Of a stretch of 64,000 nucleotides of DNA, positions 1-64,000 are shown in pieces (the stretch's first letter is position 1; each line of letters begins with the position of its first letter). The notes under the pieces were generated by a model. The model had not been told where the DNA came from. It ran no database searches and worked only from the letters and a program-made list of their open reading frames with translations. Position numbers and translations under genes: made by a program. Source of the stretch: Kordia sp. SMS9 (lineage in GTDB: Bacteria; Bacteroidota; Bacteroidia; Flavobacteriales; Flavobacteriaceae); assembly GCF_003352465.1 (NCBI RefSeq), contig NZ_CP031153.1, forward strand, positions 982,465-1,046,464, read 5' to 3'.

Positions 1-248
1 CAAATTAGATTTTTTTTAGGTGTTATGAGTCGTGGTAAATTATAGATACTTTCTAAAAAATATGTTAAAGATACACGCGTCAGTTTCCTATGATTTTTTC
101 TATAAAAAAACACTTGTTGAAGTGTAGTTAAAAGCTGTATTTTGAATTTCTACGATAGAATTCGCATTAAAATTACTCTTTTTTATCAGAAATGAATTTT
201 CTTTGCAAAAGTTATACTAAACAAACCTCTTTTTAAAATCTGAATCCC

Positions 249-599
249 GTGAAAAAAATATATCATTTAAGCACGTGCAACACTTGCCAACGCATTCTAA
301 AAGAGTTACAACTATCAGACGATGTTGTGCTTCAAGACATTAAAACAGAAGCGATGACAGCGGAACAACTGGAAGAAATGCAAACACTTTCAGGAAGTTA
401 TGAAGCGTTGTTTAGCAAACGTGCGCGCTTGTACCGAGAAAAAGATTTAAAAAATCAAAACCTAACAGAAGACGATTATAAAAAATATATTTTAGAGCAT
501 TATACCTTTTTAAAGCGTCCTGTACTATTGGTAGATGATCAAATTTTTATTGGAAATACTGCCAAAACCGTCGCTGCAGCTAAAGAAGCACTTGCCTAA
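249..599 (+). CDS. ArsC/Spx-family thioredoxin-fold protein
   Basis: This 116-residue protein matches the arsenate reductase/Spx/YffB family in length and layout. Cys10 and Cys13 (CNTC) lie at the expected end of the first strand, followed by a helix, and a PVLLVDDQIFIGN stretch resembles the C-terminal strand pair. Such proteins are thioredoxin-fold reductases or redox-linked regulators in the cytoplasm. True arsenate reduction cannot be inferred, because no arsenic genes are nearby. The start is GTG. The stop overlaps the start of the next gene (TAATG), so the two are translationally coupled. The family call is firm; the substrate is unknown. Confidence 0.82.
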   Translation: MKKIYHLSTCNTCQRILKELQLSDDVVLQDIKTEAMTAEQLEEMQTLSGSYEALFSKRARLYREKDLKNQNLTEDDYKKYILEHYTFLKRPVLLVDDQIFIGNTAKTVAAAKEALA

Positions 600-1498
600 T
601 GCTATCTAAAAAAGCGTTTGCCTTTGTTGCTGCCTTTATGGTGCAAGTTTTTTATGGAGTCACATTCACATTTGCTTCCGATGTCATAAAAGGTGGCTAC
701 ATAAAACCCTTCGGATTTATCTTATTGCGCGTCGCAGGCGCAGGATTGTTGTTTTGGTTGTTCAGTTTTTGGGGACCAAAAGAAAAAATTGAACCCAAGG
801 ATTATAGAACGTTCTTTTTAGGCGCCGTTTTCGGAATTGCCATCAATATGTTGTGCTTTTTCAAAGGTTTTGAATATACTACGCCGATTCACGCTTCCGT
901 CATTATGGTGGTGGTGCCAATTATCGTATTGATCTTGTCTGCTATTTTTCTAAAGGAAAAAGTAATTCCCACCAAAATCATTGGAATTGTGTTAGGACTT
1001 TCGGGCGCGGTTGTGCTTAGTATGTACGGTAAAGCAACAGCAGATTCAACCAATATTCCATTGGGAAATTTCCTTGTATTTATCAATGCCGTTTCGTATA
1101 GTATTTACATCATTATCATTAAAAAACTCACCTACAAATACCATCCGATGACTTTTATCAAATGGTTGTTTTTGTTTGGAACCATTTTGGTATTGCCGTT
1201 TGGGTATTCACAATTAAGTGCGGTAGATTGGTCCACATTTTCGCCTTACATATTTTTTGAAGCCGGATTTGTAATTGTTGGGGCTACTTTTGCGACATAT
1301 CTACTAAACCCACTAGCATTGCGCGAATTAAAAGCTTCTACCGTAACCACATTTTTGTACTTGCAGCCTGTCATTGCAGGAATTTTTGCCGTTATTGTAG
1401 GTAGTGATTCACTAGATTTGGTTAAAATTGTTGCTGCAGTTTTGATCTTTGCTGGCGTTTATTTGGTTACCCTAAACACAAAGAAAGCACGTAGATGA
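599..1498 (+). CDS. DMT-superfamily (EamA) transporter
   Basis: The 299-residue hydrophobic protein has about ten membrane segments in two similar halves, the usual architecture of EamA transporters. The second half starts near residue 150 with the stretch GNFLVFINAVSYSIYII. A short basic tail ends the protein. Members export metabolites or amino acids across the inner membrane, and the substrate cannot be read from sequence. The gene overlaps its upstream neighbour by one base and the downstream gene by four (ATGA), so the three form one operon. Confidence 0.85.
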   Translation: MLSKKAFAFVAAFMVQVFYGVTFTFASDVIKGGYIKPFGFILLRVAGAGLLFWLFSFWGPKEKIEPKDYRTFFLGAVFGIAINMLCFFKGFEYTTPIHASVIMVVVPIIVLILSAIFLKEKVIPTKIIGIVLGLSGAVVLSMYGKATADSTNIPLGNFLVFINAVSYSIYIIIIKKLTYKYHPMTFIKWLFLFGTILVLPFGYSQLSAVDWSTFSPYIFFEAGFVIVGATFATYLLNPLALRELKASTVTTFLYLQPVIAGIFAVIVGSDSLDLVKIVAAVLIFAGVYLVTLNTKKARR

Positions 1499-2646
1499 GT
1501 TATGCATCGCCCATTTTTTATAATACTATCAACGATATTCCTTCTGAGTATTGGGAACAATTAGGTTGTGGTACAAACACCTATTATACGCCCGAGTTTT
1601 TACGTACGTACGAACTAGCCAACGACGATATTGTATTTCGATACATTGTCATTGTGAACGCTCAAAAGGAAGCCGTTGCTTTTGCTTCCACACAAGTTGT
1701 GACGATTCCCATAGAAACCATTACGCAAAATATTAAAATTTCGGAGCGACTCAAAAGTGTCATCCATCGTTTATTTTGCAACAGTTCGCTCAAAATTATG
1801 TTCTGTGGAAATATTTTTTTGAGTGGCGAATACGGAACGTTTATCAAGAAAGATGAAGACACAAACGCGCTTTTTCACGAATTGGTAGCAGCGTTGAAAA
1901 CCGTGATGAAAGATACCAAAAGACTGCACGGCGTTTTTGTGAAAGATTTTAAAGAAACATCACTAAAACTTACCGATCAATTGAAAGATTATGGCTATGT
2001 TCCCATGAAAGTGGAGCCCAACATGATCATTACACTCAATCCTGAATGGACCTCTTTTGACGATTATAAAGATGCTTTGAAATCGAAGTACAGAGTTAAA
2101 GCGAACAAAGCCGATAGCAAAAGTGATGCGCTTACCGTCAAAGAATTTACCTATCAAGAAATTGATCACTACAAAAGTGAATTGCAAGCCTTGTATGAAA
2201 ACACGATTGCCAATGCCAATTTCAATGCACAAGTGTTGGATTTGGACACCTATATTTTACTCAAAAAAACCTTTGGTGATCAGTTTATTGTAAAAGGTTA
2301 TTTTTTGGATGAAAAACTTGTCGGATTCTTATCTGCCATGCGCAATGGAGACAATCTCGACGCGCATTTTATTGGTTTAAATTATGATTTGAATAAAAAC
2401 TACGCCATTTACCCAAGAATCTTAAACGATTATGTCCGTTTGGGTATTTTGCATGAAGCAAAACGCATCAACTTAGGCAGAACCGCTTCCGAAATAAAAA
2501 GCACACTCGGCGCCAAACCACAAGATTTGACCTGTTATTGTCGTCACAAAAGACCTTTGCTAAACAGTTTGATTCAACCTTTTATCAAGAATATTAAAAT
2601 TAAAGATTTTAAAGAGCATTCGCCGTTTAAGGGAAAGACTGCTTAG
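1495..2646 (+). CDS. GNAT/FemAB-like acyltransferase domain protein
   Basis: A 383-residue protein without signal peptide or membrane segment. The second half (about residues 180-370) looks like a GNAT-fold domain of the FemAB/peptidoglycan-biosynthesis type: a LKSKYRVKANKA stretch, then the VKGYFLDEKLVGFLSAM strand pair, then an LGRTASEIKSTLGA motif near the C-terminus that resembles those in GNAT proteins annotated as peptidoglycan-related. The acyl donor and acceptor are unknown. It is the last gene of the ArsC-EamA-GNAT operon. A weak hairpin at 2648-2672 separates it from the convergent dehydrogenase gene. Confidence 0.65.
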   Translation: MSYASPIFYNTINDIPSEYWEQLGCGTNTYYTPEFLRTYELANDDIVFRYIVIVNAQKEAVAFASTQVVTIPIETITQNIKISERLKSVIHRLFCNSSLKIMFCGNIFLSGEYGTFIKKDEDTNALFHELVAALKTVMKDTKRLHGVFVKDFKETSLKLTDQLKDYGYVPMKVEPNMIITLNPEWTSFDDYKDALKSKYRVKANKADSKSDALTVKEFTYQEIDHYKSELQALYENTIANANFNAQVLDLDTYILLKKTFGDQFIVKGYFLDEKLVGFLSAMRNGDNLDAHFIGLNYDLNKNYAIYPRILNDYVRLGILHEAKRINLGRTASEIKSTLGAKPQDLTCYCRHKRPLLNSLIQPFIKNIKIKDFKEHSPFKGKTA

Positions 2647-2682
2647 CTTGTGCGATTTTAAAACGCGCACAAACATCAAAAT

Positions 2683-4260
2683 TCAAATAATATAATCCGT
2701 ATTCACAAAATTAGAAGCTCTTGTCTGTAATAATTCGTTTAAAATAGCATTGTTATAGTCATTGTCTTTGGAAGCGACAAAGGTTCTGATAGAAAACGAA
2801 CGTAACGCATCATGCACGCTTAATGTTGCAACCGCAGAATCTTTTCGTCCCGTAAATGGATATACGTCTGGTCCACGTTGACACGAACTGTTCAAATTTA
2901 CACGACATACCAAATTCACCAAGGTATCAATTAAGGGTGCTAAGGTTTTAACATCTTTGCCAAACAAACTCACTTGCTGCCCATAATTTGATTCCGCCAT
3001 ATCGTCCAATGGTTGTTCAATATCCGAAAAGGGAATCACAGGAATTACAGGTCCAAATTGCTCTTCTTCATACACGCGCATGTTTTTGGATACAGGATAT
3101 AAAACAGCTGGAAAAATATAATTATCGGTTATTTCTCCTCCTTTTTCATTAATGATTTTTGCGCCTTTTTCCAACGCATCATCAATCAATTCTTGAATGT
3201 ACGCTGGTTTATCAGGTTCTGGCAATGGTGTTAATTTGGCACCTTCTTCCCAAGGATTTCCAAATTTTAATGCGTCTACTTTTTCTGAGAATCGCTTGTT
3301 AAATTCTTCAATAATAGCTTCATGCACATACAATACTTTCAATGCCGTGCAACGCTGTCCGTTAAAAGAAGTCGTTCCCGCAATACATTCGCTGATTGCC
3401 AACTCTAAATCGGCATCTTTCAACACAATCGCTGGATTTTTTGCTTCCAACCCTAACACCATGCGCAAACGGTTACTTTTTGGATGTACACTTTGCAACG
3501 CATTCGCAGATTTACTATTTCCAATCAACGCCAACACATCTACACGACCATCTTTCATAATTGGAGAAGCGACCGTTCTTCCACGTCCGTATATAATATT
3601 TACCACACCTTTCGGGAAACTATTTTGAAACGCTTCCAACAACGGAGACAATAATAAAACGCCAAATTTTGCAGGTTTAAAAATCGTCGTATTTCCCATG
3701 ATAATCGCAGGAATCAACAAGGCAAACGTTTCGTTGAGTGGATAATTATATGGTCCAAGACATAAAACTACGCCCAACGGTCCACGACGAATGTGCGCAT
3801 GTACGCCACCGTGTTTTTCAAACTTCGCACTGTTGCGATCCATTTGTGTATAATCTTCAATGGTATCGTAAATATATTCTACAGTTCTATCGAATTCTTT
3901 TTCAGAATCGGCTAAATTTTTACCAATTTCCCACATGAGCAATTTGACTACTTCATCGCGCTTGGTTATCATTTGCTCTACAAACTTTTCCATACACGCA
4001 ATTCGATCTACCACTTTCATGGTTGGCCATAATCCTTGTCCTTTGTTATATGCGGAAACTGCTGCGTTTAACGCTTCTAAAGCTTCCGTTTCGCCTAAAG
4101 TTGGAATGGTTCCTAACAAGGTTTTTTGGTATACTTCCGTAGAAGAAATCGTGGAATAGACTTCCGAGGTTTGTCCTGTCCACTTTTTCAATTCGCCATC
4201 AACGAGATAGGTATTTTGTGTAATGGTTTCTGTAATTTGATACTTTTCGGGAATGCTCAT
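2683..4260 (-). CDS. NADP-dependent glyceraldehyde-3-phosphate dehydrogenase (GapN-type aldehyde dehydrogenase)
   Basis: This is an aldehyde dehydrogenase superfamily enzyme. From the chosen start ([10 protein letters not shown]) it has 525 residues. Visible motifs are PYNYPLN with Asn172, general base Glu272 in GLEAKNP, and catalytic Cys304 in [10 protein letters not shown]. The pattern fits the non-phosphorylating, NADP-dependent glyceraldehyde-3-phosphate dehydrogenases of flavobacteria, which make 3-phosphoglycerate and NADPH in the cytoplasm. The frame stays open to 4302, but the extra 14 lysine-rich residues are probably untranslated. The gene stands alone between the GNAT gene and ilvA. 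Substrate choice within the superfamily is inferred from overall resemblance. Confidence 0.8.
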
Positions 4261-4411
4261 TAGCTTTTTTATTTTCTTCTTTTTCGATATAAATTTACTC
4301 AAAAAATAAGTTTAATAACTTGAATTTCAGTTTTTTGTGTCAACACTCACTTTTTAGTAATGTATTGTGATATTTTACTTGATAATCGAGATTTTCAGCG
4401 TCATGAAGATT

Positions 4412-5677
4412 TTACACCAAAAACTGAAATAAATCAGGTTTATCGTTTAGATAATCGCCATAGAAGTTACGCAATTTCATTTTCGTAATTAAGGCATCTA
4501 AATCTTCAGCGTGTTGCAATTGCAAACCTACAACGGCCGCACCATTTTCACGATTGGTCTTTTTGGTGTATTCAAAGTGTGTAATATCGTCAGTTGGACC
4601 TAAAATCTCTACTACAAATTCGCGTAACGCACCTGCACGCTGTGGAAATTTGATAATAAAGTAATGTTTTAAATTAGCATGAAGCAACGCGCGTTCTTTG
4701 ATTTCAGCCGTTCGCGTAATGTCGTTGTTGCTTCCACTCACGACACACACCACATTTTTACCTTTGATTTCATCAGCATATTGCGATAATGCACATATAC
4801 TTAATACTCCAGCAGGTTCTACAACTATTGCTTGCTTATTGTATAAATCTAAAATGGTTTGACACACATAGCCTTCATCAACGGTAACCATTTGGTGTAA
4901 ATTTTCTTTGCAGATCGCAAAATTCAAATCGCCTACACGTTTGACAGCAGCACCGTCCACAAAGTTTTCAATATTCTTCAACCGAGTATTTCGTTGTTTT
5001 TCGATAGAAGTTGACATAGAAGGCGCACCTTTGGGTTCTACACCCATAATTTTCGTTGTAGGAGACAACATTTTGAACACGGAAGATAAGCCTGCAGATA
5101 AGCCGCCGCCGCCAACAGGTACAAATACATAATCAATTGGAGTTTCGAGTTGCTTCAAAATTTCCAATCCGATCGTAGCTTGTCCTTCAATCACTTTTTC
5201 ATCATTAAACGGATGAATAAAGGTTTTGTTGAGTTGCTCTGATTGTTCTCTTGCCGCATGATATGCATCATCAAAAGTATCACCTATTAAAACCACTTCC
5301 ACGTATTCTTCACCAAACATATTGACCTGTTCAATTTTTTGATTTGGTGTTGGCGTTGGCATAAAAATCGTGCCTTTTATCTGCAATAATTTACACGATA
5401 ATGCCACACCTTGCGCATGATTTCCGGCACTTGCACATACAATTTCATTTTCAATCTGAGTGTTTGTCAAAGATGCCATTTTGTTATACGCACCGCGAAT
5501 TTTGTACGAGCGGACTTGTTGTAAATCTTCTCGCTTTAAATAGACATTACAATCGTATTGCTTAGAGTAGTAATCATTATAACTCAAAGGCGTTACCGAA
5601 GCAATGCCTTTGAGTGTTTTCGCAGCGTTTTGAATCGCTGCTAACGTTGGAGCGTATGTTGTAGTGGTTGATTGCAC
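4412..5677 (-). CDS. ilvA: Threonine dehydratase (threonine ammonia-lyase), biosynthetic
   Basis: Converts L-threonine to 2-oxobutanoate, the committed step to isoleucine. The 421-residue protein has the fold-type II PLP core, with Lys59 in VRSYKIRGAYN as the PLP lysine and the phosphate-binding loop VGGGGLSAG near residue 190. A single ACT-like regulatory region covers roughly residues 330-421 (FPQRAGALREFVVEILG), which suggests feedback control by isoleucine. It lies last in the ilv cluster, 347 bases after ilvC, and that gap is filled with dispersed repeats. It is probably read with ilvC, but a separate promoter is possible. Confidence 0.93.
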   Translation of the reverse strand: MQSTTTTYAPTLAAIQNAAKTLKGIASVTPLSYNDYYSKQYDCNVYLKREDLQQVRSYKIRGAYNKMASLTNTQIENEIVCASAGNHAQGVALSCKLLQIKGTIFMPTPTPNQKIEQVNMFGEEYVEVVLIGDTFDDAYHAAREQSEQLNKTFIHPFNDEKVIEGQATIGLEILKQLETPIDYVFVPVGGGGLSAGLSSVFKMLSPTTKIMGVEPKGAPSMSTSIEKQRNTRLKNIENFVDGAAVKRVGDLNFAICKENLHQMVTVDEGYVCQTILDLYNKQAIVVEPAGVLSICALSQYADEIKGKNVVCVVSGSNNDITRTAEIKERALLHANLKHYFIIKFPQRAGALREFVVEILGPTDDITHFEYTKKTNRENGAAVVGLQLQHAEDLDALITKMKLRNFYGDYLNDKPDLFQFLV

Positions 5678-5710
5678 AATGTGTTTTTTATATTATTTTT
5701 TCAAAAGTTA

Positions 5711-5772
5711 TTCTCGATACAATTTTTATCTTCTTGATGATGTCAATCTGATAAAAACCACTCGAACTGACG
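5711..5772 (+). repeat. Dispersed intergenic repeat, family A, copy 1
   Basis: The ends read TTCTCGATACAATTTT and CACTCGAACTGACG. The same ends recur at 5808-5850 (inverted), 5889-5950, 13260-13323 and 34303-34354, always between genes. The interior differs between copies, so the ends are the conserved part, as in miniature or REP-like elements. Confidence 0.75.
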
Positions 5773-5807
5773 TTTGATTAATTATCGTTTACCTTTAAAT
5801 ATGTATG

Positions 5808-5850
5808 CGTCACTTCGAGTGAAATTCTGAAAAAATTTTGTATCGAGAAG
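5808..5850 (-). repeat. Dispersed intergenic repeat, family A, copy 2 (inverted, short)
   Basis: Read on the minus strand, this starts with CTTCTCGATACAAAATTTTT and ends with CACTCGAAGTGACG. It matches copies 1 and 3 in opposite orientation, so neighbouring copies could pair in RNA or single-stranded DNA. Confidence 0.7.
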
Positions 5851-5888
5851 TGCTTGATTGTTCTAAATTTATATATAGTTTCATAGCT

Positions 5889-5950
5889 GTTCTCGATACT
5901 ATTTTCTTTATTTCGACACGCTCAATGACAGAAAATCACTCGAACTGACG
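5889..5950 (+). repeat. Dispersed intergenic repeat, family A, copy 3
   Basis: The ends are GTTCTCGATACTATTTT and CACTCGAACTGACG. The interior contains TTTCGACACGCTCAATGACA, a variant of the core also seen at 13260-13323. Confidence 0.75.
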
Positions 5951-6024
5951 GATTCAGTATTGAAACTTAAAACAGCCTAACAAGTTTGTCTCAATACTCA
6001 ATACTAGTATCTAACATCTTACAT

Positions 6025-7527
6025 CTAAGCCACGACAGCTTTATCTTTCTGAACGGTTGTTTTTATTGTTTTCATGGCTGTCATCGCTGCACGTAAACGC
6101 TTTCCAACCGCTTCAATTGGGTGATTTCTGATGGCATCATTTACAGCGATTAAATCTAAATTATCAACTGAATTTGAGGCTGCAAATGGTTTCCCGATTA
6201 CAGAAGTATTAACTGTTTCCATAAAGGGTTTTAACAAAGGTTTTGCGGCATGATCAAACAAATAACAACCGTATTCTGCCGTATCCGAGATTACTCGGTT
6301 CATTTCAAATAATTTTTTTCTAGCAATGGTATTCGCGATTAATGGCAATTCGTGTAACGATTCGTAATACGCTGAATCTTCTATAATTCCTGCGCTCACC
6401 ATCGTTTCAAATGCCAATTCTACACCTGATTTTACAAAAGCTACCAACAAAGTTCCATGATCAAAGTATTCTTGTTCAGAAATATGATCCGTAGTCAAAG
6501 CTGTTTTTTCAAACGCCGTTTCGCCCGTTGCTTCACGCCATTTTAAAAGGTTTTTATCGTCATTTGCCCAATCTTCCATCATCGTTTCAGAAAAATGTCC
6601 TGAAATAATATCGTCCATGTGTTTTTCAAACAAAGGCTTCAAAATACTTTTGAGTTGTTCTGACAAGCCAAACGCTTTTATTTTTGCAGGATTAGACAAG
6701 CGATCCATCATATTAGTAATTCCGCCATGTTTCAAGGCTTCCGTGATGGTTTCCCAACCTAATTGAATGAGTTTTGCTGCATAATTTGCATCAACACCAT
6801 CTGCGACCATTTTATCAAAAGCCAAAATAGAACCTGTTTGCAATACGCCACACAAAATGGTTTGTTCGCCCATTAAATCGCTTTTTACTTCTGCGATAAA
6901 CGACGATTCCAACACACCAGCTCTGTGTCCGCCCGTCGCCACTGCATACGCTTTTGCTTGATCCCAACCTTTGTTTTCTGGATCGTTTTCTGGATGTACC
7001 GCAATTAACGTCGGAACTCCAAAACCACGTTTGTATTCTTCACGAACTTCCGTTCCTGGACATTTTGGCGCCACCATGATTACGGTGATATCTTCACGAA
7101 CTTTCGTGCCTTCTTCCACAATATTGAAACCATGTGAATAGCTCAACGTCGCTCCTTTTTTCATCAAAGGCATCACAGATTTTACAACGTTTGTATGTTG
7201 TTTGTCTGGCGTCAAATTTAAGACTAAATCTGCCGTTGGAATGAGTTGTTTATAGGTTCCTACTTTGAAACCGTGCGACGTTGCGTTTTGGTATGAATTG
7301 CGTTCTTCATCAATGGCTGCTTGGCGTAATGCATACGAAATATCCAAGCCAGAATCGCGCATATTTAATCCTTGATTTAGTCCTTGAGCGCCGCAACCGA
7401 CGATGACTATTTTTTTGTCTTTGAGTGCTTTCACGCCATCTCCGAATTCGGAAGCATCCATAAATCTACATTTTCCTAATTGTGCTAATTGTGCTCGTAA
7501 TGGTAAGGTGTTAAAGTAATTTGACAT
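6025..7527 (-). CDS. ilvC: Ketol-acid reductoisomerase, class II (long form)
   Basis: Isomerises and reduces acetolactate or acetohydroxybutyrate with NADPH and Mg2+, the second common step to valine and isoleucine. At 500 residues it has the length of class II enzymes such as the E. coli form, which carry a duplicated C-terminal domain. The Rossmann motif [18 protein letters not shown] lies near residues 43-60, and Mg2+-site candidates are in the long helical C-terminal half. It is the fifth gene of the ilv operon. The 127-base gap from ilvN contains a palindromic CTAGAGTCTTGACTCTAG sequence. Confidence 0.95.
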
Positions 7528-7654
7528 GACTTTTTGTTTTTTGGAGTCTGGATTCTAAAACCTAGAGTCTAGACTTTTTTTATTCTATTATTTTTTATTT
7601 CAATGTTTATATGGAATCTGTCTAGAGTCTTGACTCTAGCATCTTGAATCCTTT

Positions 7655-8185
7655 TTAATGATTAATTGCTTCCAACATTTTCGATATTTTCATTTCTTCT
7701 TTGGAAACCGCAATGCGTCCTGAACGTGTAAATTGCATGATGCCGAACACGCTGAGTTCTCTGTATAAAAGTTCAATTTCTTCTTTGCGACCTGATTTTT
7801 CAATGACAAAGAATTGTTTGTTTACCGTAACAATTCGCGCATTGCTGTCTTTGATGATGTTTTGAATTTGTCGTTCTTCAAACAGCAAGTCCGATTTCAT
7901 TTTGAAAATACACGATTCTTGGTAAATGATTTCATCTTCGGTATGATAATACGCTTTAATGACCTCAACTTGCTTTTCTATTTGCCCGATGATTTTCTTC
8001 ATTTGCACTTCCGTGAGATTTACCACTAAAGTCCATTTTGATACGTTTTCAATTTCAGAAACCGACGAGTTAATGCTTTCAATATTGATATGTCTTCGCT
8101 GAAAGATCGCTGAAATTCTGTTCAACAATCCGATGTTATTTTCCGTGTATACCGAAACCGTAAATTGTTTGCTTTCTTGTTCCAT
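7655..8185 (-). CDS. ilvN: Acetolactate synthase small (regulatory) subunit
   Basis: A 176-residue ACT-domain protein. The N-terminal ACT domain begins with FTVSVYTENNIGLLNRIS, and the GLLNRIS loop is the usual valine-binding segment. The C-terminal half is the second, catalytic-subunit-activating domain. It stimulates IlvB and makes it sensitive to valine. It starts one base after the ilvB stop, so the subunits are almost certainly co-translated. The symbol could equally be ilvH; there is only one copy here. Confidence 0.93.
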   Translation of the reverse strand: MEQESKQFTVSVYTENNIGLLNRISAIFQRRHINIESINSSVSEIENVSKWTLVVNLTEVQMKKIIGQIEKQVEVIKAYYHTEDEIIYQESCIFKMKSDLLFEERQIQNIIKDSNARIVTVNKQFFVIEKSGRKEEIELLYRELSVFGIMQFTRSGRIAVSKEEMKISKMLEAINH

Positions 8186-8186
8186 A

Positions 8187-9920
8187 TTAACTCAATCTTA
8201 TGTCTGAAACCGATGCTCCTGTTGGGATCATTGGAAAAACGTTGTCTTCTTTTTCTACACATACTTCTAAAAAGTACGCTTCTTTACTTTCCATCATTTC
8301 TTGTACCGCTTCCGCTAATTCGTCTCGCTTCGTAACACGTCGAGCGTTTAAATAATACCCTTTCGCGATCGCTACAAAATCTGGATTTGTCATTTCGGTA
8401 GACGCATAGCGTTTGTCAAAAAACAATTGTTGCCATTGACGCACCATTCCCAAGAAATCATTATTTAACACCACAATTTTCACGGCGGCTTTTTGCTGAA
8501 AGATGGTTCCTAATTCTTGAATGGTCATTTGGTAACCGCCATCGCCACATACACAAACAACTTCACGTTCGGGTGCTGCCATTTTTGCGCCAATTGCTGC
8601 TGGCAAGCCAAATCCCATCGTTCCCAATCCGCCAGAAGTAATGTTACTTTTTGTCTGAGTAAAGTTTGCATAACGACAGGCAATCATTTGATGCTGACCA
8701 ACGTCTGAAACAATCGCAGCTTCCCCTTTACTTTGTATATTAATTTCTTTCATCACTTCGCCCATGGTCAATCCTTCTTTTGTAGGGTGCAAGTCGTTTT
8801 TGATGACTTTTTCATATTCAATCGCATACAAATCGTCAAAAGCACGTCTCCAAATATCATGTGATTTCTCTTGGATGAAAGGTAAAACCGCAGCCAAACT
8901 CGCTTTTGCATCACCCAAAACGGCAACATCAGTTTTTACATTTTTATCTACTTCCGCAGGATCAATTTCGAAGTGAATTACTTTTGCTTGTTTTGCATAC
9001 GTGGCTAAGTTTCCTGTAACACGATCATCGAAACGCATTCCGATGGCAATCAACACATCACATTCATTCGTTAATACATTTGGCGCATAATTTCCGTGCA
9101 TTCCTACCATTCCGACATTTAGCGGATGTTCGGTTGGAATCGCTGAAACACCTAAGATTGTCCATGCAGCAGGAATTCCTGCTTTTTCAATAAACGCTTT
9201 AAATTCTTGTTCTGCTTTGCCTAAAATCACACCTTGTCCCCAAACTACCATTGGTTTTTTTGCTTTGTTGATCAAATCTGCAGCAGCTTTTAAAGAATTC
9301 TCGTCTGTTTCAGGCACAGCTTTGTAACTTCGGATTCCTGTGCATTTTTCATACGCAAAGTCAAATTCTTCAAATTGTGCATCTTTGGTAATATCGATCA
9401 ATACTGGTCCTGGACGACCGCTTTTGGCAATGTAAAAGGCTTTTGCCATTACTTCTGGAATTTCAGAAGCTTTCGTAATTTGATGATTCCATTTGGTTAC
9501 TGGCGTAGAAATTCCGACAATATCCGTTTCTTGAAACGCATCACTTCCCAACAAATGTGAACCCACTTGTCCTGTGATGCACACCATCGGCGTGGAATCA
9601 ATTTGTGCATCAGCAATTCCTGTGATTAAGTTGGTGGCACCTGGACCTGAGGTCGCAATTGCCACACCTACTTTTCCAGAGATTCGTGCATAACCTTGCG
9701 CAGCATGTGTTGCTCCTTGCTCATGACGTGTTAATACATGATGAATTTGATCTTGGTACTTATACAATTCGTCATACACAGGCATAATGGCACCGCCAGG
9801 ATACCCGTATAGCGTTTTTACACCTTCTGCCAACAGGCATTTTATGATCGCTTCGCTTCCTGAGAGACGTTCTGTTTGTTGTGGTGTTTCTTGTGTTGTT
9901 TGTATGGCTTTTGTTTCCAT
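8187..9920 (-). CDS. ilvB: Acetolactate synthase large (catalytic) subunit
   Basis: A 577-residue thiamine diphosphate enzyme that condenses pyruvate with pyruvate or 2-oxobutanoate. Glu67 in RHEQGATHAAQGYAR is the cofactor-activating glutamate. The ThDP/Mg2+ motif starts with CGDGGYQMTIQEL and ends with LNNDFLGMV. Three domains are present in the normal order: PYR, central, PP. It is the third gene of the operon. The 76-base gap to ilvD holds a repeat-like hairpin (ATTCCTGC and GCAGGAAT arms, about 9937-9980). Confidence 0.95.
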   Translation of the reverse strand: METKAIQTTQETPQQTERLSGSEAIIKCLLAEGVKTLYGYPGGAIMPVYDELYKYQDQIHHVLTRHEQGATHAAQGYARISGKVGVAIATSGPGATNLITGIADAQIDSTPMVCITGQVGSHLLGSDAFQETDIVGISTPVTKWNHQITKASEIPEVMAKAFYIAKSGRPGPVLIDITKDAQFEEFDFAYEKCTGIRSYKAVPETDENSLKAAADLINKAKKPMVVWGQGVILGKAEQEFKAFIEKAGIPAAWTILGVSAIPTEHPLNVGMVGMHGNYAPNVLTNECDVLIAIGMRFDDRVTGNLATYAKQAKVIHFEIDPAEVDKNVKTDVAVLGDAKASLAAVLPFIQEKSHDIWRRAFDDLYAIEYEKVIKNDLHPTKEGLTMGEVMKEINIQSKGEAAIVSDVGQHQMIACRYANFTQTKSNITSGGLGTMGFGLPAAIGAKMAAPEREVVCVCGDGGYQMTIQELGTIFQQKAAVKIVVLNNDFLGMVRQWQQLFFDKRYASTEMTNPDFVAIAKGYYLNARRVTKRDELAEAVQEMMESKEAYFLEVCVEKEDNVFPMIPTGASVSDIRLS

Positions 9921-9936
9921 ATTTTTTATGTTTTAG

Positions 9937-9981
9937 ATTCCTGCTTTCATTTCGACTTCTCTCAATGAGCACGCAGGAATG
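9937..9981. repeat. Short inverted-repeat element inside the ilv operon
   Basis: Between ilvD and ilvB, the arms ATTCCTGC and GCAGGAAT enclose TTTCATTTCGACTTCTCTCA and more. Similar TCCTGC/GCAGGAATGACA and GTCATTCCGC/GCGGAAT hairpins lie at about 48062-48087 and 29681-29712, so this belongs to a dispersed family. Within an operon it might protect or split the message; that role is an inference. Confidence 0.5.
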
Positions 9982-9996
9982 ACAAAAGAGTTCTTA

Positions 9997-11676
9997 TTAG
10001 AATTCATCAGTAACACAACCTTTGGAAGCTGATGAAACTGTTTTTGCATATTTGTATAATACACCGCGTTCAAATTTGAGTGCTGGTGCTTTCCATTGTT
10101 TTCTACGTTCTTGAAGTTCTGTTTCATAGACTTCCAATCGTATGGTGTTCGTTTCTGCATCAATTGTGATGATATCGCCATCTTTTACCAATGCTAGTGT
10201 TCCGCCTTCTTGTGCTTCTGGTGTGATGTGTCCGACGACAAAACCATGTGTTCCTCCAGAAAAGCGTCCATCCGTAATGAGTGCGACATCTTTTCCTAAA
10301 CCTGCGCCCATGATTGCGGCAGTTGGTTTTAGCATTTCTGGCATCCCTGGTCCGCCTTTTGGTCCTTCATACCGAATGACGACCACATCGCCTTTTTCTA
10401 CTTTTCCGTCTCGGATTCCGTCATTGGCTTCGTATTCGCCTTCAAATACTTTGGCTTTTCCTATGAATTTTAACCCTTCTTTTCCTGTGATTTTTGCGAC
10501 ACTTCCTTCGCTTGCCAAGTTTCCATAGAGCATGCGTAAGTGTCCTGAGATTTTGATTGGGTTTTCCACAGGTTTGATTACATCTTGCCCTTCTGCTAAA
10601 TCCTCTACATCTAGTAAGTTTTCTGCGATGGTTTTTCCAGTTACGGTCATACAATCGCCGTGTAATAATCCTTTTTTGAGAAGATATTTTAATACTGCTG
10701 GAATTCCGCCAACGGCATGCACATCTTCCATTAAGTATTTTCCGCTAGGTTTTAAGTCTGCTAGAAATGGCGTAGTGTCACTTATTTTTTGAAAGTCTGC
10801 TAGTGTAAAGTCTATTTGTGCAGCTCTCGCTATGGCGAGAAAGTGTAATACTGCGTTTGTAGATCCGCCGAGAATCGTTACCAATCGCACTGCATTTTCT
10901 AGTGATTTTCTTGTAATGATATCGGACGGTTTGATGTCTTTTTCTAGTAAAACGCGCATGGCTTCACCAGCTGCAACCGATTCTTCTTTTTTTGCATCAC
11001 TCAACGCAGGATTTGACGAATTGAACGGCAAGGTCATTCCTAATGCTTCTATGGCAGAAGCCATCGTATTTGCCGTGTACATTCCGCCACAAGCGCCAGC
11101 ACCTGGACATGCTTTTTCAACAATGTTTTGGTATTCTGTTTCGTCCATCGTGCCAGCTACTTTACTTCCCCACGCTTCAAAAGCTGAAACGACATCAAGT
11201 TTTTTTCCATTGTGACAACCTGAATCAATGGTTCCGCCATAGACCAAAATACTTGGGCGATTTAAGCGAATCATTGCCATGAGTGCACCAGGCATATTTT
11301 TATCACAACCAACAACCGTAATTAATCCGTCATAGCTCATGGCTTGCACCACCGTTTCCATAGAATCGGCAATGATGTCACGTGACGGCAATGAGTAACG
11401 CATTCCAGGTGTTCCCATCGAAATACCATCACTCACACCAATTGTGTTAAATATGAGACCGACAATGTCTTCATTTTTGGTTCCTTCTTTTGCCAGTTTT
11501 GCCAAATCGTTCAAATGCATGTTGCACGGATTTCCTTCGTATCCTGTACTGGCAATTCCGATGATGGGTTTAAAAAAGTCTTCTTTTGTTAATCCGATCG
11601 CGTGTAGCATCGCTTGTGCCGCAGGTTGCGTAGGATCTTGCGTGACTGTTTTGCTATATTTATTTAGGTTGTTCAT
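9997..11676 (-). CDS. ilvD: Dihydroxy-acid dehydratase
   Basis: Dehydrates dihydroxy-isovalerate and -methylvalerate to the 2-oxo acids. The 559-residue protein has the three cysteines expected to hold the Fe-S cluster: Cys51 (NPCNMH), Cys124 (VGCDKNMPG) and Cys196 ([14 protein letters not shown]). The C-terminal region carries the conserved [18 protein letters not shown] stretch. It follows ilvE with a two-base gap. Confidence 0.95.
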
Positions 11677-11678
11677 AG

Positions 11679-12572
11679 TTATATCGCTTCTGATAGTTTT
11701 TGAGAGCGTTCACAAAGTACTTCTTGTTTGTAGAGTTGCATCAACTTGTAACCGAGAGACGCTTCCCACGAAAGTGGAAATGTATAATCATCTAACGACG
11801 CTAATCCGACAACTTCTGCTGCCGTTCCTGTAAAGAAAGCGCTGTCTGCTTGTTTGAGTTCCTCTAATGTAAAGTGTGTTTCTGCTACCGGAATTCCTTC
11901 TTCTTTACAGATTTCGATAATCGTAGAACGTGTAATTCCTGCCATGATGTGTCCGCGTTTTGGCGTATAGAGTTTGCCCTCTTTTTCCATGAATACGTTG
12001 GCGCCAGAGCATTCTGCTACATTTCCGTTCATGTCTAACAATAATGCTTCGTCATAGCCTGCTTTTTTAGCTTCATTTGTGGATAGAATGGAGTTTGTAT
12101 AATGTCCTGTAATTTTTGCTTCTACAAAGCACGATTTTGGGTTTGGTCGTTGAAAACGAGATGTTTTTACTTTTAGAAGTTTGTCGCCCATGTATTTTCC
12201 CCATTCCCAACATTGAATCGTTAAAAACGATTCTTCAGCAGTTAGCAAGCTCATGTTGGCTCCTGTTACCAATATTGGACGAATGTAGGCGTCTTGCAGG
12301 TTGTTTTTTTCTAGTAAATTGTAGGTGATGTCTACTAATTCATCTACCGTGTAATCGCATGGAATTCCCATGACTTGGGCGCCATATTTTAAACGTTCGT
12401 AATGTTCGGCAGCTTTGAAGACTTTTGCGCCAAATTTTGTTTTGTAGGAGCGGATGCCTTCAAATACACCGTTTCCGTAGTGTAATGCTTGACTGTACAG
12501 GTTTCCTGAAGCCTTTTCAGGATGCATATATGCGCCGTTGTGGTAAATGATGCTGTCTTTTGTATAATACAT
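11679..12572 (-). CDS. ilvE: Branched-chain amino acid aminotransferase
   Basis: Last step of isoleucine, valine and leucine synthesis: transfer of an amino group from glutamate. From the start [13 protein letters not shown] it has 297 residues, typical for fold-type IV aminotransferases. Lys153 in [11 protein letters not shown] is the likely PLP lysine, and the C-terminal [14 protein letters not shown] stretch binds phosphate. The frame is open to 12650, but the extra 26 residues are rich in Asn and Lys and unlike the family, so 12572 is chosen. It is the first structural gene of the ilv operon, behind a leader with two attenuators. Confidence 0.94.
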
Positions 12573-12779
12573 GTTAGTGTGATTATGATTCGAATTTAAT
12601 TTATTGTGATTCTTTTGTGAATTCGGTTTTAGAATTTCGCCTAAAACCAATTGTTATTTTTTTGATTTAATTTACTGATTTTCAGTATTTTATTTGTTGC
12701 TAAATACAATGCTCAACGTTTGATATTTTATTGTTTATGAAAGCTGAATATTGATTTCGCCTTTTAATATTCTTATTAT

Positions 12780-13087
12780 GAGATCCCGCTCTACAGCGGG
12801 ATTTGTTCAACTTGCAGTTTTAAGTGCATCCTTCGGATTTCTTAAAAACATTATCAATTTATATTCCTGCTTCTTGTTCAAACCCTCAGAATGTTTCATG
12901 AGATCCCGCTCTGCAGCGGGATTTGTTCAACTTACAGTTTTAAGTGCATCCTTCGGATTTCTTAAAAACATTATCAATTTATATTCCTGCTTCTTGTTCA
13001 AACCCTCAGAATGTTTCATGAGATCCCGCTCTGCAGCGGGATTTGTTCAACTTACAGTTTTAAGTGCATCCTTCGGATTTCTTAAAA
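12780..13087 (-). repeat. 120-bp tandem repeat, 2.6 copies
   Basis: Period is exactly 120 bases: 12781-12900, 12901-13020 and a partial 13021-13087. Copies 2 and 3 are identical over their shared length; copy 1 differs at two positions near its start (CTACAGCGGG for CTGCAGCGGG, and CTTGCAG for CTTACAG). Each unit contains a CCCGCTCTGCAGCGGGA hairpin and a second hairpin around ATCCTTCGGAT. A related single unit lies at 30996-31076. The plus-strand frame through it is open because 120 is divisible by three; it is not taken as a gene. Confidence 0.85.
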
Positions 13088-13099
13088 CTGAGTTTCACT

Positions 13100-13129
13100 A
13101 AAAAAGCCTGTATCGCAATTGATACAGGC
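13100..13129 (-). terminator. Attenuator terminator 2 of the ilv leader
   Basis: Transcribed leftward: GCCTGTATC, loop AATTGC, GATACAGGC, then six T. The perfect nine-base-pair stem with its U-run is a strong intrinsic terminator. Its 5' arm can instead pair with 13151-13159 (AGTTGATAC on the minus strand against GTATCAATT), which would be the antiterminator. It sits 30 bases after the stop codon of the second leader peptide. Confidence 0.88.
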
Positions 13130-13158
13130 TTTTGTTTTATACAGCACATCGTATCAAC

Positions 13159-13221
13159 TCAAGTGGAGTTCATAATTATAATGACGATGACGATGATGCT
13201 GATGCTGATTATTTTGTTCAT
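13159..13221 (-). CDS. ilv leader peptide 2 (Ile/Val-rich attenuator peptide)
   Basis: A 20-codon reading frame, MNKIISISIIVIVIIIMNST, with nine isoleucines and two valines. Its stop codon lies at the edge of the antiterminator arm (13151-13159). The AACTC and GAGTT segments at 13156-13170 can form the competing 1:2 hairpin, so the layout is that of a classic transcription attenuator: stalling at Ile/Val codons frees region 2 to pair with region 3, and fast translation covers region 2 and lets the terminator form. It was found by eye; the frame is far too short for ordinary gene callers. Confidence 0.85.
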   Translation of the reverse strand: MNKIISISIIVIVIIIMNST

Positions 13222-13259
13222 TTGTTTATAGTGTTTTGTTTTCGTTTTTTGAAAGACTA

Positions 13260-13323
13260 TTCTCGATAGATTTTTTGTTTATTTCGACTGCGCTCAATAT
13301 GACAAAAAACACTCGAATTGACG
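13260..13323 (+). repeat. Dispersed intergenic repeat, family A, copy 4
   Basis: The ends are TTCTCGATAGATTTTTTG and CACTCGAATTGACG, with core TTTCGACTGCGCTCAATATG. It is inserted between the first attenuator terminator and the second leader peptide. Confidence 0.75.
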
Positions 13324-13340
13324 TCTTTCAAAAGTTTCAC

Positions 13341-13375
13341 TAATAAATAAAGCCTTCCCGATTGAGGAAGGCTTT
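13341..13375 (-). terminator. Attenuator terminator 1 of the ilv leader
   Basis: Transcribed leftward: AAAGCCTTCC, loop TCAATCG, GGAAGGCTTT, followed by ATTTATTA. The ten-base-pair stem is strong, but the T-run is interrupted. Its 5' arm TTCCTCA can pair with TGAGGAA at 13405-13411, which overlaps the stop codon of leader peptide 1, giving a competing antiterminator. Confidence 0.8.
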
Positions 13376-13408
13376 GTAAATTTTATAGTTAAAATAGCAT
13401 CGCGTTCC

Positions 13409-13471
13409 TCATCGTAGTGATTGAATCACAATAATGTTGTTGACAATGATATTTTGTATTTGTTTGTTCAT
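13409..13471 (-). CDS. ilv leader peptide 1 (Ile/Val-rich attenuator peptide)
   Basis: A 20-codon frame, MNKQIQNIIVNNIIVIQSLR, with six isoleucines, two valines and one leucine. It has exactly the same length (63 bases with stop) and the same MNK start as leader peptide 2. The stop codon lies inside the antiterminator arm 13405-13411. The two leaders look like a duplicated attenuator module that has since diverged. Confidence 0.78.
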   Translation of the reverse strand: MNKQIQNIIVNNIIVIQSLR

Positions 13472-13593
13472 TTGTTGTATCAAATATTGTAAAAGTTTTT
13501 TTGGATTCCTAATGTTTTGTTGAAAATTGTTGTTGATTTTTCTGTCTTTGCAGGAGATTGTCTACAAAGTCGAATTGGTTTTTGTTACTAATC

Positions 13594-13854
13594 TTAATAT
13601 AAGTCTGAATCATTTGTACTTAATACAAAACCCAAATCATGTACTGATAAAATACCCGAACGAAAATCAGATAACCTCGAACCTACATAGTATATCAATT
13701 CAGAATTAGGTCTCGGATCAATATCAAAAGTATTATCATAATAATAAATAATTCTAAAACTTCCATAAGGAGAATATAGATTAAAAAAAAGTAATCCTTT
13801 TGATTCATCCTTTCCAACAAATTCAATATCATAAACTCCACTAGATAATGCCAT
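13594..13854 (-). CDS. Hypothetical small protein
   Basis: An 86-residue frame starting MALSSGVYDIEFVGKDES. Composition is protein-like, alternating hydrophobic and charged residues with many aromatic ones (GSFRIIYYYDNTFD). There is no signal peptide or membrane segment and I do not recognise a family. It lies between gltD and the ilv leader on the same strand. It could be an intact small gene or the remains of a larger one. No clear promoter is seen. Confidence 0.5.
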   Translation of the reverse strand: MALSSGVYDIEFVGKDESKGLLFFNLYSPYGSFRIIYYYDNTFDIDPRPNSELIYYVGSRLSDFRSGILSVHDLGFVLSTNDSDLY

Positions 13855-13931
13855 GATAGTTTTATTAAAATTACATATCTATAAAAAATAAGAATTTTAT
13901 TTCATAAATAAATGAAAATACTTATTTCAGC

Positions 13932-15398
13932 CTACACTCGCGGCAAATCATTCTCATCCTTTAGTGGCAAATTAGAAGTTCCCATTAAGAACGCATCCAC
14001 ATGATGTGCGGCTTGGCGACCTTCGGAAATTGCCCAAACGATAAGCGATTGTCCTCTGCGCATATCGCCCGCCACGAAAATACCTGATTTGTTAGTCGCA
14101 TAGTTTTTAGTCGTCGCTTTGATGTTGGTTCTGAAATCCATTTCTAAGTCAAATTCTTCAACTAAAGTTTTTTCAGCACCTGTAAATCCTAACGCAAGTA
14201 AGACCATATCACATTCCCAGAGTTTTTCTGTGTTTGGAATTTCATTGAGTTGTGGGCGTTCTCCTTCTTTGTAAATCCATTCGACTTGTACGGTTTTTAA
14301 TCCTGTAAGATTTCCATCAATATCACTGATAAATTTCTTGGTTGCAACACTAAAAAAACGTTCCACGCCTTCTTGATGCGACGAGGTTTCTTTGAGTTTC
14401 ATGGGCCAATATGGCCACGGTTGATGCGCAGGTCGTCCCACCGTTGGTTTGCTCAATATTTCAAAATTTGTCACAGATGTTGCGCCGTGACGATTGCTCG
14501 TTCCAATACAATCCGAACCTGTATCGCCACCGCCAATGACAATGACTTTTTTGTCTTTTGCCGAAATGATTTCCTCAAAATTTAGCAAACCTGCTACGTA
14601 TTGATTGTTTTTCTTTAGGAAATCCATCGCCTGATACACGCCTTTAGCGTCAGCTCCATCTATAGGTAATTTTCTACGAATGGTTGCGCCGCCACAGAGT
14701 ACAATGGCGTCAAAGTCTTCTTCTAGTTGCTTCGCGTTTACATTCACGCCTACGTGTGCATTTGTTTTAAAAGTAATTCCTTCTTCTTGTAGCACTTGCA
14801 CGCGTCGATCAATAACCTGTTTTTCCATTTTGAAATCGGGAATTCCGTAGCGCAATAATCCGCCCACTTTTCCATCGCGCTCAAAAACAGTGACTGAATG
14901 CCCAGCGCGATTGAGTTGTTGTGCCGCTGCCAAACCAGCAGGTCCAGAACCTACGATGGCAACTGATTTTCCCGTTCTTATTTTTGGTGGATTTGCCACA
15001 ATCCAGCCTTCCGCAAAAGCGGTTTCCACAATATTTTTTTCAATGTTTTCAATGCTTACCGGATCTTCGTTGATGCCTAATACACAGGCTTCTTCACATG
15101 GTGCAGGACATAAACGTCCTGTAAATTCGGGAAAGTTGTTTGTTTTGTGTAGTATTTCAGCCGCTTCTTTCCATTTTCCACGATAGACTTTGTCATTGAA
15201 ATCGGGAATGAAATTTCCAAGCGGACAACCACTGTGGCAAAACGGAATGCCGCAATCCATACAACGCGCGCCTTGTTCTTGCAGTTTCTCCGTTTCGAGC
15301 GCAATGGTAAATTCTTTATAGTTTTTGATTCGCTTTTTAGGTGCTTCATACGCTTCATCTTGGCGTTTGTGCTCCATAAATCCTGTTATTTTCCCCAT
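13932..15398 (-). CDS. gltD: Glutamate synthase (NADPH) small subunit
   Basis: The 488-residue beta subunit passes electrons from NADPH through FAD to the large subunit. The N-terminal ferredoxin-like part holds two cysteine clusters (CMDCGIPFCHSGCP and CPAPCEEAC). The FAD motif AIVGSGPAGLAAAQQL and the nucleotide motif VIVIGGGDTGSDC follow in order. It begins two bases after the gltB stop, so the subunits form one operon. It provides the glutamate used by IlvE and other transaminases. Confidence 0.95.
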   Translation of the reverse strand: MGKITGFMEHKRQDEAYEAPKKRIKNYKEFTIALETEKLQEQGARCMDCGIPFCHSGCPLGNFIPDFNDKVYRGKWKEAAEILHKTNNFPEFTGRLCPAPCEEACVLGINEDPVSIENIEKNIVETAFAEGWIVANPPKIRTGKSVAIVGSGPAGLAAAQQLNRAGHSVTVFERDGKVGGLLRYGIPDFKMEKQVIDRRVQVLQEEGITFKTNAHVGVNVNAKQLEEDFDAIVLCGGATIRRKLPIDGADAKGVYQAMDFLKKNNQYVAGLLNFEEIISAKDKKVIVIGGGDTGSDCIGTSNRHGATSVTNFEILSKPTVGRPAHQPWPYWPMKLKETSSHQEGVERFFSVATKKFISDIDGNLTGLKTVQVEWIYKEGERPQLNEIPNTEKLWECDMVLLALGFTGAEKTLVEEFDLEMDFRTNIKATTKNYATNKSGIFVAGDMRRGQSLIVWAISEGRQAAHHVDAFLMGTSNLPLKDENDLPRV

Positions 15399-15400
15399 GT

Positions 15401-18400
15401 TTACGCTGTTTGAAGTTGTTCTTTTTCTAATCGCACTAATGCTTTTCGGTATTCTTCTGGCAATATTTTAATGAATTTTGGTAGATAGTTTTCAAAGTTG
15501 TCTAAAATTCGCTTTGCCAACGGACTTTCTGTTGCTTCATCATGATTTTGGAGGAGTTGTTTTAACTGTACTTTATCTTCCTCCAATTCCAATTTTTCAA
15601 GATTGAGCGTTTCTGAATTACAGTTTTGTTTGAACGTCTTTTCAGCATCCAACACATACGCGATTCCTCCGCTCATTCCTGCACCAAAATTGCGTCCTAC
15701 TTTTCCTAGAATGACCGCAATTCCGCCTGTCATATATTCGCATCCATGATCGCCAATACCTTCTACAACCGCTTTTGCACCTGAGTTTCGTACACAGAAA
15801 CGTTCGCCTGCTTTTCCATTGATATAAACTTCTCCCGAAGTGGCTCCATAGAGCGTTACATTTCCTGTAATAATATTGTCTTCAGGAATAATCGTAGACA
15901 CTTTCGGAACTTTTATGATGAGTTTTCCGCCAGATAATCCTTTTCCCAAATAATCATTGGTGTTTCCATGAACGGTCATGCGAATTCCTTTGGTGGCAAA
16001 CGCTCCAAAACTTTGTCCCGCAGACCCTTTAAAATCTATGTTGATCGTATCTTCAGGCAAACCTTCTGCACCGTATATTTTGGAGATTTCATTGCTCACA
16101 ATGGCGCCGACAGCTCTGTCCATATTCGTAATATCGAGCTGTAAATCTGTTTTTTGTCTTCTGAATAATGCTTGATGCGCTTGCTTGATGATTTTAAAAT
16201 CTAAGTGTGTTTCGAGTTGATGATCTTGTGTTTCTGTGTTATACAGTTTTACCTCATCTGAAACTTCTACTTTGTGTAGAATTGGTGTTAAGTCAATTCC
16301 CGAAGCTTTGTAATGTTCGATGGCTTTGTTACGGTTGAGTTTGTGAACTTGCCCCACCATTTCGTTCACTGTTTTAAATCCGAGTTTTGCCATGATTTCG
16401 CGTAATTCTTGTGCTACGAAATACATGTAATTCACTACGTGTTCTGGCTTTCCTTTGAATTTTTTTCGCAATTCAGGATTCTGCGTAGCAATTCCGACTG
16501 GACAGGTATTTAAGTGACATACGCGCATCATAATACAACCTGAAGCCACTAATGGCGCTGTAGCGAAACCGAACTCTTCTGCACCTAACAGACAGGCAAT
16601 TGCTACATCGCGCCCTGTTTTGAGTTGTCCGTCACATTCCAACACGACACGATTTCGCAAATCGTTCATGACCAAGGTTTGTTGTGCTTCCGCGATTCCT
16701 AATTCCCAAGGCAAACCTGCGTGTTTTAGTGAGGTTAATGGAGAAGCGCCAGTGCCGCCGTCAAATCCAGAGATGAGAATGACATCTGCTTTGGCTTTGG
16801 CGACTCCAGCAGCAACCGTTCCGACACCAATTTCTGAGACTAGTTTTACATTGATGCGTGCTTCTCGATTTGCCGCTTTTACGTCGTATATGAGTTGTGA
16901 TAAGTCTTCGATGGAATAGATATCGTGATGCGGCGGCGGCGAAATAAGTCCAACATACGGCGTGGAATTTCTCGTTTTGGCAATTTCTGGATTTACTTTT
17001 GGTCCAGGTAATTGTCCGCCTTCGCCAGGTTTCGCGCCTTGTGCAATTTTGATTTGAATTTCGTTTGCGCTCGTCAAGTAGTTAGAAGTCACGCCAAAAC
17101 GTCCAGAAGCTACTTGTTTGATCGCAGAGTTTTTCCAGTCGCCTTGCGAACTTTTGTAGAAACGTTCTTGATCTTCTCCGCCTTCCCCAGAATTAGATTT
17201 TCCGCCGATTCGGTTCATGGCAATCGCTAGATTTTCGTGTGCTTCTTTGCTGATGGAACCATACGACATTGCGCCTGTTTTGAAGCGTTTTACAATTTCC
17301 GTCCACGGTTCTACTTCTTCTATTGGAATTGGATCAAATTGGTCAAATTCAAATAAACCTCTGATTGTCATCAAGTTTTTTGATTGATTGTTGATTAATT
17401 CCGAATATTCTTTGAAAGTGGATGCTTTGTTCGTTCGCACCGATTCTTGTAGTTTGGCTACCGTTAACGGATTGAACATGTGTTTTTCTTGTCCACGTCT
17501 CCATCGGTATTCGCCGCCAACTTCAATCGTGGTGTTGATGTCATTTTCTTGAAATGCTTTTTTGTGACGTTTTACAATTTCTTGTTCTATTTCGCGCAAG
17601 CCAATTCCTTGAATCCGTGTGGGCGTGTTTGGAAAGTATTTTTTGACTGTTGCTGAATTGATTCCGATACATTCAAATAGTTGCGATCCACGATAGGAAT
17701 TTAAGGTTGAAATCCCGATTTTGTTCATGACTTTTAGAATGCCTTTTCCGATTGCTTTGTTGTAGTTTTTGATCGCTGCCAAATATTCTAGCTTTGTAAT
17801 ATCGCCATTTTTGACTTGTTTTTCCACGATTTCATTCACGATATACGGATTGACCGCGCTTGCGCCAAAACCAAATAGTAAGGCAAAATGATGCACTTCT
17901 CTTGGTTCAGCCGATTCAATGATGAGACTTACTTTGGAGCGTTTTTTCAGTTTGTGCAATGCATGATTTAAGTATGAGCAGGCTAATAATGCTGGAATTG
18001 GCGCGTGTTTTTCATCTACATATCTGTCTGATAAAATGATGATATTTGCGCCGTTTTCAATTGCTTTGGACGCTTTGTGCATGAGGTTTTCTAACGCAAT
18101 TTCCAGTTCGTTTAAGCCGCGATTTACTTCGTACAACATCGAAATAGATTCTACCTTAAAATTCGGATTGCTATCGTAGTTTCGGATTTTGTCTAAATCG
18201 TGCTTGGAGATGACTGGATTTTGAATTTTGAGTTTTTTACAGTGTTCCGCATTGATGTCGAAAAGATTCACATCGCTTCCCAAGGTTAAACTGATGTCTG
18301 TGATCAATTCTTCACGCACACCATCTAACGGCGGATTCGTAACTTGTGCAAATAGTTGTTTGAAATAGTTATAGATGAGTTGTGGTCTTTCCGAGAGAAT

Positions 18401-19906
18401 GGCGATTGGCGTATCGCTTCCCATGGAGCCAATCGGTTCTTTGGCGAGTTGTGCCATTGGCCGAATGATGATGTCTAAATCTTCTTGCGTGTATCCAAAG
18501 ACAACTTCGCGTTTTTGCAATTCAATTTCTTTATATTTGATCGGTCCTTTTTTGGCTGATATTCCGCGTAAATGCACTAAGTTTTCGTTCAACCATTTTC
18601 TGTACGGATGTTTTGAAGCGATTGCTTCTTTTATTTCTTCATCATTGACAATTCGTCCTTCATTCATGTTTACCAAAAACATTTTCCCAGGTTCTAATCG
18701 CCCATGAAACGCTACATTTTCAGGTTTGATATCGACAACGCCTGTTTCCGACGACATGATGACGTTTCCGTGTTTTGTGACTGTATAACGCGATGGGCGC
18801 AATCCGTTTCTGTCCAAAACGGCACCAATGTAATTTCCGTCTGTAAACGGAATGGACGCGGGTCCATCCCAAGGTTCCATGAGGCAAGAATTGTATTCGT
18901 AAAACGCTTTTTTAGCATCGGACATGTTTGGGTTTTTCTCCCAAGCTTCAGGCACCAACATCATCATGGCTTCTGGTAGTGAACGCCCAGACATGAGCAG
19001 TAATTCTACCACCATATCTAAGGTAGCAGAATCTGATTTTCCGCGTAAAATTGTTGGTATTATTTTCTTGATATCATTGCCAAACAATGGGCTTTCGATA
19101 ATTTCTTCACGAGAAAACATTCTGGAAACATTCCCGCGAAGGGTATTTATTTCTCCATTATGACAGATATATCGGAACGGTTGCGCCAAATCCCAAGTTG
19201 GGAACGTATTCGTTGAAAATCGCTGATGCACTAATGCCAATCGCGTATCCAAATCCGCATCAAATAAGTCCAAATAATATTCGTTGATATGTTCTGGTTT
19301 GAGCAAGCCTTTGAAAATGATAATTTTCGTGGACAGACTCGGAACATAGAAGAATTTCTGCTGCGATAGTTTGGAATTATATATGGTATGTTCCGTGATT
19401 TTTCGAGCGGCAAATAGTTTTAAGTTGAAGTCACGATCTGATTGTGTTTCACTCGTTTTCCCAATAAAAAGTTGTTTTACAAACGGTTCCGTTTCTTTGG
19501 CAATTTCGCCTAATATTGTACTATTTACAGGCACATCTCGCCAACCAATGAGTTGCAATCCTTGATTCTTGATTTCATTTTCAAAGACTTCAATACAGTA
19601 TGCACGTTGATTGTTTTTTTGTGGAAGAAACACATTACTCACTGCATATTCGCCTGCATTTGGCAGTTTGAAATCGCATGATTTTTCAAAGAATTTGTGT
19701 GGAATGTCTATTAAGATTCCCGCGCCATCGCCTGTAACTCCATCCGCACTTACCGCACCACGATGTTCTAATTTTACTAGAATTTCCAACGCTTTGTGAA
19801 TGATATCATTGGAACGTTTTCCCGTTAGACTACATATAAATCCCGCACCGCAATTGTCATGTTCAAATTCTGGTAAGTAGAGTCCTTGTTTTTTCAGCAT
19901 CATCAA
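15401..19906 (-). CDS. gltB: Glutamate synthase large subunit
   Basis: A 1501-residue protein that makes glutamate from glutamine and 2-oxoglutarate. The N-terminal class II amidotransferase domain should begin at Cys19 (HDNCGAGF) after removal of a short propeptide. The central and FMN-binding domains follow ([12 protein letters not shown], about residue 1000), with a 3Fe-4S cysteine group near [15 protein letters not shown], and a C-terminal GltB/GXGXG repeat domain. Length is normal. The first three codons are all ATG, so the exact start is uncertain by six bases. It diverges from the porin-amt pair. Confidence 0.96.
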
Positions 19907-20210
19907 ATTATTTGGAGGTTTTTTTTACACCTTATTTCGAGTCTAATATAGAAGCAAGAATCTTATAATAAAAAACGGGGAAACATTTTTCTCATATCCA
20001 TAATTTAAAGCATTTTAAATGATAAAATCACATTTTTCAGGGTATTTATTGCCAAATATTCAATTGGGATAATTTCAATCGTAATTGTCAATAATTACGA
20101 AAACGTTTGCGAAAAAGCCCTTTAATTGATAAATAATTATTCTTTTAACAAAAAAATTGCGTTTTATTCAAATTTACAATTATGAAATAATTAAAAAACA
20201 ATCTAAAATA

Positions 20211-20294
20211 AATTTAACCCTAAAAAAAATAGGGTATAAATTATAATATTCATAAAAATTTCATTTTTACCCCTATTTTTTTGAGGGTTAAATT
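20211..20294. promoter_or_regulatory. Long inverted repeat upstream of porin-amt
   Basis: The left arm starts AATTTAACCCTA at 20211 and ends at about 20236 with ATAGGGTA. The right arm, 20267-20294, is its reverse complement apart from one substitution and one extra G. The spacer is about 30 bases. Each arm is itself a near palindrome (CCCT, an A-run, AGGG). The right arm contains the -33 TTTG box of the downstream promoter, so this is a good candidate operator. The binding protein is unknown. Confidence 0.7.
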
Positions 20295-20312
20295 AAAGTT
20301 TACATAGTTTTG
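20280..20312 (+). promoter_or_regulatory. Promoter of the porin-amt pair
   Basis: TTTG at 20280-20283 and TAGTTTTG at 20305-20312 match the Bacteroidetes -33/-7 pattern, with 21 bases between them. The ATG is 28 bases past the -7 box. The -33 element is embedded in the inverted repeat. Confidence 0.65.
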
Positions 20313-20340
20313 GAAGCTAATAACTAACAATATAAAACTT

Positions 20341-21327
20341 ATGAAAAATTTATTTACTCTTACATTGCTTTTAACAGCTTTTGTTTTAAGCGCACAGGAA
20401 AAACCAGATGCCTCTGAGAAAAAATTCAGCTTTGAAGGAAGTGTAGATGCATATTACAGAACCAATTTTACAGCTCCAAATGACGACAATCAAATTGCTC
20501 CTGGGACTTCATTTGTAGATACAGCAGGTTTTTCTTTAGGTATGGCTAATCTTATTGCCAGTTATGAAAAAGGGAAAATAGGTGGTGTAGCCGACTTAGT
20601 TTTTGGGCCAAGAGGTGAAGCTGCAAGTGCAACTGTGTTGAATCAGCTATATGCTTATTATAATATTAGTGAAAATACAAAACTTACTATTGGTAAGTTT
20701 AATACTTTTTTAGGGTATGAGGTTATTTCTCCGGTTGGAAACTTTAACTACAGTACTTCGTATTTATTTTCAAACGGTCCTTTTTCACACACTGGTTTGA
20801 AAGCTGATTTTACACTTTCTGAAGATTTTAGTTTAATGCTAGGTGTGTTCAATCAAACAGATGTTACTGAATTCAATCCTGATGGTAGTTATGCTGTTGG
20901 AGCACAATTAGGCTACAGCGATCAATTCTTAAACCTATTATATGACAAAGCTGGGTTAGGTTTTGAAATTGACTATACTGGAGGTTTTGATGCTACAGAA
21001 GATTTCTTTATTGGAATTAATGCAGCGTATGCAGATAATGAAGGTGAAGGATTTTATGGCGCAGCACTTTATCCACAATACAGCACTAGTGAAGCATTAA
21101 CTATTGGCTTACGTGGAGAGTTTTTCCAAACACAGAGCGATGCAATAAGTGATGATCCTAGTGTATTTGCTGTAACACTTACAGGTAGCTATATCATTGA
21201 AGAAGATTTAATTATTAAGCCAGAACTAAGACTGGATAGTGGTTCTGAAGATATCTTTATTGACACCGATTTAATGCCGACAAAAAGCTTAGCATCTTTT
21301 GTTTTAGGTGCTATCTACAATTTTTAA
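20341..21327 (+). CDS. Outer-membrane beta-barrel porin (OmpL/bbp2-like)
   Basis: A 328-residue protein with a clear signal peptide (MKNLFTLTLLLTAFVLSAQ). The rest alternates amphipathic strands and turns and ends in an aromatic residue (GAIYNF), as outer-membrane barrels do. The SFEGSVDAYYRTNF start and the GKFNTFLGYEVISP motif resemble the putative porin family called bbp2/OmpL-like. It lies 31 bases before amt, so it may let ammonium or small nitrogen compounds through the outer membrane; that pairing is an inference. Confidence 0.8.
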   Translation: MKNLFTLTLLLTAFVLSAQEKPDASEKKFSFEGSVDAYYRTNFTAPNDDNQIAPGTSFVDTAGFSLGMANLIASYEKGKIGGVADLVFGPRGEAASATVLNQLYAYYNISENTKLTIGKFNTFLGYEVISPVGNFNYSTSYLFSNGPFSHTGLKADFTLSEDFSLMLGVFNQTDVTEFNPDGSYAVGAQLGYSDQFLNLLYDKAGLGFEIDYTGGFDATEDFFIGINAAYADNEGEGFYGAALYPQYSTSEALTIGLRGEFFQTQSDAISDDPSVFAVTLTGSYIIEEDLIIKPELRLDSGSEDIFIDTDLMPTKSLASFVLGAIYNF

Positions 21328-21358
21328 TCAAAAATAATTACTAATAATAAATACAATT

Positions 21359-22669
21359 ATGATGGATAATTTTTTAACAATTTTGCCAAATATAATTACA
21401 ATTCAAGATGCGGCTCCTGCCACAACTAAGGATATTGAAGCAGCTGTTACAGCAATTAACGGAGATTTAGGAATGTTATGGATGCTACTCTCAGGTATTT
21501 TAGTATTCTTTATGCAAGCTGGTTTTACATTGGTAGAATCAGGTATGACACGTTCTAAAAATGCGGTGAATATTGCCATGAAAAATGTGCTAGACATCTG
21601 TGTCGGTTCATTAACATATTGGCTTATAGGATATTCATTAATGTATGGTGACACAACTAATGGATGGTTTTTCTGGAGTGGTTTATTTCAAGGAGAAGGT
21701 GCTGATTTATTTTTCCAAACTATGTTTGCTGCGACCGCTGCGACTATTGTTTCTGGTGCTATTGCTGGTAGAACAAAATACTCTACGTATATCATTTTTT
21801 CTTTGGTTATGACAGCCGTAATTTATCCTATTTCTGGAGGATGGCAATGGCAAGGCGAAGGTTGGTTAACTGAACTTGGCTTTATTGACTTTGCAGGATC
21901 TTCCATTGTACACTCTGTTGGTGGTTGGGCTGCTTTGGTAGCTGCTATTTTAGTAGGTCCTCGTATTGGTAAGTTTGTAGAGGGAAAAGTAGTTGAAATT
22001 CCTGGTCACAACCAAATTATGGCAACTTTAGGTGTATTTATCTTATGGTTAGGTTGGTTTGGTTTTAATGGTGGATCTCAATTGGCTTGGGGCGGTGCTG
22101 ATGCTATAGGTGCTTCTAATGTTGTATTAATAACCAATTTAGCTGCAGCAGCTGGTGGTTTAGCAGCATTAATTACTACTTGGATTTGGTATGGAAAACC
22201 TCACTTGGCGCAAACTTTAAATGGTGCACTTGCTGGTTTGGTAAGTATTACAGCAGGCTGTGGTAATATGACAAGCGGCGGTGCTGTTTTAGCTGGTTTA
22301 GTTGGTGGTATTTTGGTGGTATTTTCTATAGAATTTATTGAGAAAAAACTAAAAATTGATGATGCTATTGGTGCAGTTTCTGTGCATGGTGTTGTAGGTG
22401 CTTGGGGAACTCTAGTTATAGGACTTTGGGGCGTTAACGGAGATAAAGCCATTGGACTTTTTAATGGAGGAGGAGCTTCTCAGTTAGGGATACAAGCCAC
22501 AGGTGTTTTAGCGTATGCTGTTTGGGCTATTACTTTATCTTTTATTGTTCTCTTTACACTTAAGAAAACCATTGGTTTACGTGTAAGTAAAGAAGTTGAA
22601 GAAAAAGGATTAGACTTATCAGAACATGGTACTATTGCGTATCCTGGGAAACGTGATAGAGGAGAATAA
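21359..22669 (+). CDS. amt: Ammonium transporter
   Basis: A 436-residue Amt/Rh family protein with eleven membrane segments. The twin histidines of the conduction pore are visible in SSIVHSVGGWAAL and VSVHGVVGAWGTL. The family signature around GAIAGRTKYSTYI is present. The N-terminus has an extra soluble stretch before the first helix, which may be a periplasmic segment or cleavable leader. No glnK gene follows, unlike many bacterial amt loci. It works with GltBD in nitrogen assimilation. Confidence 0.95.
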   Translation: MMDNFLTILPNIITIQDAAPATTKDIEAAVTAINGDLGMLWMLLSGILVFFMQAGFTLVESGMTRSKNAVNIAMKNVLDICVGSLTYWLIGYSLMYGDTTNGWFFWSGLFQGEGADLFFQTMFAATAATIVSGAIAGRTKYSTYIIFSLVMTAVIYPISGGWQWQGEGWLTELGFIDFAGSSIVHSVGGWAALVAAILVGPRIGKFVEGKVVEIPGHNQIMATLGVFILWLGWFGFNGGSQLAWGGADAIGASNVVLITNLAAAAGGLAALITTWIWYGKPHLAQTLNGALAGLVSITAGCGNMTSGGAVLAGLVGGILVVFSIEFIEKKLKIDDAIGAVSVHGVVGAWGTLVIGLWGVNGDKAIGLFNGGGASQLGIQATGVLAYAVWAITLSFIVLFTLKKTIGLRVSKEVEEKGLDLSEHGTIAYPGKRDRGE

Positions 22670-22695
22670 TAATACCAATTTACATTTTAGTATAT

Positions 22696-22735
22696 AAAAA
22701 AAGCCTTCGGAATAGTTATTCCAAAGGCTTTTTTT
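22696..22735. terminator. Bidirectional terminator after amt
   Basis: AAAAAAAGCCTT and AAGGCTTTTTTT flank the inner arms GGAAT and ATTCC. The T-run follows on the plus strand and the A-run gives a T-run on the minus strand. Confidence 0.88.
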
Positions 22736-22810
22736 GTGCTAATATTCATCTAGTCATTTCTGAATGGCATTAAATTTGTATTTTTAGAAACAATCTTTAA
22801 TAACACTACA

Positions 22811-23518
22811 ATGAAAAAATATATCTACATGCTCCTTTTACTTCTTTTTTGTGTCACTTCTGTAGATGCGCAAGTTTGGAGACAGCTTCGTGGCGGTGGA
22901 AAAGGACAGGCTATTTGTAATGATAATGGCAAACTTTGGGTGATTGGCATGGGAAATAGTATTTTTTCATATAACGGTCGTTTGTGGCAAGAATATCCTG
23001 GAAACGGAAAAGCCATTGATATTGCCGTACATGATGGAACGCCGTATATTATTGGAGTGAATAATGGTATTTGGAAAGGAACTGGCTCAGGTTGGGTTCC
23101 GATGCCTGGCAATGGATTGGGAAAACGGATTTACAGCGATAACGGACAGTTGTGGTTGATTGGAGTGAATAATAATGTGTTTTCCTTTGATGGTCGCAAT
23201 TGGAACTTGTATCCTGGCGGCGGTACAGCGATTGATATTGCTGCGCATAATGGAATTCCTTATATTATTTCAGAAGATGGTCGTATTTGGCGTGGAAACG
23301 GCATGGGTTGGATACAATTGCGCGGAAGAGGCATTGGTCAAAAGATTGCATGTGATCGAGATGGAACCGTTTGGGTGATTGGAATAAATAATGGAATTTT
23401 TCGTCATCGTCTGAATCGTTGGAATGAACATCTTAGAGGTGGAAAAGCGATAGACATCTCTGTAAACCAAGGTGTTCCTTTCATTATTGGCTTGAATCAT
23501 TCGATTTGGCGAGGATAA
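22811..23518 (+). CDS. Secreted tectonin-like beta-propeller protein
   Basis: A 235-residue protein with signal peptide MKKYIYMLLLLLFCVTSVDAQ. The mature part is built from six repeats of about 35 residues, alternating two forms: one with (L)WVIG(M/I)(G/N)N and one with AIDIAxxxGxPYII. This is the pattern of tectonin/tachylectin propellers, which often bind glycans. The whole chain would make one propeller. TAAATTTG at 22771-22778 is a good -7 box. It stands alone between terminators. A lectin role is plausible but unproven. Confidence 0.75.
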   Translation: MKKYIYMLLLLLFCVTSVDAQVWRQLRGGGKGQAICNDNGKLWVIGMGNSIFSYNGRLWQEYPGNGKAIDIAVHDGTPYIIGVNNGIWKGTGSGWVPMPGNGLGKRIYSDNGQLWLIGVNNNVFSFDGRNWNLYPGGGTAIDIAAHNGIPYIISEDGRIWRGNGMGWIQLRGRGIGQKIACDRDGTVWVIGINNGIFRHRLNRWNEHLRGGKAIDISVNQGVPFIIGLNHSIWRG

Positions 23519-23538
23519 CAGTGATTTGATAAATATAT

Positions 23539-23586
23539 AAAAGAGCTTGTCTCAAGAACCATAAGTTTTTAAGACAAGCTCTTTTT
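23539..23586. terminator. Bidirectional terminator between convergent genes
   Basis: AAAAGAGCTTGTCT (23539-23552) pairs with AGACAAGCTCTTTTT (23572-23586) across a 19-base loop. It lies between the tectonin gene and the DUF1761 gene. Confidence 0.85.
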
Positions 23587-23603
23587 CTATTTTTATACCT
23601 TTA

Positions 23604-24044
23604 TTATACCCAAGCATTGACAATTCCGCCCATAATAGCGAACGTGACAATCCAATATCCGACGTTGATAAGTATGTATTTGAACGATTTTTGTTCAAAG
23701 AGTGCATTGGTGACTAACACAGGCATGGCAATGAATAAAGCGGCTCCTATTCCATGTATGACGCCATGACCGAATGTATGAAATTGCGGATTGTTAATAC
23801 TGTGTACTTCATCTGGTGGCATTCCTCCTGTGATTACAGATGTTGCATAGATAAAAAATATAGCGATAAACGCTAATACAACACTTAATCCAAAACGCAA
23901 TGGCATGCCTTTTTGAGCTTGTGCTTCGGTAATGCCAGTTTCTTTCATCCAAGCTTTTCCAAATAGCGGACCGTACCATAAAAATCCGATGACGAGTGTA
24001 GAGAGTGCAGCTACTACGAGCGCAATCCAGTTAATATTTTCCAT
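23604..24044 (-). CDS. DUF1761 family membrane protein
   Basis: A 146-residue protein with four predicted membrane segments and the N-terminal WIALVVAALSTLVIGFLWYGPLFGKAW region typical of DUF1761; only part of this is strictly conserved (GxxWYGPLFGxxW). Function is unknown for the family. It is a single gene, convergent with the tectonin gene and separated from it by a terminator. Confidence 0.82.
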   Translation of the reverse strand: MENINWIALVVAALSTLVIGFLWYGPLFGKAWMKETGITEAQAQKGMPLRFGLSVVLAFIAIFFIYATSVITGGMPPDEVHSINNPQFHTFGHGVIHGIGAALFIAMPVLVTNALFEQKSFKYILINVGYWIVTFAIMGGIVNAWV

Positions 24045-24156
24045 GTTAGTTAGTGTTAGTTATTAAAGTTTTTTTAAAAGGTGTAACTAAATGTACCTTT
24101 TTTTCACTAACTATCAAACAGTTACCTAATTTCTTATAGATATATACATTTATTAT

Positions 24157-24969
24157 CTAGAATATATAGTTTCTTTCAAGTAGGCTGACAAAATTTTCAA
24201 TTTCATTAATATTAGGCTTATCTGACCTATATTTATCTACTATAAAATCGTGTACATCTTTATTATTGAATTTTATTAATTCCTCTAAAAGTTTATAGTA
24301 TACAGATGAATTTTTACCTTTAAATTCGGTTGTTTTTAATTCATTTACAATAAAACCTTGTAGTTCATCATTATATTCAGCTCGATGCCAATTGCATAAA
24401 TAAAATATTGCTTCAAGATAATTTTTTTGAAAGCCCAAGGTGTAAATTGTTTTTTTATAATTGTCATCATAGACTCTATTTTCTAAAGCGCTGCTTAATA
24501 AAAACCTACTCGGATTTTCAGAAGTTAGTATGATTTTGTCAAGCTCCGATAAGGTTTCATCTTTTGCTTTTTTTGCATGTACTAAATTCCAATATCTGTG
24601 ATAAAATTCGCTAGATATACTATCGGAACGCATAAGACAACCAGACATTGTTTTAATGGTTCTTTCGTCTTTTAGCAGGCTTTTAAAAATTTCTGGTAAG
24701 TTTTCGTATTCCTGTTCTATCAATGCCCAACTTGCATAACACACAACTACGGGATTTTTATGTGTTATTAATTGTAGCAATTGATGTGTGTTTGCCTTTT
24801 TGCTTAATTCTTGAAATCGTAGGTAGTTTTGCCCTTTTAAACCTCCAATTCCAACATGTTCATGTTCAACAATATTTGCATCTGAAATTTCAGTGACTAA
24901 CGCATCTATATTTTGACTACAAGAGGTTATTGACGTTAAAATTAAAATTACAACTAGTATTTTTTTCAT
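24157..24969 (-). CDS. Hypothetical lipoprotein
   Basis: From the start MKKILVVILILTS the protein has 270 residues and a type II signal peptide with a lipobox ending at Cys17 (SITSC). The mature part is mainly helical, and several blocks resemble short helical repeats (HKNPVVVCYASWALIEQ recalls HEAT-like units). I do not recognise a named family. The frame extends upstream to 25026, but the signal peptide fixes the start at 24969. It lies alone before a thioesterase gene on the same strand. Confidence 0.65.
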   Translation of the reverse strand: MKKILVVILILTSITSCSQNIDALVTEISDANIVEHEHVGIGGLKGQNYLRFQELSKKANTHQLLQLITHKNPVVVCYASWALIEQEYENLPEIFKSLLKDERTIKTMSGCLMRSDSISSEFYHRYWNLVHAKKAKDETLSELDKIILTSENPSRFLLSSALENRVYDDNYKKTIYTLGFQKNYLEAIFYLCNWHRAEYNDELQGFIVNELKTTEFKGKNSSVYYKLLEELIKFNNKDVHDFIVDKYRSDKPNINEIENFVSLLERNYIF

Positions 24970-25040
24970 AATTACAAAGTATATTACAGTAAAACCTATT
25001 TTTCTTTGTAATAGTATCGCAATCAAAGAAAATTAAATGA

Positions 25041-25517
25041 TTACACTAAATTTTCAGGCTTTTTGCCAAAACGACGTGTGTCTTCTTTGGTTAAGGTTTT
25101 GAAGGTTTTTGCACGTGGTACGTTACGTATGGCATCATTAAATTGTGTTGGTAAGCCAATGAGTTGACGCGTTTTTAGATCGATCCACGCGCCCATCATT
25201 TCGCAACTGGCAAAGTTTTTCCCATTCGCATCATAAAAATTATGAAGAAATTCAAAGAACATTCCGTCTTCGCTTAAACCGGCTACTTCCAAAGATACTT
25301 TTACAGGTTTCCCAGGAAAGGCTTCTTTGAAGTAATACATGTGTTCGTAAAACACGACCGGACCGATATTGTTTTTTGCTAATTCTTTTTGTGTAAAGCC
25401 ATTTTCAATGAGAAATCCCATACGTGTATGACTCATAAAATTGATGTATGCTGAGTTGGCTAAGTGACGATTTGCATCTAAATCGCTCCAACGAATGTCA
25501 AATTCTTTAAAATACAT
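25041..25517 (-). CDS. Acyl-CoA thioesterase, 4HBT/YbgC-like
   Basis: A 158-residue hotdog-fold protein. The catalytic-loop motif of the 4HBT group is visible as IRWSDLDANRHLANSAYINF, with Asp in the SDLDANRH segment, followed by the usual hotdog helix and strands. The likely role is hydrolysis of short or medium acyl-CoA; the substrate is unknown. It diverges from the YheT-like hydrolase with only 36 bases between starts. Confidence 0.82.
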   Translation of the reverse strand: MYFKEFDIRWSDLDANRHLANSAYINFMSHTRMGFLIENGFTQKELAKNNIGPVVFYEHMYYFKEAFPGKPVKVSLEVAGLSEDGMFFEFLHNFYDANGKNFASCEMMGAWIDLKTRQLIGLPTQFNDAIRNVPRAKTFKTLTKEDTRRFGKKPENLV

Positions 25518-25553
25518 TATATTTAGATTTTATTTTTTAGTTCCAAAAATAAC

Positions 25554-26522
25554 ATGCCAATAATAAAAAGTCATTACAATCCACCACTTATTTTTAAAAA
25601 CGGTCATTTTTCAACCATTCATTCAGGTGTATACCGAAGTGTTTCTGGTGTATACCAAAAGCGGGAACGCATTACCTTGAGCGATCAAGATTTTATAGAT
25701 TTGGACTGGAGTTTTGCCGCTTTTCATCAAAATGTTTCTAAACTTATTGTGATTTTACATGGTTTGGAAGGCAATGCGCAACGTGCTTATGTAAAAGGAA
25801 CCGCTAAAATATTTAATCGCAATGGATATGATGCCGTTGCCATGAATTTTAGAAGTTGTAGTGGAGAACTCAATCGCTTGTTCAGGTCATATAACGCAGG
25901 TGCTACTGAAGATTTGCGAGAAGTTATAGAACATATTTTGACCAATTATCCACACTATAATCATATTGTATTGAAAGGATTTAGTTTGGGTGGAAATATG
26001 ATGTTGAAATATTTAGGAGAACCAATTCGAGTTCCTAAAGAGATAAAAGCTGCCATTGCCATTTCCGTTCCGTGCCAGTTAGAAGGTTCGTTGAAGCAAA
26101 TGAGACGTGTAGAAAACTATTTGTATAGCAGAATGTTTATTACACATTTACAAGAAAAATTAAAACGCAAGCATGAAGCTTTTCCGAGTTTAATCAAACT
26201 TGAAGATATTAAGAAAGCGAATTCCATGTTTCTTTTTGATAATTTGTACACTTCCAAAGCACATGGTTATAAAGACGCACAGGATTATTATGATAAGTGT
26301 TCTTCTAAACAGTTCATTCCTTATATTAAAATTCCAACCTTATTGATCAATGCTAAAAATGATTCGTTTTTGTCCAAATGTTGTTTTCCGATTGAAGAAG
26401 CGGAACAGAATGAACATTTTTATTTAGAGATGCCAAAATACGGTGGACATGTTGGTTTTTTTGATCGGAATGATGTCTATTACAACGAAAAAAGAGCGCT
26501 CAACTTTGCTACTTTGGCTTAA
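25554..26522 (+). CDS. Alpha/beta hydrolase, YheT family
   Basis: A 322-residue hydrolase. HGLEGNAQRAYVKG gives the oxyanion region, LKGFSLGGNMMLKYLGE the nucleophile elbow with Ser in GFSLGG, and YGGHVGFF the C-terminal catalytic histidine. The layout matches YheT/embryogenesis-associated hydrolases. The substrate is unknown, probably an ester or lipid. Its 3' end overlaps the convergent prsW-like gene by 14 bases. Confidence 0.87.
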   Translation: MPIIKSHYNPPLIFKNGHFSTIHSGVYRSVSGVYQKRERITLSDQDFIDLDWSFAAFHQNVSKLIVILHGLEGNAQRAYVKGTAKIFNRNGYDAVAMNFRSCSGELNRLFRSYNAGATEDLREVIEHILTNYPHYNHIVLKGFSLGGNMMLKYLGEPIRVPKEIKAAIAISVPCQLEGSLKQMRRVENYLYSRMFITHLQEKLKRKHEAFPSLIKLEDIKKANSMFLFDNLYTSKAHGYKDAQDYYDKCSSKQFIPYIKIPTLLINAKNDSFLSKCCFPIEEAEQNEHFYLEMPKYGGHVGFFDRNDVYYNEKRALNFATLA

Positions 26523-27186
26523 AGTGTGAGTTTTGTTGATGAATCCGTATGGCTTTTTGCGATAGTAAGATGCCAATTGCCAACGACATGAAAGCTCCAA
26601 TTGAGATTCCTGGAATGAAGTCGATAAATAAAAAGAAATCATAGGTTCCATGAAAAGCAGTTGCCAATGCCAATCCGATGAGATTGAATTTGATGCGATT
26701 TCTGGAAAATTTAGCTTTTCCCATATAATATCCCATGATGATTCCAAATGTTGCGTGTGCAGGAACTGCCGTAAATGCTCTATAAATTGCGGTTTCTATT
26801 CCTCCTTGAAACGAATATGCGAGATTTTCCGTCACTGCAAAACCCATAGAAACCATAACTGCGTACATGATGCCATCATACGGTTCGTCAAATTCTTTGT
26901 GGCGTTGTGCAAAATAGCGTACAAAGATGTATTTGCTAAATTCTTCTACAAAAGCAACTACAATAAAGGCTTTACAAAACTGAATCCACCAAATTTCCAG
27001 TTCTAATTCCGGAAAATATTGTGAAGTTACTAAATGAGAAACGGAAGCAATTAAAATACTACCAATGGCTCCTAATAAAAAACAGATCATTAGTAGATGT
27101 CGCGGTTCTTTATCATATTTATCACTATAATAAATATAAACTATGATCAACAGTGCAGGAGCAATAGATAATAATATTAATGGCAT
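26509..27186 (-). CDS. PrsW-family intramembrane metalloprotease
   Basis: A 225-residue protein with about eight membrane segments. The family motifs are in order: DKYDKEPRHLL near the N-terminus, EEFSKYIFVR (the EExxK-type metal site), HATFGIIMGYYMG and ATAFHGTYDF with metal-binding histidines. PrsW cleaves the anti-sigma factor RsiW in Bacillus; the substrate here is unknown and no sigma/anti-sigma pair is nearby. It is convergent with and overlaps the YheT-like gene. Confidence 0.88.
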   Translation of the reverse strand: MPLILLSIAPALLIIVYIYYSDKYDKEPRHLLMICFLLGAIGSILIASVSHLVTSQYFPELELEIWWIQFCKAFIVVAFVEEFSKYIFVRYFAQRHKEFDEPYDGIMYAVMVSMGFAVTENLAYSFQGGIETAIYRAFTAVPAHATFGIIMGYYMGKAKFSRNRIKFNLIGLALATAFHGTYDFFLFIDFIPGISIGAFMSLAIGILLSQKAIRIHQQNSHFKPK

Positions 27187-27371
27187 TAGGTTATTTTCTC
27201 AAAAATATAAAAACAAGAGATAAAAAGAAACATTTCTTTGAGTTTAACATCTAAATGGTCTATGAAATATTCTGCGGAAGCGTAAAAATAATTTTTAGTA
27301 AAAGTCTTGAAACATACAGAATAGCACGTGATAAAACCAAGCTTTGTCGCTAATTTTACTATTTTTGCCGT

Positions 27372-28232
27372 ATGATAAAGTCTATGACAGGATTCGGAAA
27401 GTCTGTAGAACAACTTCCGTCTAAAAAAATAACGATTGAGTTAAAATCACTCAACAGTAAAAGTTTAGATTTGAATGCGCGTATTCCTTCTTCCTATAGA
27501 GAGAAAGAATTGCTAATGCGCAAAACGATTGCCAAAACATTATTGCGCGGAAAGGTTGATTTTTCTTTGTATTTGGAGATGACTGCGGAAGAAACTTCGA
27601 CCGTAATTAACAAAGCTGTTGTCACTGAATATATGCGTCAACTTCGCGATATTGAACCCAATGCAGATGATATAGAGTTGTTGAAAATGGTGGTACGAAT
27701 GCCAGATTCATTGAAAACCGAACGTGAAGAGATTGACGAAAAGGAGTTTGAAGTGATTCAAAATGCACTGCAACACGCTATTGAACAATTGGACGAATAT
27801 AGAATTGCCGAAGGAAAAGTGTTGGAAGAAGACTTTATGTTACGCATCACGAATATTTCTGAGTTGCTTCAAAAAGTAATTGGTATTGATGATGAACGCA
27901 TGGCTTCTGTAAAAGTTCGATTGCGTCGCGCGTTGGATGATTTGAAAGAACAAGTAGATGAAAATCGTTTCGAACAGGAGTTAATTTATTATTTAGAAAA
28001 ATTTGACATCACTGAAGAAAAAGTGCGTTTGGCAAATCACTTAGATTATTTTTCAAAGACTATTGATTCTCCAAATTCCAACGGAAAAAAACTCGGTTTC
28101 ATCACGCAAGAAATTGGTCGTGAAATTAACACGATTGGTTCTAAATCCAATTACGCGCCTATGCAACAACTGGTCGTACAAATGAAGGACGAATTGGAGA
28201 AAATTAAAGAACAATTGCTAAACGTATTGTAA
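27372..28232 (+). CDS. YicC-family endoribonuclease-like protein
   Basis: A 286-residue protein starting MIKSMTGFGK, the hallmark of YicC. The C-terminal half holds the conserved NHLDYFSKTIDSPNSNGKKL region and ends with the typical helical tail. E. coli YicC is reported to act as an endoribonuclease. TATTTTTG at 27360-27367 may be the -7 box. The stop overlaps the gmk start, the usual yicC-gmk arrangement. Confidence 0.92.
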   Translation: MIKSMTGFGKSVEQLPSKKITIELKSLNSKSLDLNARIPSSYREKELLMRKTIAKTLLRGKVDFSLYLEMTAEETSTVINKAVVTEYMRQLRDIEPNADDIELLKMVVRMPDSLKTEREEIDEKEFEVIQNALQHAIEQLDEYRIAEGKVLEEDFMLRITNISELLQKVIGIDDERMASVKVRLRRALDDLKEQVDENRFEQELIYYLEKFDITEEKVRLANHLDYFSKTIDSPNSNGKKLGFITQEIGREINTIGSKSNYAPMQQLVVQMKDELEKIKEQLLNVL

Positions 28233-28813
28233 TGAATAGAGGAAAACTGATTGTATTTGCCGCTCCTTCTGGTGCTGGAAAAACCACCATTGTTCACCAT
28301 TTGTTAGGAATTCCTGAATTAAACTTAGAGTTTTCCATTTCGGCAGCTTCTCGCGAAAAGCGTGGGAATGAAGTAGATGGAAAAGATTATTATTTTTTAG
28401 CTCCGAAAGCGTTTAGACAAAAAATCAAAAACAATGAGTTTTTAGAATGGGAAGAAGTCTATCCTGAAAATTATTACGGTACGTTACAAACAGAAGTTGA
28501 TCGTATTTGTGATGCTGGCAAGAATGTCATTTTTGATATTGATGTGGTTGGTGCGTTGCGTATCAAACGAAAGTTTCCCGAAGAAACACTCACCGTTTTT
28601 GTAGAACCGCCAAGTATCAATGAATTAATTAAACGCTTGAAAGGTAGAGACACGGAAAGTGACGAAAAAATTGACATGCGTGTTGCCAAAGCTGCGGTAG
28701 AAATGGCAACTGCGCCACAGTTTGATGTTCGAATTATGAATGACGATTTGGACAAAGCAAAAGCAGAAGCAGAACGTATTGTTGCTGCATTTGTAGGAAT
28801 TGATAAAGCGTAA
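28232..28813 (+). CDS. gmk: Guanylate kinase
   Basis: Phosphorylates GMP to GDP. At 193 residues it is of usual length. The P-loop is APSGAGKTT near residues 9-17, and the GMP-binding region includes SREKRGNEVDGKDYYF and FLEWEEVYPENYYGT. It overlaps yicC by one base and is followed after 94 bases by nadD. Confidence 0.95.
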   Translation: MNRGKLIVFAAPSGAGKTTIVHHLLGIPELNLEFSISAASREKRGNEVDGKDYYFLAPKAFRQKIKNNEFLEWEEVYPENYYGTLQTEVDRICDAGKNVIFDIDVVGALRIKRKFPEETLTVFVEPPSINELIKRLKGRDTESDEKIDMRVAKAAVEMATAPQFDVRIMNDDLDKAKAEAERIVAAFVGIDKA

Positions 28814-28907
28814 ATCGTATGAAATGAGCCCAACAATTCGTGATACTAATTACTATATTTTATGGGCAAATTCCACCTGACGGAATTAATTAAATAAAAA
28901 CATACAG

Positions 28908-29489
28908 ATGAAAATTGGTTTGTATTTTGGAACCTTCAACCCAATTCATATTGGACATTTAGCGATTGCGAATCACATGGCAGAATTCAGTGATTTAGAC
29001 GCTATTTGGATGGTAGTAACGCCACACAATCCGTTCAAGAAAAAAAGCTCGTTATTGGCAAACAATCATCGCTATGAAATGGTTATGATTGCTACGGAAA
29101 ACTATCCAAAAATCAAACCGAGCAACATTGAGTTTGATTTGCCACAACCAAATTATACCGTACATACATTAGCACATTTACAAGAAAAATATCCAACCTA
29201 TGAGTTTTGCTTGATTATGGGCGAAGACAATTTGAAAAGCTTGCACAAGTGGAAAAACTACGAAGTGATTTTGGAAAATCATGACATCTATGTGTATCCG
29301 CGCATTTCAACAGGAACTGTGGAGCATCAATTTGTAGAGCATCCAAAAATTCATCATGTTGCGGCACCAATTATGGAAATCTCTTCCACGTTTATCCGAA
29401 AAGCCGTTAAAAATCAGAAAAATATTCAACCTTTATTGCCTGCTAACGTTTGGAAATATATGGATGAAATGAATTTTTATAGAAGGTAA
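28908..29489 (+). CDS. nadD: Nicotinate-nucleotide adenylyltransferase
   Basis: Joins nicotinate mononucleotide and ATP to deamido-NAD in NAD synthesis. The 193-residue chain has the nucleotidyltransferase motif GTFNPIHIGHLAIA and the C-terminal ISSTFIRK motif. It is the last gene of the yicC-gmk-nadD group. It is a housekeeping NAD gene well away from the ADP-ribose locus at 55-64 kb. Confidence 0.94.
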   Translation: MKIGLYFGTFNPIHIGHLAIANHMAEFSDLDAIWMVVTPHNPFKKKSSLLANNHRYEMVMIATENYPKIKPSNIEFDLPQPNYTVHTLAHLQEKYPTYEFCLIMGEDNLKSLHKWKNYEVILENHDIYVYPRISTGTVEHQFVEHPKIHHVAAPIMEISSTFIRKAVKNQKNIQPLLPANVWKYMDEMNFYRR

Positions 29490-29791
29490 TCTGGATTTAT
29501 TAGATACGCTTCGCTGTTAGAATTTTGGTATCGTTTCGCTCTTGGTATGTTGGTACGTTTCTAAGTGAATCTTGAGTTTTGTTTGAAATGAATTGATACA
29601 TTTTTAAATTTTCAAATTGCTACATTGTTAGACGCGCTTCGCTGTTAGGACACGCTTTGGCACTGTTAGCCTTTCTTTGATGCTGTCATTCCGCACTTTT
29701 GATGCGGAATCTCATACATTACAACTATTTTAGTTGAAGTTTTCAAGTGCGCTTTGAACTTGACTAATTCCTAATACCCAAAACCTAATGC
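29490..29791. other. Gene-free stretch with degenerate repeats
   Basis: This 302-base gap holds fragments with the phrase TACGCTTCGCTGTTAG or GCGCTTCGCTGTTAGGACAC (about 29505-29660), also seen at 51187-51220, and a GTCATTCCGC/GCGGAATC hairpin at 29681-29712. I see no gene. Confidence 0.6.
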
Positions 29792-30178
29792 CTAATATAC
29801 TTTCGTGTAAAAATACTCTTCGTTGTTTTCCATATCGACCAATAACAATACATCATCGTCTTGATCTTTTATGTCTTTTAGTTCGTAACATTTGGAAGAA
29901 TTGGCTTTATCATCTATAATTTTTACGAATAATGAATTAGATACGCCGTGCTTGTCACATGCTGTGGAAAGTGTGTAGTGATAGGGTTTGCTTTCTGTGT
30001 TTTCTGAATACGACTTTGCGATTCCATTTTGAAGAAATTCGATCGTATGCACAGGGTTTTCCTTTGATACCCAAGAACCTACAATCTCATTTTTTGGTGT
30101 TACAAAAGAAGTAACCACCATTAATATTACTAACAATATGGAAAGTGGAATAATGATTAATGGTCGATAACTTCTCAT
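29792..30178 (-). CDS. Hypothetical membrane-anchored protein
   Basis: A 128-residue protein with an N-terminal hydrophobic segment (PLIIIPLSILLVILMVVTSF) and a soluble remainder that starts ENEIVGSWVSKENPVHTIEF-like. The phrase IVGSWVSKENPVHTIEFLQN resembles the first strand of small lipocalin-like domains in Bacteroidetes. Function is unknown. It is followed by a repeat-rich gap and preceded by the BON-LysM gene on the same strand. Confidence 0.62.
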   Translation of the reverse strand: MRSYRPLIIIPLSILLVILMVVTSFVTPKNEIVGSWVSKENPVHTIEFLQNGIAKSYSENTESKPYHYTLSTACDKHGVSNSLFVKIIDDKANSSKCYELKDIKDQDDDVLLLVDMENNEEYFYTKVY

Positions 30179-30308
30179 ACTATTGGTTATTTATGACGCA
30201 ATATTAGGAAGTTTTCAAGATACAACACAAGGGGATTTTTCCCCTTTTTCATGGTTTTTTCACTACGGCTTGCCTGTAAATTCTTTACAAAAAAAGTATG
30301 TTATTTTG

Positions 30309-30791
30309 CTAGTTTTCTACAATAGGAATTCGCAATACTTGTCCAGGATAGATCAAATTAGGATCTTTGAGCATCGGTTTGTTGGCTTCAAAAATTTCAG
30401 GATATTTCATAGCATTTCCATAATATTGTTGTGCGATTTTCCCCAGCGTATCTCCTTTAGAAACCGTGTGAAATTGCGCTTCTGGTGCTTGATGCTTCAC
30501 GTCCATTTGATCGTTTACCATCGCAATTCCCATCGTATTTCCGACAACTAGAATTACTTTTTCTTTTGTAGATTGATCCATGGCTGTCCCAGAAATTGTT
30601 GCAGTATCTCCATCTAATGAAACACATAAATTTTCTACGTGTAAATCCAAATCGTGAATAGCTTCTGTAATGGCAGCTTCGGCTTTGGCACTTTCGTCAA
30701 CGCTAGCGGTTGTACTTTCGGTAGTAGTTTCTGCCGTTTTTGAGCCGAATAATTTGTCTCCTACATCTTTTATAAAAGCGAATAAACTCAT
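30309..30791 (-). CDS. BON-LysM domain protein (Kbp/YgaU-like)
   Basis: From the start MSLFAFIKDVGDKLFG it has 160 residues. A BON-like region (VENLCVSLDGDTATISGTA) is followed by a LysM domain with HTVSKGDTLGKIAQQYYGN and ending in IYPGQVLRIP. This is the layout of E. coli Kbp/YgaU, a potassium-binding cytoplasmic protein. There is no signal peptide, which agrees with a cytoplasmic role. The frame reaches 30854, but the family start is at 30791. Confidence 0.88.
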   Translation of the reverse strand: MSLFAFIKDVGDKLFGSKTAETTTESTTASVDESAKAEAAITEAIHDLDLHVENLCVSLDGDTATISGTAMDQSTKEKVILVVGNTMGIAMVNDQMDVKHQAPEAQFHTVSKGDTLGKIAQQYYGNAMKYPEIFEANKPMLKDPNLIYPGQVLRIPIVEN

Positions 30792-30995
30792 GTTTTTAGG
30801 TATTAGATTATGAGCTGTTTGTTTTTGAAACTTCTCAATACTTAGATCTGTCAACTAATTTATAAAAATAGCTTTGTAATTGAAAATGTTTTTGAGAATA
30901 TGCCTTTCGGCAGAAGGAACTTTGAGCTTTGTTTTGCCTAGAATATGGATAAAAATAGAGTGAGATTTATTTTCAGAAATATCTGATTCAATTCA

Positions 30996-31076
30996 GCAAG
31001 ACTCCGCTCTACAGCGGAGTTAGTTCGACTTGCACCATTGTATGCGCCTTCGGCTTTACAATAGTGAGTCTCACTA
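30996..31076 (-). repeat. REP-like unit related to the ilv-leader tandem repeat
   Basis: GACTCCGCTCTACAGCGGAG is a hairpin equivalent to the CCCGCTCTGCAGCGGG hairpin at 12784. It is followed by the linker TTAGTTCGACTTGCA (GTTCAACTTGCAG at 12805) and a second hairpin with CACCATTGTA and TACAATAGTG arms around GCGCCTTCGGC. As at 13090, the unit abuts a terminator through the phrase TTTTTAGTGAGACTCA read on the minus strand. Confidence 0.7.
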
Positions 31077-31114
31077 AAAAGAAACAGCCTTTACACGAGT
31101 GCAAAGACTGTTTC
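31074..31114 (-). terminator. Terminator of the lipoprotein gene at 31148
   Basis: On the minus strand GAAACAGTCTTTGCAC pairs with GTGTAAAGGCTGTTTC, followed by TTTTTAG. The stem is long with two mismatches. Confidence 0.78.
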
Positions 31115-31147
31115 TAAACTAAATAACCAACCAAAGTCTTTATATTT

Positions 31148-32092
31148 TTATTTCTTAAAGTCTTCTTTGTTGAACACTTTATTGATAATTTTTTTACGTT
31201 TTTTATCGGTTTGTTTCAATTTGGTAGTGCTTCCATCGGTGGATGGTCGTAAAAACTGAATATAACCTCTTCCTTGAAACTCATAGGTTGTTCCTGAATC
31301 TGGATGAAATAACTCTATTGTTTCGTCATTAATAACGTTCAATTCAAAGTATTCATTGTCCAAGTAATCATAATCTAATGTTAAAACTTTCGAGTATGGA
31401 TCGCCTTGTACATCATACACGGTATAAATTCCTTCATAATCGTATACTACATTGGCAACTGGCGTATCTGCAGGATCTGTAGATGATAAAAAAGTATCGT
31501 CATTTCCACCCGCTAAGAACGTTAAGAAGTTTTCATTGTCAAACTCATTCAACATGCCTTCTTGACTTGTAAATGTTTTATTCCACGCCGTAAATTCTTG
31601 TAATAAATAGTGAATGTTATCATAGAATACAAAGTCATAATCAAAATTTGAACGCTGATATCCTGTCAAGAAATAACTGGTATCTGTAAGACTATCATAC
31701 AAACGGATTCTATTCACTCCAATTTGATCTACAAATAGTGGATAAAAACCATCAATATCATGATCAATATTTACGGTATCAAAATTCGTCCCAAAAACTC
31801 CCACATCAATTCCATAGCCATTTCCATTGGTTCCTATTCCCGAAATATTATTGTTGGCATACAACACACCGTTGATAAATGATACGGTAAATGCGCGTTG
31901 TAAAAATGGAACTTCGCCATTTCCTGTAGTTTGATTAATGTTTACATACCACAATTCATACGAGTTCAATAATTGATTTAACGAAATCCCTGGCTCGTCG
32001 ATAATTGGGTCTTCTACCAAAACTTCTGTGTAACATGAAGTCATGGTAACACTAAATAGTGCCATTGCTAAAAGTAATTTTATAGTCTTCAT
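31148..32092 (-). CDS. Hypothetical lipoprotein
   Basis: A 314-residue protein with a lipoprotein signal peptide (MKTIKLLLAMALFSVTMTSC; the cysteine is residue 20). The mature part is rich in Asp, Tyr and Phe and strand-forming, ending in a very basic tail (KLKQTDKKRKKIINKVF). I know similar lipoproteins from flavobacteria but no function for them. It is a single gene with its own terminator. TAnnTTTG boxes upstream on this strand were not evident. Confidence 0.75.
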   Translation of the reverse strand: MKTIKLLLAMALFSVTMTSCYTEVLVEDPIIDEPGISLNQLLNSYELWYVNINQTTGNGEVPFLQRAFTVSFINGVLYANNNISGIGTNGNGYGIDVGVFGTNFDTVNIDHDIDGFYPLFVDQIGVNRIRLYDSLTDTSYFLTGYQRSNFDYDFVFYDNIHYLLQEFTAWNKTFTSQEGMLNEFDNENFLTFLAGGNDDTFLSSTDPADTPVANVVYDYEGIYTVYDVQGDPYSKVLTLDYDYLDNEYFELNVINDETIELFHPDSGTTYEFQGRGYIQFLRPSTDGSTTKLKQTDKKRKKIINKVFNKEDFKK

Positions 32093-32217
32093 AAGCCAAT
32101 CGTTTAAAGTTGTTGTATAGTTACTGTCAAAACGTGTGCCAAAATGATAACTTACTGAGTATCAACCATGCTTTTAGAACGATATTTTTGTATTTTTGAA
32201 TCATAGATCAACCTTTT

Positions 32218-33219
32218 ATGGACAACGAATTAAAATACGCCGTTTTTGGAGCAGGAAGTTGGGCAACTGCCATCGTAAAAATGCTTTGTGAAAATTTAGA
32301 CGAAGTTGGTTGGTATATGCGAAGTGTGTATACCAAAGAGCATTTACTAAAAGAACAACACAATCCAAGTTACTTGAGTTCGGTAGAATTTAATACGGAT
32401 AAATTGAAATTAAGCAACGATTTTGATGAAATTGCTGCCTATGCTGATGTCTTAATTTTTGTGATTCCTTCCGCATTTATTTATGACGAATTGCAAAAGC
32501 TAACCGTTGATATTAAAGACAAAGTTGTTGTTTCTGCCGTCAAGGGAATCATTCCAGAATCGGGATTGTTAGTGGGCGAGCATTTTCATGACATTTATAA
32601 AATTCCTTTTGAAAATATTGCGGTAATTGCAGGTCCGTGTCATGCAGAAGAAGTCGCGCTGGAACGTTTGTCCTATTTAACGATTTCTTGTGCCGATCAA
32701 GAAAAAGCACAGACAATTGCAGATACATTATCGAGCAATTATATCAAAACAAAAATCAGCGATGATGTTATTGGTACGGAATACGCCGTAATGCTGAAAA
32801 ATATTTATGCCATTGCTGCGGGAATTGCACACGGATTGGGTTACGGAGATAATTTCCAAAGTGTATTGATGAGCAATGCCATTCGCGAAATGAAACGTTT
32901 TATCAAAAAAGTACACAAGATGAAACGCAACATTAATAACTCTGCGTATTTGGGCGATTTACTCGTGACAGGCTATTCGGTTTTTTCTCGAAATCGGATG
33001 TTTGGAAACATGGTTGGAAAAGGCTACACGGTAAAATCTGCACAGATGGAAATGAACATGGTTGCCGAAGGATATTACGCTACCAAAAGTGCTTTTTTAC
33101 TCAATCAAGAAAACGAAAAGAAAACACAAATTCCTATTATTGACGCGGTATACGCAATTTTATATCAGAACAAAAATCCTAAAAAAATCTTTAAGAAATT
33201 GACGGATAAGCTTGATTAG
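32218..33219 (+). CDS. gpsA: Glycerol-3-phosphate dehydrogenase (NAD(P)+)
   Basis: Reduces dihydroxyacetone phosphate to sn-glycerol 3-phosphate for phospholipid synthesis. The 333-residue protein has the Rossmann motif VFGAGSWATA at residues 9-18, the AGPCHAEEV motif, and the catalytic lysine region EYAVMLKNIYAIAAGIAHGLG. Two TATTTTTG boxes lie at 32183-32190 and 32191-32198, the second well placed as a -7 element. Confidence 0.94.
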   Translation: MDNELKYAVFGAGSWATAIVKMLCENLDEVGWYMRSVYTKEHLLKEQHNPSYLSSVEFNTDKLKLSNDFDEIAAYADVLIFVIPSAFIYDELQKLTVDIKDKVVVSAVKGIIPESGLLVGEHFHDIYKIPFENIAVIAGPCHAEEVALERLSYLTISCADQEKAQTIADTLSSNYIKTKISDDVIGTEYAVMLKNIYAIAAGIAHGLGYGDNFQSVLMSNAIREMKRFIKKVHKMKRNINNSAYLGDLLVTGYSVFSRNRMFGNMVGKGYTVKSAQMEMNMVAEGYYATKSAFLLNQENEKKTQIPIIDAVYAILYQNKNPKKIFKKLTDKLD

Positions 33220-33370
33220 TTACAATGTAAAAGTGTATCAATTTTTTAATGTAGCAATGTTTTTTTGATTTGAAAATGTGCTAATTTGAAAATGTGCTAA
33301 TTTGAAAATTGGTTTTTGCTTGCGCGGAAATGACTTCGGTAATTTTTAACGCTCCATTATATTTAGAAAT

Positions 33371-33409
33371 GTCTTTGCGAGAATTTTGTAAAAATTCGTT
33401 GCAATCTGT
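33371..33409. repeat. Dispersed element of the TCATTGCGA...GCAATCTG family, copy 1
   Basis: GTCTTTGCGAGAATTTTG is followed by TTCGTTGCAATCTGT. Related copies lie at 34123-34156, 34836-34877 and 34889-34916. Similar sequences are widespread between genes in flavobacteria, as far as I know. Confidence 0.55.
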
Positions 33410-33437
33410 CTCTTTGTGTCAAGAATTCTTTTTTCAA

Positions 33438-33747
33438 TTACATACTTTGTAACGTCTTTTGCAATATCTCTGGATTTTTTTGGTTGTTCCAAAATAGAAG
33501 CAATGCAATCCTATTTTGATTAGGATATATTCTATAAAATACTGTTGTTTGTTTTGAGATCACTAGTGTTGTTGGTTGCATATTTCTTTCCTTCAATAAT
33601 ACTACAAGAAAGGTTTTCAATACACTCATTTACAAGATTGACAAAAGCGTTCACTTCTTTTAAAGTCCATTTTGATTTGATAAAATCTAACTCATCAAAA
33701 TATGAATACTTGGCATACGATGTCCACGAAACAATTATTTTGGACAT
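33438..33747 (-). pseudogene. Frameshifted ParE/RelE-family toxin
   Basis: The start MSKIIVSWTSYAKYSYFDEL and the helix KWTLKEVNAFVNLVNECIENL fit a ParE-type toxin. At about 33570-33595 the reading frame must change: the second half, LVISKQTTVFYRI and LLLFWNNQKNPE, is in another frame and ends at 33438. In this family those two halves form one chain of about 100 residues. A single-base indel (or sequencing error) separates them. The first frame ends after 71 residues without the C-terminal strands, so the toxin is probably inactive. It follows the antitoxin gene by three bases. Confidence 0.75.
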
Positions 33748-33750
33748 ATA

Positions 33751-33996
33751 TTACTTGGTAAGATTATATTTTTTACGCACATCTTCCATGACTTTGTCAT
33801 GTGGAATAAGTTCACCTCGATCAGCTTGCGCGACACTTTCTGTAAGTAATTCTTGGATAGGAGTTGGCAATTCTTGGAAAGACTCTGGATGTTGCAACTT
33901 ATTTTTTTGGGCAAAATCAAAAACCTCCTTTAAATAAGATACATTATCTGTATTTAAAAGCTGCATTATTTTATCTCTTAACTCTATTGCTCCCAT
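33751..33996 (-). CDS. Antitoxin of a ParE/RelE-type module
   Basis: An 81-residue protein starting MGAIELRDKIMQLLN and containing ADRGELIPHDKVMEDVRKKY, the usual C-terminal motif of antitoxins paired with ParE-type toxins in Bacteroidetes. The gene is intact and sits directly upstream of the broken toxin. It would bind the toxin and probably its own promoter. Confidence 0.78.
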   Translation of the reverse strand: MGAIELRDKIMQLLNTDNVSYLKEVFDFAQKNKLQHPESFQELPTPIQELLTESVAQADRGELIPHDKVMEDVRKKYNLTK

Positions 33997-34082
33997 TATT
34001 GTAAGTCTATACTATCAAATATACATAAATTATGGTAAATCAGTTATATATATTATTTGTTTGAAAATTAGTTTCAACTATT

Positions 34083-34257
34083 GCGTGAAGGATAGAGGCG
34101 ACATCCTTTTTTGTTTTTGATACGTAATTACGAGGAGTTTGCGACGAAGTAATCTGCTACTAAAGAAACAGAGTGCCACAACAAGGTAGAAATTTGTCTT
34201 GCAATGACTGATTTCAAAAAAGATAGAGACGATAGCCTGACCGTTTTCGGGCACGCC
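34083..34257 (+). repeat. Structured dispersed element, family B, copy 1
   Basis: It begins GCGTGAAGGATAGAGGCGAC, with a GGAT/ATCC hairpin followed by a T-run. The other end reads AAAAAAGATAGAGACGATAG and CCTGACCGTTTTCGGGCACGCC. The middle is occupied by another repeat. A second copy, in opposite orientation and with a shorter middle, lies at 55886-55962. Elements of this look are common between genes in Bacteroidetes. Confidence 0.65.
34123..34156 (+). repeat. TCATTGCGA...GCAATCTG family, copy 2, nested
   Basis: CGTAATTACGAGGAGTTTGC is followed by GACGAAGTAATCTG. It lies inside the family B element, which suggests one element inserted into another. Confidence 0.6.
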
Positions 34258-34302
34258 ATTATTTGTATTGAATGATTAAATGATGTTGTGAATTAGAAGT
34301 AC

Positions 34303-34354
34303 TTCTCGATACAATTTTTCTCCATTTTATTACGAAAAACCACTCGAAGTGACG
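34303..34354 (+). repeat. Dispersed intergenic repeat, family A, copy 5
   Basis: TTCTCGATACAATTTTTC at the left end and CACTCGAAGTGACG at the right end, with a short interior. Confidence 0.72.
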
Positions 34355-34417
34355 TGCAGGAATTATACAGTCTTACGTCTAAAAACGCACACTGAGCCTG
34401 TCGGAAGTGAAGCAAGT

Positions 34418-34813
34418 CTACTTCACCAAAATTCCTTTGGTATTCATCAGTGGAATCGGCTGAAAAGCGTTTTTGTTGATGGTGTTTTTTCTGAAAAGAT
34501 ACTTTTTGTCATACATCTTGTTTCCCTCAAAAAAGGTAACGCGAAATTCATTGTTCAATTCGAATACATCTTCCTGCATCCATTCGGCTTTGGCGTATGA
34601 TTTTGCTGGTAATTTTGCCAGTTTGTGTCGCATGGTCGATGTTTCTCTGTCCGCATCGTAACCGCGTGAAACGATCAAAATCATTTCCAAATCTACGTCT
34701 TTGTCGTTGATAATGTACACATTCCAATCGTCCGTTTTGTAAATGTCGTTGTATTCTTGTACAACTGCCATATACACACCTTCAACTTTTGGAATTTCAA
34801 TGTCTCTTTTCAT
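34418..34813 (-). CDS. Hypothetical protein
   Basis: From MKRDIEIPKVEGVYMAVVQE the protein has 131 residues. It is soluble, with mixed strands and helices and no signal peptide. Conserved-looking phrases are IVSRGYDADRETSTMRHKLA and NNEFRVTFFEGNKMYDKKYL. I have seen this type of protein beside pheS in flavobacteria, but I know no function. It lies after pheS on the same strand. Confidence 0.65.
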   Translation of the reverse strand: MKRDIEIPKVEGVYMAVVQEYNDIYKTDDWNVYIINDKDVDLEMILIVSRGYDADRETSTMRHKLAKLPAKSYAKAEWMQEDVFELNNEFRVTFFEGNKMYDKKYLFRKNTINKNAFQPIPLMNTKGILVK

Positions 34814-34835
34814 ACTGAATATCATTATGGGATTT

Positions 34836-34916
34836 CGTCATTGCGATACTTTTGTAAAAAAGTAGTGGCAATCTGTGTCTACAAAAAACAGATTACTTCG
34901 CTATGCTCGTAATGAT
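34836..34916. repeat. Two opposed TCATTGCGA/GCAATCTG elements
   Basis: CGTCATTGCGATACTTTTG through GCAATCTGTG (34836-34877) is followed by the reverse-oriented CAGATTACTTCGCTATGCTC and GTAATGA (34889-34916). The pair can form a large hairpin. It lies between pheS and the downstream hypothetical gene. Confidence 0.6.
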
Positions 34917-34923
34917 GTTTTGA

Positions 34924-35943
34924 TTACAACGCTGATTTGAATTGCGCTAAGAAACGCACATCATTTTCACTCAACAAACGAATGTCGCCAATTTGGTATA
35001 ACAACATCGCAATACGATCAATTCCAACACCAAACGCAAAACCTGAATATTCCTCTGGATCAATGTCACAATTGGTCAATACATTCGGGTCAACCATTCC
35101 GCAACCGCCAATTTCTAACCAACCTGTTCCTTTGGTAATTTTATAATCGGTTTCCGTTTCCAATCCCCAATACACATCAATTTCTGCACTTGGCTCCGTG
35201 AATGGGAAATACGATGGACGCAAGCGAATTTGTGACTTGCCAAAGAGTTCTTTTGTAAAATGTTGAAGCGTTTGTTTTAAATCAGCAAAGCTTACTTCTT
35301 TGTCAATATACAAGCCTTCTACTTGGTGGAAAAAGCAGTGAGAACGTGCCGAAATCGCTTCATTACGATATACTCTTCCTGGAGAAATGGTACGAATTGG
35401 TGGTTTGTTATTTTCCATATAACGCACTTGCACCGAGCTTGTATGCGTTCGTAATAAAATATCAGGATTTGTTTGAATGAAAAACGTATCCTGCATATCG
35501 CGCGCTGGATGATATTCTGGAAGATTCAACGCCGTAAAGTTATGCCAATCGTCTTCAATTTCAGGTCCGTCAGACACATCAAAACCAATGCGAGAAAAGA
35601 TATCGGTAATTTGATTTTTTACCAACGAGATCGGATGACGTGCCCCAATTTCAATTGGTTGTGCCGGACGTGTTAAATCGCCATACACACCTTTATCTTC
35701 TGCATTATTTTCCAACGCTTCTTTCAAGGCGTTGACTTTTTCTTGCGCAGCTTTTTGCAATTGGTTAACAACCTGGCCAAAATCTTTCTTCTGTTCGTTT
35801 GGAACATTTTTAAACTCCGCAAAAAACTGTTTGAGCAACCCTTTTTTACCTAAGTATTTGATTCTGAAATTTTCTATATCTTCTTTTGCTTGTGTTGTAA
35901 ATTTTTCAACCTCAGCAATATGTTCCTTGATCTTATCTATCAT
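34924..35943 (-). CDS. pheS: Phenylalanyl-tRNA synthetase alpha subunit
   Basis: Charges tRNA-Phe together with PheT, which is not in this window. The 339-residue class II catalytic subunit has the N-terminal coiled-coil tRNA-binding arm (residues 1-90), motif 2 around GRVYRNEAISARSHCFFHQ and motif 3 in FAFGVGIDRIAMLLY. Length and order are normal. Confidence 0.96.
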   Translation of the reverse strand: MIDKIKEHIAEVEKFTTQAKEDIENFRIKYLGKKGLLKQFFAEFKNVPNEQKKDFGQVVNQLQKAAQEKVNALKEALENNAEDKGVYGDLTRPAQPIEIGARHPISLVKNQITDIFSRIGFDVSDGPEIEDDWHNFTALNLPEYHPARDMQDTFFIQTNPDILLRTHTSSVQVRYMENNKPPIRTISPGRVYRNEAISARSHCFFHQVEGLYIDKEVSFADLKQTLQHFTKELFGKSQIRLRPSYFPFTEPSAEIDVYWGLETETDYKITKGTGWLEIGGCGMVDPNVLTNCDIDPEEYSGFAFGVGIDRIAMLLYQIGDIRLLSENDVRFLAQFKSAL

Positions 35944-35985
35944 GACGATATCTTGATTTAGCTTGCAAATTTAGAAAAAACTAGC

Positions 35986-36342
35986 TTATTGAATGTATTC
36001 CTTCTCTAAAAAGTAGTTGACAATGGCTTCTTTCATCAAAATAGTCTGTTCGCCAGCTTTCAATACAGGCAATTCTTCTTTGAATGTATAATGCGGCCAA
36101 CCTTCGTCGTCAAAATAGTCGAATTCGTAATAGCCATACGGTTCCAACAGGCGACAAATAGCAATATGCATCAAGTTAACTTTATCATCTTTTTTGAACG
36201 CGCGATGAATTTGCCCAAGCTCTTGAACACCAATTAAATAAATAATTGCATCTAAATCGAGTGTATCGCCTTCTGCAAATTGAAGCGTTAATTTTTCAAC
36301 TACGCTATTCCAACGTTGTTTTAATTCTTCGTCTCGTGCCAT
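35986..36342 (-). CDS. Hypothetical protein upstream of pheS
   Basis: A soluble 118-residue protein starting MARDEELKQRWNSVVEKLTL. It is acidic and helical in the first half, and contains CRLLEPYGYYEFDYFDDEGW. I do not recognise a named domain. It is 42 bases upstream of pheS on the same strand and may share a message with it. Confidence 0.7.
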   Translation of the reverse strand: MARDEELKQRWNSVVEKLTLQFAEGDTLDLDAIIYLIGVQELGQIHRAFKKDDKVNLMHIAICRLLEPYGYYEFDYFDDEGWPHYTFKEELPVLKAGEQTILMKEAIVNYFLEKEYIQ

Positions 36343-36681
36343 TTTTTCTTTCTTTTCCGCCGTAAAGGTACATAAGTTTGTGAAATTGTTTGTATTTCTT
36401 GGGGAAAGTTAGAGTTAGGTGAGAATGACTTAAAAAATTTCTAAAAAAAACCTAACTTCCTATTGAAATTAACCCTTGTCAACTTCGGGCAGTCGAGAAG
36501 CTAAACAAAATATACATTTCTATGGAATCTCTATAGCTTCGCAAGGTATTTTCAGTAATATTCGAAGTGACATTTGTACTTAAAAAAATCATACCAACCA
36601 ATTTTACAGCATTTTAGCTTATATAGAAGCACAATAAAAAGTTACAAATAGTTGTTCTATATTTGTTAAAACTCGATACTT
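36343..36681. other. Divergent gap before cvpA-like gene
   Basis: A 339-base AT-rich gap. TATATTTG at 36658-36665 is a perfect TAnnTTTG -7 box for the cvpA-like gene, without a clear -33 box. An ATTCGAAGTGACA phrase at about 36560 is a remnant of the family A repeat. Nothing else is evident. Confidence 0.5.
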
Positions 36682-37275
36682 ATGAATTTTATTGACATTA
36701 TTTTAGGCGGTGTAATTGTATTTGGCTTTGCGCGCGGACTCATGAAAGGGCTTTTTGTGGAAATTGCTTCTCTTGTGGCGTTGGTTGTTGGATTGTACGG
36801 CGCGATTCACTTTTCGTACTTTGCTGGCGAGTTTTTAGTAGATAATTTCCCTTCTTGGGAAGAAAAATATGTCAATCTAGCCGCATTTGCCATTACTTTT
36901 ATTGTAATTTTAGTCGCTGTTACTATGGCTGGAAAGTTATTGACAAAAGTTGCTGATTTTGCTTCGCTAGGAATTTTAAACAAGATTTTAGGTGGCGCTT
37001 TCGGCGGATTGAAAATGGCAGTGATTATTGGTGCTGCGTTGGTGTTTTTTGAACGTACCAATAATACGATGGAGTTTGTAGAACAAGACACCATTGAGGG
37101 TTCTGCATTGTATAAACCTGTAAAAAATGTTGGCGGATTTGTGTTTGCGTTTGTGTTAGAAGAAACTAATAAAAGTGATGTATTAAATTCTTTCAAAACC
37201 GATTCCTCCAAATCGACAGATGACAAAAAAGCGCAGGAAAACGATTTAAAAGAGATTGAAGAAAACGAAAACTAA
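36682..37275 (+). CDS. CvpA-family membrane protein
   Basis: A 197-residue protein with four membrane segments starting FIDIILGGVIVFGFARGLMKG, followed by GLYGAIHFSYF and a second pair around residues 55-120. The C-terminal third is charged and cytoplasmic (KTDSSKSTDDKKAQEND). The fold matches CvpA, which is linked to colicin V production and envelope stress in enteric bacteria. The role here is unknown. Confidence 0.83.
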   Translation: MNFIDIILGGVIVFGFARGLMKGLFVEIASLVALVVGLYGAIHFSYFAGEFLVDNFPSWEEKYVNLAAFAITFIVILVAVTMAGKLLTKVADFASLGILNKILGGAFGGLKMAVIIGAALVFFERTNNTMEFVEQDTIEGSALYKPVKNVGGFVFAFVLEETNKSDVLNSFKTDSSKSTDDKKAQENDLKEIEENEN

Positions 37276-37280
37276 ACTGT

Positions 37281-37406
37281 ATGTGTGAAAAATGTGTGTC
37301 GCCCGAAATTCAGCATGAGTTTCATGAGAGAACCATCAAACCTTTGCAGGCGAAGTTGACGCTAAAAACTTTGAAAAAGAAGCCAAATAACGTAACGAAA
37401 ACCTAA
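37281..37406 (+). CDS. Possible 41-residue small protein
   Basis: The frame starts MCEKCVSPEIQHEFHERT and ends in a basic tail. The MCEKC start resembles the MCEHC start of the next gene, so it may be a small metal-binding peptide or a leftover of a duplicated zinc-ribbon start. It lies 5 bases after the cvpA-like stop. Evidence is thin. Confidence 0.25.
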   Translation: MCEKCVSPEIQHEFHERTIKPLQAKLTLKTLKKKPNNVTKT

Positions 37407-37444
37407 AAAGAACTACTTATAGACCAAAATTACATTCCTATTTT

Positions 37445-37864
37445 ATGTGTGAACATTGCTCCGGTTTTTCGACAGAACGTTTTTTTTCAGAAAAAGATTT
37501 TATGGCCTTTGAAAAAGCTTTGGAAAAAAAGCTTGTCGATGGTACGTTTGTCCGTATTGTAAACACGAATCAATTGGCGCAAAGTTCGCTAGAAACTACA
37601 TTTCAATGTACGCATTGTGATACTGAATGGATTTTATCTGTCCCAGATACAGATAGCGAGTGGCAAGGTTATTTTTTACCAAATGATCAGTTGACCGAAT
37701 ACGAAGAATACGATTATCAATCTGAACAATCTACTTTCCAAACAAATTTTAAAGGTGGCAAAGGAAATTGTGGTTGCTGTTTGGGTCTGTTTTTAGGCTT
37801 CGTTTTCCTAATTATTTACATTGTGTACAGTTTCTTTGATTTTATTTTAGGCTTGTTTTTTTAG
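37445..37864 (+). CDS. Hypothetical zinc-ribbon-like membrane-anchored protein
   Basis: A 139-residue protein with a possible metal site: MCEHC at residues 1-5 and CTHC at about 58-61. Near the C-terminus GNCGCCLGLFLGFVFLIIYI begins a membrane segment with three cysteines, and the last 30 residues are almost wholly hydrophobic. It would be tail-anchored with a cytoplasmic zinc ribbon. The family is not recognised. It is followed by the convergent SulP gene. Confidence 0.65.
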   Translation: MCEHCSGFSTERFFSEKDFMAFEKALEKKLVDGTFVRIVNTNQLAQSSLETTFQCTHCDTEWILSVPDTDSEWQGYFLPNDQLTEYEEYDYQSEQSTFQTNFKGGKGNCGCCLGLFLGFVFLIIYIVYSFFDFILGLFF

Positions 37865-37898
37865 ATAAACTGAATTATAGCGATCAAACAGCGAAAAA

Positions 37899-39857
37899 TT
37901 AACTTCTATTTTCCAAAGAAGAAACCACATCTTCCACATTTTCCTTCACCCATTGTAAACACGCTTCAAAAGTATCATAGCAATCTGCTTCAGGAATTAA
38001 ATCGGGAATAATGTCAATACGTTCCATCATATAACGCGGTTGTGCCGGAATGTTGACAAATAGTACTTTACAGTCGGCACTTTTTAAATCGACCAGAATA
38101 TCTTCTAACGTATACAATCCTGATTGATCCATGTATTGCATTCGTCCCATACGAATAATTACTGTACGCGCAGTTTCGGGTAATTGTTTGGACAACGCTT
38201 GAATTTCACTAGTAGAACCAAAAAATAACGGTCCTTTGATGTGTTTGATAAAGACTTCTTCTTTTAAATTTTCTGGAAAATCCATTTCATCGTCCCAAGC
38301 TTCTTCGCGTAAGGTTTTAATGTCTGAACCTTTCGCAGTAATGTCACCAATTTTTTTCATAAACATCAACGACGCAATGACCAATCCGATGCCTACTGCA
38401 TAAATTAAATCCCAAAAAGTAGACAATCCCAAGACAATTAACATAATTAGTACTTCCGAACTTAGTTGTAGCGGCCCTAATTTGATATCTTTTGGCAAAC
38501 TCGGAATCGCTTTTAAACCTTTATAATCCATCACACCAATTCCTACGGTGATTAAAATTCCGGCTAAGACTGCTGCTGGAATTTGGGAAGCCACAGGTCC
38601 TAAGGATAATAGAATAATCAATAGCAACACACCGGCAATCATTCCTGATAAAGGTGTTTTTCCACCAGAATTGATATTGACAACCGTACGAATGGTAGCT
38701 CCGGCACCTGGAATTCCTCCAAAAACAGCGGCAATCGAGTTTCCAATTCCTTGTCCAATCAATTCCTTGTTAGGATTGTGTTTGGTTTTGGTCATATTGT
38801 CTGCCACAACACTCGTCAATAAGGAATCTATCGCGCCAAGCAACGCCAAGGTTAATGCCGTAAATATGTAAGGTGTTATGTTTGCAAAGCTAAATCCTGT
38901 AAAGATTTCCATATTTGGAACTGGCAAACCCGAAGGTATTTCTTCAATTTTTGCGTAATTCAAATCAAATCCTACGGAAATTCCAGACATTACCAACAAG
39001 GCAACTAACGTGCTTGGAATGGCTTTCGTAATTTTTTTAAAACCATAAATGATTACAATCGTTCCAACAACCAACATGACTTCTAGCCAAAGTGATTTTT
39101 TCTTTGGAGTTTCATCATTCGTTTGCCTAACATAAGTGTATGCTGACGGATTTTGCAGTTCTGCCATTAAGTTTTCCAACGCTCTTGGCAATACTTTAAA
39201 CGTTCCTAAAACGCCTGAAGCATTATTTTTTGCCAAGGTTTTGGACTCTTTTAGGATGTCTTCTGCCGTGATTTCTTTTCCGCGCTTTACCGTTTCTTCA
39301 AAGTTTTCTAATACCAAAATACCTTCTTGCTCTTCAGCTCTTAAAATATCTTCTAAGATGACTTCTTCCGCTTGCCCTTTAAAGGTTTCTACATATACCA
39401 TATCATCTTTTGGATAATAGCCTACAGCGGGCAGAATTTGTGTGATTAAGATGATGACACCAATTGCCGTCATAAAGCCTGAAACTACAGGATATGGAAT
39501 GTATTTTATGTATTTTCCTAAACCGATAGCACCCAAACCAACTTGCATGATTCCTGCTAATAGAAAAACGGTTAAAATAGCTGGTAAAGCTTTGGTAACA
39601 TCTCCGCCGTTGGCTGCAATAATGGCTGCAATGACTACCATACTTACGGCAGTCATCGGTGCTGTTGGTCCCGAAATTTGTGTGTTGGTTCCTCCAAATA
39701 AAGCGGCAAAGAAACTGATAAAAATAGCTCCGTATAATCCTGCACTTGGTCCTAAGCCTGAAGAAACTCCAAAAGCCAAAGCGAGCGGTAATGCAACGAT
39801 TCCAGCAGTAATTCCTCCAAAAGCATCGCCCTTGATATTAGAGAATAGGTTTTTCAT
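37899..39857 (-). CDS. SulP-family anion transporter with STAS domain
   Basis: A 652-residue inner-membrane transporter. The N-terminal region GDAFGGITAGIVALPLALAF and the SGPTAPMTAVSMVVIAAII stretch are typical SulP. The C-terminal STAS domain (about residues 535-640) contains YMDQSGLYTLEDI. About 100 extra residues (roughly 150-255), acidic and helical (AEEVILEDILRAEEQEG), interrupt the membrane domain after the fifth or sixth helix, which makes the protein longer than usual. The substrate could be sulfate or bicarbonate and cannot be decided. Confidence 0.9.
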   Translation of the reverse strand: MKNLFSNIKGDAFGGITAGIVALPLALAFGVSSGLGPSAGLYGAIFISFFAALFGGTNTQISGPTAPMTAVSMVVIAAIIAANGGDVTKALPAILTVFLLAGIMQVGLGAIGLGKYIKYIPYPVVSGFMTAIGVIILITQILPAVGYYPKDDMVYVETFKGQAEEVILEDILRAEEQEGILVLENFEETVKRGKEITAEDILKESKTLAKNNASGVLGTFKVLPRALENLMAELQNPSAYTYVRQTNDETPKKKSLWLEVMLVVGTIVIIYGFKKITKAIPSTLVALLVMSGISVGFDLNYAKIEEIPSGLPVPNMEIFTGFSFANITPYIFTALTLALLGAIDSLLTSVVADNMTKTKHNPNKELIGQGIGNSIAAVFGGIPGAGATIRTVVNINSGGKTPLSGMIAGVLLLIILLSLGPVASQIPAAVLAGILITVGIGVMDYKGLKAIPSLPKDIKLGPLQLSSEVLIMLIVLGLSTFWDLIYAVGIGLVIASLMFMKKIGDITAKGSDIKTLREEAWDDEMDFPENLKEEVFIKHIKGPLFFGSTSEIQALSKQLPETARTVIIRMGRMQYMDQSGLYTLEDILVDLKSADCKVLFVNIPAQPRYMMERIDIIPDLIPEADCYDTFEACLQWVKENVEDVVSSLENRS

Positions 39858-39935
39858 CAGTTAGTCATTTATAAGAGCAAATTGCCCATGATAGTTGGTA
39901 TGAGGTGTAAAAATAAGGATTAAAACGAAATTTGA

Positions 39936-40697
39936 CTATAATTCATTGACGTCTTCTGCAATGATCCAACCAATTTTTCCGTCGATGAGTTGAATTTTTT
40001 TCCAGTTGTCTACGGTATCTAAAACTTGTACTTTGGTTCCTTCGTGCAATACAAATACCTCATCACTACGCAAATTAGGTTCTGCTTTGACAGCCGTTTC
40101 TTTTGCAAATACAATTGCAGGACGATCTGCTTGTGCTTTTCCGTATTGCTGATATGCAATGGCAACGCTTCCTAAGATGAAGAGAAATGCAATGAAACTG
40201 ATCAAAAAGTAGATTCGTTTTTTAAGTGTTTCATAGGAGAATTGATACAATAGAAATGAAATTACACATAAAAAGCCAAAAATAATCGCCATCCACGCCC
40301 ATTGGTTGTAGGTAAAGGTGTTGGTAATCCTATTGACAAATTTTGAAAGCTGTGTTTTTGGTAACGGTTCAATGGCATCAATCGTCATATTTTTGGCAAA
40401 TGCCAGATTGTTGATAATGTCTTCATCGTTTGGCGACAATTGCAATGCTTTTTCAAAATAGTAAATACTCGATCCAATTTCGTTGCTTTTGTAATATGCA
40501 TTTCCAAGATTGTAATAGATCGCCGCAGAATGTTTGCCTGTTTTTAAAATAGCTTTGTATTGGGTAATGGCTTCTGGAAAGTTTCCATCATTGTATGCTT
40601 TGTTTGCCGCTTCAAAAGCAGTTGTATTTTCTTGTCCAAATACGAATGAAAAGCTAGAAATGAGCACGAAAAGTAAGTATGTTATTTTTGTCTTCAT
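39936..40697 (-). CDS. batE: BatE: TPR and SH3-like domain membrane protein
   Basis: A 253-residue protein with a signal peptide (ending near VFGQ), two or three TPR units (NKAYNDGNFPEAITQYKAIL and AAIYYNLGNAYYKSNEIGSS), two membrane segments and a C-terminal bacterial SH3 domain (VKAEPNLRSDEVFVLHEGTK). This is the BatE layout of Bacteroidetes Bat operons, which were linked to aerotolerance in Bacteroides. It is the last gene of the operon, five bases after batD. Confidence 0.87.
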   Translation of the reverse strand: MKTKITYLLFVLISSFSFVFGQENTTAFEAANKAYNDGNFPEAITQYKAILKTGKHSAAIYYNLGNAYYKSNEIGSSIYYFEKALQLSPNDEDIINNLAFAKNMTIDAIEPLPKTQLSKFVNRITNTFTYNQWAWMAIIFGFLCVISFLLYQFSYETLKKRIYFLISFIAFLFILGSVAIAYQQYGKAQADRPAIVFAKETAVKAEPNLRSDEVFVLHEGTKVQVLDTVDNWKKIQLIDGKIGWIIAEDVNEL

Positions 40698-40702
40698 CTC
40701 TG

Positions 40703-42475
40703 TTATTTTAGTTGTTTGTCAATTTGCGAAATGGTGTGTACCGATTTCTCATAATCTTTGTTGATGGTTACGTTAGATGCTGGCGTGTAGCGCGCAAATT
40801 CGCAACTTTCTAACAAGGTGATAAATTCGTGAATAGTTGCTGAATTTACACTGCGTTCGGTGAGTAATTGACTTATTTTTTCTTTGCTAAACTCCGAAGT
40901 TTCAATGCGAAGTTTGGCACGCAAATAATTATGCAATCCGCGTTCTAACACTTCATAAAATGCTTCTTGATCGTTTAGTTTTTTCTTCGCTTCTGATAAG
41001 TATTTTTTCGCTAAGCGATTTGCCCTTCGTGTTTTATTTCCTTCAATATCATTATCAAACGCTCTCTTTTTTCTTCGCACAATTAAAATAATCGGAATAA
41101 AGAAGAAAGGTCCAAATAACAATCCGTAGAATAAGTTCGATTTGAAGAAATCTTCCGTTTCCACAGGCACTAAATTTGCATCTGTTTTTAAGAATCTGAA
41201 TTGTGAACCGTTTGTGGTAACGAGTTGTTTTTGGGTTGCATTTTGATCGTTTGTATTTTCAGACGTTGCAGTATTTACAGGACCTTCAACGACATCAATA
41301 ATAATTTCGTCAGAACGTAAGGTTTTGTATTTTTTATCAGAAGGATCAAAATACGAGAATGATACACTTGGTATCGGATATTTTCCTTTGAATTGTGGCA
41401 CAACGGTGTAACTGTCAGAAATTTTTCCTTGCATTCCTCCAATTCGCGTTGTTACACGTTCTGTAAATTCAGGATCGTATACTTCTAAAGAACTTGGCAA
41501 TTTCAGTTTTGGCAGTTCAAACAATTTTAGGTTTCCTTTCCCTGAGACTTCTATTTTTGCTTGCAACGATTCGGAGGCATTTAGTGATTGTTTGCTCGTG
41601 GTGACTTCAAAATTGAAATCGCCCACAGCACCAGCAAAGTTTTCAGGTTTTCCTGCTTCTGGTAATTTTTTGACATTCACTGTTCTTCGTGCAGATGAAA
41701 CCGTTTTATGAACCGTTTCATAACGACGTCCAAATACGTCTCTACGATTGGTTGGCACTGAAATTTGTAAGTCGATTGAAAAAGGTTCTATGACTTGTTT
41801 TCCTGTTTTTTGTGGATATAACACAAAGCGTTTTAAGGTAACATAGGAATAATCTTCACCTTTGTACGTGGTTCGTTCGGCACGTCGCATTTGTGTTTGA
41901 ATGCTTTGACTCCAAAAGTTATTGAATGTGGGTTTTCCGAGTTCGCGGTAATCATTGACAATGATGCCTGGCTTTACATACAATTTGTATGAGATTGTTA
42001 CAGGCTCGTTCAAATACGGATTGCCTTTAGAGACTTCTGTGACCAAGTGCAAACCTTCGGAAATGGCAGTATCTGTACTATTGCCGTTTTGTGCGCCGTT
42101 TACAGCTTTGGTTACCGTGATTTTTACTGGTAAGGTTTTATACACTTGCCCATCAATTTCTACTTTTGCTTGTTTGATGGTAAAGGTTCCTTCCGCTTTT
42201 GGCTGTATGAAATACGTGTATGTTTTTGAGAAAGAGCGTTGTCCGTTATTCCACACATGACTCATAGACTGAATTGGTCCGCCAACAACACGAAATCCTG
42301 CAAAGCTTGGCGCGGTAAAATTGTCGCCGTCTCTGTCCATTTCAAAGTCAACTTTCAAACGTTCATTAACGCCTAGTTTCTTTTTACTAACTTTGGTTTC
42401 AAAAGTTACCTGCGCACTGATAGCACTTGAAAATAGTACAAATAGTAGTGTTGATATGTATGTTGTAAGTTTCAT
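40703..42475 (-). CDS. batD: BatD: oxygen-tolerance family membrane protein
   Basis: A 590-residue protein with signal peptide (MKLTTYISTLLFVLFSSAIS), a large periplasmic part with repeated Ig-like strands (VNERLKVDFEMDRDGDNFTA, and later NASESLQAKIEVSGKGNL), one membrane segment near residue 445 (FYGLLFGPFFFIPIILIV) and a cytoplasmic helical tail. This is the BatD architecture. It lies between batC and batE. Confidence 0.9.
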   Translation of the reverse strand: MKLTTYISTLLFVLFSSAISAQVTFETKVSKKKLGVNERLKVDFEMDRDGDNFTAPSFAGFRVVGGPIQSMSHVWNNGQRSFSKTYTYFIQPKAEGTFTIKQAKVEIDGQVYKTLPVKITVTKAVNGAQNGNSTDTAISEGLHLVTEVSKGNPYLNEPVTISYKLYVKPGIIVNDYRELGKPTFNNFWSQSIQTQMRRAERTTYKGEDYSYVTLKRFVLYPQKTGKQVIEPFSIDLQISVPTNRRDVFGRRYETVHKTVSSARRTVNVKKLPEAGKPENFAGAVGDFNFEVTTSKQSLNASESLQAKIEVSGKGNLKLFELPKLKLPSSLEVYDPEFTERVTTRIGGMQGKISDSYTVVPQFKGKYPIPSVSFSYFDPSDKKYKTLRSDEIIIDVVEGPVNTATSENTNDQNATQKQLVTTNGSQFRFLKTDANLVPVETEDFFKSNLFYGLLFGPFFFIPIILIVRRKKRAFDNDIEGNKTRRANRLAKKYLSEAKKKLNDQEAFYEVLERGLHNYLRAKLRIETSEFSKEKISQLLTERSVNSATIHEFITLLESCEFARYTPASNVTINKDYEKSVHTISQIDKQLK

Positions 42476-42522
42476 CGTTTGTAACGAACTTTTCTTCGTT
42501 TTTGTCTCTGTTTTTTTAATAA

Positions 42523-43380
42523 TTACCAGTCTTTTTCAGCTTTTACTTTGACACCTTTTGCCTTTTTTTCGTTCAGTTTATCCTGCGTTTTCTTTTCCGC
42601 ATTGTTCATTGCCTTCAACAAGCTTTTTACTTGTTGTGGCGACAACTGATTTGGCTTTGGCTGTCGTTGTTGCTCTTTGTTTTTATCGTCTTTTTGGTCT
42701 GCTTTTCCTTGACCGTCTTTGTTATCTTTTTGCTTCTTTTCTTTTTCTTGATCGCCTTCGCCATCTTTATTTTTGTCGTCCTTTCCGCCTTCGTCTTTTT
42801 CCTTGTCGCCTTGGTCTTCGTTTTTATCTTTTTGATCGTTTTTATCTTGATCTTTTTTGTCTTGCTCTTTTTCCTGCTCCTTTTTGTCCTTGTCTTTTTT
42901 ATCCTTATCGTCGTCTTTCGGAGGATTTTTCTCAAGCATGTCTTTTGCAAGGGCAAAATTGTAACGCGTTTCATCATCCGATGGTTTGTTGCGCAATGCA
43001 TTTTTGTACGCTACTACGGCTTTTTCATATTCTTTGTTGTTCATAAACACATTTCCCATATTGTGATATGCCTTGTGTTTATCAGCTTTCGTAGTTGCTA
43101 CCTCAGCCGCTTGTTTGTATCGGTTGAACGCTTCTTCATAACTTTCATTTTCGTAGTAAACGTTTCCTAAGTTATACTTTGCTGCCACATTTTCGCCGTC
43201 TTTGGAGATCGCTTTTCGGTATTCGGCTTCTGCATCTATATAACTGCTGTCTTTGACTGCATTGTTTGCTTTGTACGTATAGTTTTTCGATTCATTTTTG
43301 AAGGCATCTACCTTTTCATTTTGTGCATACGATATGGAAATCGTCAACAATGCAAGCAATATGTTTTGTACATTTTTCAT
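42523..43380 (-). CDS. batC: BatC: TPR protein with a highly charged tail
   Basis: A 285-residue protein with signal peptide (MKNVQNILLALLTISISYAQ). Three TPR-like units span about residues 38-150 (AAKYNLGNVYYENESYEEAF; KAYHNMGNVFMNNKEYEKAV). The C-terminal 130 residues are extremely rich in Lys, Asp, Glu and Gln (DDKDKKDKDKKEQEKEQDKK), so probably disordered. Its start overlaps the batB stop by four bases. Confidence 0.88.
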   Translation of the reverse strand: MKNVQNILLALLTISISYAQNEKVDAFKNESKNYTYKANNAVKDSSYIDAEAEYRKAISKDGENVAAKYNLGNVYYENESYEEAFNRYKQAAEVATTKADKHKAYHNMGNVFMNNKEYEKAVVAYKNALRNKPSDDETRYNFALAKDMLEKNPPKDDDKDKKDKDKKEQEKEQDKKDQDKNDQKDKNEDQGDKEKDEGGKDDKNKDGEGDQEKEKKQKDNKDGQGKADQKDDKNKEQQRQPKPNQLSPQQVKSLLKAMNNAEKKTQDKLNEKKAKGVKVKAEKDW

Positions 43381-44411
43381 GATTCTTTTTCATTAAATAG
43401 GTTTAACTTTTGCAACCATGCTGTTTTTCGTTCTAATAGAAAAACATCGAACAGTAATAAGAAGATTCCCAAACCGAGAAACCATTGAAATTGGTCTTGG
43501 AATTCAGAGAATTTTTTCGCTTCAAATTCTGTTTTATTCATTGTAGACAGTCGATCCGTAATGAAGCTTACTGCATCTTCGGTGATCTTTCCATCTATAT
43601 ATTCGCCATCGCCTTCGGAGGCAATTTCTTTGAGTGTCTGTTCATTGAGTCGTGTAATGACGACTTCACCTTGCAAATCGCGTTTGAAGGATTCTACGAT
43701 TCCGCGTCGTTTCAACGGAATGCGTCCGCCTTTTGTCGTTCCCACTCCGATGGTGTAGGTTTTGATGCCTTCTTTTGTTGCTTCGTCTGCCAATTTTCCT
43801 GCACCTCCTGTATGATCTTCTCCATCGGAAATGATGACCAATACACGATTGGTTTGTTCTACATCGTCATAATAGGTTTTTGCCAAACGAATGGCGTCAT
43901 TGATGGCAGTTCCCTGCGATGATAACATGTCCGTGTTCAGATTTCCTAAGAACATTTTTGCGGCTGAAAAATCAGTGGTAATTGGTAATTGCGGAATGGC
44001 TCTTCCCGCGTAAGCGATAATACCTATACGATCGCTTCCCAAGTTATTGATGATTTCAGAGACAATTCGCTTTGCTTTGTCCAATCGGCTTGGAGAAATA
44101 TCTTCTGCCAACATGCTTTTAGACACATCTACCGCGAATACAATATCGACACCTTCTCGTTTTACTGTTTCCAGTTTCGTGCCAATTTTTGGATTGACCA
44201 ATGCTACAACTAAAGATCCGATTGCCAAACACCAAATCACTAATTTTAGAATAGGCTTAAAAGTAGATTTTTCTGGACTTAAACGTTCTAAGAGTTGTTT
44301 GTTGGCAAATTTACGTTGCGCGTTGCGTTTCCATAACTGCATGAGTATGAAAATCAACACCACAATTGGGATGATGATTAGTAAGTAAAAATATTTTTTT
44401 TCTTCTAACAT
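43377..44411 (-). CDS. batB: BatB: von Willebrand factor A domain protein
   Basis: A 344-residue protein with membrane helices at both ends and a vWA domain between. The metal-ion site is DVSKSMLAEDI (DxSxS), with the later Asp in VIISDGEDHTGG. It would sit in the inner membrane with the domain on the outer side. It is translationally coupled to batC. Confidence 0.92.
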   Translation of the reverse strand: MLEEKKYFYLLIIIPIVVLIFILMQLWKRNAQRKFANKQLLERLSPEKSTFKPILKLVIWCLAIGSLVVALVNPKIGTKLETVKREGVDIVFAVDVSKSMLAEDISPSRLDKAKRIVSEIINNLGSDRIGIIAYAGRAIPQLPITTDFSAAKMFLGNLNTDMLSSQGTAINDAIRLAKTYYDDVEQTNRVLVIISDGEDHTGGAGKLADEATKEGIKTYTIGVGTTKGGRIPLKRRGIVESFKRDLQGEVVITRLNEQTLKEIASEGDGEYIDGKITEDAVSFITDRLSTMNKTEFEAKKFSEFQDQFQWFLGLGIFLLLFDVFLLERKTAWLQKLNLFNEKES

Positions 44412-44419
44412 AATTCGCT

Positions 44420-45427
44420 TTAGATAAAACTTCTAAATAAGGTTTTGCGCAATAAGATTTCTAACAGTAATAATATGCCTGCAAAAAAGACAAAGATCCT
44501 GAATTTTTCTTCATAATTGGTATAGCGAAATTCTTCAATTTCTGTCTTTTCCAACTTGTTGATTTCTTCATAGATTCCTGCTAATTTTTTACTATTCGTA
44601 GCTCTAAAATATTTTCCTCCAGTGGTTTTGGCAATTTGCTTTAATAGCTTTTCGTCAATTTTCACTTGCATGTTTCTGTATTGAAAAGAGCCATCTGGAT
44701 TAATTGCAAATGGTGTGGATGCCATTCCGTTGGTTCCAATTCCGATGGTGTAGGTTTTGATACCATATTCTACTGCCAACTCGGAAGCAATTTGTGGTTC
44801 AATAAATCCTGCATTGTTTTCTCCGTCAGTTAATAGAATGATGACTTTACTTTTGGCTTTGCTATCTTTTAAACGATTGACAGCCGTTGCCAATCCCATT
44901 CCAATCGCTGTTCCACCTGTGAGTTCGCCATACTTAAATTTTATTTCTTTTAACGCATTTTGAATGATGTTTTTATCAGTGGTAATCGGTGTTTTGGTAA
45001 AACTTTCTCCTGCATATACAACCAATCCGATTCGGTCACTTGGTCTTCCTTCAATAAATTCAGCTGCCACTCTTTTTAGCGCCGCCAATCTGTTGGGTTT
45101 TAAATCTCTCGACAGCATACTTGCGGATACATCAATTGCCATGACAATGTCAATTCCCTTGTTGGTTTTGACTCTCGTGGAAACTTCTTTGGTTTGCGGA
45201 CGCGCCAATGCAACAATTAATGCTGCAACTGCCAACATGCGCAATGCAAACAGTATTGGTTTTAGCTTTGGCAACATACTTTGCGTAGCTTTGAATCCTT
45301 GCAAACTTGACATTTTGACATCAGCCAACTGTTTTGGTTTTTTCCAAACATACCAAGCAATTGCTACTGGAATGAACAATAGCAACCAAAAAAATTGTGG
45401 ATGTGCAAATGTATAATTATCGATCAT
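44420..45427 (-). CDS. batA: BatA: von Willebrand factor A domain protein
   Basis: A 335-residue relative of BatB with the same layout: N-terminal helices, vWA domain with DVSASMLSRDL and IILLTDGENNAG, and a C-terminal helix (FRIFVFFAGILLLLEILL). Its start overlaps the preceding gene by 11 bases. Confidence 0.92.
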   Translation of the reverse strand: MIDNYTFAHPQFFWLLLFIPVAIAWYVWKKPKQLADVKMSSLQGFKATQSMLPKLKPILFALRMLAVAALIVALARPQTKEVSTRVKTNKGIDIVMAIDVSASMLSRDLKPNRLAALKRVAAEFIEGRPSDRIGLVVYAGESFTKTPITTDKNIIQNALKEIKFKYGELTGGTAIGMGLATAVNRLKDSKAKSKVIILLTDGENNAGFIEPQIASELAVEYGIKTYTIGIGTNGMASTPFAINPDGSFQYRNMQVKIDEKLLKQIAKTTGGKYFRATNSKKLAGIYEEINKLEKTEIEEFRYTNYEEKFRIFVFFAGILLLLEILLRKTLFRSFI

Positions 45428-47117
45428 TCGTCGTTTTCTTTTCTATTAGTGTGATGGAATTTAATATGCGATCCACCAACGTTTTTCCGTCTTCATCATC
45501 TTCTGCATACATCATCGTCAAGGTTTGTACGCCACGACCTTCTTGAAATATATAGGCTTCATATTCTCTTTCTTGCGTGCTACTGAATGGACTTAATGTG
45601 TCTACAAAAATTCCACTTCCATGTATTTTGAGTCCTTCAATACCTGTTGGCGATTCGTATTCTTCAGTAAATACCAAAAGTTCGGTAGCACCTTCATCTT
45701 CAAATTTCTTTAGAATTTTTTCTGCAATGTCATCCAAGGTAATTTCAGGTTGTTGCTTGAATGTCGTCACTGCCAAGTCAATGGAAAATGGTGCCAAATG
45801 ACTTTGATAGCTGTATATATCTGTTTCCGAAATCGCTGACGCGGAGTCTTTTACTTTTATAGGCGTTATGCGTTTTAATACTTGCGGTGTGGAAATGGTA
45901 AAGTCAGCCGTTCCATATTTACTCGTAACCCATTCGTCTTCAAGCAAATCGCCCATAGAATGACCTACATACGTATTTTCTTTTACGTATTCCAAAGTTG
46001 CATAACCGACCAATCCGCCAAAAGCGATGATCATTCCCACAACTCCGATCACGGTATTTCTAAAACGTTGCTTTTTGCGTTGTTCTTCTAACAGTCGTAA
46101 TTTATATTCTTCGTCTTTGCGCAATTCTTCTTCTGAGATTTCAGGAATAGCTTCTTTGGTTTCAACGACGATGTTTTCTACCAAATTACGATCGGCTTTT
46201 ACAACGGCATCATCTGGTTTGGATTTCGCAAATTTTACCAAATCGGCTGTTTGCAGTACGTTTTTTAGATTTTTGATGGTTTCATCTTTCAAATCCAAAT
46301 ACCCTGCATCTTTTTGTGCTTCTATTTTACGAATCAATTCGGCCGTAGTACTTTCCAACGCATCAATGCGAACTTCTTCTTCGATATATTGACGCACAAT
46401 GTTGGTGAGTTCAGAATAGTAGCCTTTGTATTCTGAATTGAGTAATAATCGTGATTTGTCCAACTCATTTAATTGCAACAAGGCGCGATCGTACGGAGGA
46501 ATTTCAGCTTTTTTCTTTTTTTGCTGTTTCTCTCTTAGTTGTAATACAAAAAAGTAGAAATATGCGCCAAATAGTGCCATTAATCCTAAAACAATTAAGA
46601 GATATATCCACCAATTACTGCTGCCTTTATCAACGGCAGTGATTTTTTTGATGTCAAACATTTGCTGTTTTAGCGTATCTACAGGCACATCCGCCACAGC
46701 AACACGAATAGAATCGGTAAAGAATGCCTTTTCGTTGATGAGTATTTTTAGTTTTGGAATGTAATACGTTCCCGAATCAAATTGTGTGATTCCGTATTCT
46801 TTGATGAGATTGTAGTTCGCATCTTGCTTTACGGTATCCGTATCGTAGGCTTCCAACAATTCCAATGGCAAAAATAGATTGTTCCCTTCTGGAAACACAA
46901 TTGTTGCCGTTGTATCTGCTTCTACCGAGAGTGAAAACTTGATTTCTTCTCCAATTTTGATTTGCGTAGAATCCACTTTCGCTGTCACTTTTTGCGCGAA
47001 TGTTTGTGTGGCAAATAGACAAAAGAAAACCATCCATAAACCGCTCATTCGCTGGAATGCAAAACGTTTTGTAGATCGTTTTAATTTTGTATTTATATTT
47101 CGTAATTCGTACTTCAT
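45417..47117 (-). CDS. Bat-operon membrane protein with Ig-like region
   Basis: A 566-residue protein between the DUF58 gene and batA. A signal-like helix ends at TFAQ (MSGLWMVFFCLFATQTFAQ begins at residue 24, so 47048 is an alternative start). A BatD-like periplasmic region follows, then a membrane helix near residue 178 (NWWIYLLIVLGLMALFGAYF), a coiled cytoplasmic part and a second helix near residue 355. The C-terminal half (VGHSMGDLLEDEWVTSKYGT and onward) is another domain I do not recognise. It is probably the BatI-like component of the operon. Confidence 0.75.
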   Translation of the reverse strand: MKYELRNINTKLKRSTKRFAFQRMSGLWMVFFCLFATQTFAQKVTAKVDSTQIKIGEEIKFSLSVEADTTATIVFPEGNNLFLPLELLEAYDTDTVKQDANYNLIKEYGITQFDSGTYYIPKLKILINEKAFFTDSIRVAVADVPVDTLKQQMFDIKKITAVDKGSSNWWIYLLIVLGLMALFGAYFYFFVLQLREKQQKKKKAEIPPYDRALLQLNELDKSRLLLNSEYKGYYSELTNIVRQYIEEEVRIDALESTTAELIRKIEAQKDAGYLDLKDETIKNLKNVLQTADLVKFAKSKPDDAVVKADRNLVENIVVETKEAIPEISEEELRKDEEYKLRLLEEQRKKQRFRNTVIGVVGMIIAFGGLVGYATLEYVKENTYVGHSMGDLLEDEWVTSKYGTADFTISTPQVLKRITPIKVKDSASAISETDIYSYQSHLAPFSIDLAVTTFKQQPEITLDDIAEKILKKFEDEGATELLVFTEEYESPTGIEGLKIHGSGIFVDTLSPFSSTQEREYEAYIFQEGRGVQTLTMMYAEDDEDGKTLVDRILNSITLIEKKTTNDR

Positions 47118-47124
47118 AATTGGC

Positions 47125-47991
47125 TTAGCCTCTTCGTTTAAAATAGCCTAATAATTTTTTTACATAACTTTCATCAACACTCGCACTGATGGTTCCTGCG
47201 CCACTTCTGGAAAATAATTCTTGAAAGTATTTTACTTTGTTTCTGTAATAGTTGGTGTAATTGTTTCGCACTTTTTTGGAACCTGTATTGACCAACATGG
47301 TTTCGCCGGTTTCGCTGTCGAGCATTTGTACAATTCCTAAGTTTGGAATGGTTTCTTCGCGTTGATCATAAATACGAATTCCCGTAAGGTCGTGTTTTTT
47401 TGCGGCAATTTTCAAGGTTTGCTCATATTCATCTGCAATAAAATCTGAAAGAATAAAGACAATTGCTTTTTTCTTCATGACGCTTGATAGAAATTTTAAT
47501 GCTTGCGAGACATCTGTTTTGGTGCTTTTTGGCGTAAATTCTAACAGTTCACGAATAATGCGCAATACATGCGATTTTCCTTTTTTCGGCGGAATGAACA
47601 ATTCAATATCATCTGAAAATAAAATCAGTCCAACTTTATCATTGTTTTGCATTGCTGAAAATGCCAACGTTGCCGAAATTTCGGTGATGGTTTCGTTTTT
47701 AAATTGTGCATTCGTTCCAAAAAGTTCAGATCCTGAGACATCCACCATCAACATCATTGTCAATTCACGTTCTTCTTCGAATACTTTGATGTACGGTTCG
47801 TTGTAGCGCGCGGTTACATTCCAATCAATATTTCGTACATCGTCACCAAATTGATACTGACGCACTTCGCTAAACGTCATTCCACGTCCTTTGAAGGTAG
47901 AATGGTATTCTCCTCCAAAAATGTGATCGCTCAATCGGCGCGTTTTAATTTCTATTTTTCGTACTTTTTTAAGTAACTCTTTCGTATCCAT
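47125..47991 (-). CDS. DUF58 domain protein
   Basis: A 288-residue soluble protein. The family signature is clear: GMTFSEVRQYQFGDDVRNID, then WNVTARYNEPYIKVFEEER, then a vWA-like part beginning MMLMVDVSGSELFG. DUF58 proteins accompany MoxR ATPases and vWA proteins and are thought to act as partners in complex maturation. It lies between moxR and the BatI-like gene. Confidence 0.92.
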   Translation of the reverse strand: MDTKELLKKVRKIEIKTRRLSDHIFGGEYHSTFKGRGMTFSEVRQYQFGDDVRNIDWNVTARYNEPYIKVFEEERELTMMLMVDVSGSELFGTNAQFKNETITEISATLAFSAMQNNDKVGLILFSDDIELFIPPKKGKSHVLRIIRELLEFTPKSTKTDVSQALKFLSSVMKKKAIVFILSDFIADEYEQTLKIAAKKHDLTGIRIYDQREETIPNLGIVQMLDSETGETMLVNTGSKKVRNNYTNYYRNKVKYFQELFSRSGAGTISASVDESYVKKLLGYFKRRG

Positions 47992-48096
47992 TGTTCAGCT
48001 TGATAAACATTCCGCATCTGATGCAGAATATTTTTGAAATAAAAACTTGGTTTCTTAGTGGTTTCCTGCCTTCGCAGGAATGACAAAATTTATTTA

Positions 48097-49092
48097 TTAA
48101 GGAACTTCAATTTCGTTTACAATCTTGTTGATGATTTCTTCGGAAGTGATGTTTTCGGCTTCTGCTTCATAGGTAATTCCGATTCTGTGACGTAATACAT
48201 CGTGTACTACAGCACGCACATCTTCTGGGATTACGTATCCTCTTCGTTTGATGAATGCATAACATTTAGCGGCATTGGCTAAGTTGATACTTCCACGAGG
48301 CGACGCTCCAAAACTGATTAATGGTTTTAAGTCTTCTAATTTGTATTTTTCTGGATATCGTGTAGCAAAAATGATATCTAAGATGTATTTTTCTATCTTT
48401 TCGTCCATGTAGACATCTTTGACAGCTTCTTGCGCTTTTAAGATTTGAGCTACAGAAACCACTGGATTTACAGTTTCATAACTTCCTTTTAAGTTGGCAC
48501 GCATGATGAGTTGTTCTTCGTCCATTTTTGGATAATCAATCACTACTTTCAACATAAAACGGTCAACTTGTGCTTCTGGCAGCGGATACGTTCCTTCTTG
48601 TTCCACAGGATTTTGTGTTGCCATTACCAAGAAAGGTTTGTCTAAAATAAACGTTTCATCACCAATAGTTACTTGCTTTTCTTGCATCGCTTCTAACAAT
48701 GCCGATTGTACTTTGGCTGGCGCACGGTTGATCTCATCTGCTAAGACAAAATTTGCAAAAATGGGTCCTTTTTTAATCGAGAAATCATTCTCTTTCATGT
48801 TATAGATGAGCGTTCCCACAACATCGGCTGGAAGTAAATCAGGCGTAAACTGAATTCTGCTAAAACTTCCTTGCACTGCTTTACTCAAGGTATTAATTGC
48901 CAAGGTTTTTGCCAGTCCAGGAACACCTTCTAGGAGAATGTGTCCTTTTCCAAGTAAACCAATTAATAAACGTTCTACCATGTGCTTTTGCCCAACGATG
49001 ATTTTATTAATTTCCATCGTTAGTAAGTCGATAAAAGCACTTTCTTTTTCTATCTTTTCGTTAATGGCTCTAATATCTATTGTTTCTTCCAT
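48097..49092 (-). CDS. MoxR-family AAA+ ATPase
   Basis: A 331-residue ATPase starting the Bat operon. The Walker A motif is GVPGLAKT, Walker B is FVLADEINRAP, and the sensor region MATQNPVEQEGTYPLPEAQ is typical MoxR. It would act as a chaperone-like ATPase on the vWA proteins encoded downstream. The gap of 105 bases to the DUF58 gene holds a CCTGC/GCAGG hairpin. Confidence 0.95.
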   Translation of the reverse strand: MEETIDIRAINEKIEKESAFIDLLTMEINKIIVGQKHMVERLLIGLLGKGHILLEGVPGLAKTLAINTLSKAVQGSFSRIQFTPDLLPADVVGTLIYNMKENDFSIKKGPIFANFVLADEINRAPAKVQSALLEAMQEKQVTIGDETFILDKPFLVMATQNPVEQEGTYPLPEAQVDRFMLKVVIDYPKMDEEQLIMRANLKGSYETVNPVVSVAQILKAQEAVKDVYMDEKIEKYILDIIFATRYPEKYKLEDLKPLISFGASPRGSINLANAAKCYAFIKRRGYVIPEDVRAVVHDVLRHRIGITYEAEAENITSEEIINKIVNEIEVP

Positions 49093-49237
49093 TTAGGTTC
49101 TTTTTTTGAGGCGTGAATTTATGAATCACTTTTAAGAGATGCAAATTGTTAAAATTATTCGTTTATTGCTGTTAATAATTGGTTAAAATATTGAGGATAT
49201 TTATATATTGAACCCTTTAAAACTCAAAACTGTGTAA

Positions 49238-49261
49238 GATCGGGAACGATCTCATTTTTTT
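49238..49261 (+). terminator. Possible terminator-like hairpin upstream of the symporter
   Basis: AGATCG, loop GGAA, CGATCT, then CATTTTTTTG. The six-pair stem with T-run lies 70 bases before the symporter start in the sense direction. It could end a short upstream transcript or act in the leader. Confidence 0.4.
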
Positions 49262-49329
49262 GTTGATAACGCAACGCTTTACAATTGCGCAATATGCCTG
49301 TTGTATTGGCATTTTTTGAATTAAATTTT

Positions 49330-51165
49330 ATGGAATTATCTGGATTAGATTACAGCCTTATTTTTGGATTTTTTGCCATTGTTTTAGGCATTGGAATTTA
49401 TGTTTCTAAAACTTCTGGGAAAAATAGTACAGAATATTTTTTATCAGGACGAAATATGCCTTGGTGGATTTTAGGAGTTTCGATGGTTGCCACTACATTT
49501 TCAACCGATACACCAAATTTTGTGACCGATATTGTTCGAAAAGACGGCGTTTCTTCCAATTGGGTTTGGTGGGCGTTTTTAATTACAGGCTTGTTGACGG
49601 TTTTTGTGTATGCAAAATTGTGGCGAAAATCGAACGTAGCAACCGATATAGAATTCTATGAATTGCGCTACGGCGGAAAACCTGCTAAATTTCTCCGTGG
49701 ATTTCGTGCCGTGTATTTAGGCGTCATTTTCAACATCTTTGCCATGGCTGGAGTTACCTTAGCTGCCATTAAAATTGGTGGTGTCATGTTAGGCTTACAA
49801 CCGTGGGAAACGGTTGTGTATGCAGGAGCAATTACTGTATTGTTCAGTGCTATTGGCGGATTTAAAGGCGTAATTTACACAGATTTTTTACTGTTTTTTG
49901 TGGCGATGGCAGGTGCCATTGGTGCGGCGTATTATTGTGTAAATCTTCCGGAAGTTGGTGGCTTACAAAATTTAATCACACATGAAAATGTAGCGAATAA
50001 GCTGAATATTTTTCCCGATTTTAATGATAAAGAAATCTTGATAACACTGATTATCATTCCGTTGGCGGTACAATGGTGGAGTTCTTGGTTTCCAGGCGCA
50101 GAGCCTGGCGGCGGCGGTTATATTGCACAACGCATGTTGGCAGCAAAAGATGAAAATCATGCCATTGGTGCAACTTTCTTTTTCAACATTATGCATTATG
50201 CCTTGCGTCCTTGGCCGTGGATTTTGGTTGCCTTAGCTTCGTTGGTCGTTTTTCCAGATATTGCCAGTATTCAAACGGCTTTTCCAAATATTCCAGCAGA
50301 TAAATTAGGAAACGATTTGGCATATTCTGCAATGCTCACAAAATTGCCTAGCGGATTGTTAGGCTTGGTCTTAGCTTCACTTGTGGCAGCGTATATGTCT
50401 ACGATTTCGACACACTTAAATTGGGGATCGTCTTATATTGTCAATGATTTTTATAAAACCACCATAAAAAAAGATGCTTCTGAAAAAGAACTGGTAAACG
50501 TTGGGCGAATTTCCACCGTAGTTCTCATGATTTTTAGTGCCATTTTTGCATTATTTCTACAGAATGCAAAACAGCTTTTTGATATTATTATCATGTTTGG
50601 AGCAGGAACTGGACTCATCTTTATTTTACGATGGTTTTGGTGGCGAATTAATGCTTGGAGCGAAATTTCGGCGATGATTGCTTCTGGTATTATTTCTATT
50701 TTATTTAAGTTAACTGTTGTTGGAAAAATCATGTTTACACATAAAGATGAAACGAGTGGTTTACTTGTAGAAGGTTGGATGCCAGAATATGCACAGTTTC
50801 CGTTAGTAGTACTTATTACTACAATTATTTGGCTGACAGTTACCTTCATGACACAACCTGAAACGAAAGAAACCTTATTCAACTTTTATAAAAAGATTCA
50901 ACCTGGCGGACCTGGCTGGAATAAAACGATTGCGGATGCAGAAGCGGATGCAGTGCAAATTGTAACCGACACACAACCTTGGAATGTTCCTTCGGGAATT
51001 TTAGCCATGTTGGTTGCTATGGTTTTTATTTACAGTATTATGTTTGCGACAGGTTATTGGATTTATGGAGAAACGACACTAGCATTGACATTAACAGTTG
51101 TTGCTTTGAGTGCTGGATTTATTTTAACACGACTTTGGAAGAAAATTAGAGCGTCGGTGTTTTAG
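49330..51165 (+). CDS. Sodium/solute symporter (SSS family)
   Basis: From MELSGLDYSLIFGF the protein has 611 residues and about 13-15 membrane segments. Typical features are SGRNMPWWILGVSMVATTFS after the first helix and the GFKGVIYTDFLLFFVAMAGA stretch. The family couples sodium entry to uptake of sugars, amino acids or other solutes. An extended loop and C-terminal helices (from about residue 430) resemble larger flavobacterial members. The frame starts at 49285, but 49330 is the natural first codon. The substrate is unknown. Confidence 0.88.
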   Translation: MELSGLDYSLIFGFFAIVLGIGIYVSKTSGKNSTEYFLSGRNMPWWILGVSMVATTFSTDTPNFVTDIVRKDGVSSNWVWWAFLITGLLTVFVYAKLWRKSNVATDIEFYELRYGGKPAKFLRGFRAVYLGVIFNIFAMAGVTLAAIKIGGVMLGLQPWETVVYAGAITVLFSAIGGFKGVIYTDFLLFFVAMAGAIGAAYYCVNLPEVGGLQNLITHENVANKLNIFPDFNDKEILITLIIIPLAVQWWSSWFPGAEPGGGGYIAQRMLAAKDENHAIGATFFFNIMHYALRPWPWILVALASLVVFPDIASIQTAFPNIPADKLGNDLAYSAMLTKLPSGLLGLVLASLVAAYMSTISTHLNWGSSYIVNDFYKTTIKKDASEKELVNVGRISTVVLMIFSAIFALFLQNAKQLFDIIIMFGAGTGLIFILRWFWWRINAWSEISAMIASGIISILFKLTVVGKIMFTHKDETSGLLVEGWMPEYAQFPLVVLITTIIWLTVTFMTQPETKETLFNFYKKIQPGGPGWNKTIADAEADAVQIVTDTQPWNVPSGILAMLVAMVFIYSIMFATGYWIYGETTLALTLTVVALSAGFILTRLWKKIRASVF

Positions 51166-51358
51166 GCTAGACTTAATTAGAATATTAGACACGCTTCGCT
51201 TTGGTAGCGCTTACGCTCTTAGATTGTTTAAATTTCATCACACTGAACTTGACGCAAAAAGTTAACATTAATCTTCAAAAAAATCTAACGATCTAACATT
51301 CCAACAATCTAAATTGTCTGAAAACAAATTTGTATTTTTACGGTAAAATAGATAGACT

Positions 51359-52228
51359 TTGAAATCAAATTATTCAAGAATTATTGCAGGTACCATGACC
51401 TGGGGAATTTGGGGGAAACAACTCAACACTTCACAAATGATTGACCTGATGCATCATTGTAAAAATGCTGGAGTTACTACGTTCGATCACGCTGATATTT
51501 ATGGTGGTTACACGACGGAAGCCGATTTTGGAAAAGCATTTGCCGAAAGTAAGATAGATCGTGAAAGCATCGAAATTATTTCTAAATGTGGCATTCAGTA
51601 TCAAGCAGAAACACGTCAAAATTCCATTAAACATTACGATTATTCTGCGGAGTATATTATTTGGTCTGCAGAAACCTCACTGAAGCATTTACAAACTGAA
51701 TATTTAGATCTGTTATTACTACACAGACCAAGTCCGTTGATGCATCCTGAGGAAGTTGCCAAAGCAATTGATCAATTGAAAACACAAGGAAAAATTAAGA
51801 ATTTTGGAGTTTCCAACTTTACGCCATCACAAATGACGATGATTGGCACAAAGAATACAATTACTGCCAACCAAATTCAGTTTTCGTTGACTGATTTTGA
51901 CGCGATGCACGATGGAACACTCGATTGTATGATGACCAATTCCATTTTACCAATGGCGTGGCAACCGCTGGGAAGTGTGTTTAGAGAAGAAACCGAACAA
52001 ACAAAACGAATTCATACAGTTTTGGATACGCTTACAGAGAAATATAACGCTACCAAAGATCAATTGGTATTGGCGTGGATTTTAAAACATCCGTCAAATG
52101 TACATCCTGTGATTGGAACGACAACTAAAGAGCGAATTACGAACGCTGCAAAAGCCGTAGAAATTGATTTGTCACAGGAAGATTGGTTTTTGTTATTGGT
52201 GGAAAGTCAAGGACATAAAGTTCCGTAG
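51359..52228 (+). CDS. Aldo/keto reductase
   Basis: A 289-residue TIM-barrel oxidoreductase using NADPH. Asp/Tyr/Lys/His are visible in TTFDHADIYGGYTTE, IISKCGIQ and LLLLHRPSPLM, and the cofactor region lies near VIGTTTKERI. It resembles the YdhF-type subgroup (GTMTWGIWG). The first codon is TTG; the next ATG would remove GTMT strand residues, so TTG is preferred. Confidence 0.88.
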   Translation: MKSNYSRIIAGTMTWGIWGKQLNTSQMIDLMHHCKNAGVTTFDHADIYGGYTTEADFGKAFAESKIDRESIEIISKCGIQYQAETRQNSIKHYDYSAEYIIWSAETSLKHLQTEYLDLLLLHRPSPLMHPEEVAKAIDQLKTQGKIKNFGVSNFTPSQMTMIGTKNTITANQIQFSLTDFDAMHDGTLDCMMTNSILPMAWQPLGSVFREETEQTKRIHTVLDTLTEKYNATKDQLVLAWILKHPSNVHPVIGTTTKERITNAAKAVEIDLSQEDWFLLLVESQGHKVP

Positions 52229-52325
52229 CTTCGCAGTATTGAGATGTTAGTAGTGAGAATTGAGTTTAATTAAAATTATAGATTCCCGCTGGAGTTTATC
52301 TTGAGCGTAGTCGAAAGAGAAAATT

Positions 52326-53084
52326 ATGAGTACAACAAAAACAGCTTTTATTACAGGTGCCACAAGCGGAATTGGACGCGAGATTGCGCGCGAATTTGCC
52401 AAACATGAAATTCGACTAATTTTGTGTGGGCGCAGACAAGAACGTTTGAACGAATTGCAAGCCGAATTGCGTTCGCACACAGAGGTGCATACCTTAAATT
52501 TTGATGTGCGCGATAAAGATAAAGTAGCTGCTGCAGTAGCGTCGTTACCAGCGAACTTTCAAAAGATTGATATTTTGATAAATAATGCTGGAAATGCACA
52601 CGGTTTGGATCCGATTCAGAAAGGAAGTTTGGACGATTGGGACGCGATGTTGGATATTAATGTAAAAGGATTGTTGTATGTGAGCAACGCCATCATTCCG
52701 CAAATGGTGGAACGAAATGCTGGACAAATTCTCAATATTGGTTCTACGGCAGGAAAAGAAGTATATCCAAACGGAAATGTGTATTGTGCCAGCAAACATG
52801 CGGTGGATGCACTGAATCAAGGCATGCGACTGGATTTGAATGCACACGGAATTCGCGTGGGTGCTATCAATCCTGGATTGGTGGAAACGGAGTTTAGCGA
52901 TGTGCGTTTTAAAGGTGATACAGATCGTGCGGAGAAAGTATATCAAGGCTTTCAACCGTTGACACCGAAAGATGTTGCCGAAACGGCGTATTTTATTGTC
53001 TCGCGACCTGCGCATGTAAATATTGCCGACTTGACAATGATGTGTACGGCGCAAGCTTCGAGTACGATTGTAAAGAAATCGTGA
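52326..53084 (+). CDS. Short-chain dehydrogenase/reductase
   Basis: A 252-residue classical SDR resembling YdfG-type serine or 3-hydroxy acid dehydrogenases. The cofactor motif is TGATSGIGREIA (residues 11-22), the NNAGNAHG motif follows, the Ser lies in ILNIGSTAGKEVYP, and the catalytic YCASKHAV pair is present. It overlaps the next gene by one base (TGATG). Confidence 0.92.
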   Translation: MSTTKTAFITGATSGIGREIAREFAKHEIRLILCGRRQERLNELQAELRSHTEVHTLNFDVRDKDKVAAAVASLPANFQKIDILINNAGNAHGLDPIQKGSLDDWDAMLDINVKGLLYVSNAIIPQMVERNAGQILNIGSTAGKEVYPNGNVYCASKHAVDALNQGMRLDLNAHGIRVGAINPGLVETEFSDVRFKGDTDRAEKVYQGFQPLTPKDVAETAYFIVSRPAHVNIADLTMMCTAQASSTIVKKS

Positions 53085-53713
53085 TGAATAATCGATTGTA
53101 TCAATTTTGGATAGATTTATCATCTAAATACACCGATGATACTATGTTTCTACAATATCATTGGGAAGAAATTAAAGGGTTTTATGGAGAAGAAAAGCGT
53201 CATTATCACAACCTAAATCATATTAGTCATATGTTGCACTTAGCAGAAAACGATCAAAAAGATTTGATTGATTATGACATTTTACAATTTGCCATTTGGT
53301 ATCACGATATCGTCTACCGCGCTACGAAAAGTAACAATGAATTGAAAAGTGCTGAATTCGCTCAAAAAAGACTAAAAACATTACAAATTGATCCAAAAAA
53401 GATAGAAAATTGCACAAATTTGATCATTTCTACAAAAAAACATGAAATCCTAAATGCTCAAAATGAAGATAATGCCTATCTTTTGGACTGGGATTTGGCA
53501 ATTTTAGGAACACCTTGGGAACGTTATCTTACATATACTCAAAACATTCGCAAGGAATATTCCATGTTTCCTGATTTTATGTATACAAAAGGAAGAAAGA
53601 AAGTATTGCAGCATTTTCTAGAACGTCCACGAATTTATTATACCGAAAAGTATCACAGTTTGTGGGAAACCATCGCTAGAGAAAATATTCAAAAAGAACT
53701 CAATTTGTTATGA
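53084..53713 (+). CDS. HD-type metal-dependent phosphohydrolase-like protein
   Basis: From MNNRLYQFWIDLSS the protein has 209 residues. It fits the family of predicted HD-superfamily hydrolases: HYHNLNHISHMLHLAE, then AIWYHDIVYRATKSNNELKS (HD pair), then LDWDLAILGTPWERY. The substrate is unknown, possibly a nucleotide. It is coupled to the SDR by a one-base overlap and to the AlbA gene by a four-base overlap. Confidence 0.82.
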   Translation: MNNRLYQFWIDLSSKYTDDTMFLQYHWEEIKGFYGEEKRHYHNLNHISHMLHLAENDQKDLIDYDILQFAIWYHDIVYRATKSNNELKSAEFAQKRLKTLQIDPKKIENCTNLIISTKKHEILNAQNEDNAYLLDWDLAILGTPWERYLTYTQNIRKEYSMFPDFMYTKGRKKVLQHFLERPRIYYTEKYHSLWETIARENIQKELNLL

Positions 53714-54846
53714 TTAATAAACGCCTTTTGATTAAAAACTTGCTCGCTCACAACGATGAGAATAGTTTTTATGACAAAAAGCGGAAGTTGAATATTGGCG
53801 AAAAAGAAGGTAAAGCAAAGTTTCTGAAACATATTTGTGCGCTTTCGAATAGCAATCCTAAAAACAATTCGTACATCGTGATTGGTGTGGAAGATGAAGA
53901 CAATAAAATTGTTGGTGTGGATTTTTTTGACGATAGTAAAATTCAGAATTTAATCAATGCCTATTTAAAAAATCCGCCGATTGTACAGTATGAAAATATT
54001 TATTTTCCGCATTTGCCCAAAGGAAAAGTAGTCGGTTTGGTGACGATTCGACCAATTGATCAAATTACTTCACTTCGAAAGAATATTTGGAAATATTATG
54101 GCGGCTCTGTGTTTCTACGTGATGGCAGTATTTCCATGCCGAAAGTGTTTGATATTGAGATTACAGATGTGAATTCTGAAATTGTACAAAACATTGAAAA
54201 AAGCGCGCAGAATAATATCAAATTGACCTTGGATAGCGTGATCAATTTCATCACCAATGAACACAAAAATTTAGAATCGCATTATCAAGTTTTTAAAGAA
54301 CAATTTATTGTGTGTTGGGCAGGAATCAAGCAAAAAACCGACGACAAAGTTTTCTATTCGCGCGTGGATATTGAATTGATCAACGAGCAAGTAAAATTAT
54401 TTTATTCCGCATTAGATCAAGTTGAAATCACCTATAATGACGATGCTTTTACCATTGTGGAATACGTTCCATTGGGACTTCAAAATAAATACAAATACTA
54501 TCCGCTGGAAAAAGTAACAATTACCTTCAAACCCAACGGAATGTACGCTATTGATACCAATTTAATTTTTGAAGCACCGCAATTCGACAAAAAAACCTTG
54601 CATCACATTTACAACACCAACAATGTGATTTTAGAAAAAATTCAAAAAAACATTCCCATCACCGAAAGTGAAGATCTTGATTTACGAAATTTACCTGCGA
54701 CGTATATGATATGCTATTTGAATGGTTTTCACGAAGCTAAAAACAAACTCGATGAAGCAAAATTACTTCTAAAAAATTACGATAATGATATCTTCGAGTT
54801 GTACAAAGCGAGCATTCGTATTTTGCGGAAGATAAAGTACAATTAG
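53710..54846 (+). CDS. AlbA/Schlafen-type DNA-binding domain protein
   Basis: A 378-residue soluble protein. The N-terminal part (about residues 30-160) matches the divergent AlbA_2 domain: LKHICALSNSNPKNNSYIVI, then GVEDEDNKIVGVDFF, then a GSVFLRDGSISMP end. The rest is not recognised and has no transmembrane segment. Such domains occur in regulators and in some defence proteins, and its activity here is unknown. It overlaps the HD gene by four bases. Confidence 0.75.
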   Translation: MINKRLLIKNLLAHNDENSFYDKKRKLNIGEKEGKAKFLKHICALSNSNPKNNSYIVIGVEDEDNKIVGVDFFDDSKIQNLINAYLKNPPIVQYENIYFPHLPKGKVVGLVTIRPIDQITSLRKNIWKYYGGSVFLRDGSISMPKVFDIEITDVNSEIVQNIEKSAQNNIKLTLDSVINFITNEHKNLESHYQVFKEQFIVCWAGIKQKTDDKVFYSRVDIELINEQVKLFYSALDQVEITYNDDAFTIVEYVPLGLQNKYKYYPLEKVTITFKPNGMYAIDTNLIFEAPQFDKKTLHHIYNTNNVILEKIQKNIPITESEDLDLRNLPATYMICYLNGFHEAKNKLDEAKLLLKNYDNDIFELYKASIRILRKIKYN

Positions 54847-54874
54847 GTTTTACATACTATTAATTATTAGAGGC

Positions 54875-55129
54875 ATGAGAAAAAGTTTAAGTTATATCAT
54901 ATTAGGAATAGCCATTATAGCGTTTATCTATACTTTTATTAGAACAGGCGAAATAGGCACTTCATTTTTGATTGCTGGAATAGGTCTGGCATGGTTTCTA
55001 TTTGAGAATATATTTGAATTGATTACGCTCTTTGGGCCAAAATCAAATAAGAAATCCAATGATGAAATACATCGAAAAGCTAAAGAAGCTTTGAAAAAGG
55101 TAACCGACAACAATCCTACACTGAGATAA
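54875..55129 (+). CDS. Small membrane protein
   Basis: An 84-residue protein with two membrane helices (LSYIILGIAIIAFIYTFI; SFLIAGIGLAWFLFENIFEL) and a charged tail. The family is not recognised. It lies 28 bases after the AlbA gene and may be the end of that operon. Confidence 0.65.
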   Translation: MRKSLSYIILGIAIIAFIYTFIRTGEIGTSFLIAGIGLAWFLFENIFELITLFGPKSNKKSNDEIHRKAKEALKKVTDNNPTLR

Positions 55130-55192
55130 AAAATCATCCTACTCTTATTAAAATCTTGCCGTAATAAATTCTCTCAAACTCACGTTAATTTG

Positions 55193-55200
55193 TACTTTTG
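55193..55200 (+). promoter_or_regulatory. -7 box of the NrtR-like regulator gene
   Basis: TACTTTTG fits TAnnTTTG. The first ATG of the gene is at 55205, so the leader would be extremely short or absent. No clear -33 box. Confidence 0.5.
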
Positions 55201-55204
55201 CTGT

Positions 55205-55882
55205 ATGATGCAAAACATTCGTGTAGCGGTAGACGCGGTCGTATTTGGATACAAAGACCATCAATTGAACGTGCTTTTAATCAAACGAAAAGTAGCGCCG
55301 TTTCAAGGTTCATGGGCATTGCCTGGCGGTTTGGTCTTAGAAAATGAAAGCTTAGAAACTGCCGTAGAACGTGAATTACAAGAAGAAACCAACGTCACTA
55401 TTGATTATTTAGAGCAACTCTATTCGTTTGGAAAACCCGATCGCGATCCGCGAAATCGTGTCATTTCCGTTACGTATTTTGCCTTGGTAAAACCGTCGCA
55501 TCATACCATAAAAGCGGATACAGATGCGCAAGATGTTGCGTGGTTTCCCATCAATGAATTGCCCGAATTGGCGTTTGATCATGCTATTATTTTAGACAAA
55601 GCCAAAACGCGCTTGCGCAACAAACTCACCTACGAACCAATTGGTTTTGACTTGCTTTCAACCAAATTTCTCTTTTCCGATTTAGAAAAGCTGTACATGA
55701 CCATTTTAGAGAAAAAAATTGATCGTAGAAACTTCCGCAAAAAAATATTGAGTTTTGGCATCTTGGAAGAACTCGACGAAAAAGTTTCTGAAGGACGCGG
55801 AAGACCTGCTAATTTATTCCAATTCAACAAAAAACAATACTTCAAATTACAAAAAGAAGGATTCTTGTTTGATATAAAATAA
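55205..55882 (+). CDS. NrtR-like Nudix transcription regulator (NAD/ADP-ribose)
   Basis: A 225-residue protein with an N-terminal Nudix domain and a C-terminal winged helix, the layout of NrtR. The Nudix box runs from Gly42 to Val64: GGLVLENESLETAVERELQE followed by ETNV. The metal-binding glutamates REL-EE are intact; the last Gly of the consensus is Asn. NrtR proteins bind ADP-ribose as the signal and repress NAD genes. The C-terminal part (RRNFRKKILSFGILEE) is the winged helix. It heads the ADP-ribose locus, in the same direction as the next gene. The start is 55205, because the frame's earlier ATG lies in the promoter. Confidence 0.85.
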   Translation: MMQNIRVAVDAVVFGYKDHQLNVLLIKRKVAPFQGSWALPGGLVLENESLETAVERELQEETNVTIDYLEQLYSFGKPDRDPRNRVISVTYFALVKPSHHTIKADTDAQDVAWFPINELPELAFDHAIILDKAKTRLRNKLTYEPIGFDLLSTKFLFSDLEKLYMTILEKKIDRRNFRKKILSFGILEELDEKVSEGRGRPANLFQFNKKQYFKLQKEGFLFDIK

Positions 55883-55885
55883 CTT

Positions 55886-55962
55886 GGGCGTGCCCGCAAA
55901 CGGTCAGGCTCTCGGCAGTCGCTCTCTTCGAGGAGCTTCAACAAAGCCTCCATCCTTCACGC
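55886..55962 (-). repeat. Structured dispersed element, family B, copy 2
   Basis: Read on the minus strand it begins GCGTGAAGGATGGAGGC and ends GAGCCTGACCGTTTGCGGG plus CACGCC. It matches the ends of the element at 34083-34257 but has a shorter middle with GAAGCTCCTCGAAGAGAG. It lies right after the NrtR gene. Confidence 0.65.
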
Positions 55963-56077
55963 GAACTCCAGTTTCATTTATCATTGAGCAAAGTCGAAAT
56001 GCCATCCTTCATGCAAAAAAACAATCATTCAATCATTCAATTTTCAAATCAATTAATGTAATTTTTACACAAAATAA

Positions 56078-56118
56078 TTTGCAGAACTAAAAAAGCATTC
56101 TATATTTGCGTACAAATA
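56078..56118 (+). promoter_or_regulatory. prs promoter with overlapping palindrome (candidate NrtR operator)
   Basis: TTTG at 56078-56081 and TATATTTG at 56101-56108 are a good -33/-7 pair with 19 bases between. TATTTG-CGTA-CAAATA (56103-56118) is a palindrome with perfect six-base arms overlapping the -7 box. A repressor bound there would block transcription. The likely binder is the NrtR-like protein encoded just upstream. Confidence 0.6.
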
Positions 56119-56126
56119 ACGCTAAT

Positions 56127-56942
56127 ATGAACTATGTACACTTAGATTCGGACTTTACTCCTTTTGGAACATCCATTGATTTTGAAACGTTTACATTTTC
56201 TGGAGGCGAACCACATATCAAAATAAAAGAAGCTGTAAAAGGTGCAATTACCATTACGCAACGTATTACAAGTTTCAATGATTTGGGAATGATTTTATTA
56301 GCAACCGATGCTTTACGAAGAATGAACGTAACAAAAATTAACCTATTCATTCCGTATGTTCCCGCAGCGCGTCAAGATCGTGTGATGGTTTCAGGAGAAC
56401 CACTAAGCGTCAAAGTATATGCAGACATCATCAACAGTCAACACTATGAAAAAGTCACGGTGTTCGATCCGCATTCGGAAGTCACACCAGCGTTAGTAAA
56501 CAATGTAGAAGTCATTGACAATCATGAATATGTAAAGCAATGTTTAAAAACCATAAAAGATGAAATCGTATTAATTTCTCCCGATGGTGGCGCGTTAAAA
56601 AAGATATACAAACTCTCTGCATATTTAGGAGGAATTGAAGTGATAGAATGTTCTAAAAAACGAGATGTACAAACAGGTGAATTATCTGGATTCACAGTCT
56701 ATGCAGACGATTTACAAGGCAAAACAGGAGTCGTTATTGATGATATTTGCGATGGCGGCGGTACATTTTTAGGACTCGGAAAAGCATTGAAAGCAAAAAA
56801 TGTGGGCGATGTACACTTAATCGTAAGTCACGGAATCTTCAACAAAGGATTTGAACAATTAGAAAGTATTTATAAAACCATTTTCACCACAAACTCATTT
56901 AGAGATGTGAAATCAAAACAAGTAGTACAAATTAACTTTTAG
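56127..56942 (+). CDS. Ribose-phosphate pyrophosphokinase-like protein
   Basis: A 271-residue protein with the two-domain PRPP-synthetase fold. RQDR (82-85), FDPHS (113-117), KKRD (177-180) and the PRPP loop DDICDGGGT (205-213) are present. It is shorter than housekeeping PrsA (about 310) and like the short forms found with nicotinamide phosphoribosyltransferase in phages and Bacteroidetes. Here no nadV follows. It could supply PRPP for NAD salvage or, by analogy with phage NARP1 enzymes, act on ADP-ribose. The start at 56127 is chosen because the longer frame begins inside the -7 box. Confidence 0.8.
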   Translation: MNYVHLDSDFTPFGTSIDFETFTFSGGEPHIKIKEAVKGAITITQRITSFNDLGMILLATDALRRMNVTKINLFIPYVPAARQDRVMVSGEPLSVKVYADIINSQHYEKVTVFDPHSEVTPALVNNVEVIDNHEYVKQCLKTIKDEIVLISPDGGALKKIYKLSAYLGGIEVIECSKKRDVQTGELSGFTVYADDLQGKTGVVIDDICDGGGTFLGLGKALKAKNVGDVHLIVSHGIFNKGFEQLESIYKTIFTTNSFRDVKSKQVVQINF

Positions 56943-56956
56943 GTAATTGAATACAG

Positions 56957-57031
56957 AGCCAAGAGCCAAGAGCCAAGAGCCAAGAGCCAAGAGCCAAGAT
57001 AAAAAATTCGTGAATTCGTGGTAAAAAACAA
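56957..57031 (+). repeat. Heptanucleotide repeat, copy 1 (six units)
   Basis: Six AGCCAAG units (56957-56998) followed by a 33-base flank starting ATAAAAAATTCGTGAATTCG. The same flank follows the 13-unit tract at 58681. It lies between the prs-like gene and the glycohydrolase gene. Confidence 0.9.
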
Positions 57032-57111
57032 TGAATGCATAATTTAAAATATAACATTGAGCATCTCGACTGCGCTCGATGTGACACATTTAAAATTAAA
57101 AAATAGAAATT

Positions 57112-58056
57112 ATGAACTTATTAGAACGCTTACAAGGAGGAATAATTGGAGTTGCCACAGGTGATGCTTTGGGCGTTCCGTATGAGTTTCTCAGTAAAGA
57201 ACGAATGCAACGATTTCCTGCCACTGACATGATTGGGCACGGAACACACCATCAACCCTTAGGAACTTGGTCAGACGATAGTTCACTTACGTTTTGTTTA
57301 CTAGAAGGTTTGATTTCTGGATATAATACCAAAGTAATTGCACGAAAATTTGTTGCTTGGTTCGATCGCGCATATTGGTCGCCACACGGAAGTGTTTTTG
57401 ATATCGGAATCTCAACGCGACAAGCAATTTACAGACTAGAACAAGGACATACACCCGAAATTTGTGGTGGAATGGACGAATATTCTAATGGAAATGGTTC
57501 GCTCATGCGAATTCTTCCATTGGTCTATTTCTTGAGAAATGAAGAAGATATTGAGGAACGCTATCGAATTGTAAAAGAAGTTTCTTCCATGACACATGCG
57601 CATTTTAGATCTGTATTTGCTTGTTTTATCTATGTTGAATATGGTTTGTTAGTATTGAACGGAACTGAGAAGTTTCAAGCGTATGCGAAAGTAAAGGAAC
57701 ATGTAAATTCTTTTATAAAAACACAAAATTTCAACGAAAAAGAAGTTGGGTTTTATTATGAAATTTTACAACAAGATATTTCAAAAAGAGATCCTGAGCG
57801 AATTAGCGGAAGCGGCTATGTTGTCAATTCCTTAGAAGCATCTTTGTGGTGCTTTTTAACAACTGATTCATACAAAGATTGTGTTTTAAAAGCGGTCAAC
57901 TTAGGAGAAGACACAGATACCACTGCTGCAATTGCTGGTGGATTGGCAGGATTGTATTATGGATTTGATGCCATTCCTGAAACTTGGAAATTTCAATTAG
58001 CACGTTATGATGACATTCAGAACCTAATTGTTCGTTTCCATGAAAGTTTACTTTAA
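57112..58056 (+). CDS. ADP-ribosylglycohydrolase (DraG/ARH family)
   Basis: A 314-residue hydrolase that removes ADP-ribose from proteins or other acceptors. The Mg2+-site motifs are visible: GVATGDALGVPYEF (residues 13-26), GTWSDDSSLTF with Asp55/Asp56, and GEDTDTTAAIAGGLAG near the C-terminus. There is no signal peptide. It lies 169 bases after prs, with the heptamer tract between. Confidence 0.93.
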   Translation: MNLLERLQGGIIGVATGDALGVPYEFLSKERMQRFPATDMIGHGTHHQPLGTWSDDSSLTFCLLEGLISGYNTKVIARKFVAWFDRAYWSPHGSVFDIGISTRQAIYRLEQGHTPEICGGMDEYSNGNGSLMRILPLVYFLRNEEDIEERYRIVKEVSSMTHAHFRSVFACFIYVEYGLLVLNGTEKFQAYAKVKEHVNSFIKTQNFNEKEVGFYYEILQQDISKRDPERISGSGYVVNSLEASLWCFLTTDSYKDCVLKAVNLGEDTDTTAAIAGGLAGLYYGFDAIPETWKFQLARYDDIQNLIVRFHESLL

Positions 58057-58119
58057 AATAAAGTGTGCTAACGATATAATTTAAAATTTAGCACACAACA
58101 TTTAACATAAACAGAGAAA

Positions 58120-58797
58120 ATGAAACACACATTACAACATATACAATATGAGTTCAACTCAAAAAAGCGGTTAAAATTCATCTTTTTTTGGGGACATCAA
58201 CCTGCAAAAGATGGAAGCGTTACCAAAAGTTGTTTTAGTCAATGGTGGGAAGATGGTTTTACCGTTAAAAACGAAACTTTTAAAACAGCCGAACATTGGA
58301 TGATGGCAGAAAAAGCGCGTATTTTTAACGATGAAGAAAAGCGAAATAAAGTTTTAACTGTAAATCATCCGCATGAAGCGAAACAACTAGGAAGAAAAGT
58401 CAAAAACTTTGATCCAGTTATTTGGGATGAACACAAATTCAACGTAGTTGTTGAAGGAAACCATCACAAGTTTTCACAACATGAACATTTACAGCAATTT
58501 TTACTAAACACCAAAAACAGAGTGTTAGTTGAAGCCAGTCCAAGAGATAAAATTTGGGGAATTGGTATGAGTGAAAACGATGAACATATAACAAATCCTA
58601 ACCTGTGGAAAGGACAAAACTTATTAGGTTTCGCCTTGATGGAAGTTAGGGATCAATTGAAAAAAGATGCTGGCATAAAGAGCCAAGAGCCAAGAGCCAA
58701 GAGCCAAGAGCCAAGAGCCAAGAGCCAAGAGCCAAGAGCCAAGAGCCAAGAGCCAAGAGCCAAGAGCCAAGATAAAAAATTCGTGAATTCGTGGTAA
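58120..58797 (+). CDS. NADAR-domain protein with heptamer-encoded tail
   Basis: The first 180 residues are a NADAR (YbiA-like) domain: FFWGH, KSCFSQWWEDGF, FKTAEHWMMAEKA, AKQLGRKVKNFD and VEASPRDKIWGIGMS. NADAR enzymes act on ADP-ribose derivatives; some remove ADP-ribose from guanine in nucleic acids. The tail from about residue 188 is four KSQEPRA units plus a remnant, encoded by 13 AGCCAAG heptamers. Because three heptamers make seven codons, the repeat peptide is seven residues long. The tail is probably not needed for activity. Confidence 0.9.
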   Translation: MKHTLQHIQYEFNSKKRLKFIFFWGHQPAKDGSVTKSCFSQWWEDGFTVKNETFKTAEHWMMAEKARIFNDEEKRNKVLTVNHPHEAKQLGRKVKNFDPVIWDEHKFNVVVEGNHHKFSQHEHLQQFLLNTKNRVLVEASPRDKIWGIGMSENDEHITNPNLWKGQNLLGFALMEVRDQLKKDAGIKSQEPRAKSQEPRAKSQEPRAKSQEPRAKSQDKKFVNSW

Positions 58798-58804
58798 AAA
58801 ACAA
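58681..58804 (+). repeat. Heptanucleotide repeat, copy 2 (13 units, partly coding)
   Basis: Thirteen AGCCAAG units (58681-58771) followed by the same 33-base flank as copy 1. The unit is not a multiple of three, so gain or loss of one unit changes the reading frame, but each frame stops within about 20 bases after the tract. Confidence 0.92.
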
Positions 58805-58832
58805 AGAAGGAACAATTTAAAATAAAAAAACA

Positions 58833-59699
58833 ATGAAACTTACCATACACGGATACTCAACCGCATTATATGCAACGTGGTATTATATAGAAGAATTAGG
58901 AATATTATTTGACGCAGGCGATGGTGTTTGTTCAAATTTATTAGGAAAAGCAGGAAAGATAAAACACGCGTTTATTTCACATGCCGATAGAGACCATTTG
59001 ACAGGTTTATTGCAATTCAATCAATTATTTGCAGGTTTAAAACCAACTATTTACTATCCAAAAGATGCAGGTTCATTTCCGTTTCTAAACGACTTCTTTA
59101 CCAAATTTGATCCACATAACTCAGGAACAACTTGGCAAGCTATTGAAAATAAGTCAAAGGTTTTGATCAAAAACTCAATGCATGTAGAAGCCATAGAAAA
59201 CGGGCATGTCGTACAACCTAGTTTATTGAAAAGTTTAAGTTTCAAAGTATTTGAAACCAAACGAAAGCTCAAATCGGAATTTGTGAATTTGCATAAAGAC
59301 GAATTGATTCAAATTAAAAAAGAACACGGAGATCAGTTCCTAACGAATGAAGTCAAAAGAAACGTTTTATCCTATTCTGGAGATACGCCAATTGAAAACT
59401 ATGAACGCTATCACAACAGTGAAATTCTCATTCATGAAGCAACGTTTTTGACCAAAGAAGAAACAAATACAAAAGCATTTAAGAACAAACACAGTTCGTT
59501 AGATGAAGTATTTAAAATGGTTGCCAATATCAAGATAGACAAACTGATCTTAGGACATTTTTCATCGCGGTACGATCAACATGACATAGACAACGAAATT
59601 AAAAAACACATACAGAAGTACAACATTAAAATTCCCGTACATCGGATTCCTGTTGGAAAAGCTGTTAAAAATATGTTGGCGCAAGAGCCAATCAATTAA
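58833..59699 (+). CDS. MBL-fold metallohydrolase (RNase Z-like)
   Basis: A 288-residue metallo-beta-lactamase fold protein. ISHADRDHLTGLL (His50, Asp52, Asp54, His55) occupies the HxHxDH site with Asp in place of the second His. Other metal ligands are seen in SYSGDTP, LIHEATF and LGHFSSRY, a layout like RNase Z. Possible substrates are RNA 3' ends, cyclic phosphates or nucleotides. It lies 35 bases after the NADAR gene and one base before the PARG-like gene. Confidence 0.82.
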   Translation: MKLTIHGYSTALYATWYYIEELGILFDAGDGVCSNLLGKAGKIKHAFISHADRDHLTGLLQFNQLFAGLKPTIYYPKDAGSFPFLNDFFTKFDPHNSGTTWQAIENKSKVLIKNSMHVEAIENGHVVQPSLLKSLSFKVFETKRKLKSEFVNLHKDELIQIKKEHGDQFLTNEVKRNVLSYSGDTPIENYERYHNSEILIHEATFLTKEETNTKAFKNKHSSLDEVFKMVANIKIDKLILGHFSSRYDQHDIDNEIKKHIQKYNIKIPVHRIPVGKAVKNMLAQEPIN

Positions 59700-59700
59700 A

Positions 59701-60519
59701 ATGAAAAAATCAACAAGAAAAATAAAAGCACTTGAAACCTTGGACATCCAAAAAAATGGAAGCTACTTGTTTCAAGGTGAGATTGTAGACATCAAAAACG
59801 CACATGAATATACAGTTGAAAACTCAAACTATTACACAAGTAAAAAATTAGACGAAATACTTTCAAATAGTACGTTAGATAAAAATTACAAAACACAATT
59901 TGAAGTTACAGATGAAACTTCTTTAAAAGCAATTTTACGATTGGCAAATGAAGAAAATATCATGTGTTTAAATTTTGCTTCCGCGAAAAATCCTGGTGGT
60001 GGATTCTTAAATGGTGCTTTGGCGCAAGAAGAAAGCTTAGCAATTGCTTCCAGTTTATATACAAGTCAAATGGAGAATTTCGAATTCTATGAAAACCATA
60101 GAAATAGGAAATCTTGTATCTATACAGACAACATGATTTACAGTCCAAAAGTACCTTTCTTTAGAGACAACAAAGGCGAATTAATAGAAAAACCTGTGTT
60201 ATGTTCGGTAATTACATCCGCTGCGGTAAACCTCGGAGTAGTAAAAAGAGTAGAAGCGGAGAAAATTTCAAAGGTGCCTACAATCATGCGAACACGAATT
60301 GAAAAAGTGTTGGCTTTGTCCATTTTACACGGAAACGATACGCTCATTCTTGGCGCTTGGGGTTGTGGCGTTTTTCAAAACGATCCGGCGTTAATTGCGA
60401 AGCTTTTTAAAGAAGTATTGGAAACAACATTTAAAAATCAATTTAAAAAAGTGGTGTTTGCTATTTACTCAAGAAACGAAAAATTCATCACACCGTTTAA
60501 AGAAGAATTTGAAGTATGA
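59701..60519 (+). CDS. PARG/macro-type ADP-ribose hydrolase (TIGR02452-like)
   Basis: From MKKSTRKIKALETLDIQKNG the protein has 272 residues. The PARG signature is clear: NPGGGFLNGALAQEESLAI, with GGG at 99-101 and the catalytic Glu110/Glu111. Further macro-domain features are in LILGAWGCGVFQNDP. Bacterial PARGs split ribose-ribose bonds or release ADP-ribose. The start is chosen because the longer frame runs through the MBL gene. It overlaps the next gene by four bases. Confidence 0.9.
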   Translation: MKKSTRKIKALETLDIQKNGSYLFQGEIVDIKNAHEYTVENSNYYTSKKLDEILSNSTLDKNYKTQFEVTDETSLKAILRLANEENIMCLNFASAKNPGGGFLNGALAQEESLAIASSLYTSQMENFEFYENHRNRKSCIYTDNMIYSPKVPFFRDNKGELIEKPVLCSVITSAAVNLGVVKRVEAEKISKVPTIMRTRIEKVLALSILHGNDTLILGAWGCGVFQNDPALIAKLFKEVLETTFKNQFKKVVFAIYSRNEKFITPFKEEFEV

Positions 60520-60938
60520 AAACTTTATATAGACCTACAGGATTAAAAGAACTAGAACTGATTGCCGACATCAATTTTAAAGGATTTCCTCCTAGATTGG
60601 AATGGCAACCTATATTTTATCCTGTGTTAAACGAACAATATGCTATTGAAATTGCACAAAAGTGGAATACAAAAGATGAAAGTTCAGGCTATATTGGTAT
60701 TGTAACTGCTTTTGATGTGAATGAACACTATCTTAATCAGTTTGAGGTACAAAACGTTGGAAGCGCTCATCATAATGAATTCTGGATTCCTGCTGAAGAA
60801 CTAGAAAAATTCAATCAGCAAATTATGGGAGAAATTAGAGTTACAAAAGCATTCTTGGGAAAACAATTTGTTTTTACTGAGAATGAAGAAATCAACAAAT
60901 TAATTAGAAAACATGAAATTAAACATACAAAACTATAA
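60516..60938 (+). CDS. Small candidate ADP-ribosyltransferase
   Basis: A 140-residue protein. LYRPTGLKELELI resembles the first strand and helix of ADP-ribosyltransferases (compare LYHGTVEKFINSI in KptA), followed by a Pro-rich WQPIFYPVLN loop and, later, NEFWIPAEEL, whose first Glu could be the catalytic residue. I recall proteins of this type annotated as ADP-ribosylation/crystallin J1. It is packed between the PARG-like and DUF4291 genes with overlaps of four and 26 bases. The enzymatic role is an inference. Confidence 0.65.
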   Translation: MKTLYRPTGLKELELIADINFKGFPPRLEWQPIFYPVLNEQYAIEIAQKWNTKDESSGYIGIVTAFDVNEHYLNQFEVQNVGSAHHNEFWIPAEELEKFNQQIMGEIRVTKAFLGKQFVFTENEEINKLIRKHEIKHTKL

Positions 60939-61548
60939 AGAACAGCTAAACGAATGGCCACAAAACGGACATCACATTATGGCACAATACGATGATGAAA
61001 AAATAATTGTATACCAATCGTATCGTCCTGCTATTGGACTTTTCGCTGCGAAACATCAATTTTTTGGTGGCCCTTTTAGCTTGGAACGCATGACGTGGAT
61101 CAAACCCAATTTTTTGTGGATGATGTACCGAAATGGTTGGGGGAAAAAAGTGGGACAAGAAGTCGTTTTGGCAATTCACTTAAAGCGTGAAGCGTTTCAG
61201 AAATACTTGGAAAATGCCGTGCATTCTTCTTTTAAGTCTGAATTATACGAATCGCATGAAGCGTGGCAGAAAAAAGTAAAATCCTCCAATGTCCGTTTGC
61301 AATGGGATCCAGATCACGATCCGTATGGCGCAAAACTAGAACGCAGAGCGATTCAAATCGGAATTCGAAATCAGTTTATTCGTTCTTACGCAAAAGAAGA
61401 TATCATCGAAATCGAAGATATCTCTGCGTTTGTGGCGGAACAATACGAATTCGTCAAAACAAATCAGCTAGAGAAGCTGCAAATTCCTGCAGAACGTCCT
61501 TTTGTACCAAAAGGCGACGAATTGCAGAAAAAATTACAATTACAATGA
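60913..61548 (+). CDS. DUF4291 family protein
   Basis: A 211-residue protein with the DUF4291 core: HIMAQYDDEKIIVYQSYRP, then SLERMTWIKPNFLWMMYRNG, then LQWDPDHDPYGAKLERRAIQ and a final helical RSYAKEDIIEI. Function is unproven. Its order and spacing with KptA and the candidate transferase suggest a role in ADP-ribose chemistry, perhaps as a writer; I cannot confirm membership in the transferase superfamily. It overlaps kptA by ATGA. Confidence 0.83.
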   Translation: MKLNIQNYKEQLNEWPQNGHHIMAQYDDEKIIVYQSYRPAIGLFAAKHQFFGGPFSLERMTWIKPNFLWMMYRNGWGKKVGQEVVLAIHLKREAFQKYLENAVHSSFKSELYESHEAWQKKVKSSNVRLQWDPDHDPYGAKLERRAIQIGIRNQFIRSYAKEDIIEIEDISAFVAEQYEFVKTNQLEKLQIPAERPFVPKGDELQKKLQLQ

Positions 61549-62084
61549 GTAAAAAAAATAAAAGTATCAGCAAATTTCTAAGTTATGTACTCAGGCACCA
61601 TCCTGGGAAACTTGGAATTACACTCGATGAAAACGGTTGGACTTCCGTCGCCGTTTTACTCGAAAAAATAAACGTAGAACCATATTCGCTTTCTATGCAA
61701 GAACTAGAAGATGTAGTGGCAATGAATAACAAAAAACGCTTTGCTTTCAACGAAAACAAAACAATGATTAGAGCGAATCAAGGGCATTCTGTGGATATTG
61801 ATTTGGCGTTGCAACCAAAAGAACCGCCAAGGTATCTATATCATGGAACAGTTGAAAAATTTATCAACTCCATTCAAGAAAAAGGATTGATCAAAGGAAC
61901 ACGACAACATGTCCATTTGAGCGTAGATAAAGAAACAGCTGTTAATGTTGGAAGTAGAAGAGGAAAACCAATCATTCTAACGGTAAGAAGTGGCGAAATG
62001 CATGCACAAAATCATGCGCTTTATCAATCAGAAAATGGTGTTTGGTTGATAGAAGCAGTTCCAAAGGAGTTTATTGAATTCTGA
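61545..62084 (+). CDS. kptA: RNA 2'-phosphotransferase
   Basis: Transfers an internal RNA 2'-phosphate to NAD, releasing nicotinamide and ADP-ribose 1'',2''-cyclic phosphate. The 179-residue chain has SKFLSYVLRHHPGKLGI at the start, IRANQGHS (75-82), LYHGT (98-102), HVHLS, GSRRGKPIIL and NGVWLIEAVP, the Tpt1/KptA set. The start is the ATG in the overlap with the DUF4291 gene; the longer frame runs through that gene out of phase. In bacteria KptA is often close to RNA-repair or ADP-ribose enzymes. Confidence 0.94.
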   Translation: MSKKNKSISKFLSYVLRHHPGKLGITLDENGWTSVAVLLEKINVEPYSLSMQELEDVVAMNNKKRFAFNENKTMIRANQGHSVDIDLALQPKEPPRYLYHGTVEKFINSIQEKGLIKGTRQHVHLSVDKETAVNVGSRRGKPIILTVRSGEMHAQNHALYQSENGVWLIEAVPKEFIEF

Positions 62085-62118
62085 TCAAAAATTATAGTAT
62101 TTTAGAAGAAAATTTAAA

Positions 62119-62874
62119 ATGAGAACACTTGCAATAGGAGACATACACGGAGGATTTAAAGCATTAATGCAAGTGCTAGAACGCGCCAATGTTACTACAG
62201 AAGATACCTTAATTTTTATGGGCGATTATGTAGATGGCTGGAGCGAATCTGCTGAATTAGTTGAGTTTCTCATACAATTAAACACCAAACAAAAATGTAT
62301 TTTCATTCGTGGAAATCATGATGTTTGGTGTCATGAATGGTTGCTAGACGGACATGTTAATGATGTTTGGTACATGCACGGCGGAAAAGAAACCTTAGAA
62401 AGTTATGCGCGTGTTAAGTATGACAAACAACAACATTTAGAATTTTATGAAAACTTAGAAAACTACTATATTGACGAGCAAAATAGATTATTTCTTCATG
62501 CAGGATTTACCTCAATGCACGGTGTTTTAAAAGAGCATTATCAGAAGAATTTTTATTTTGACAGAACTTTAATAGAATCTGCTTTATTGGCTGAAAAAAT
62601 TGGCGTAGAAAACCTCAGCAATCCACGATATGCGCCACAACGTTTTCAACATTACTACGAAATCTATATCGGTCATACGCCTACGTTAAACTTTAATTGT
62701 CATATTCCGATGAAAGCTCATAATTTATGGGACGTGGATACTGGTGCCGCTTTTACAGGCAACTTGTCTATCTTAGATATTGATACAAAAGAATTTTGGC
62801 AAAGCGATCCGCTTCCCGAATTATATCCTACCGAAAAAGGAAGAAACAAAATGCGTGTCGTTCGTAAAAAATGA
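62119..62874 (+). CDS. Calcineurin-like metallophosphoesterase
   Basis: A 251-residue phosphatase of the serine/threonine or ApaH-like group. The metal ligands are GDIHGG (Asp8, His10), GDYVDG (Asp36), RGNHD (Asn66, His67) and LFLHAGF. A last motif GHTP is present. In this locus, substrates could be dinucleotides, RNA ends or the cyclic phosphate ADP-ribose made by KptA. Four-base overlap with the next gene. Confidence 0.88.
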   Translation: MRTLAIGDIHGGFKALMQVLERANVTTEDTLIFMGDYVDGWSESAELVEFLIQLNTKQKCIFIRGNHDVWCHEWLLDGHVNDVWYMHGGKETLESYARVKYDKQQHLEFYENLENYYIDEQNRLFLHAGFTSMHGVLKEHYQKNFYFDRTLIESALLAEKIGVENLSNPRYAPQRFQHYYEIYIGHTPTLNFNCHIPMKAHNLWDVDTGAAFTGNLSILDIDTKEFWQSDPLPELYPTEKGRNKMRVVRKK

Positions 62875-63506
62875 ACTACCTAAAAACTACATACTATTTT
62901 AATTTTGAAGATGAAATCATTCAAAAATTAGCAGCTTCCTATAAAGACAATACAAGTTCTGTCCAAGAAAAAGCGATTGCATTGTACAACAAAGTTCGTG
63001 ACGATTGGAAATATGATCCGTACAGCATTAGTCTTTCAAAAGAGAACTTTCGCGCTAGCGTCATTGCTCAAAAATCAAGTGGAAACTGTGTTGAAAAATC
63101 AATTCTACTAATTGCCTGTTTAAGAGCTATAGAAATTCCTGCAAGACTGCATTTGGGAAAAGTAAAAAATCATATTGCTGTAGAACGACTTACAGAAAAA
63201 TTTGGTTCAAACGAACTCACGCCACATGGAATGGTGAATGTTTTTTTAAACAATAAATGGTTAAAATTATCGCCCGCTTTTAATGCTTCTTTATGTAAAA
63301 AGTTCAAGGTTGCACCTTTGGAGTTTGATGGAGAAAACAATTCTTTTTTGCAACAATACAACAACCAAGGAAATCTATTCATGGAATATACAGACGATTA
63401 TGGACATTTTGAAGATGTTCCGTTAGCATTCATGAAAAGAAATGTAAAAGAACATTATCCGCATATCTTTGACACCGATGAAAATATTACAGAATTTAAA
63501 CTTTGA
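62871..63506 (+). CDS. Transglutaminase-like superfamily protein
   Basis: A 211-residue protein with the papain-like transglutaminase core: SSGNCVEKSILLIACLR with Cys73, and TPHGMVNVFLNNKW with His119; the following strand reads LKLSPAFN, without the expected acidic residue in the usual place. Length fits bacterial stand-alone members. Substrate unknown. It could cleave or cross-link proteins. Confidence 0.8.
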   Translation: MNYLKTTYYFNFEDEIIQKLAASYKDNTSSVQEKAIALYNKVRDDWKYDPYSISLSKENFRASVIAQKSSGNCVEKSILLIACLRAIEIPARLHLGKVKNHIAVERLTEKFGSNELTPHGMVNVFLNNKWLKLSPAFNASLCKKFKVAPLEFDGENNSFLQQYNNQGNLFMEYTDDYGHFEDVPLAFMKRNVKEHYPHIFDTDENITEFKL

Positions 63507-63528
63507 AACATTTTACGAATAACGTACT

Positions 63529-63981
63529 ATGAAAAAAAGACAAATAGACATACTCTTTCTGCTATTATGTATAGCCTTATTATTTATACCCTTATGGGAA
63601 ATGAGCTATAGATATCTTTGGGATTGGGATTTTGGAAATAAAGTCCATGGGAAAATAGAAAATTCAGGAATATTTAAAAATACTTGGGCAGCACTAACCA
63701 ATGATAATGATTATATTCAAGTATACGGTTATCACATAAAATTTCCAGTGATATTTTTTGGAATACTGATACAATTCATACTCATATTCAAAAGAAAACT
63801 GATACAGCAAGCTGCTTCACTTTATGTAATAAGTATAATAGTATACGGAGTTAGTATGTATATATTTCTAGCAAGTTTTGACAGACACACAATGAACATA
63901 AATTTACAAATAGGATCGTTCTTGTTTTTTGCACTCATGATCATCGGAATCATTAAAGAAACGGTACGAATTAAAAAATAA
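63529..63981 (+). CDS. Hypothetical membrane protein
   Basis: A 150-residue protein with four predicted membrane segments (ILFLLLCIALLFIPLW, FPVIFFGILIQFILIF, LYVISIIVYGVSMYIF, IGSFLFFALMIIGII). The family is not recognised. It lies 22 bases after the transglutaminase-like gene. The operon may continue beyond the window. Confidence 0.7.
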   Translation: MKKRQIDILFLLLCIALLFIPLWEMSYRYLWDWDFGNKVHGKIENSGIFKNTWAALTNDNDYIQVYGYHIKFPVIFFGILIQFILIFKRKLIQQAASLYVISIIVYGVSMYIFLASFDRHTMNINLQIGSFLFFALMIIGIIKETVRIKK

Positions 63982-64000
63982 AATTCAACTTCAAATCCCA

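Follow-up and report, generated by a model that had tools for sequence, protein, structure and literature searches.

Two leader-peptide attenuators predicted in series upstream of the ilv operon of Kordia sp. SMS9 and its relatives

Ribosome-mediated leader-peptide attenuation controls the ilvGMEDA, trp and his operons of enteric bacteria, and has been studied mostly as single modules in Proteobacteria. In the stretch of Kordia sp. SMS9 DNA analysed here (64,000 nucleotides; hereafter the window), two short frames rich in isoleucine and valine codons, each followed by a hairpin, precede the ilv operon. This arrangement raises two questions. First, are these two complete attenuators that act on one transcript? 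Second, what would a second stage that reads the same amino acids add to the first? We consider it very probable that two complete ribosome-mediated (trp/ilv-type) transcription attenuators, in series and for the same amino acids, control the operon.

On the minus strand, leader 1, terminator 1 (T1), leader 2 and terminator 2 (T2) are followed by ilvE (branched-chain aminotransferase, 11679..12572, TIGR01122), the first gene of the controlled operon, and then by ilvD (dihydroxy-acid dehydratase, 9997..11676, TIGR00110), ilvB (acetolactate synthase large subunit, 8187..9920, TIGR00118), ilvN (acetolactate synthase small subunit, 7655..8185, TIGR00119), ilvC (ketol-acid reductoisomerase, 6025..7527, TIGR00465) and ilvA (threonine ammonia-lyase, 4412..5677, TIGR02079), all six scoring above the cut-off of the NCBIfam model given. 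The gltBD genes lie upstream of the control region, and the stretch is AT-rich. The minus strand was inspected base by base from 13513 to 12572. The control region extends beyond the limits of the original prediction, with a predicted promoter at about 13513-13481 added upstream of leader 1, and the interval between T2 and ilvE holds a 120-bp tandem repeat (2.6 copies) and a conserved promoter-like element.

Leader peptides, terminators and alternative pairings

Leader peptide 1 (MNKQIQNIIVNNIIVIQSLR, 13409..13471, minus strand) and leader peptide 2 (MNKIISISIIVIVIIIMNST, 13159..13221, minus strand) both end in TGA, and their homologues in related genomes are termed here type 1 and type 2. As originally described, each frame has 20 codons and 63 bases including the stop, with 8 and 11 isoleucine or valine codons, respectively. 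Elsewhere in the 64-kb window, 393 frames of 15-25 codons begin with ATG, and just 2 of them reach a combined content of these two residues of at least 40%. The two leader types with their homologues contain about 31% Ile and 13-15% Val, compared with 7.3% and 6.7% in the genes of the window; they are thus short frames rich in codons for the product amino acids. The idea that the pair gives a multi-amino-acid response is weak, since both types share one and the same mix of Ile over Val. A point against the attenuator reading is that, among the substitutions between leaders within the genus, the third-position excess is only modest (45% of changes).

A generic caller was also used, which asks for a short frame with at least 5 Ile/Val codons in its last 16 and a terminator 8-75 nt past the stop. 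On the minus strand of the whole window, only leaders 1 and 2 reach at least 8 Ile/Val codons in the last 16. Applied to 105 ilvD upstream regions of Flavobacteriaceae, it found leaders in 57 (11 pairs and 46 singles); the opposite strand of the same regions gave no pair and 8 singles, and shuffled sequence gave nothing. The pair of Ile/Val-rich leaders is beyond chance. No Shine-Dalgarno sequence was seen at the ilv leaders; flavobacteria belong to a group without the usual Shine-Dalgarno initiation. Other amino-acid operons of the same genome were sampled as well: a His-rich leader (MPYTQLHHHHFHTCPQASC, with LHHHHFH) followed by a terminator precedes hisG (L224, G000:C1, upstream of 3983204) and has a possible antiterminator pairing, TTGATGTA/TACATCAA, and no leader was found at leuA.

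Each leader is followed by a terminator hairpin at the place first assigned to it. T1 (AAAGCCTTCCT-CAATC-GGGAAGGCTTT) spans 13349..13375 with a dG of -15.3, and T2 (AAAAGCCTGTATC-AATTGC-GATACAGGCTTTT) spans 13102..13133 with a dG of -16.5 for its inner stem, both on the minus strand. U-rich tails come after both hairpins, so that an intrinsic terminator lies between each leader and the structural genes.

Each module has, at the stop codon of its leader, a segment that can base-pair with the 5′ arm of the terminator that follows. The putative antiterminator segment 1 (TGAGGAAC, 13404..13411, minus strand) lies over the leader-1 stop codon, and TGAGGAA, read from 13411, can pair with TTCCTCA at 13369-13363. 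The corresponding segment 2 (GAGTTGATAC, 13151..13160, minus strand) lies past the control codons of leader 2, and the pairing proposed for it, AGTTGATAC with GTATCAATT at 13125-13117, is likewise found. Segment 2 has an alternative partner in leader 2 itself, within a 1:2 (protector) hairpin predicted at 13142..13201 (minus strand) when the naked transcript with its untranslated leader is folded; the 1:2 pairing named before, AACTC (13170-13166) with GAGTT (13160-13156), is part of it.

An Rfam search of the region returned no family at threshold. The best sub-threshold matches are to other amino-acid leaders, namely Thr_leader (RF00506, 28.9 bits) and Phe_leader (RF01859, 24.8 bits), against a gathering threshold of 55. 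A T-box riboswitch was considered and rejected, since no Rfam T-box model matched, either at threshold or at E<=1.

Co-variation and predicted ribosome-dependent folds

The energy of the best duplex that the stop-codon segment can form with the 5′ arm of the terminator was calculated for 111 attenuators, with arms dealt at random as the control; co-variation was assessed on about one locus per genus (88 attenuators) with 3000 permutations. The mean energy of the own duplex is -12.2 kcal/mol, compared with -8.6 (sd 0.30) for permuted arms, which gives z = -11.8, with z = -8.1 within type 1 and -3.7 within type 2; as relatedness remains under permutation, these z values are descriptive only. None of the 3000 permutations reached as low an energy as the own pairs, either over the whole set or within each type. 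Reversing the segment, as a control for composition, gave z values of -4.2 (whole set), -1.3 (type 1) and -1.5 (type 2), and a segment upstream of the stop gave -0.7 over the whole set and up to -2.9 within type 2.

Compensating changes can be read at single loci. At L047 the arm AAACCATCC goes with the stop segment GAGGATGGTTT, at L046 the arm CCTTTC goes with GAAAGG, and at L038 the pair is AGCCTTTCTC/GAGTCAGGCT. Such individual paired changes are the plain evidence for co-variation. The segment follows the last Ile/Val codon at a median distance of 13 nt (interquartile range 10.5-14), and this distance is still 13-14 nt at two attenuators in which the stop codon has moved (L036_1 and L034_2). 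A constant spacing of about 13 nt would be expected if a ribosome held on these codons has to leave the segment just uncovered.

Folds were predicted for different ribosome positions by masking the covered nucleotides in a transcript that ends at the terminator loop and folding the rest; these folds are thermodynamic and take no account of transcription speed. With the ribosome on a late Ile/Val codon, the antiterminator has 9.5 pairs in type 1 and 12.2 in type 2, and with the ribosome at the stop codon it has 1.0 and 1.8. In 100 of 103 attenuators, the margin of the stalled state over the stop-codon state is above 3 pairs, and attenuators 1 and 2 of the window were also folded individually under the ribosome masks. 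Thus co-variation and predicted folds both point to an antiterminator that competes with the terminator under control of ribosome position. According to this model, the antiterminator would form when a ribosome is held on the Ile/Val codons some 13 nt upstream, and would be blocked by a ribosome on the stop codon. When charged tRNA-Ile and tRNA-Val are plentiful, ribosomes would reach the stop codon and cover the segment, and both terminators would form; when either amino acid is short, ribosomes would stall, the antiterminators would form and polymerase would pass. With leaders, control codons and pairings conserved and co-varying, the comparison with the attenuation logic of enteric ilvGMEDA, as first drawn, is supported.

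A further point concerns the state of a leader that carries no ribosome. In window attenuator 1, which lacks a protector hairpin, the antiterminator is predicted to form. In window attenuator 2, the predicted fold brings the leader into pairing with the segment, the 1:2 pairing included, and so blocks the antiterminator. Relatives are mixed with regard to the protector hairpin. Among the tandem loci, the ratio of antiterminator pairs in the naked state to those in the stalled state has a median of 0.84 for module 1 versus 0.18 for module 2; the difference has p = 0.003 over 30 loci and p = 0.066 over 19 genera, and is significant only without correction for relatedness. This suggests, and does not establish, that the two modules differ in their predicted default state: an untranslated leader 1 would give read-through and an untranslated leader 2 termination, so that the pair would pass polymerase only if leader 2 is both translated and stalled.

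The opposite defaults in the window and the like trend among the pairs could be taken to mean that the modules sense different things, with leader 1 reading Ile/Val charging and leader 2 reading charging together with general translation initiation, in the manner of the two-signal mgtCBR leader. However, leader types 1 and 2 are nearly equal in amino-acid content, the trend in default state loses its significance once each genus is represented by one locus, and thermodynamic folds are blind to transcription speed. We regard such a division of labour as unlikely, if worth keeping in mind, and prefer two modules with the same signal.

Distribution, serial arrangement and the element downstream of T2

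Every one of the 11 species sampled from the genus has the pair. Ten of these were found via ilvE (the window's own species and nine others); the eleventh genome (G003) has no ilvE at this site and still carries both modules before ilvD. In a family panel with one species for each of 106 Flavobacteriaceae genera, 14 have the tandem arrangement, 37 type 1 only, 14 type 2 only and 41 neither; tandem loci included, type 1 leaders occur in 51 and type 2 leaders in 28 of the 106 genera. The same pair occurs at Tenacibaculum loci and in several further genera, and also in one Flavobacteriales bin outside the family (L047). The terminators of type 1 are CCTTCC-like and those of type 2 CCTGTATC-like, and wherever both types are recognisable in a pair the order is always 1 then 2. 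Two Winogradskyella ilv loci (L039 and L042) have no leaders, and the sampled ilvD upstream regions outside the family (order and class) are mostly empty, with one module at most. Three loci from Bacteroidota outside Flavobacteriaceae (L045, L046 and L050) carry a single Ile-rich leader with a terminator 28-39 nt from the ilvE start codon, which suggests, from these sequences, that single-module attenuation may be wider in the phylum.

Leader frames, control codons and alternative pairings are kept, and co-vary, across genera, so that the original prediction came through the comparison with relatives, which would have refuted it had frames and pairings not been conserved. Since many related genera share the double arrangement, it is, on this comparative evidence, an evolutionarily kept circuit and not a chance pattern. 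The view that a tandem pair is unusual stands for the literature and falls for this group, in which the pair is common. The gene upstream of the leaders varies between genera; since the neighbours vary and G003 keeps both modules before ilvD, the leaders belong to ilv and not to the upstream gene. In a region that is AT-rich and follows gltBD, one might still take the hairpins for plain terminators of those glt genes and the frames for chance runs of AT-rich codons. This reading is contradicted by the varying upstream gene, by the rarity of frames so rich in Ile and Val (2 of 393) and by the co-varying pairings, and we give it almost no credence.

In a quick ilvD tree with many weak forks, genera with the pair lie on many separate branches, interspersed with relatives that carry one module. 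Since the homologous modules keep a fixed order, the pair is more likely to have arisen once, long ago, and to have lost one or both modules again and again than to have been assembled repeatedly. L038 (G103) has three attenuators in series, at about -429 to -38 relative to ilvE, and its modules 2 and 3 are a recent copy of the whole module, differing from start codon to terminator stem by three substitutions and one single-base indel; its terminators have drifted, and it was scored as tandem by position. At L198 (G144), about -260 relative to ilvD, a type-1 terminator is retained with a leader frame that is no longer Ile/Val-rich, as in a decaying module.

Many genera lack one or the other module, which counts against the necessity of the pair; it is not essential. 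Does only one module matter, the other being a redundant relic of duplication or a module in decay? The many genera with type 1 alone or type 2 alone, the lost Ile/Val frame at L198 and the fresh duplication at L038 would fit. Against this, the control codons, segment and terminator of both modules are kept in 11 of 11 species of the genus despite insertions between them, and we therefore hold it improbable that only one of the two is in use.

For the pair to work in series, both modules must lie on one transcript. The distance from the end of T1 to the start of leader 2 is 9-35 nt in 17 of 30 pairs, and therefore those modules must work in series on one transcript; a separate promoter for leader 2 can be rejected in these compact pairs, since the gap is too short and the promoter would sit inside T1. 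The window itself has a wider gap of 127 nt, and a single transcript is assigned there by homology. The gap includes a REP-like dispersed repeat, TTCGAGTG...TTGAGCGCAGTCGAA (13283..13317, minus strand), an insertion that the compact pairs of other genera lack. Insertions of varied length separate the modules throughout the genus (37-318 nt in ten species), and L003 has a similar REP-like copy between its modules and another fragment upstream of leader 1.

Upstream of leader 1, the predicted promoter P1 (13481..13513, minus strand) consists of ATTAGGA (13513-13507) and a -7-like box, AATATTTG (13488-13481), and is conserved across the genus and in several other genera. The flavobacterial -7 box, TAnnTTTG, lies at -12 to -5 (PMC9723704). 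Judged from the position of the box, transcription would begin around 13476, leaving some 5 nt ahead of the ATG of leader 1 and hence a near-leaderless transcript. A polymerase starting upstream of leader 1 would then meet leader 1, T1, leader 2 and T2 before ilvE. The 'AND gate' of the original prediction is thus borne out as wiring. Because both terminators must be passed, the probabilities of read-through would multiply, and the operon would be more tightly repressed and respond more steeply than with a single module.

Between T2 and ilvE lies a further conserved element, P2 (TTGAGCATTGTA...CTGAAAATCAG...TTGGTTTTA...TTAAATTCGAA, 12589..12716, minus strand), a candidate regulated promoter. 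Of 129 upstream regions, 77 carry its 130-bp consensus, TTGAACATCATA - TAA - TGATAATCAG - TTTAA - TGAATTTA - TAATTTCGA, without a gap, and control regions 650 nt further upstream gave 1 match. Independent pattern matching places the blocks TTGARCAT and AATTTCGA 119-120 bp apart in nearly all regions that have both. P2 lies anywhere from 24 to 170 nt from the start codon, and genera without an attenuator also carry it, so it is anchored to its promoter-like box (TAnnTTTG-like, with no clear -33 box) and not to the gene or the leaders. Elsewhere in the genus, a search found P2 essentially at the ilv site only, and in its own genome the element is all but unique. An RNA structure was rejected, because RNAalifold gave no structure on either strand and the spacing is exact without conservation between the blocks; exact spacing of this kind points to a function at the DNA level, and P2 is presumably a regulated promoter. 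The 120-bp tandem repeat (12778..13087, 98% matches) lies between T2 and P2, outside the conserved machinery. It contains a GC-rich inverted repeat, ATCCCGCT..AGCGGGAT, and is an inserted, dispersed element, since G003 (L228) has a related unit in the interval from T1 to leader 2.

If P2 is active, ilv mRNA could skip both attenuators. The operon might then be driven mainly from P2, with the leaders acting on a secondary upstream transcript only and the attenuators of minor weight. Such a role would agree with the gap-free conservation, the constant spacing, the box and the presence of P2 in genera without attenuators. But the P2 start site, at about 12586, is only predicted, a clear -33 box is absent, and co-varying pairings would hardly be kept if the attenuators had no effect; we think it rather unlikely that the attenuators are minor. 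Taking the serial attenuators, their predicted default states and P2 together, a conserved two-stage gate can be drawn up, in which both stages read the same amino acids, stage 1 passes polymerase unless its leader is translated to the stop, stage 2 blocks unless its leader is translated and stalled, and P2 provides a separately regulated floor. We offer this gate tentatively, as a speculation that is a good deal less likely to be right than wrong.

Relation to known systems and meaning of the pair

The ilv modules resemble enteric ilvGMEDA, trp and his in having a leader rich in the product amino acid, a segment at the stop codon that would choose between antiterminator and terminator, and an intrinsic terminator before the structural genes. 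They differ in that two modules stand in series, Leu codons are few, no Shine-Dalgarno sequence is seen and no Rfam family matches at threshold. A leader attenuator also precedes ilvBNC in Corynebacterium, which belongs to another phylum, and the abstracts of the reports mention no tandem arrangement (PMC10272879, PMC11857589). In the Salmonella mgtCBR leader, two short ORFs each have their own attenuator; the signals are ATP and proline, the two act additively and the hairpins are unlike intrinsic terminators, and the authors termed these tandem attenuators a singular example (PMC3641672). In contrast, both ilv modules appear to sense Ile/Val, via intrinsic terminators. A closer parallel in logic is provided by tandem T-box riboswitches of ilv, trp and thrS genes in Bacillota, where two or three complete sensors of the same signal stand in series and a digital, pseudo-cooperative response is predicted (PMC12452182); T-boxes bind uncharged tRNA directly, whereas the sensor of the ilv pair would be the translating ribosome.

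Nearer to the present lineage, leader-peptide candidates upstream of amino-acid operons have been proposed in Flavobacterium psychrophilum (PMC9723704), and a trp-named RNA motif, the Bacteroid-trp motif, is known in Bacteroidetes (PMC2864571); the main-text passages on both describe no tandem ilv arrangement. In the open-licence literature, no earlier report was found of one signal being read by two leader-peptide attenuators in series. The mechanism is therefore known and leader attenuation was already suspected in flavobacteria; what appears to be new is the tandem arrangement and the lineage.

The natural pairs, singles and one triple across the family make the effect of a second stage for the same signal testable, in terms of steepness, leak and the response to failure of translation. 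It can likewise be tested whether near-leaderless leader peptides couple tightly enough to the polymerase. The motif set is recognisable and can serve for annotating amino-acid operons in Bacteroidota. If the gate with two different defaults is true, the operon would open only for a cell that is short of isoleucine or valine and still able to translate.
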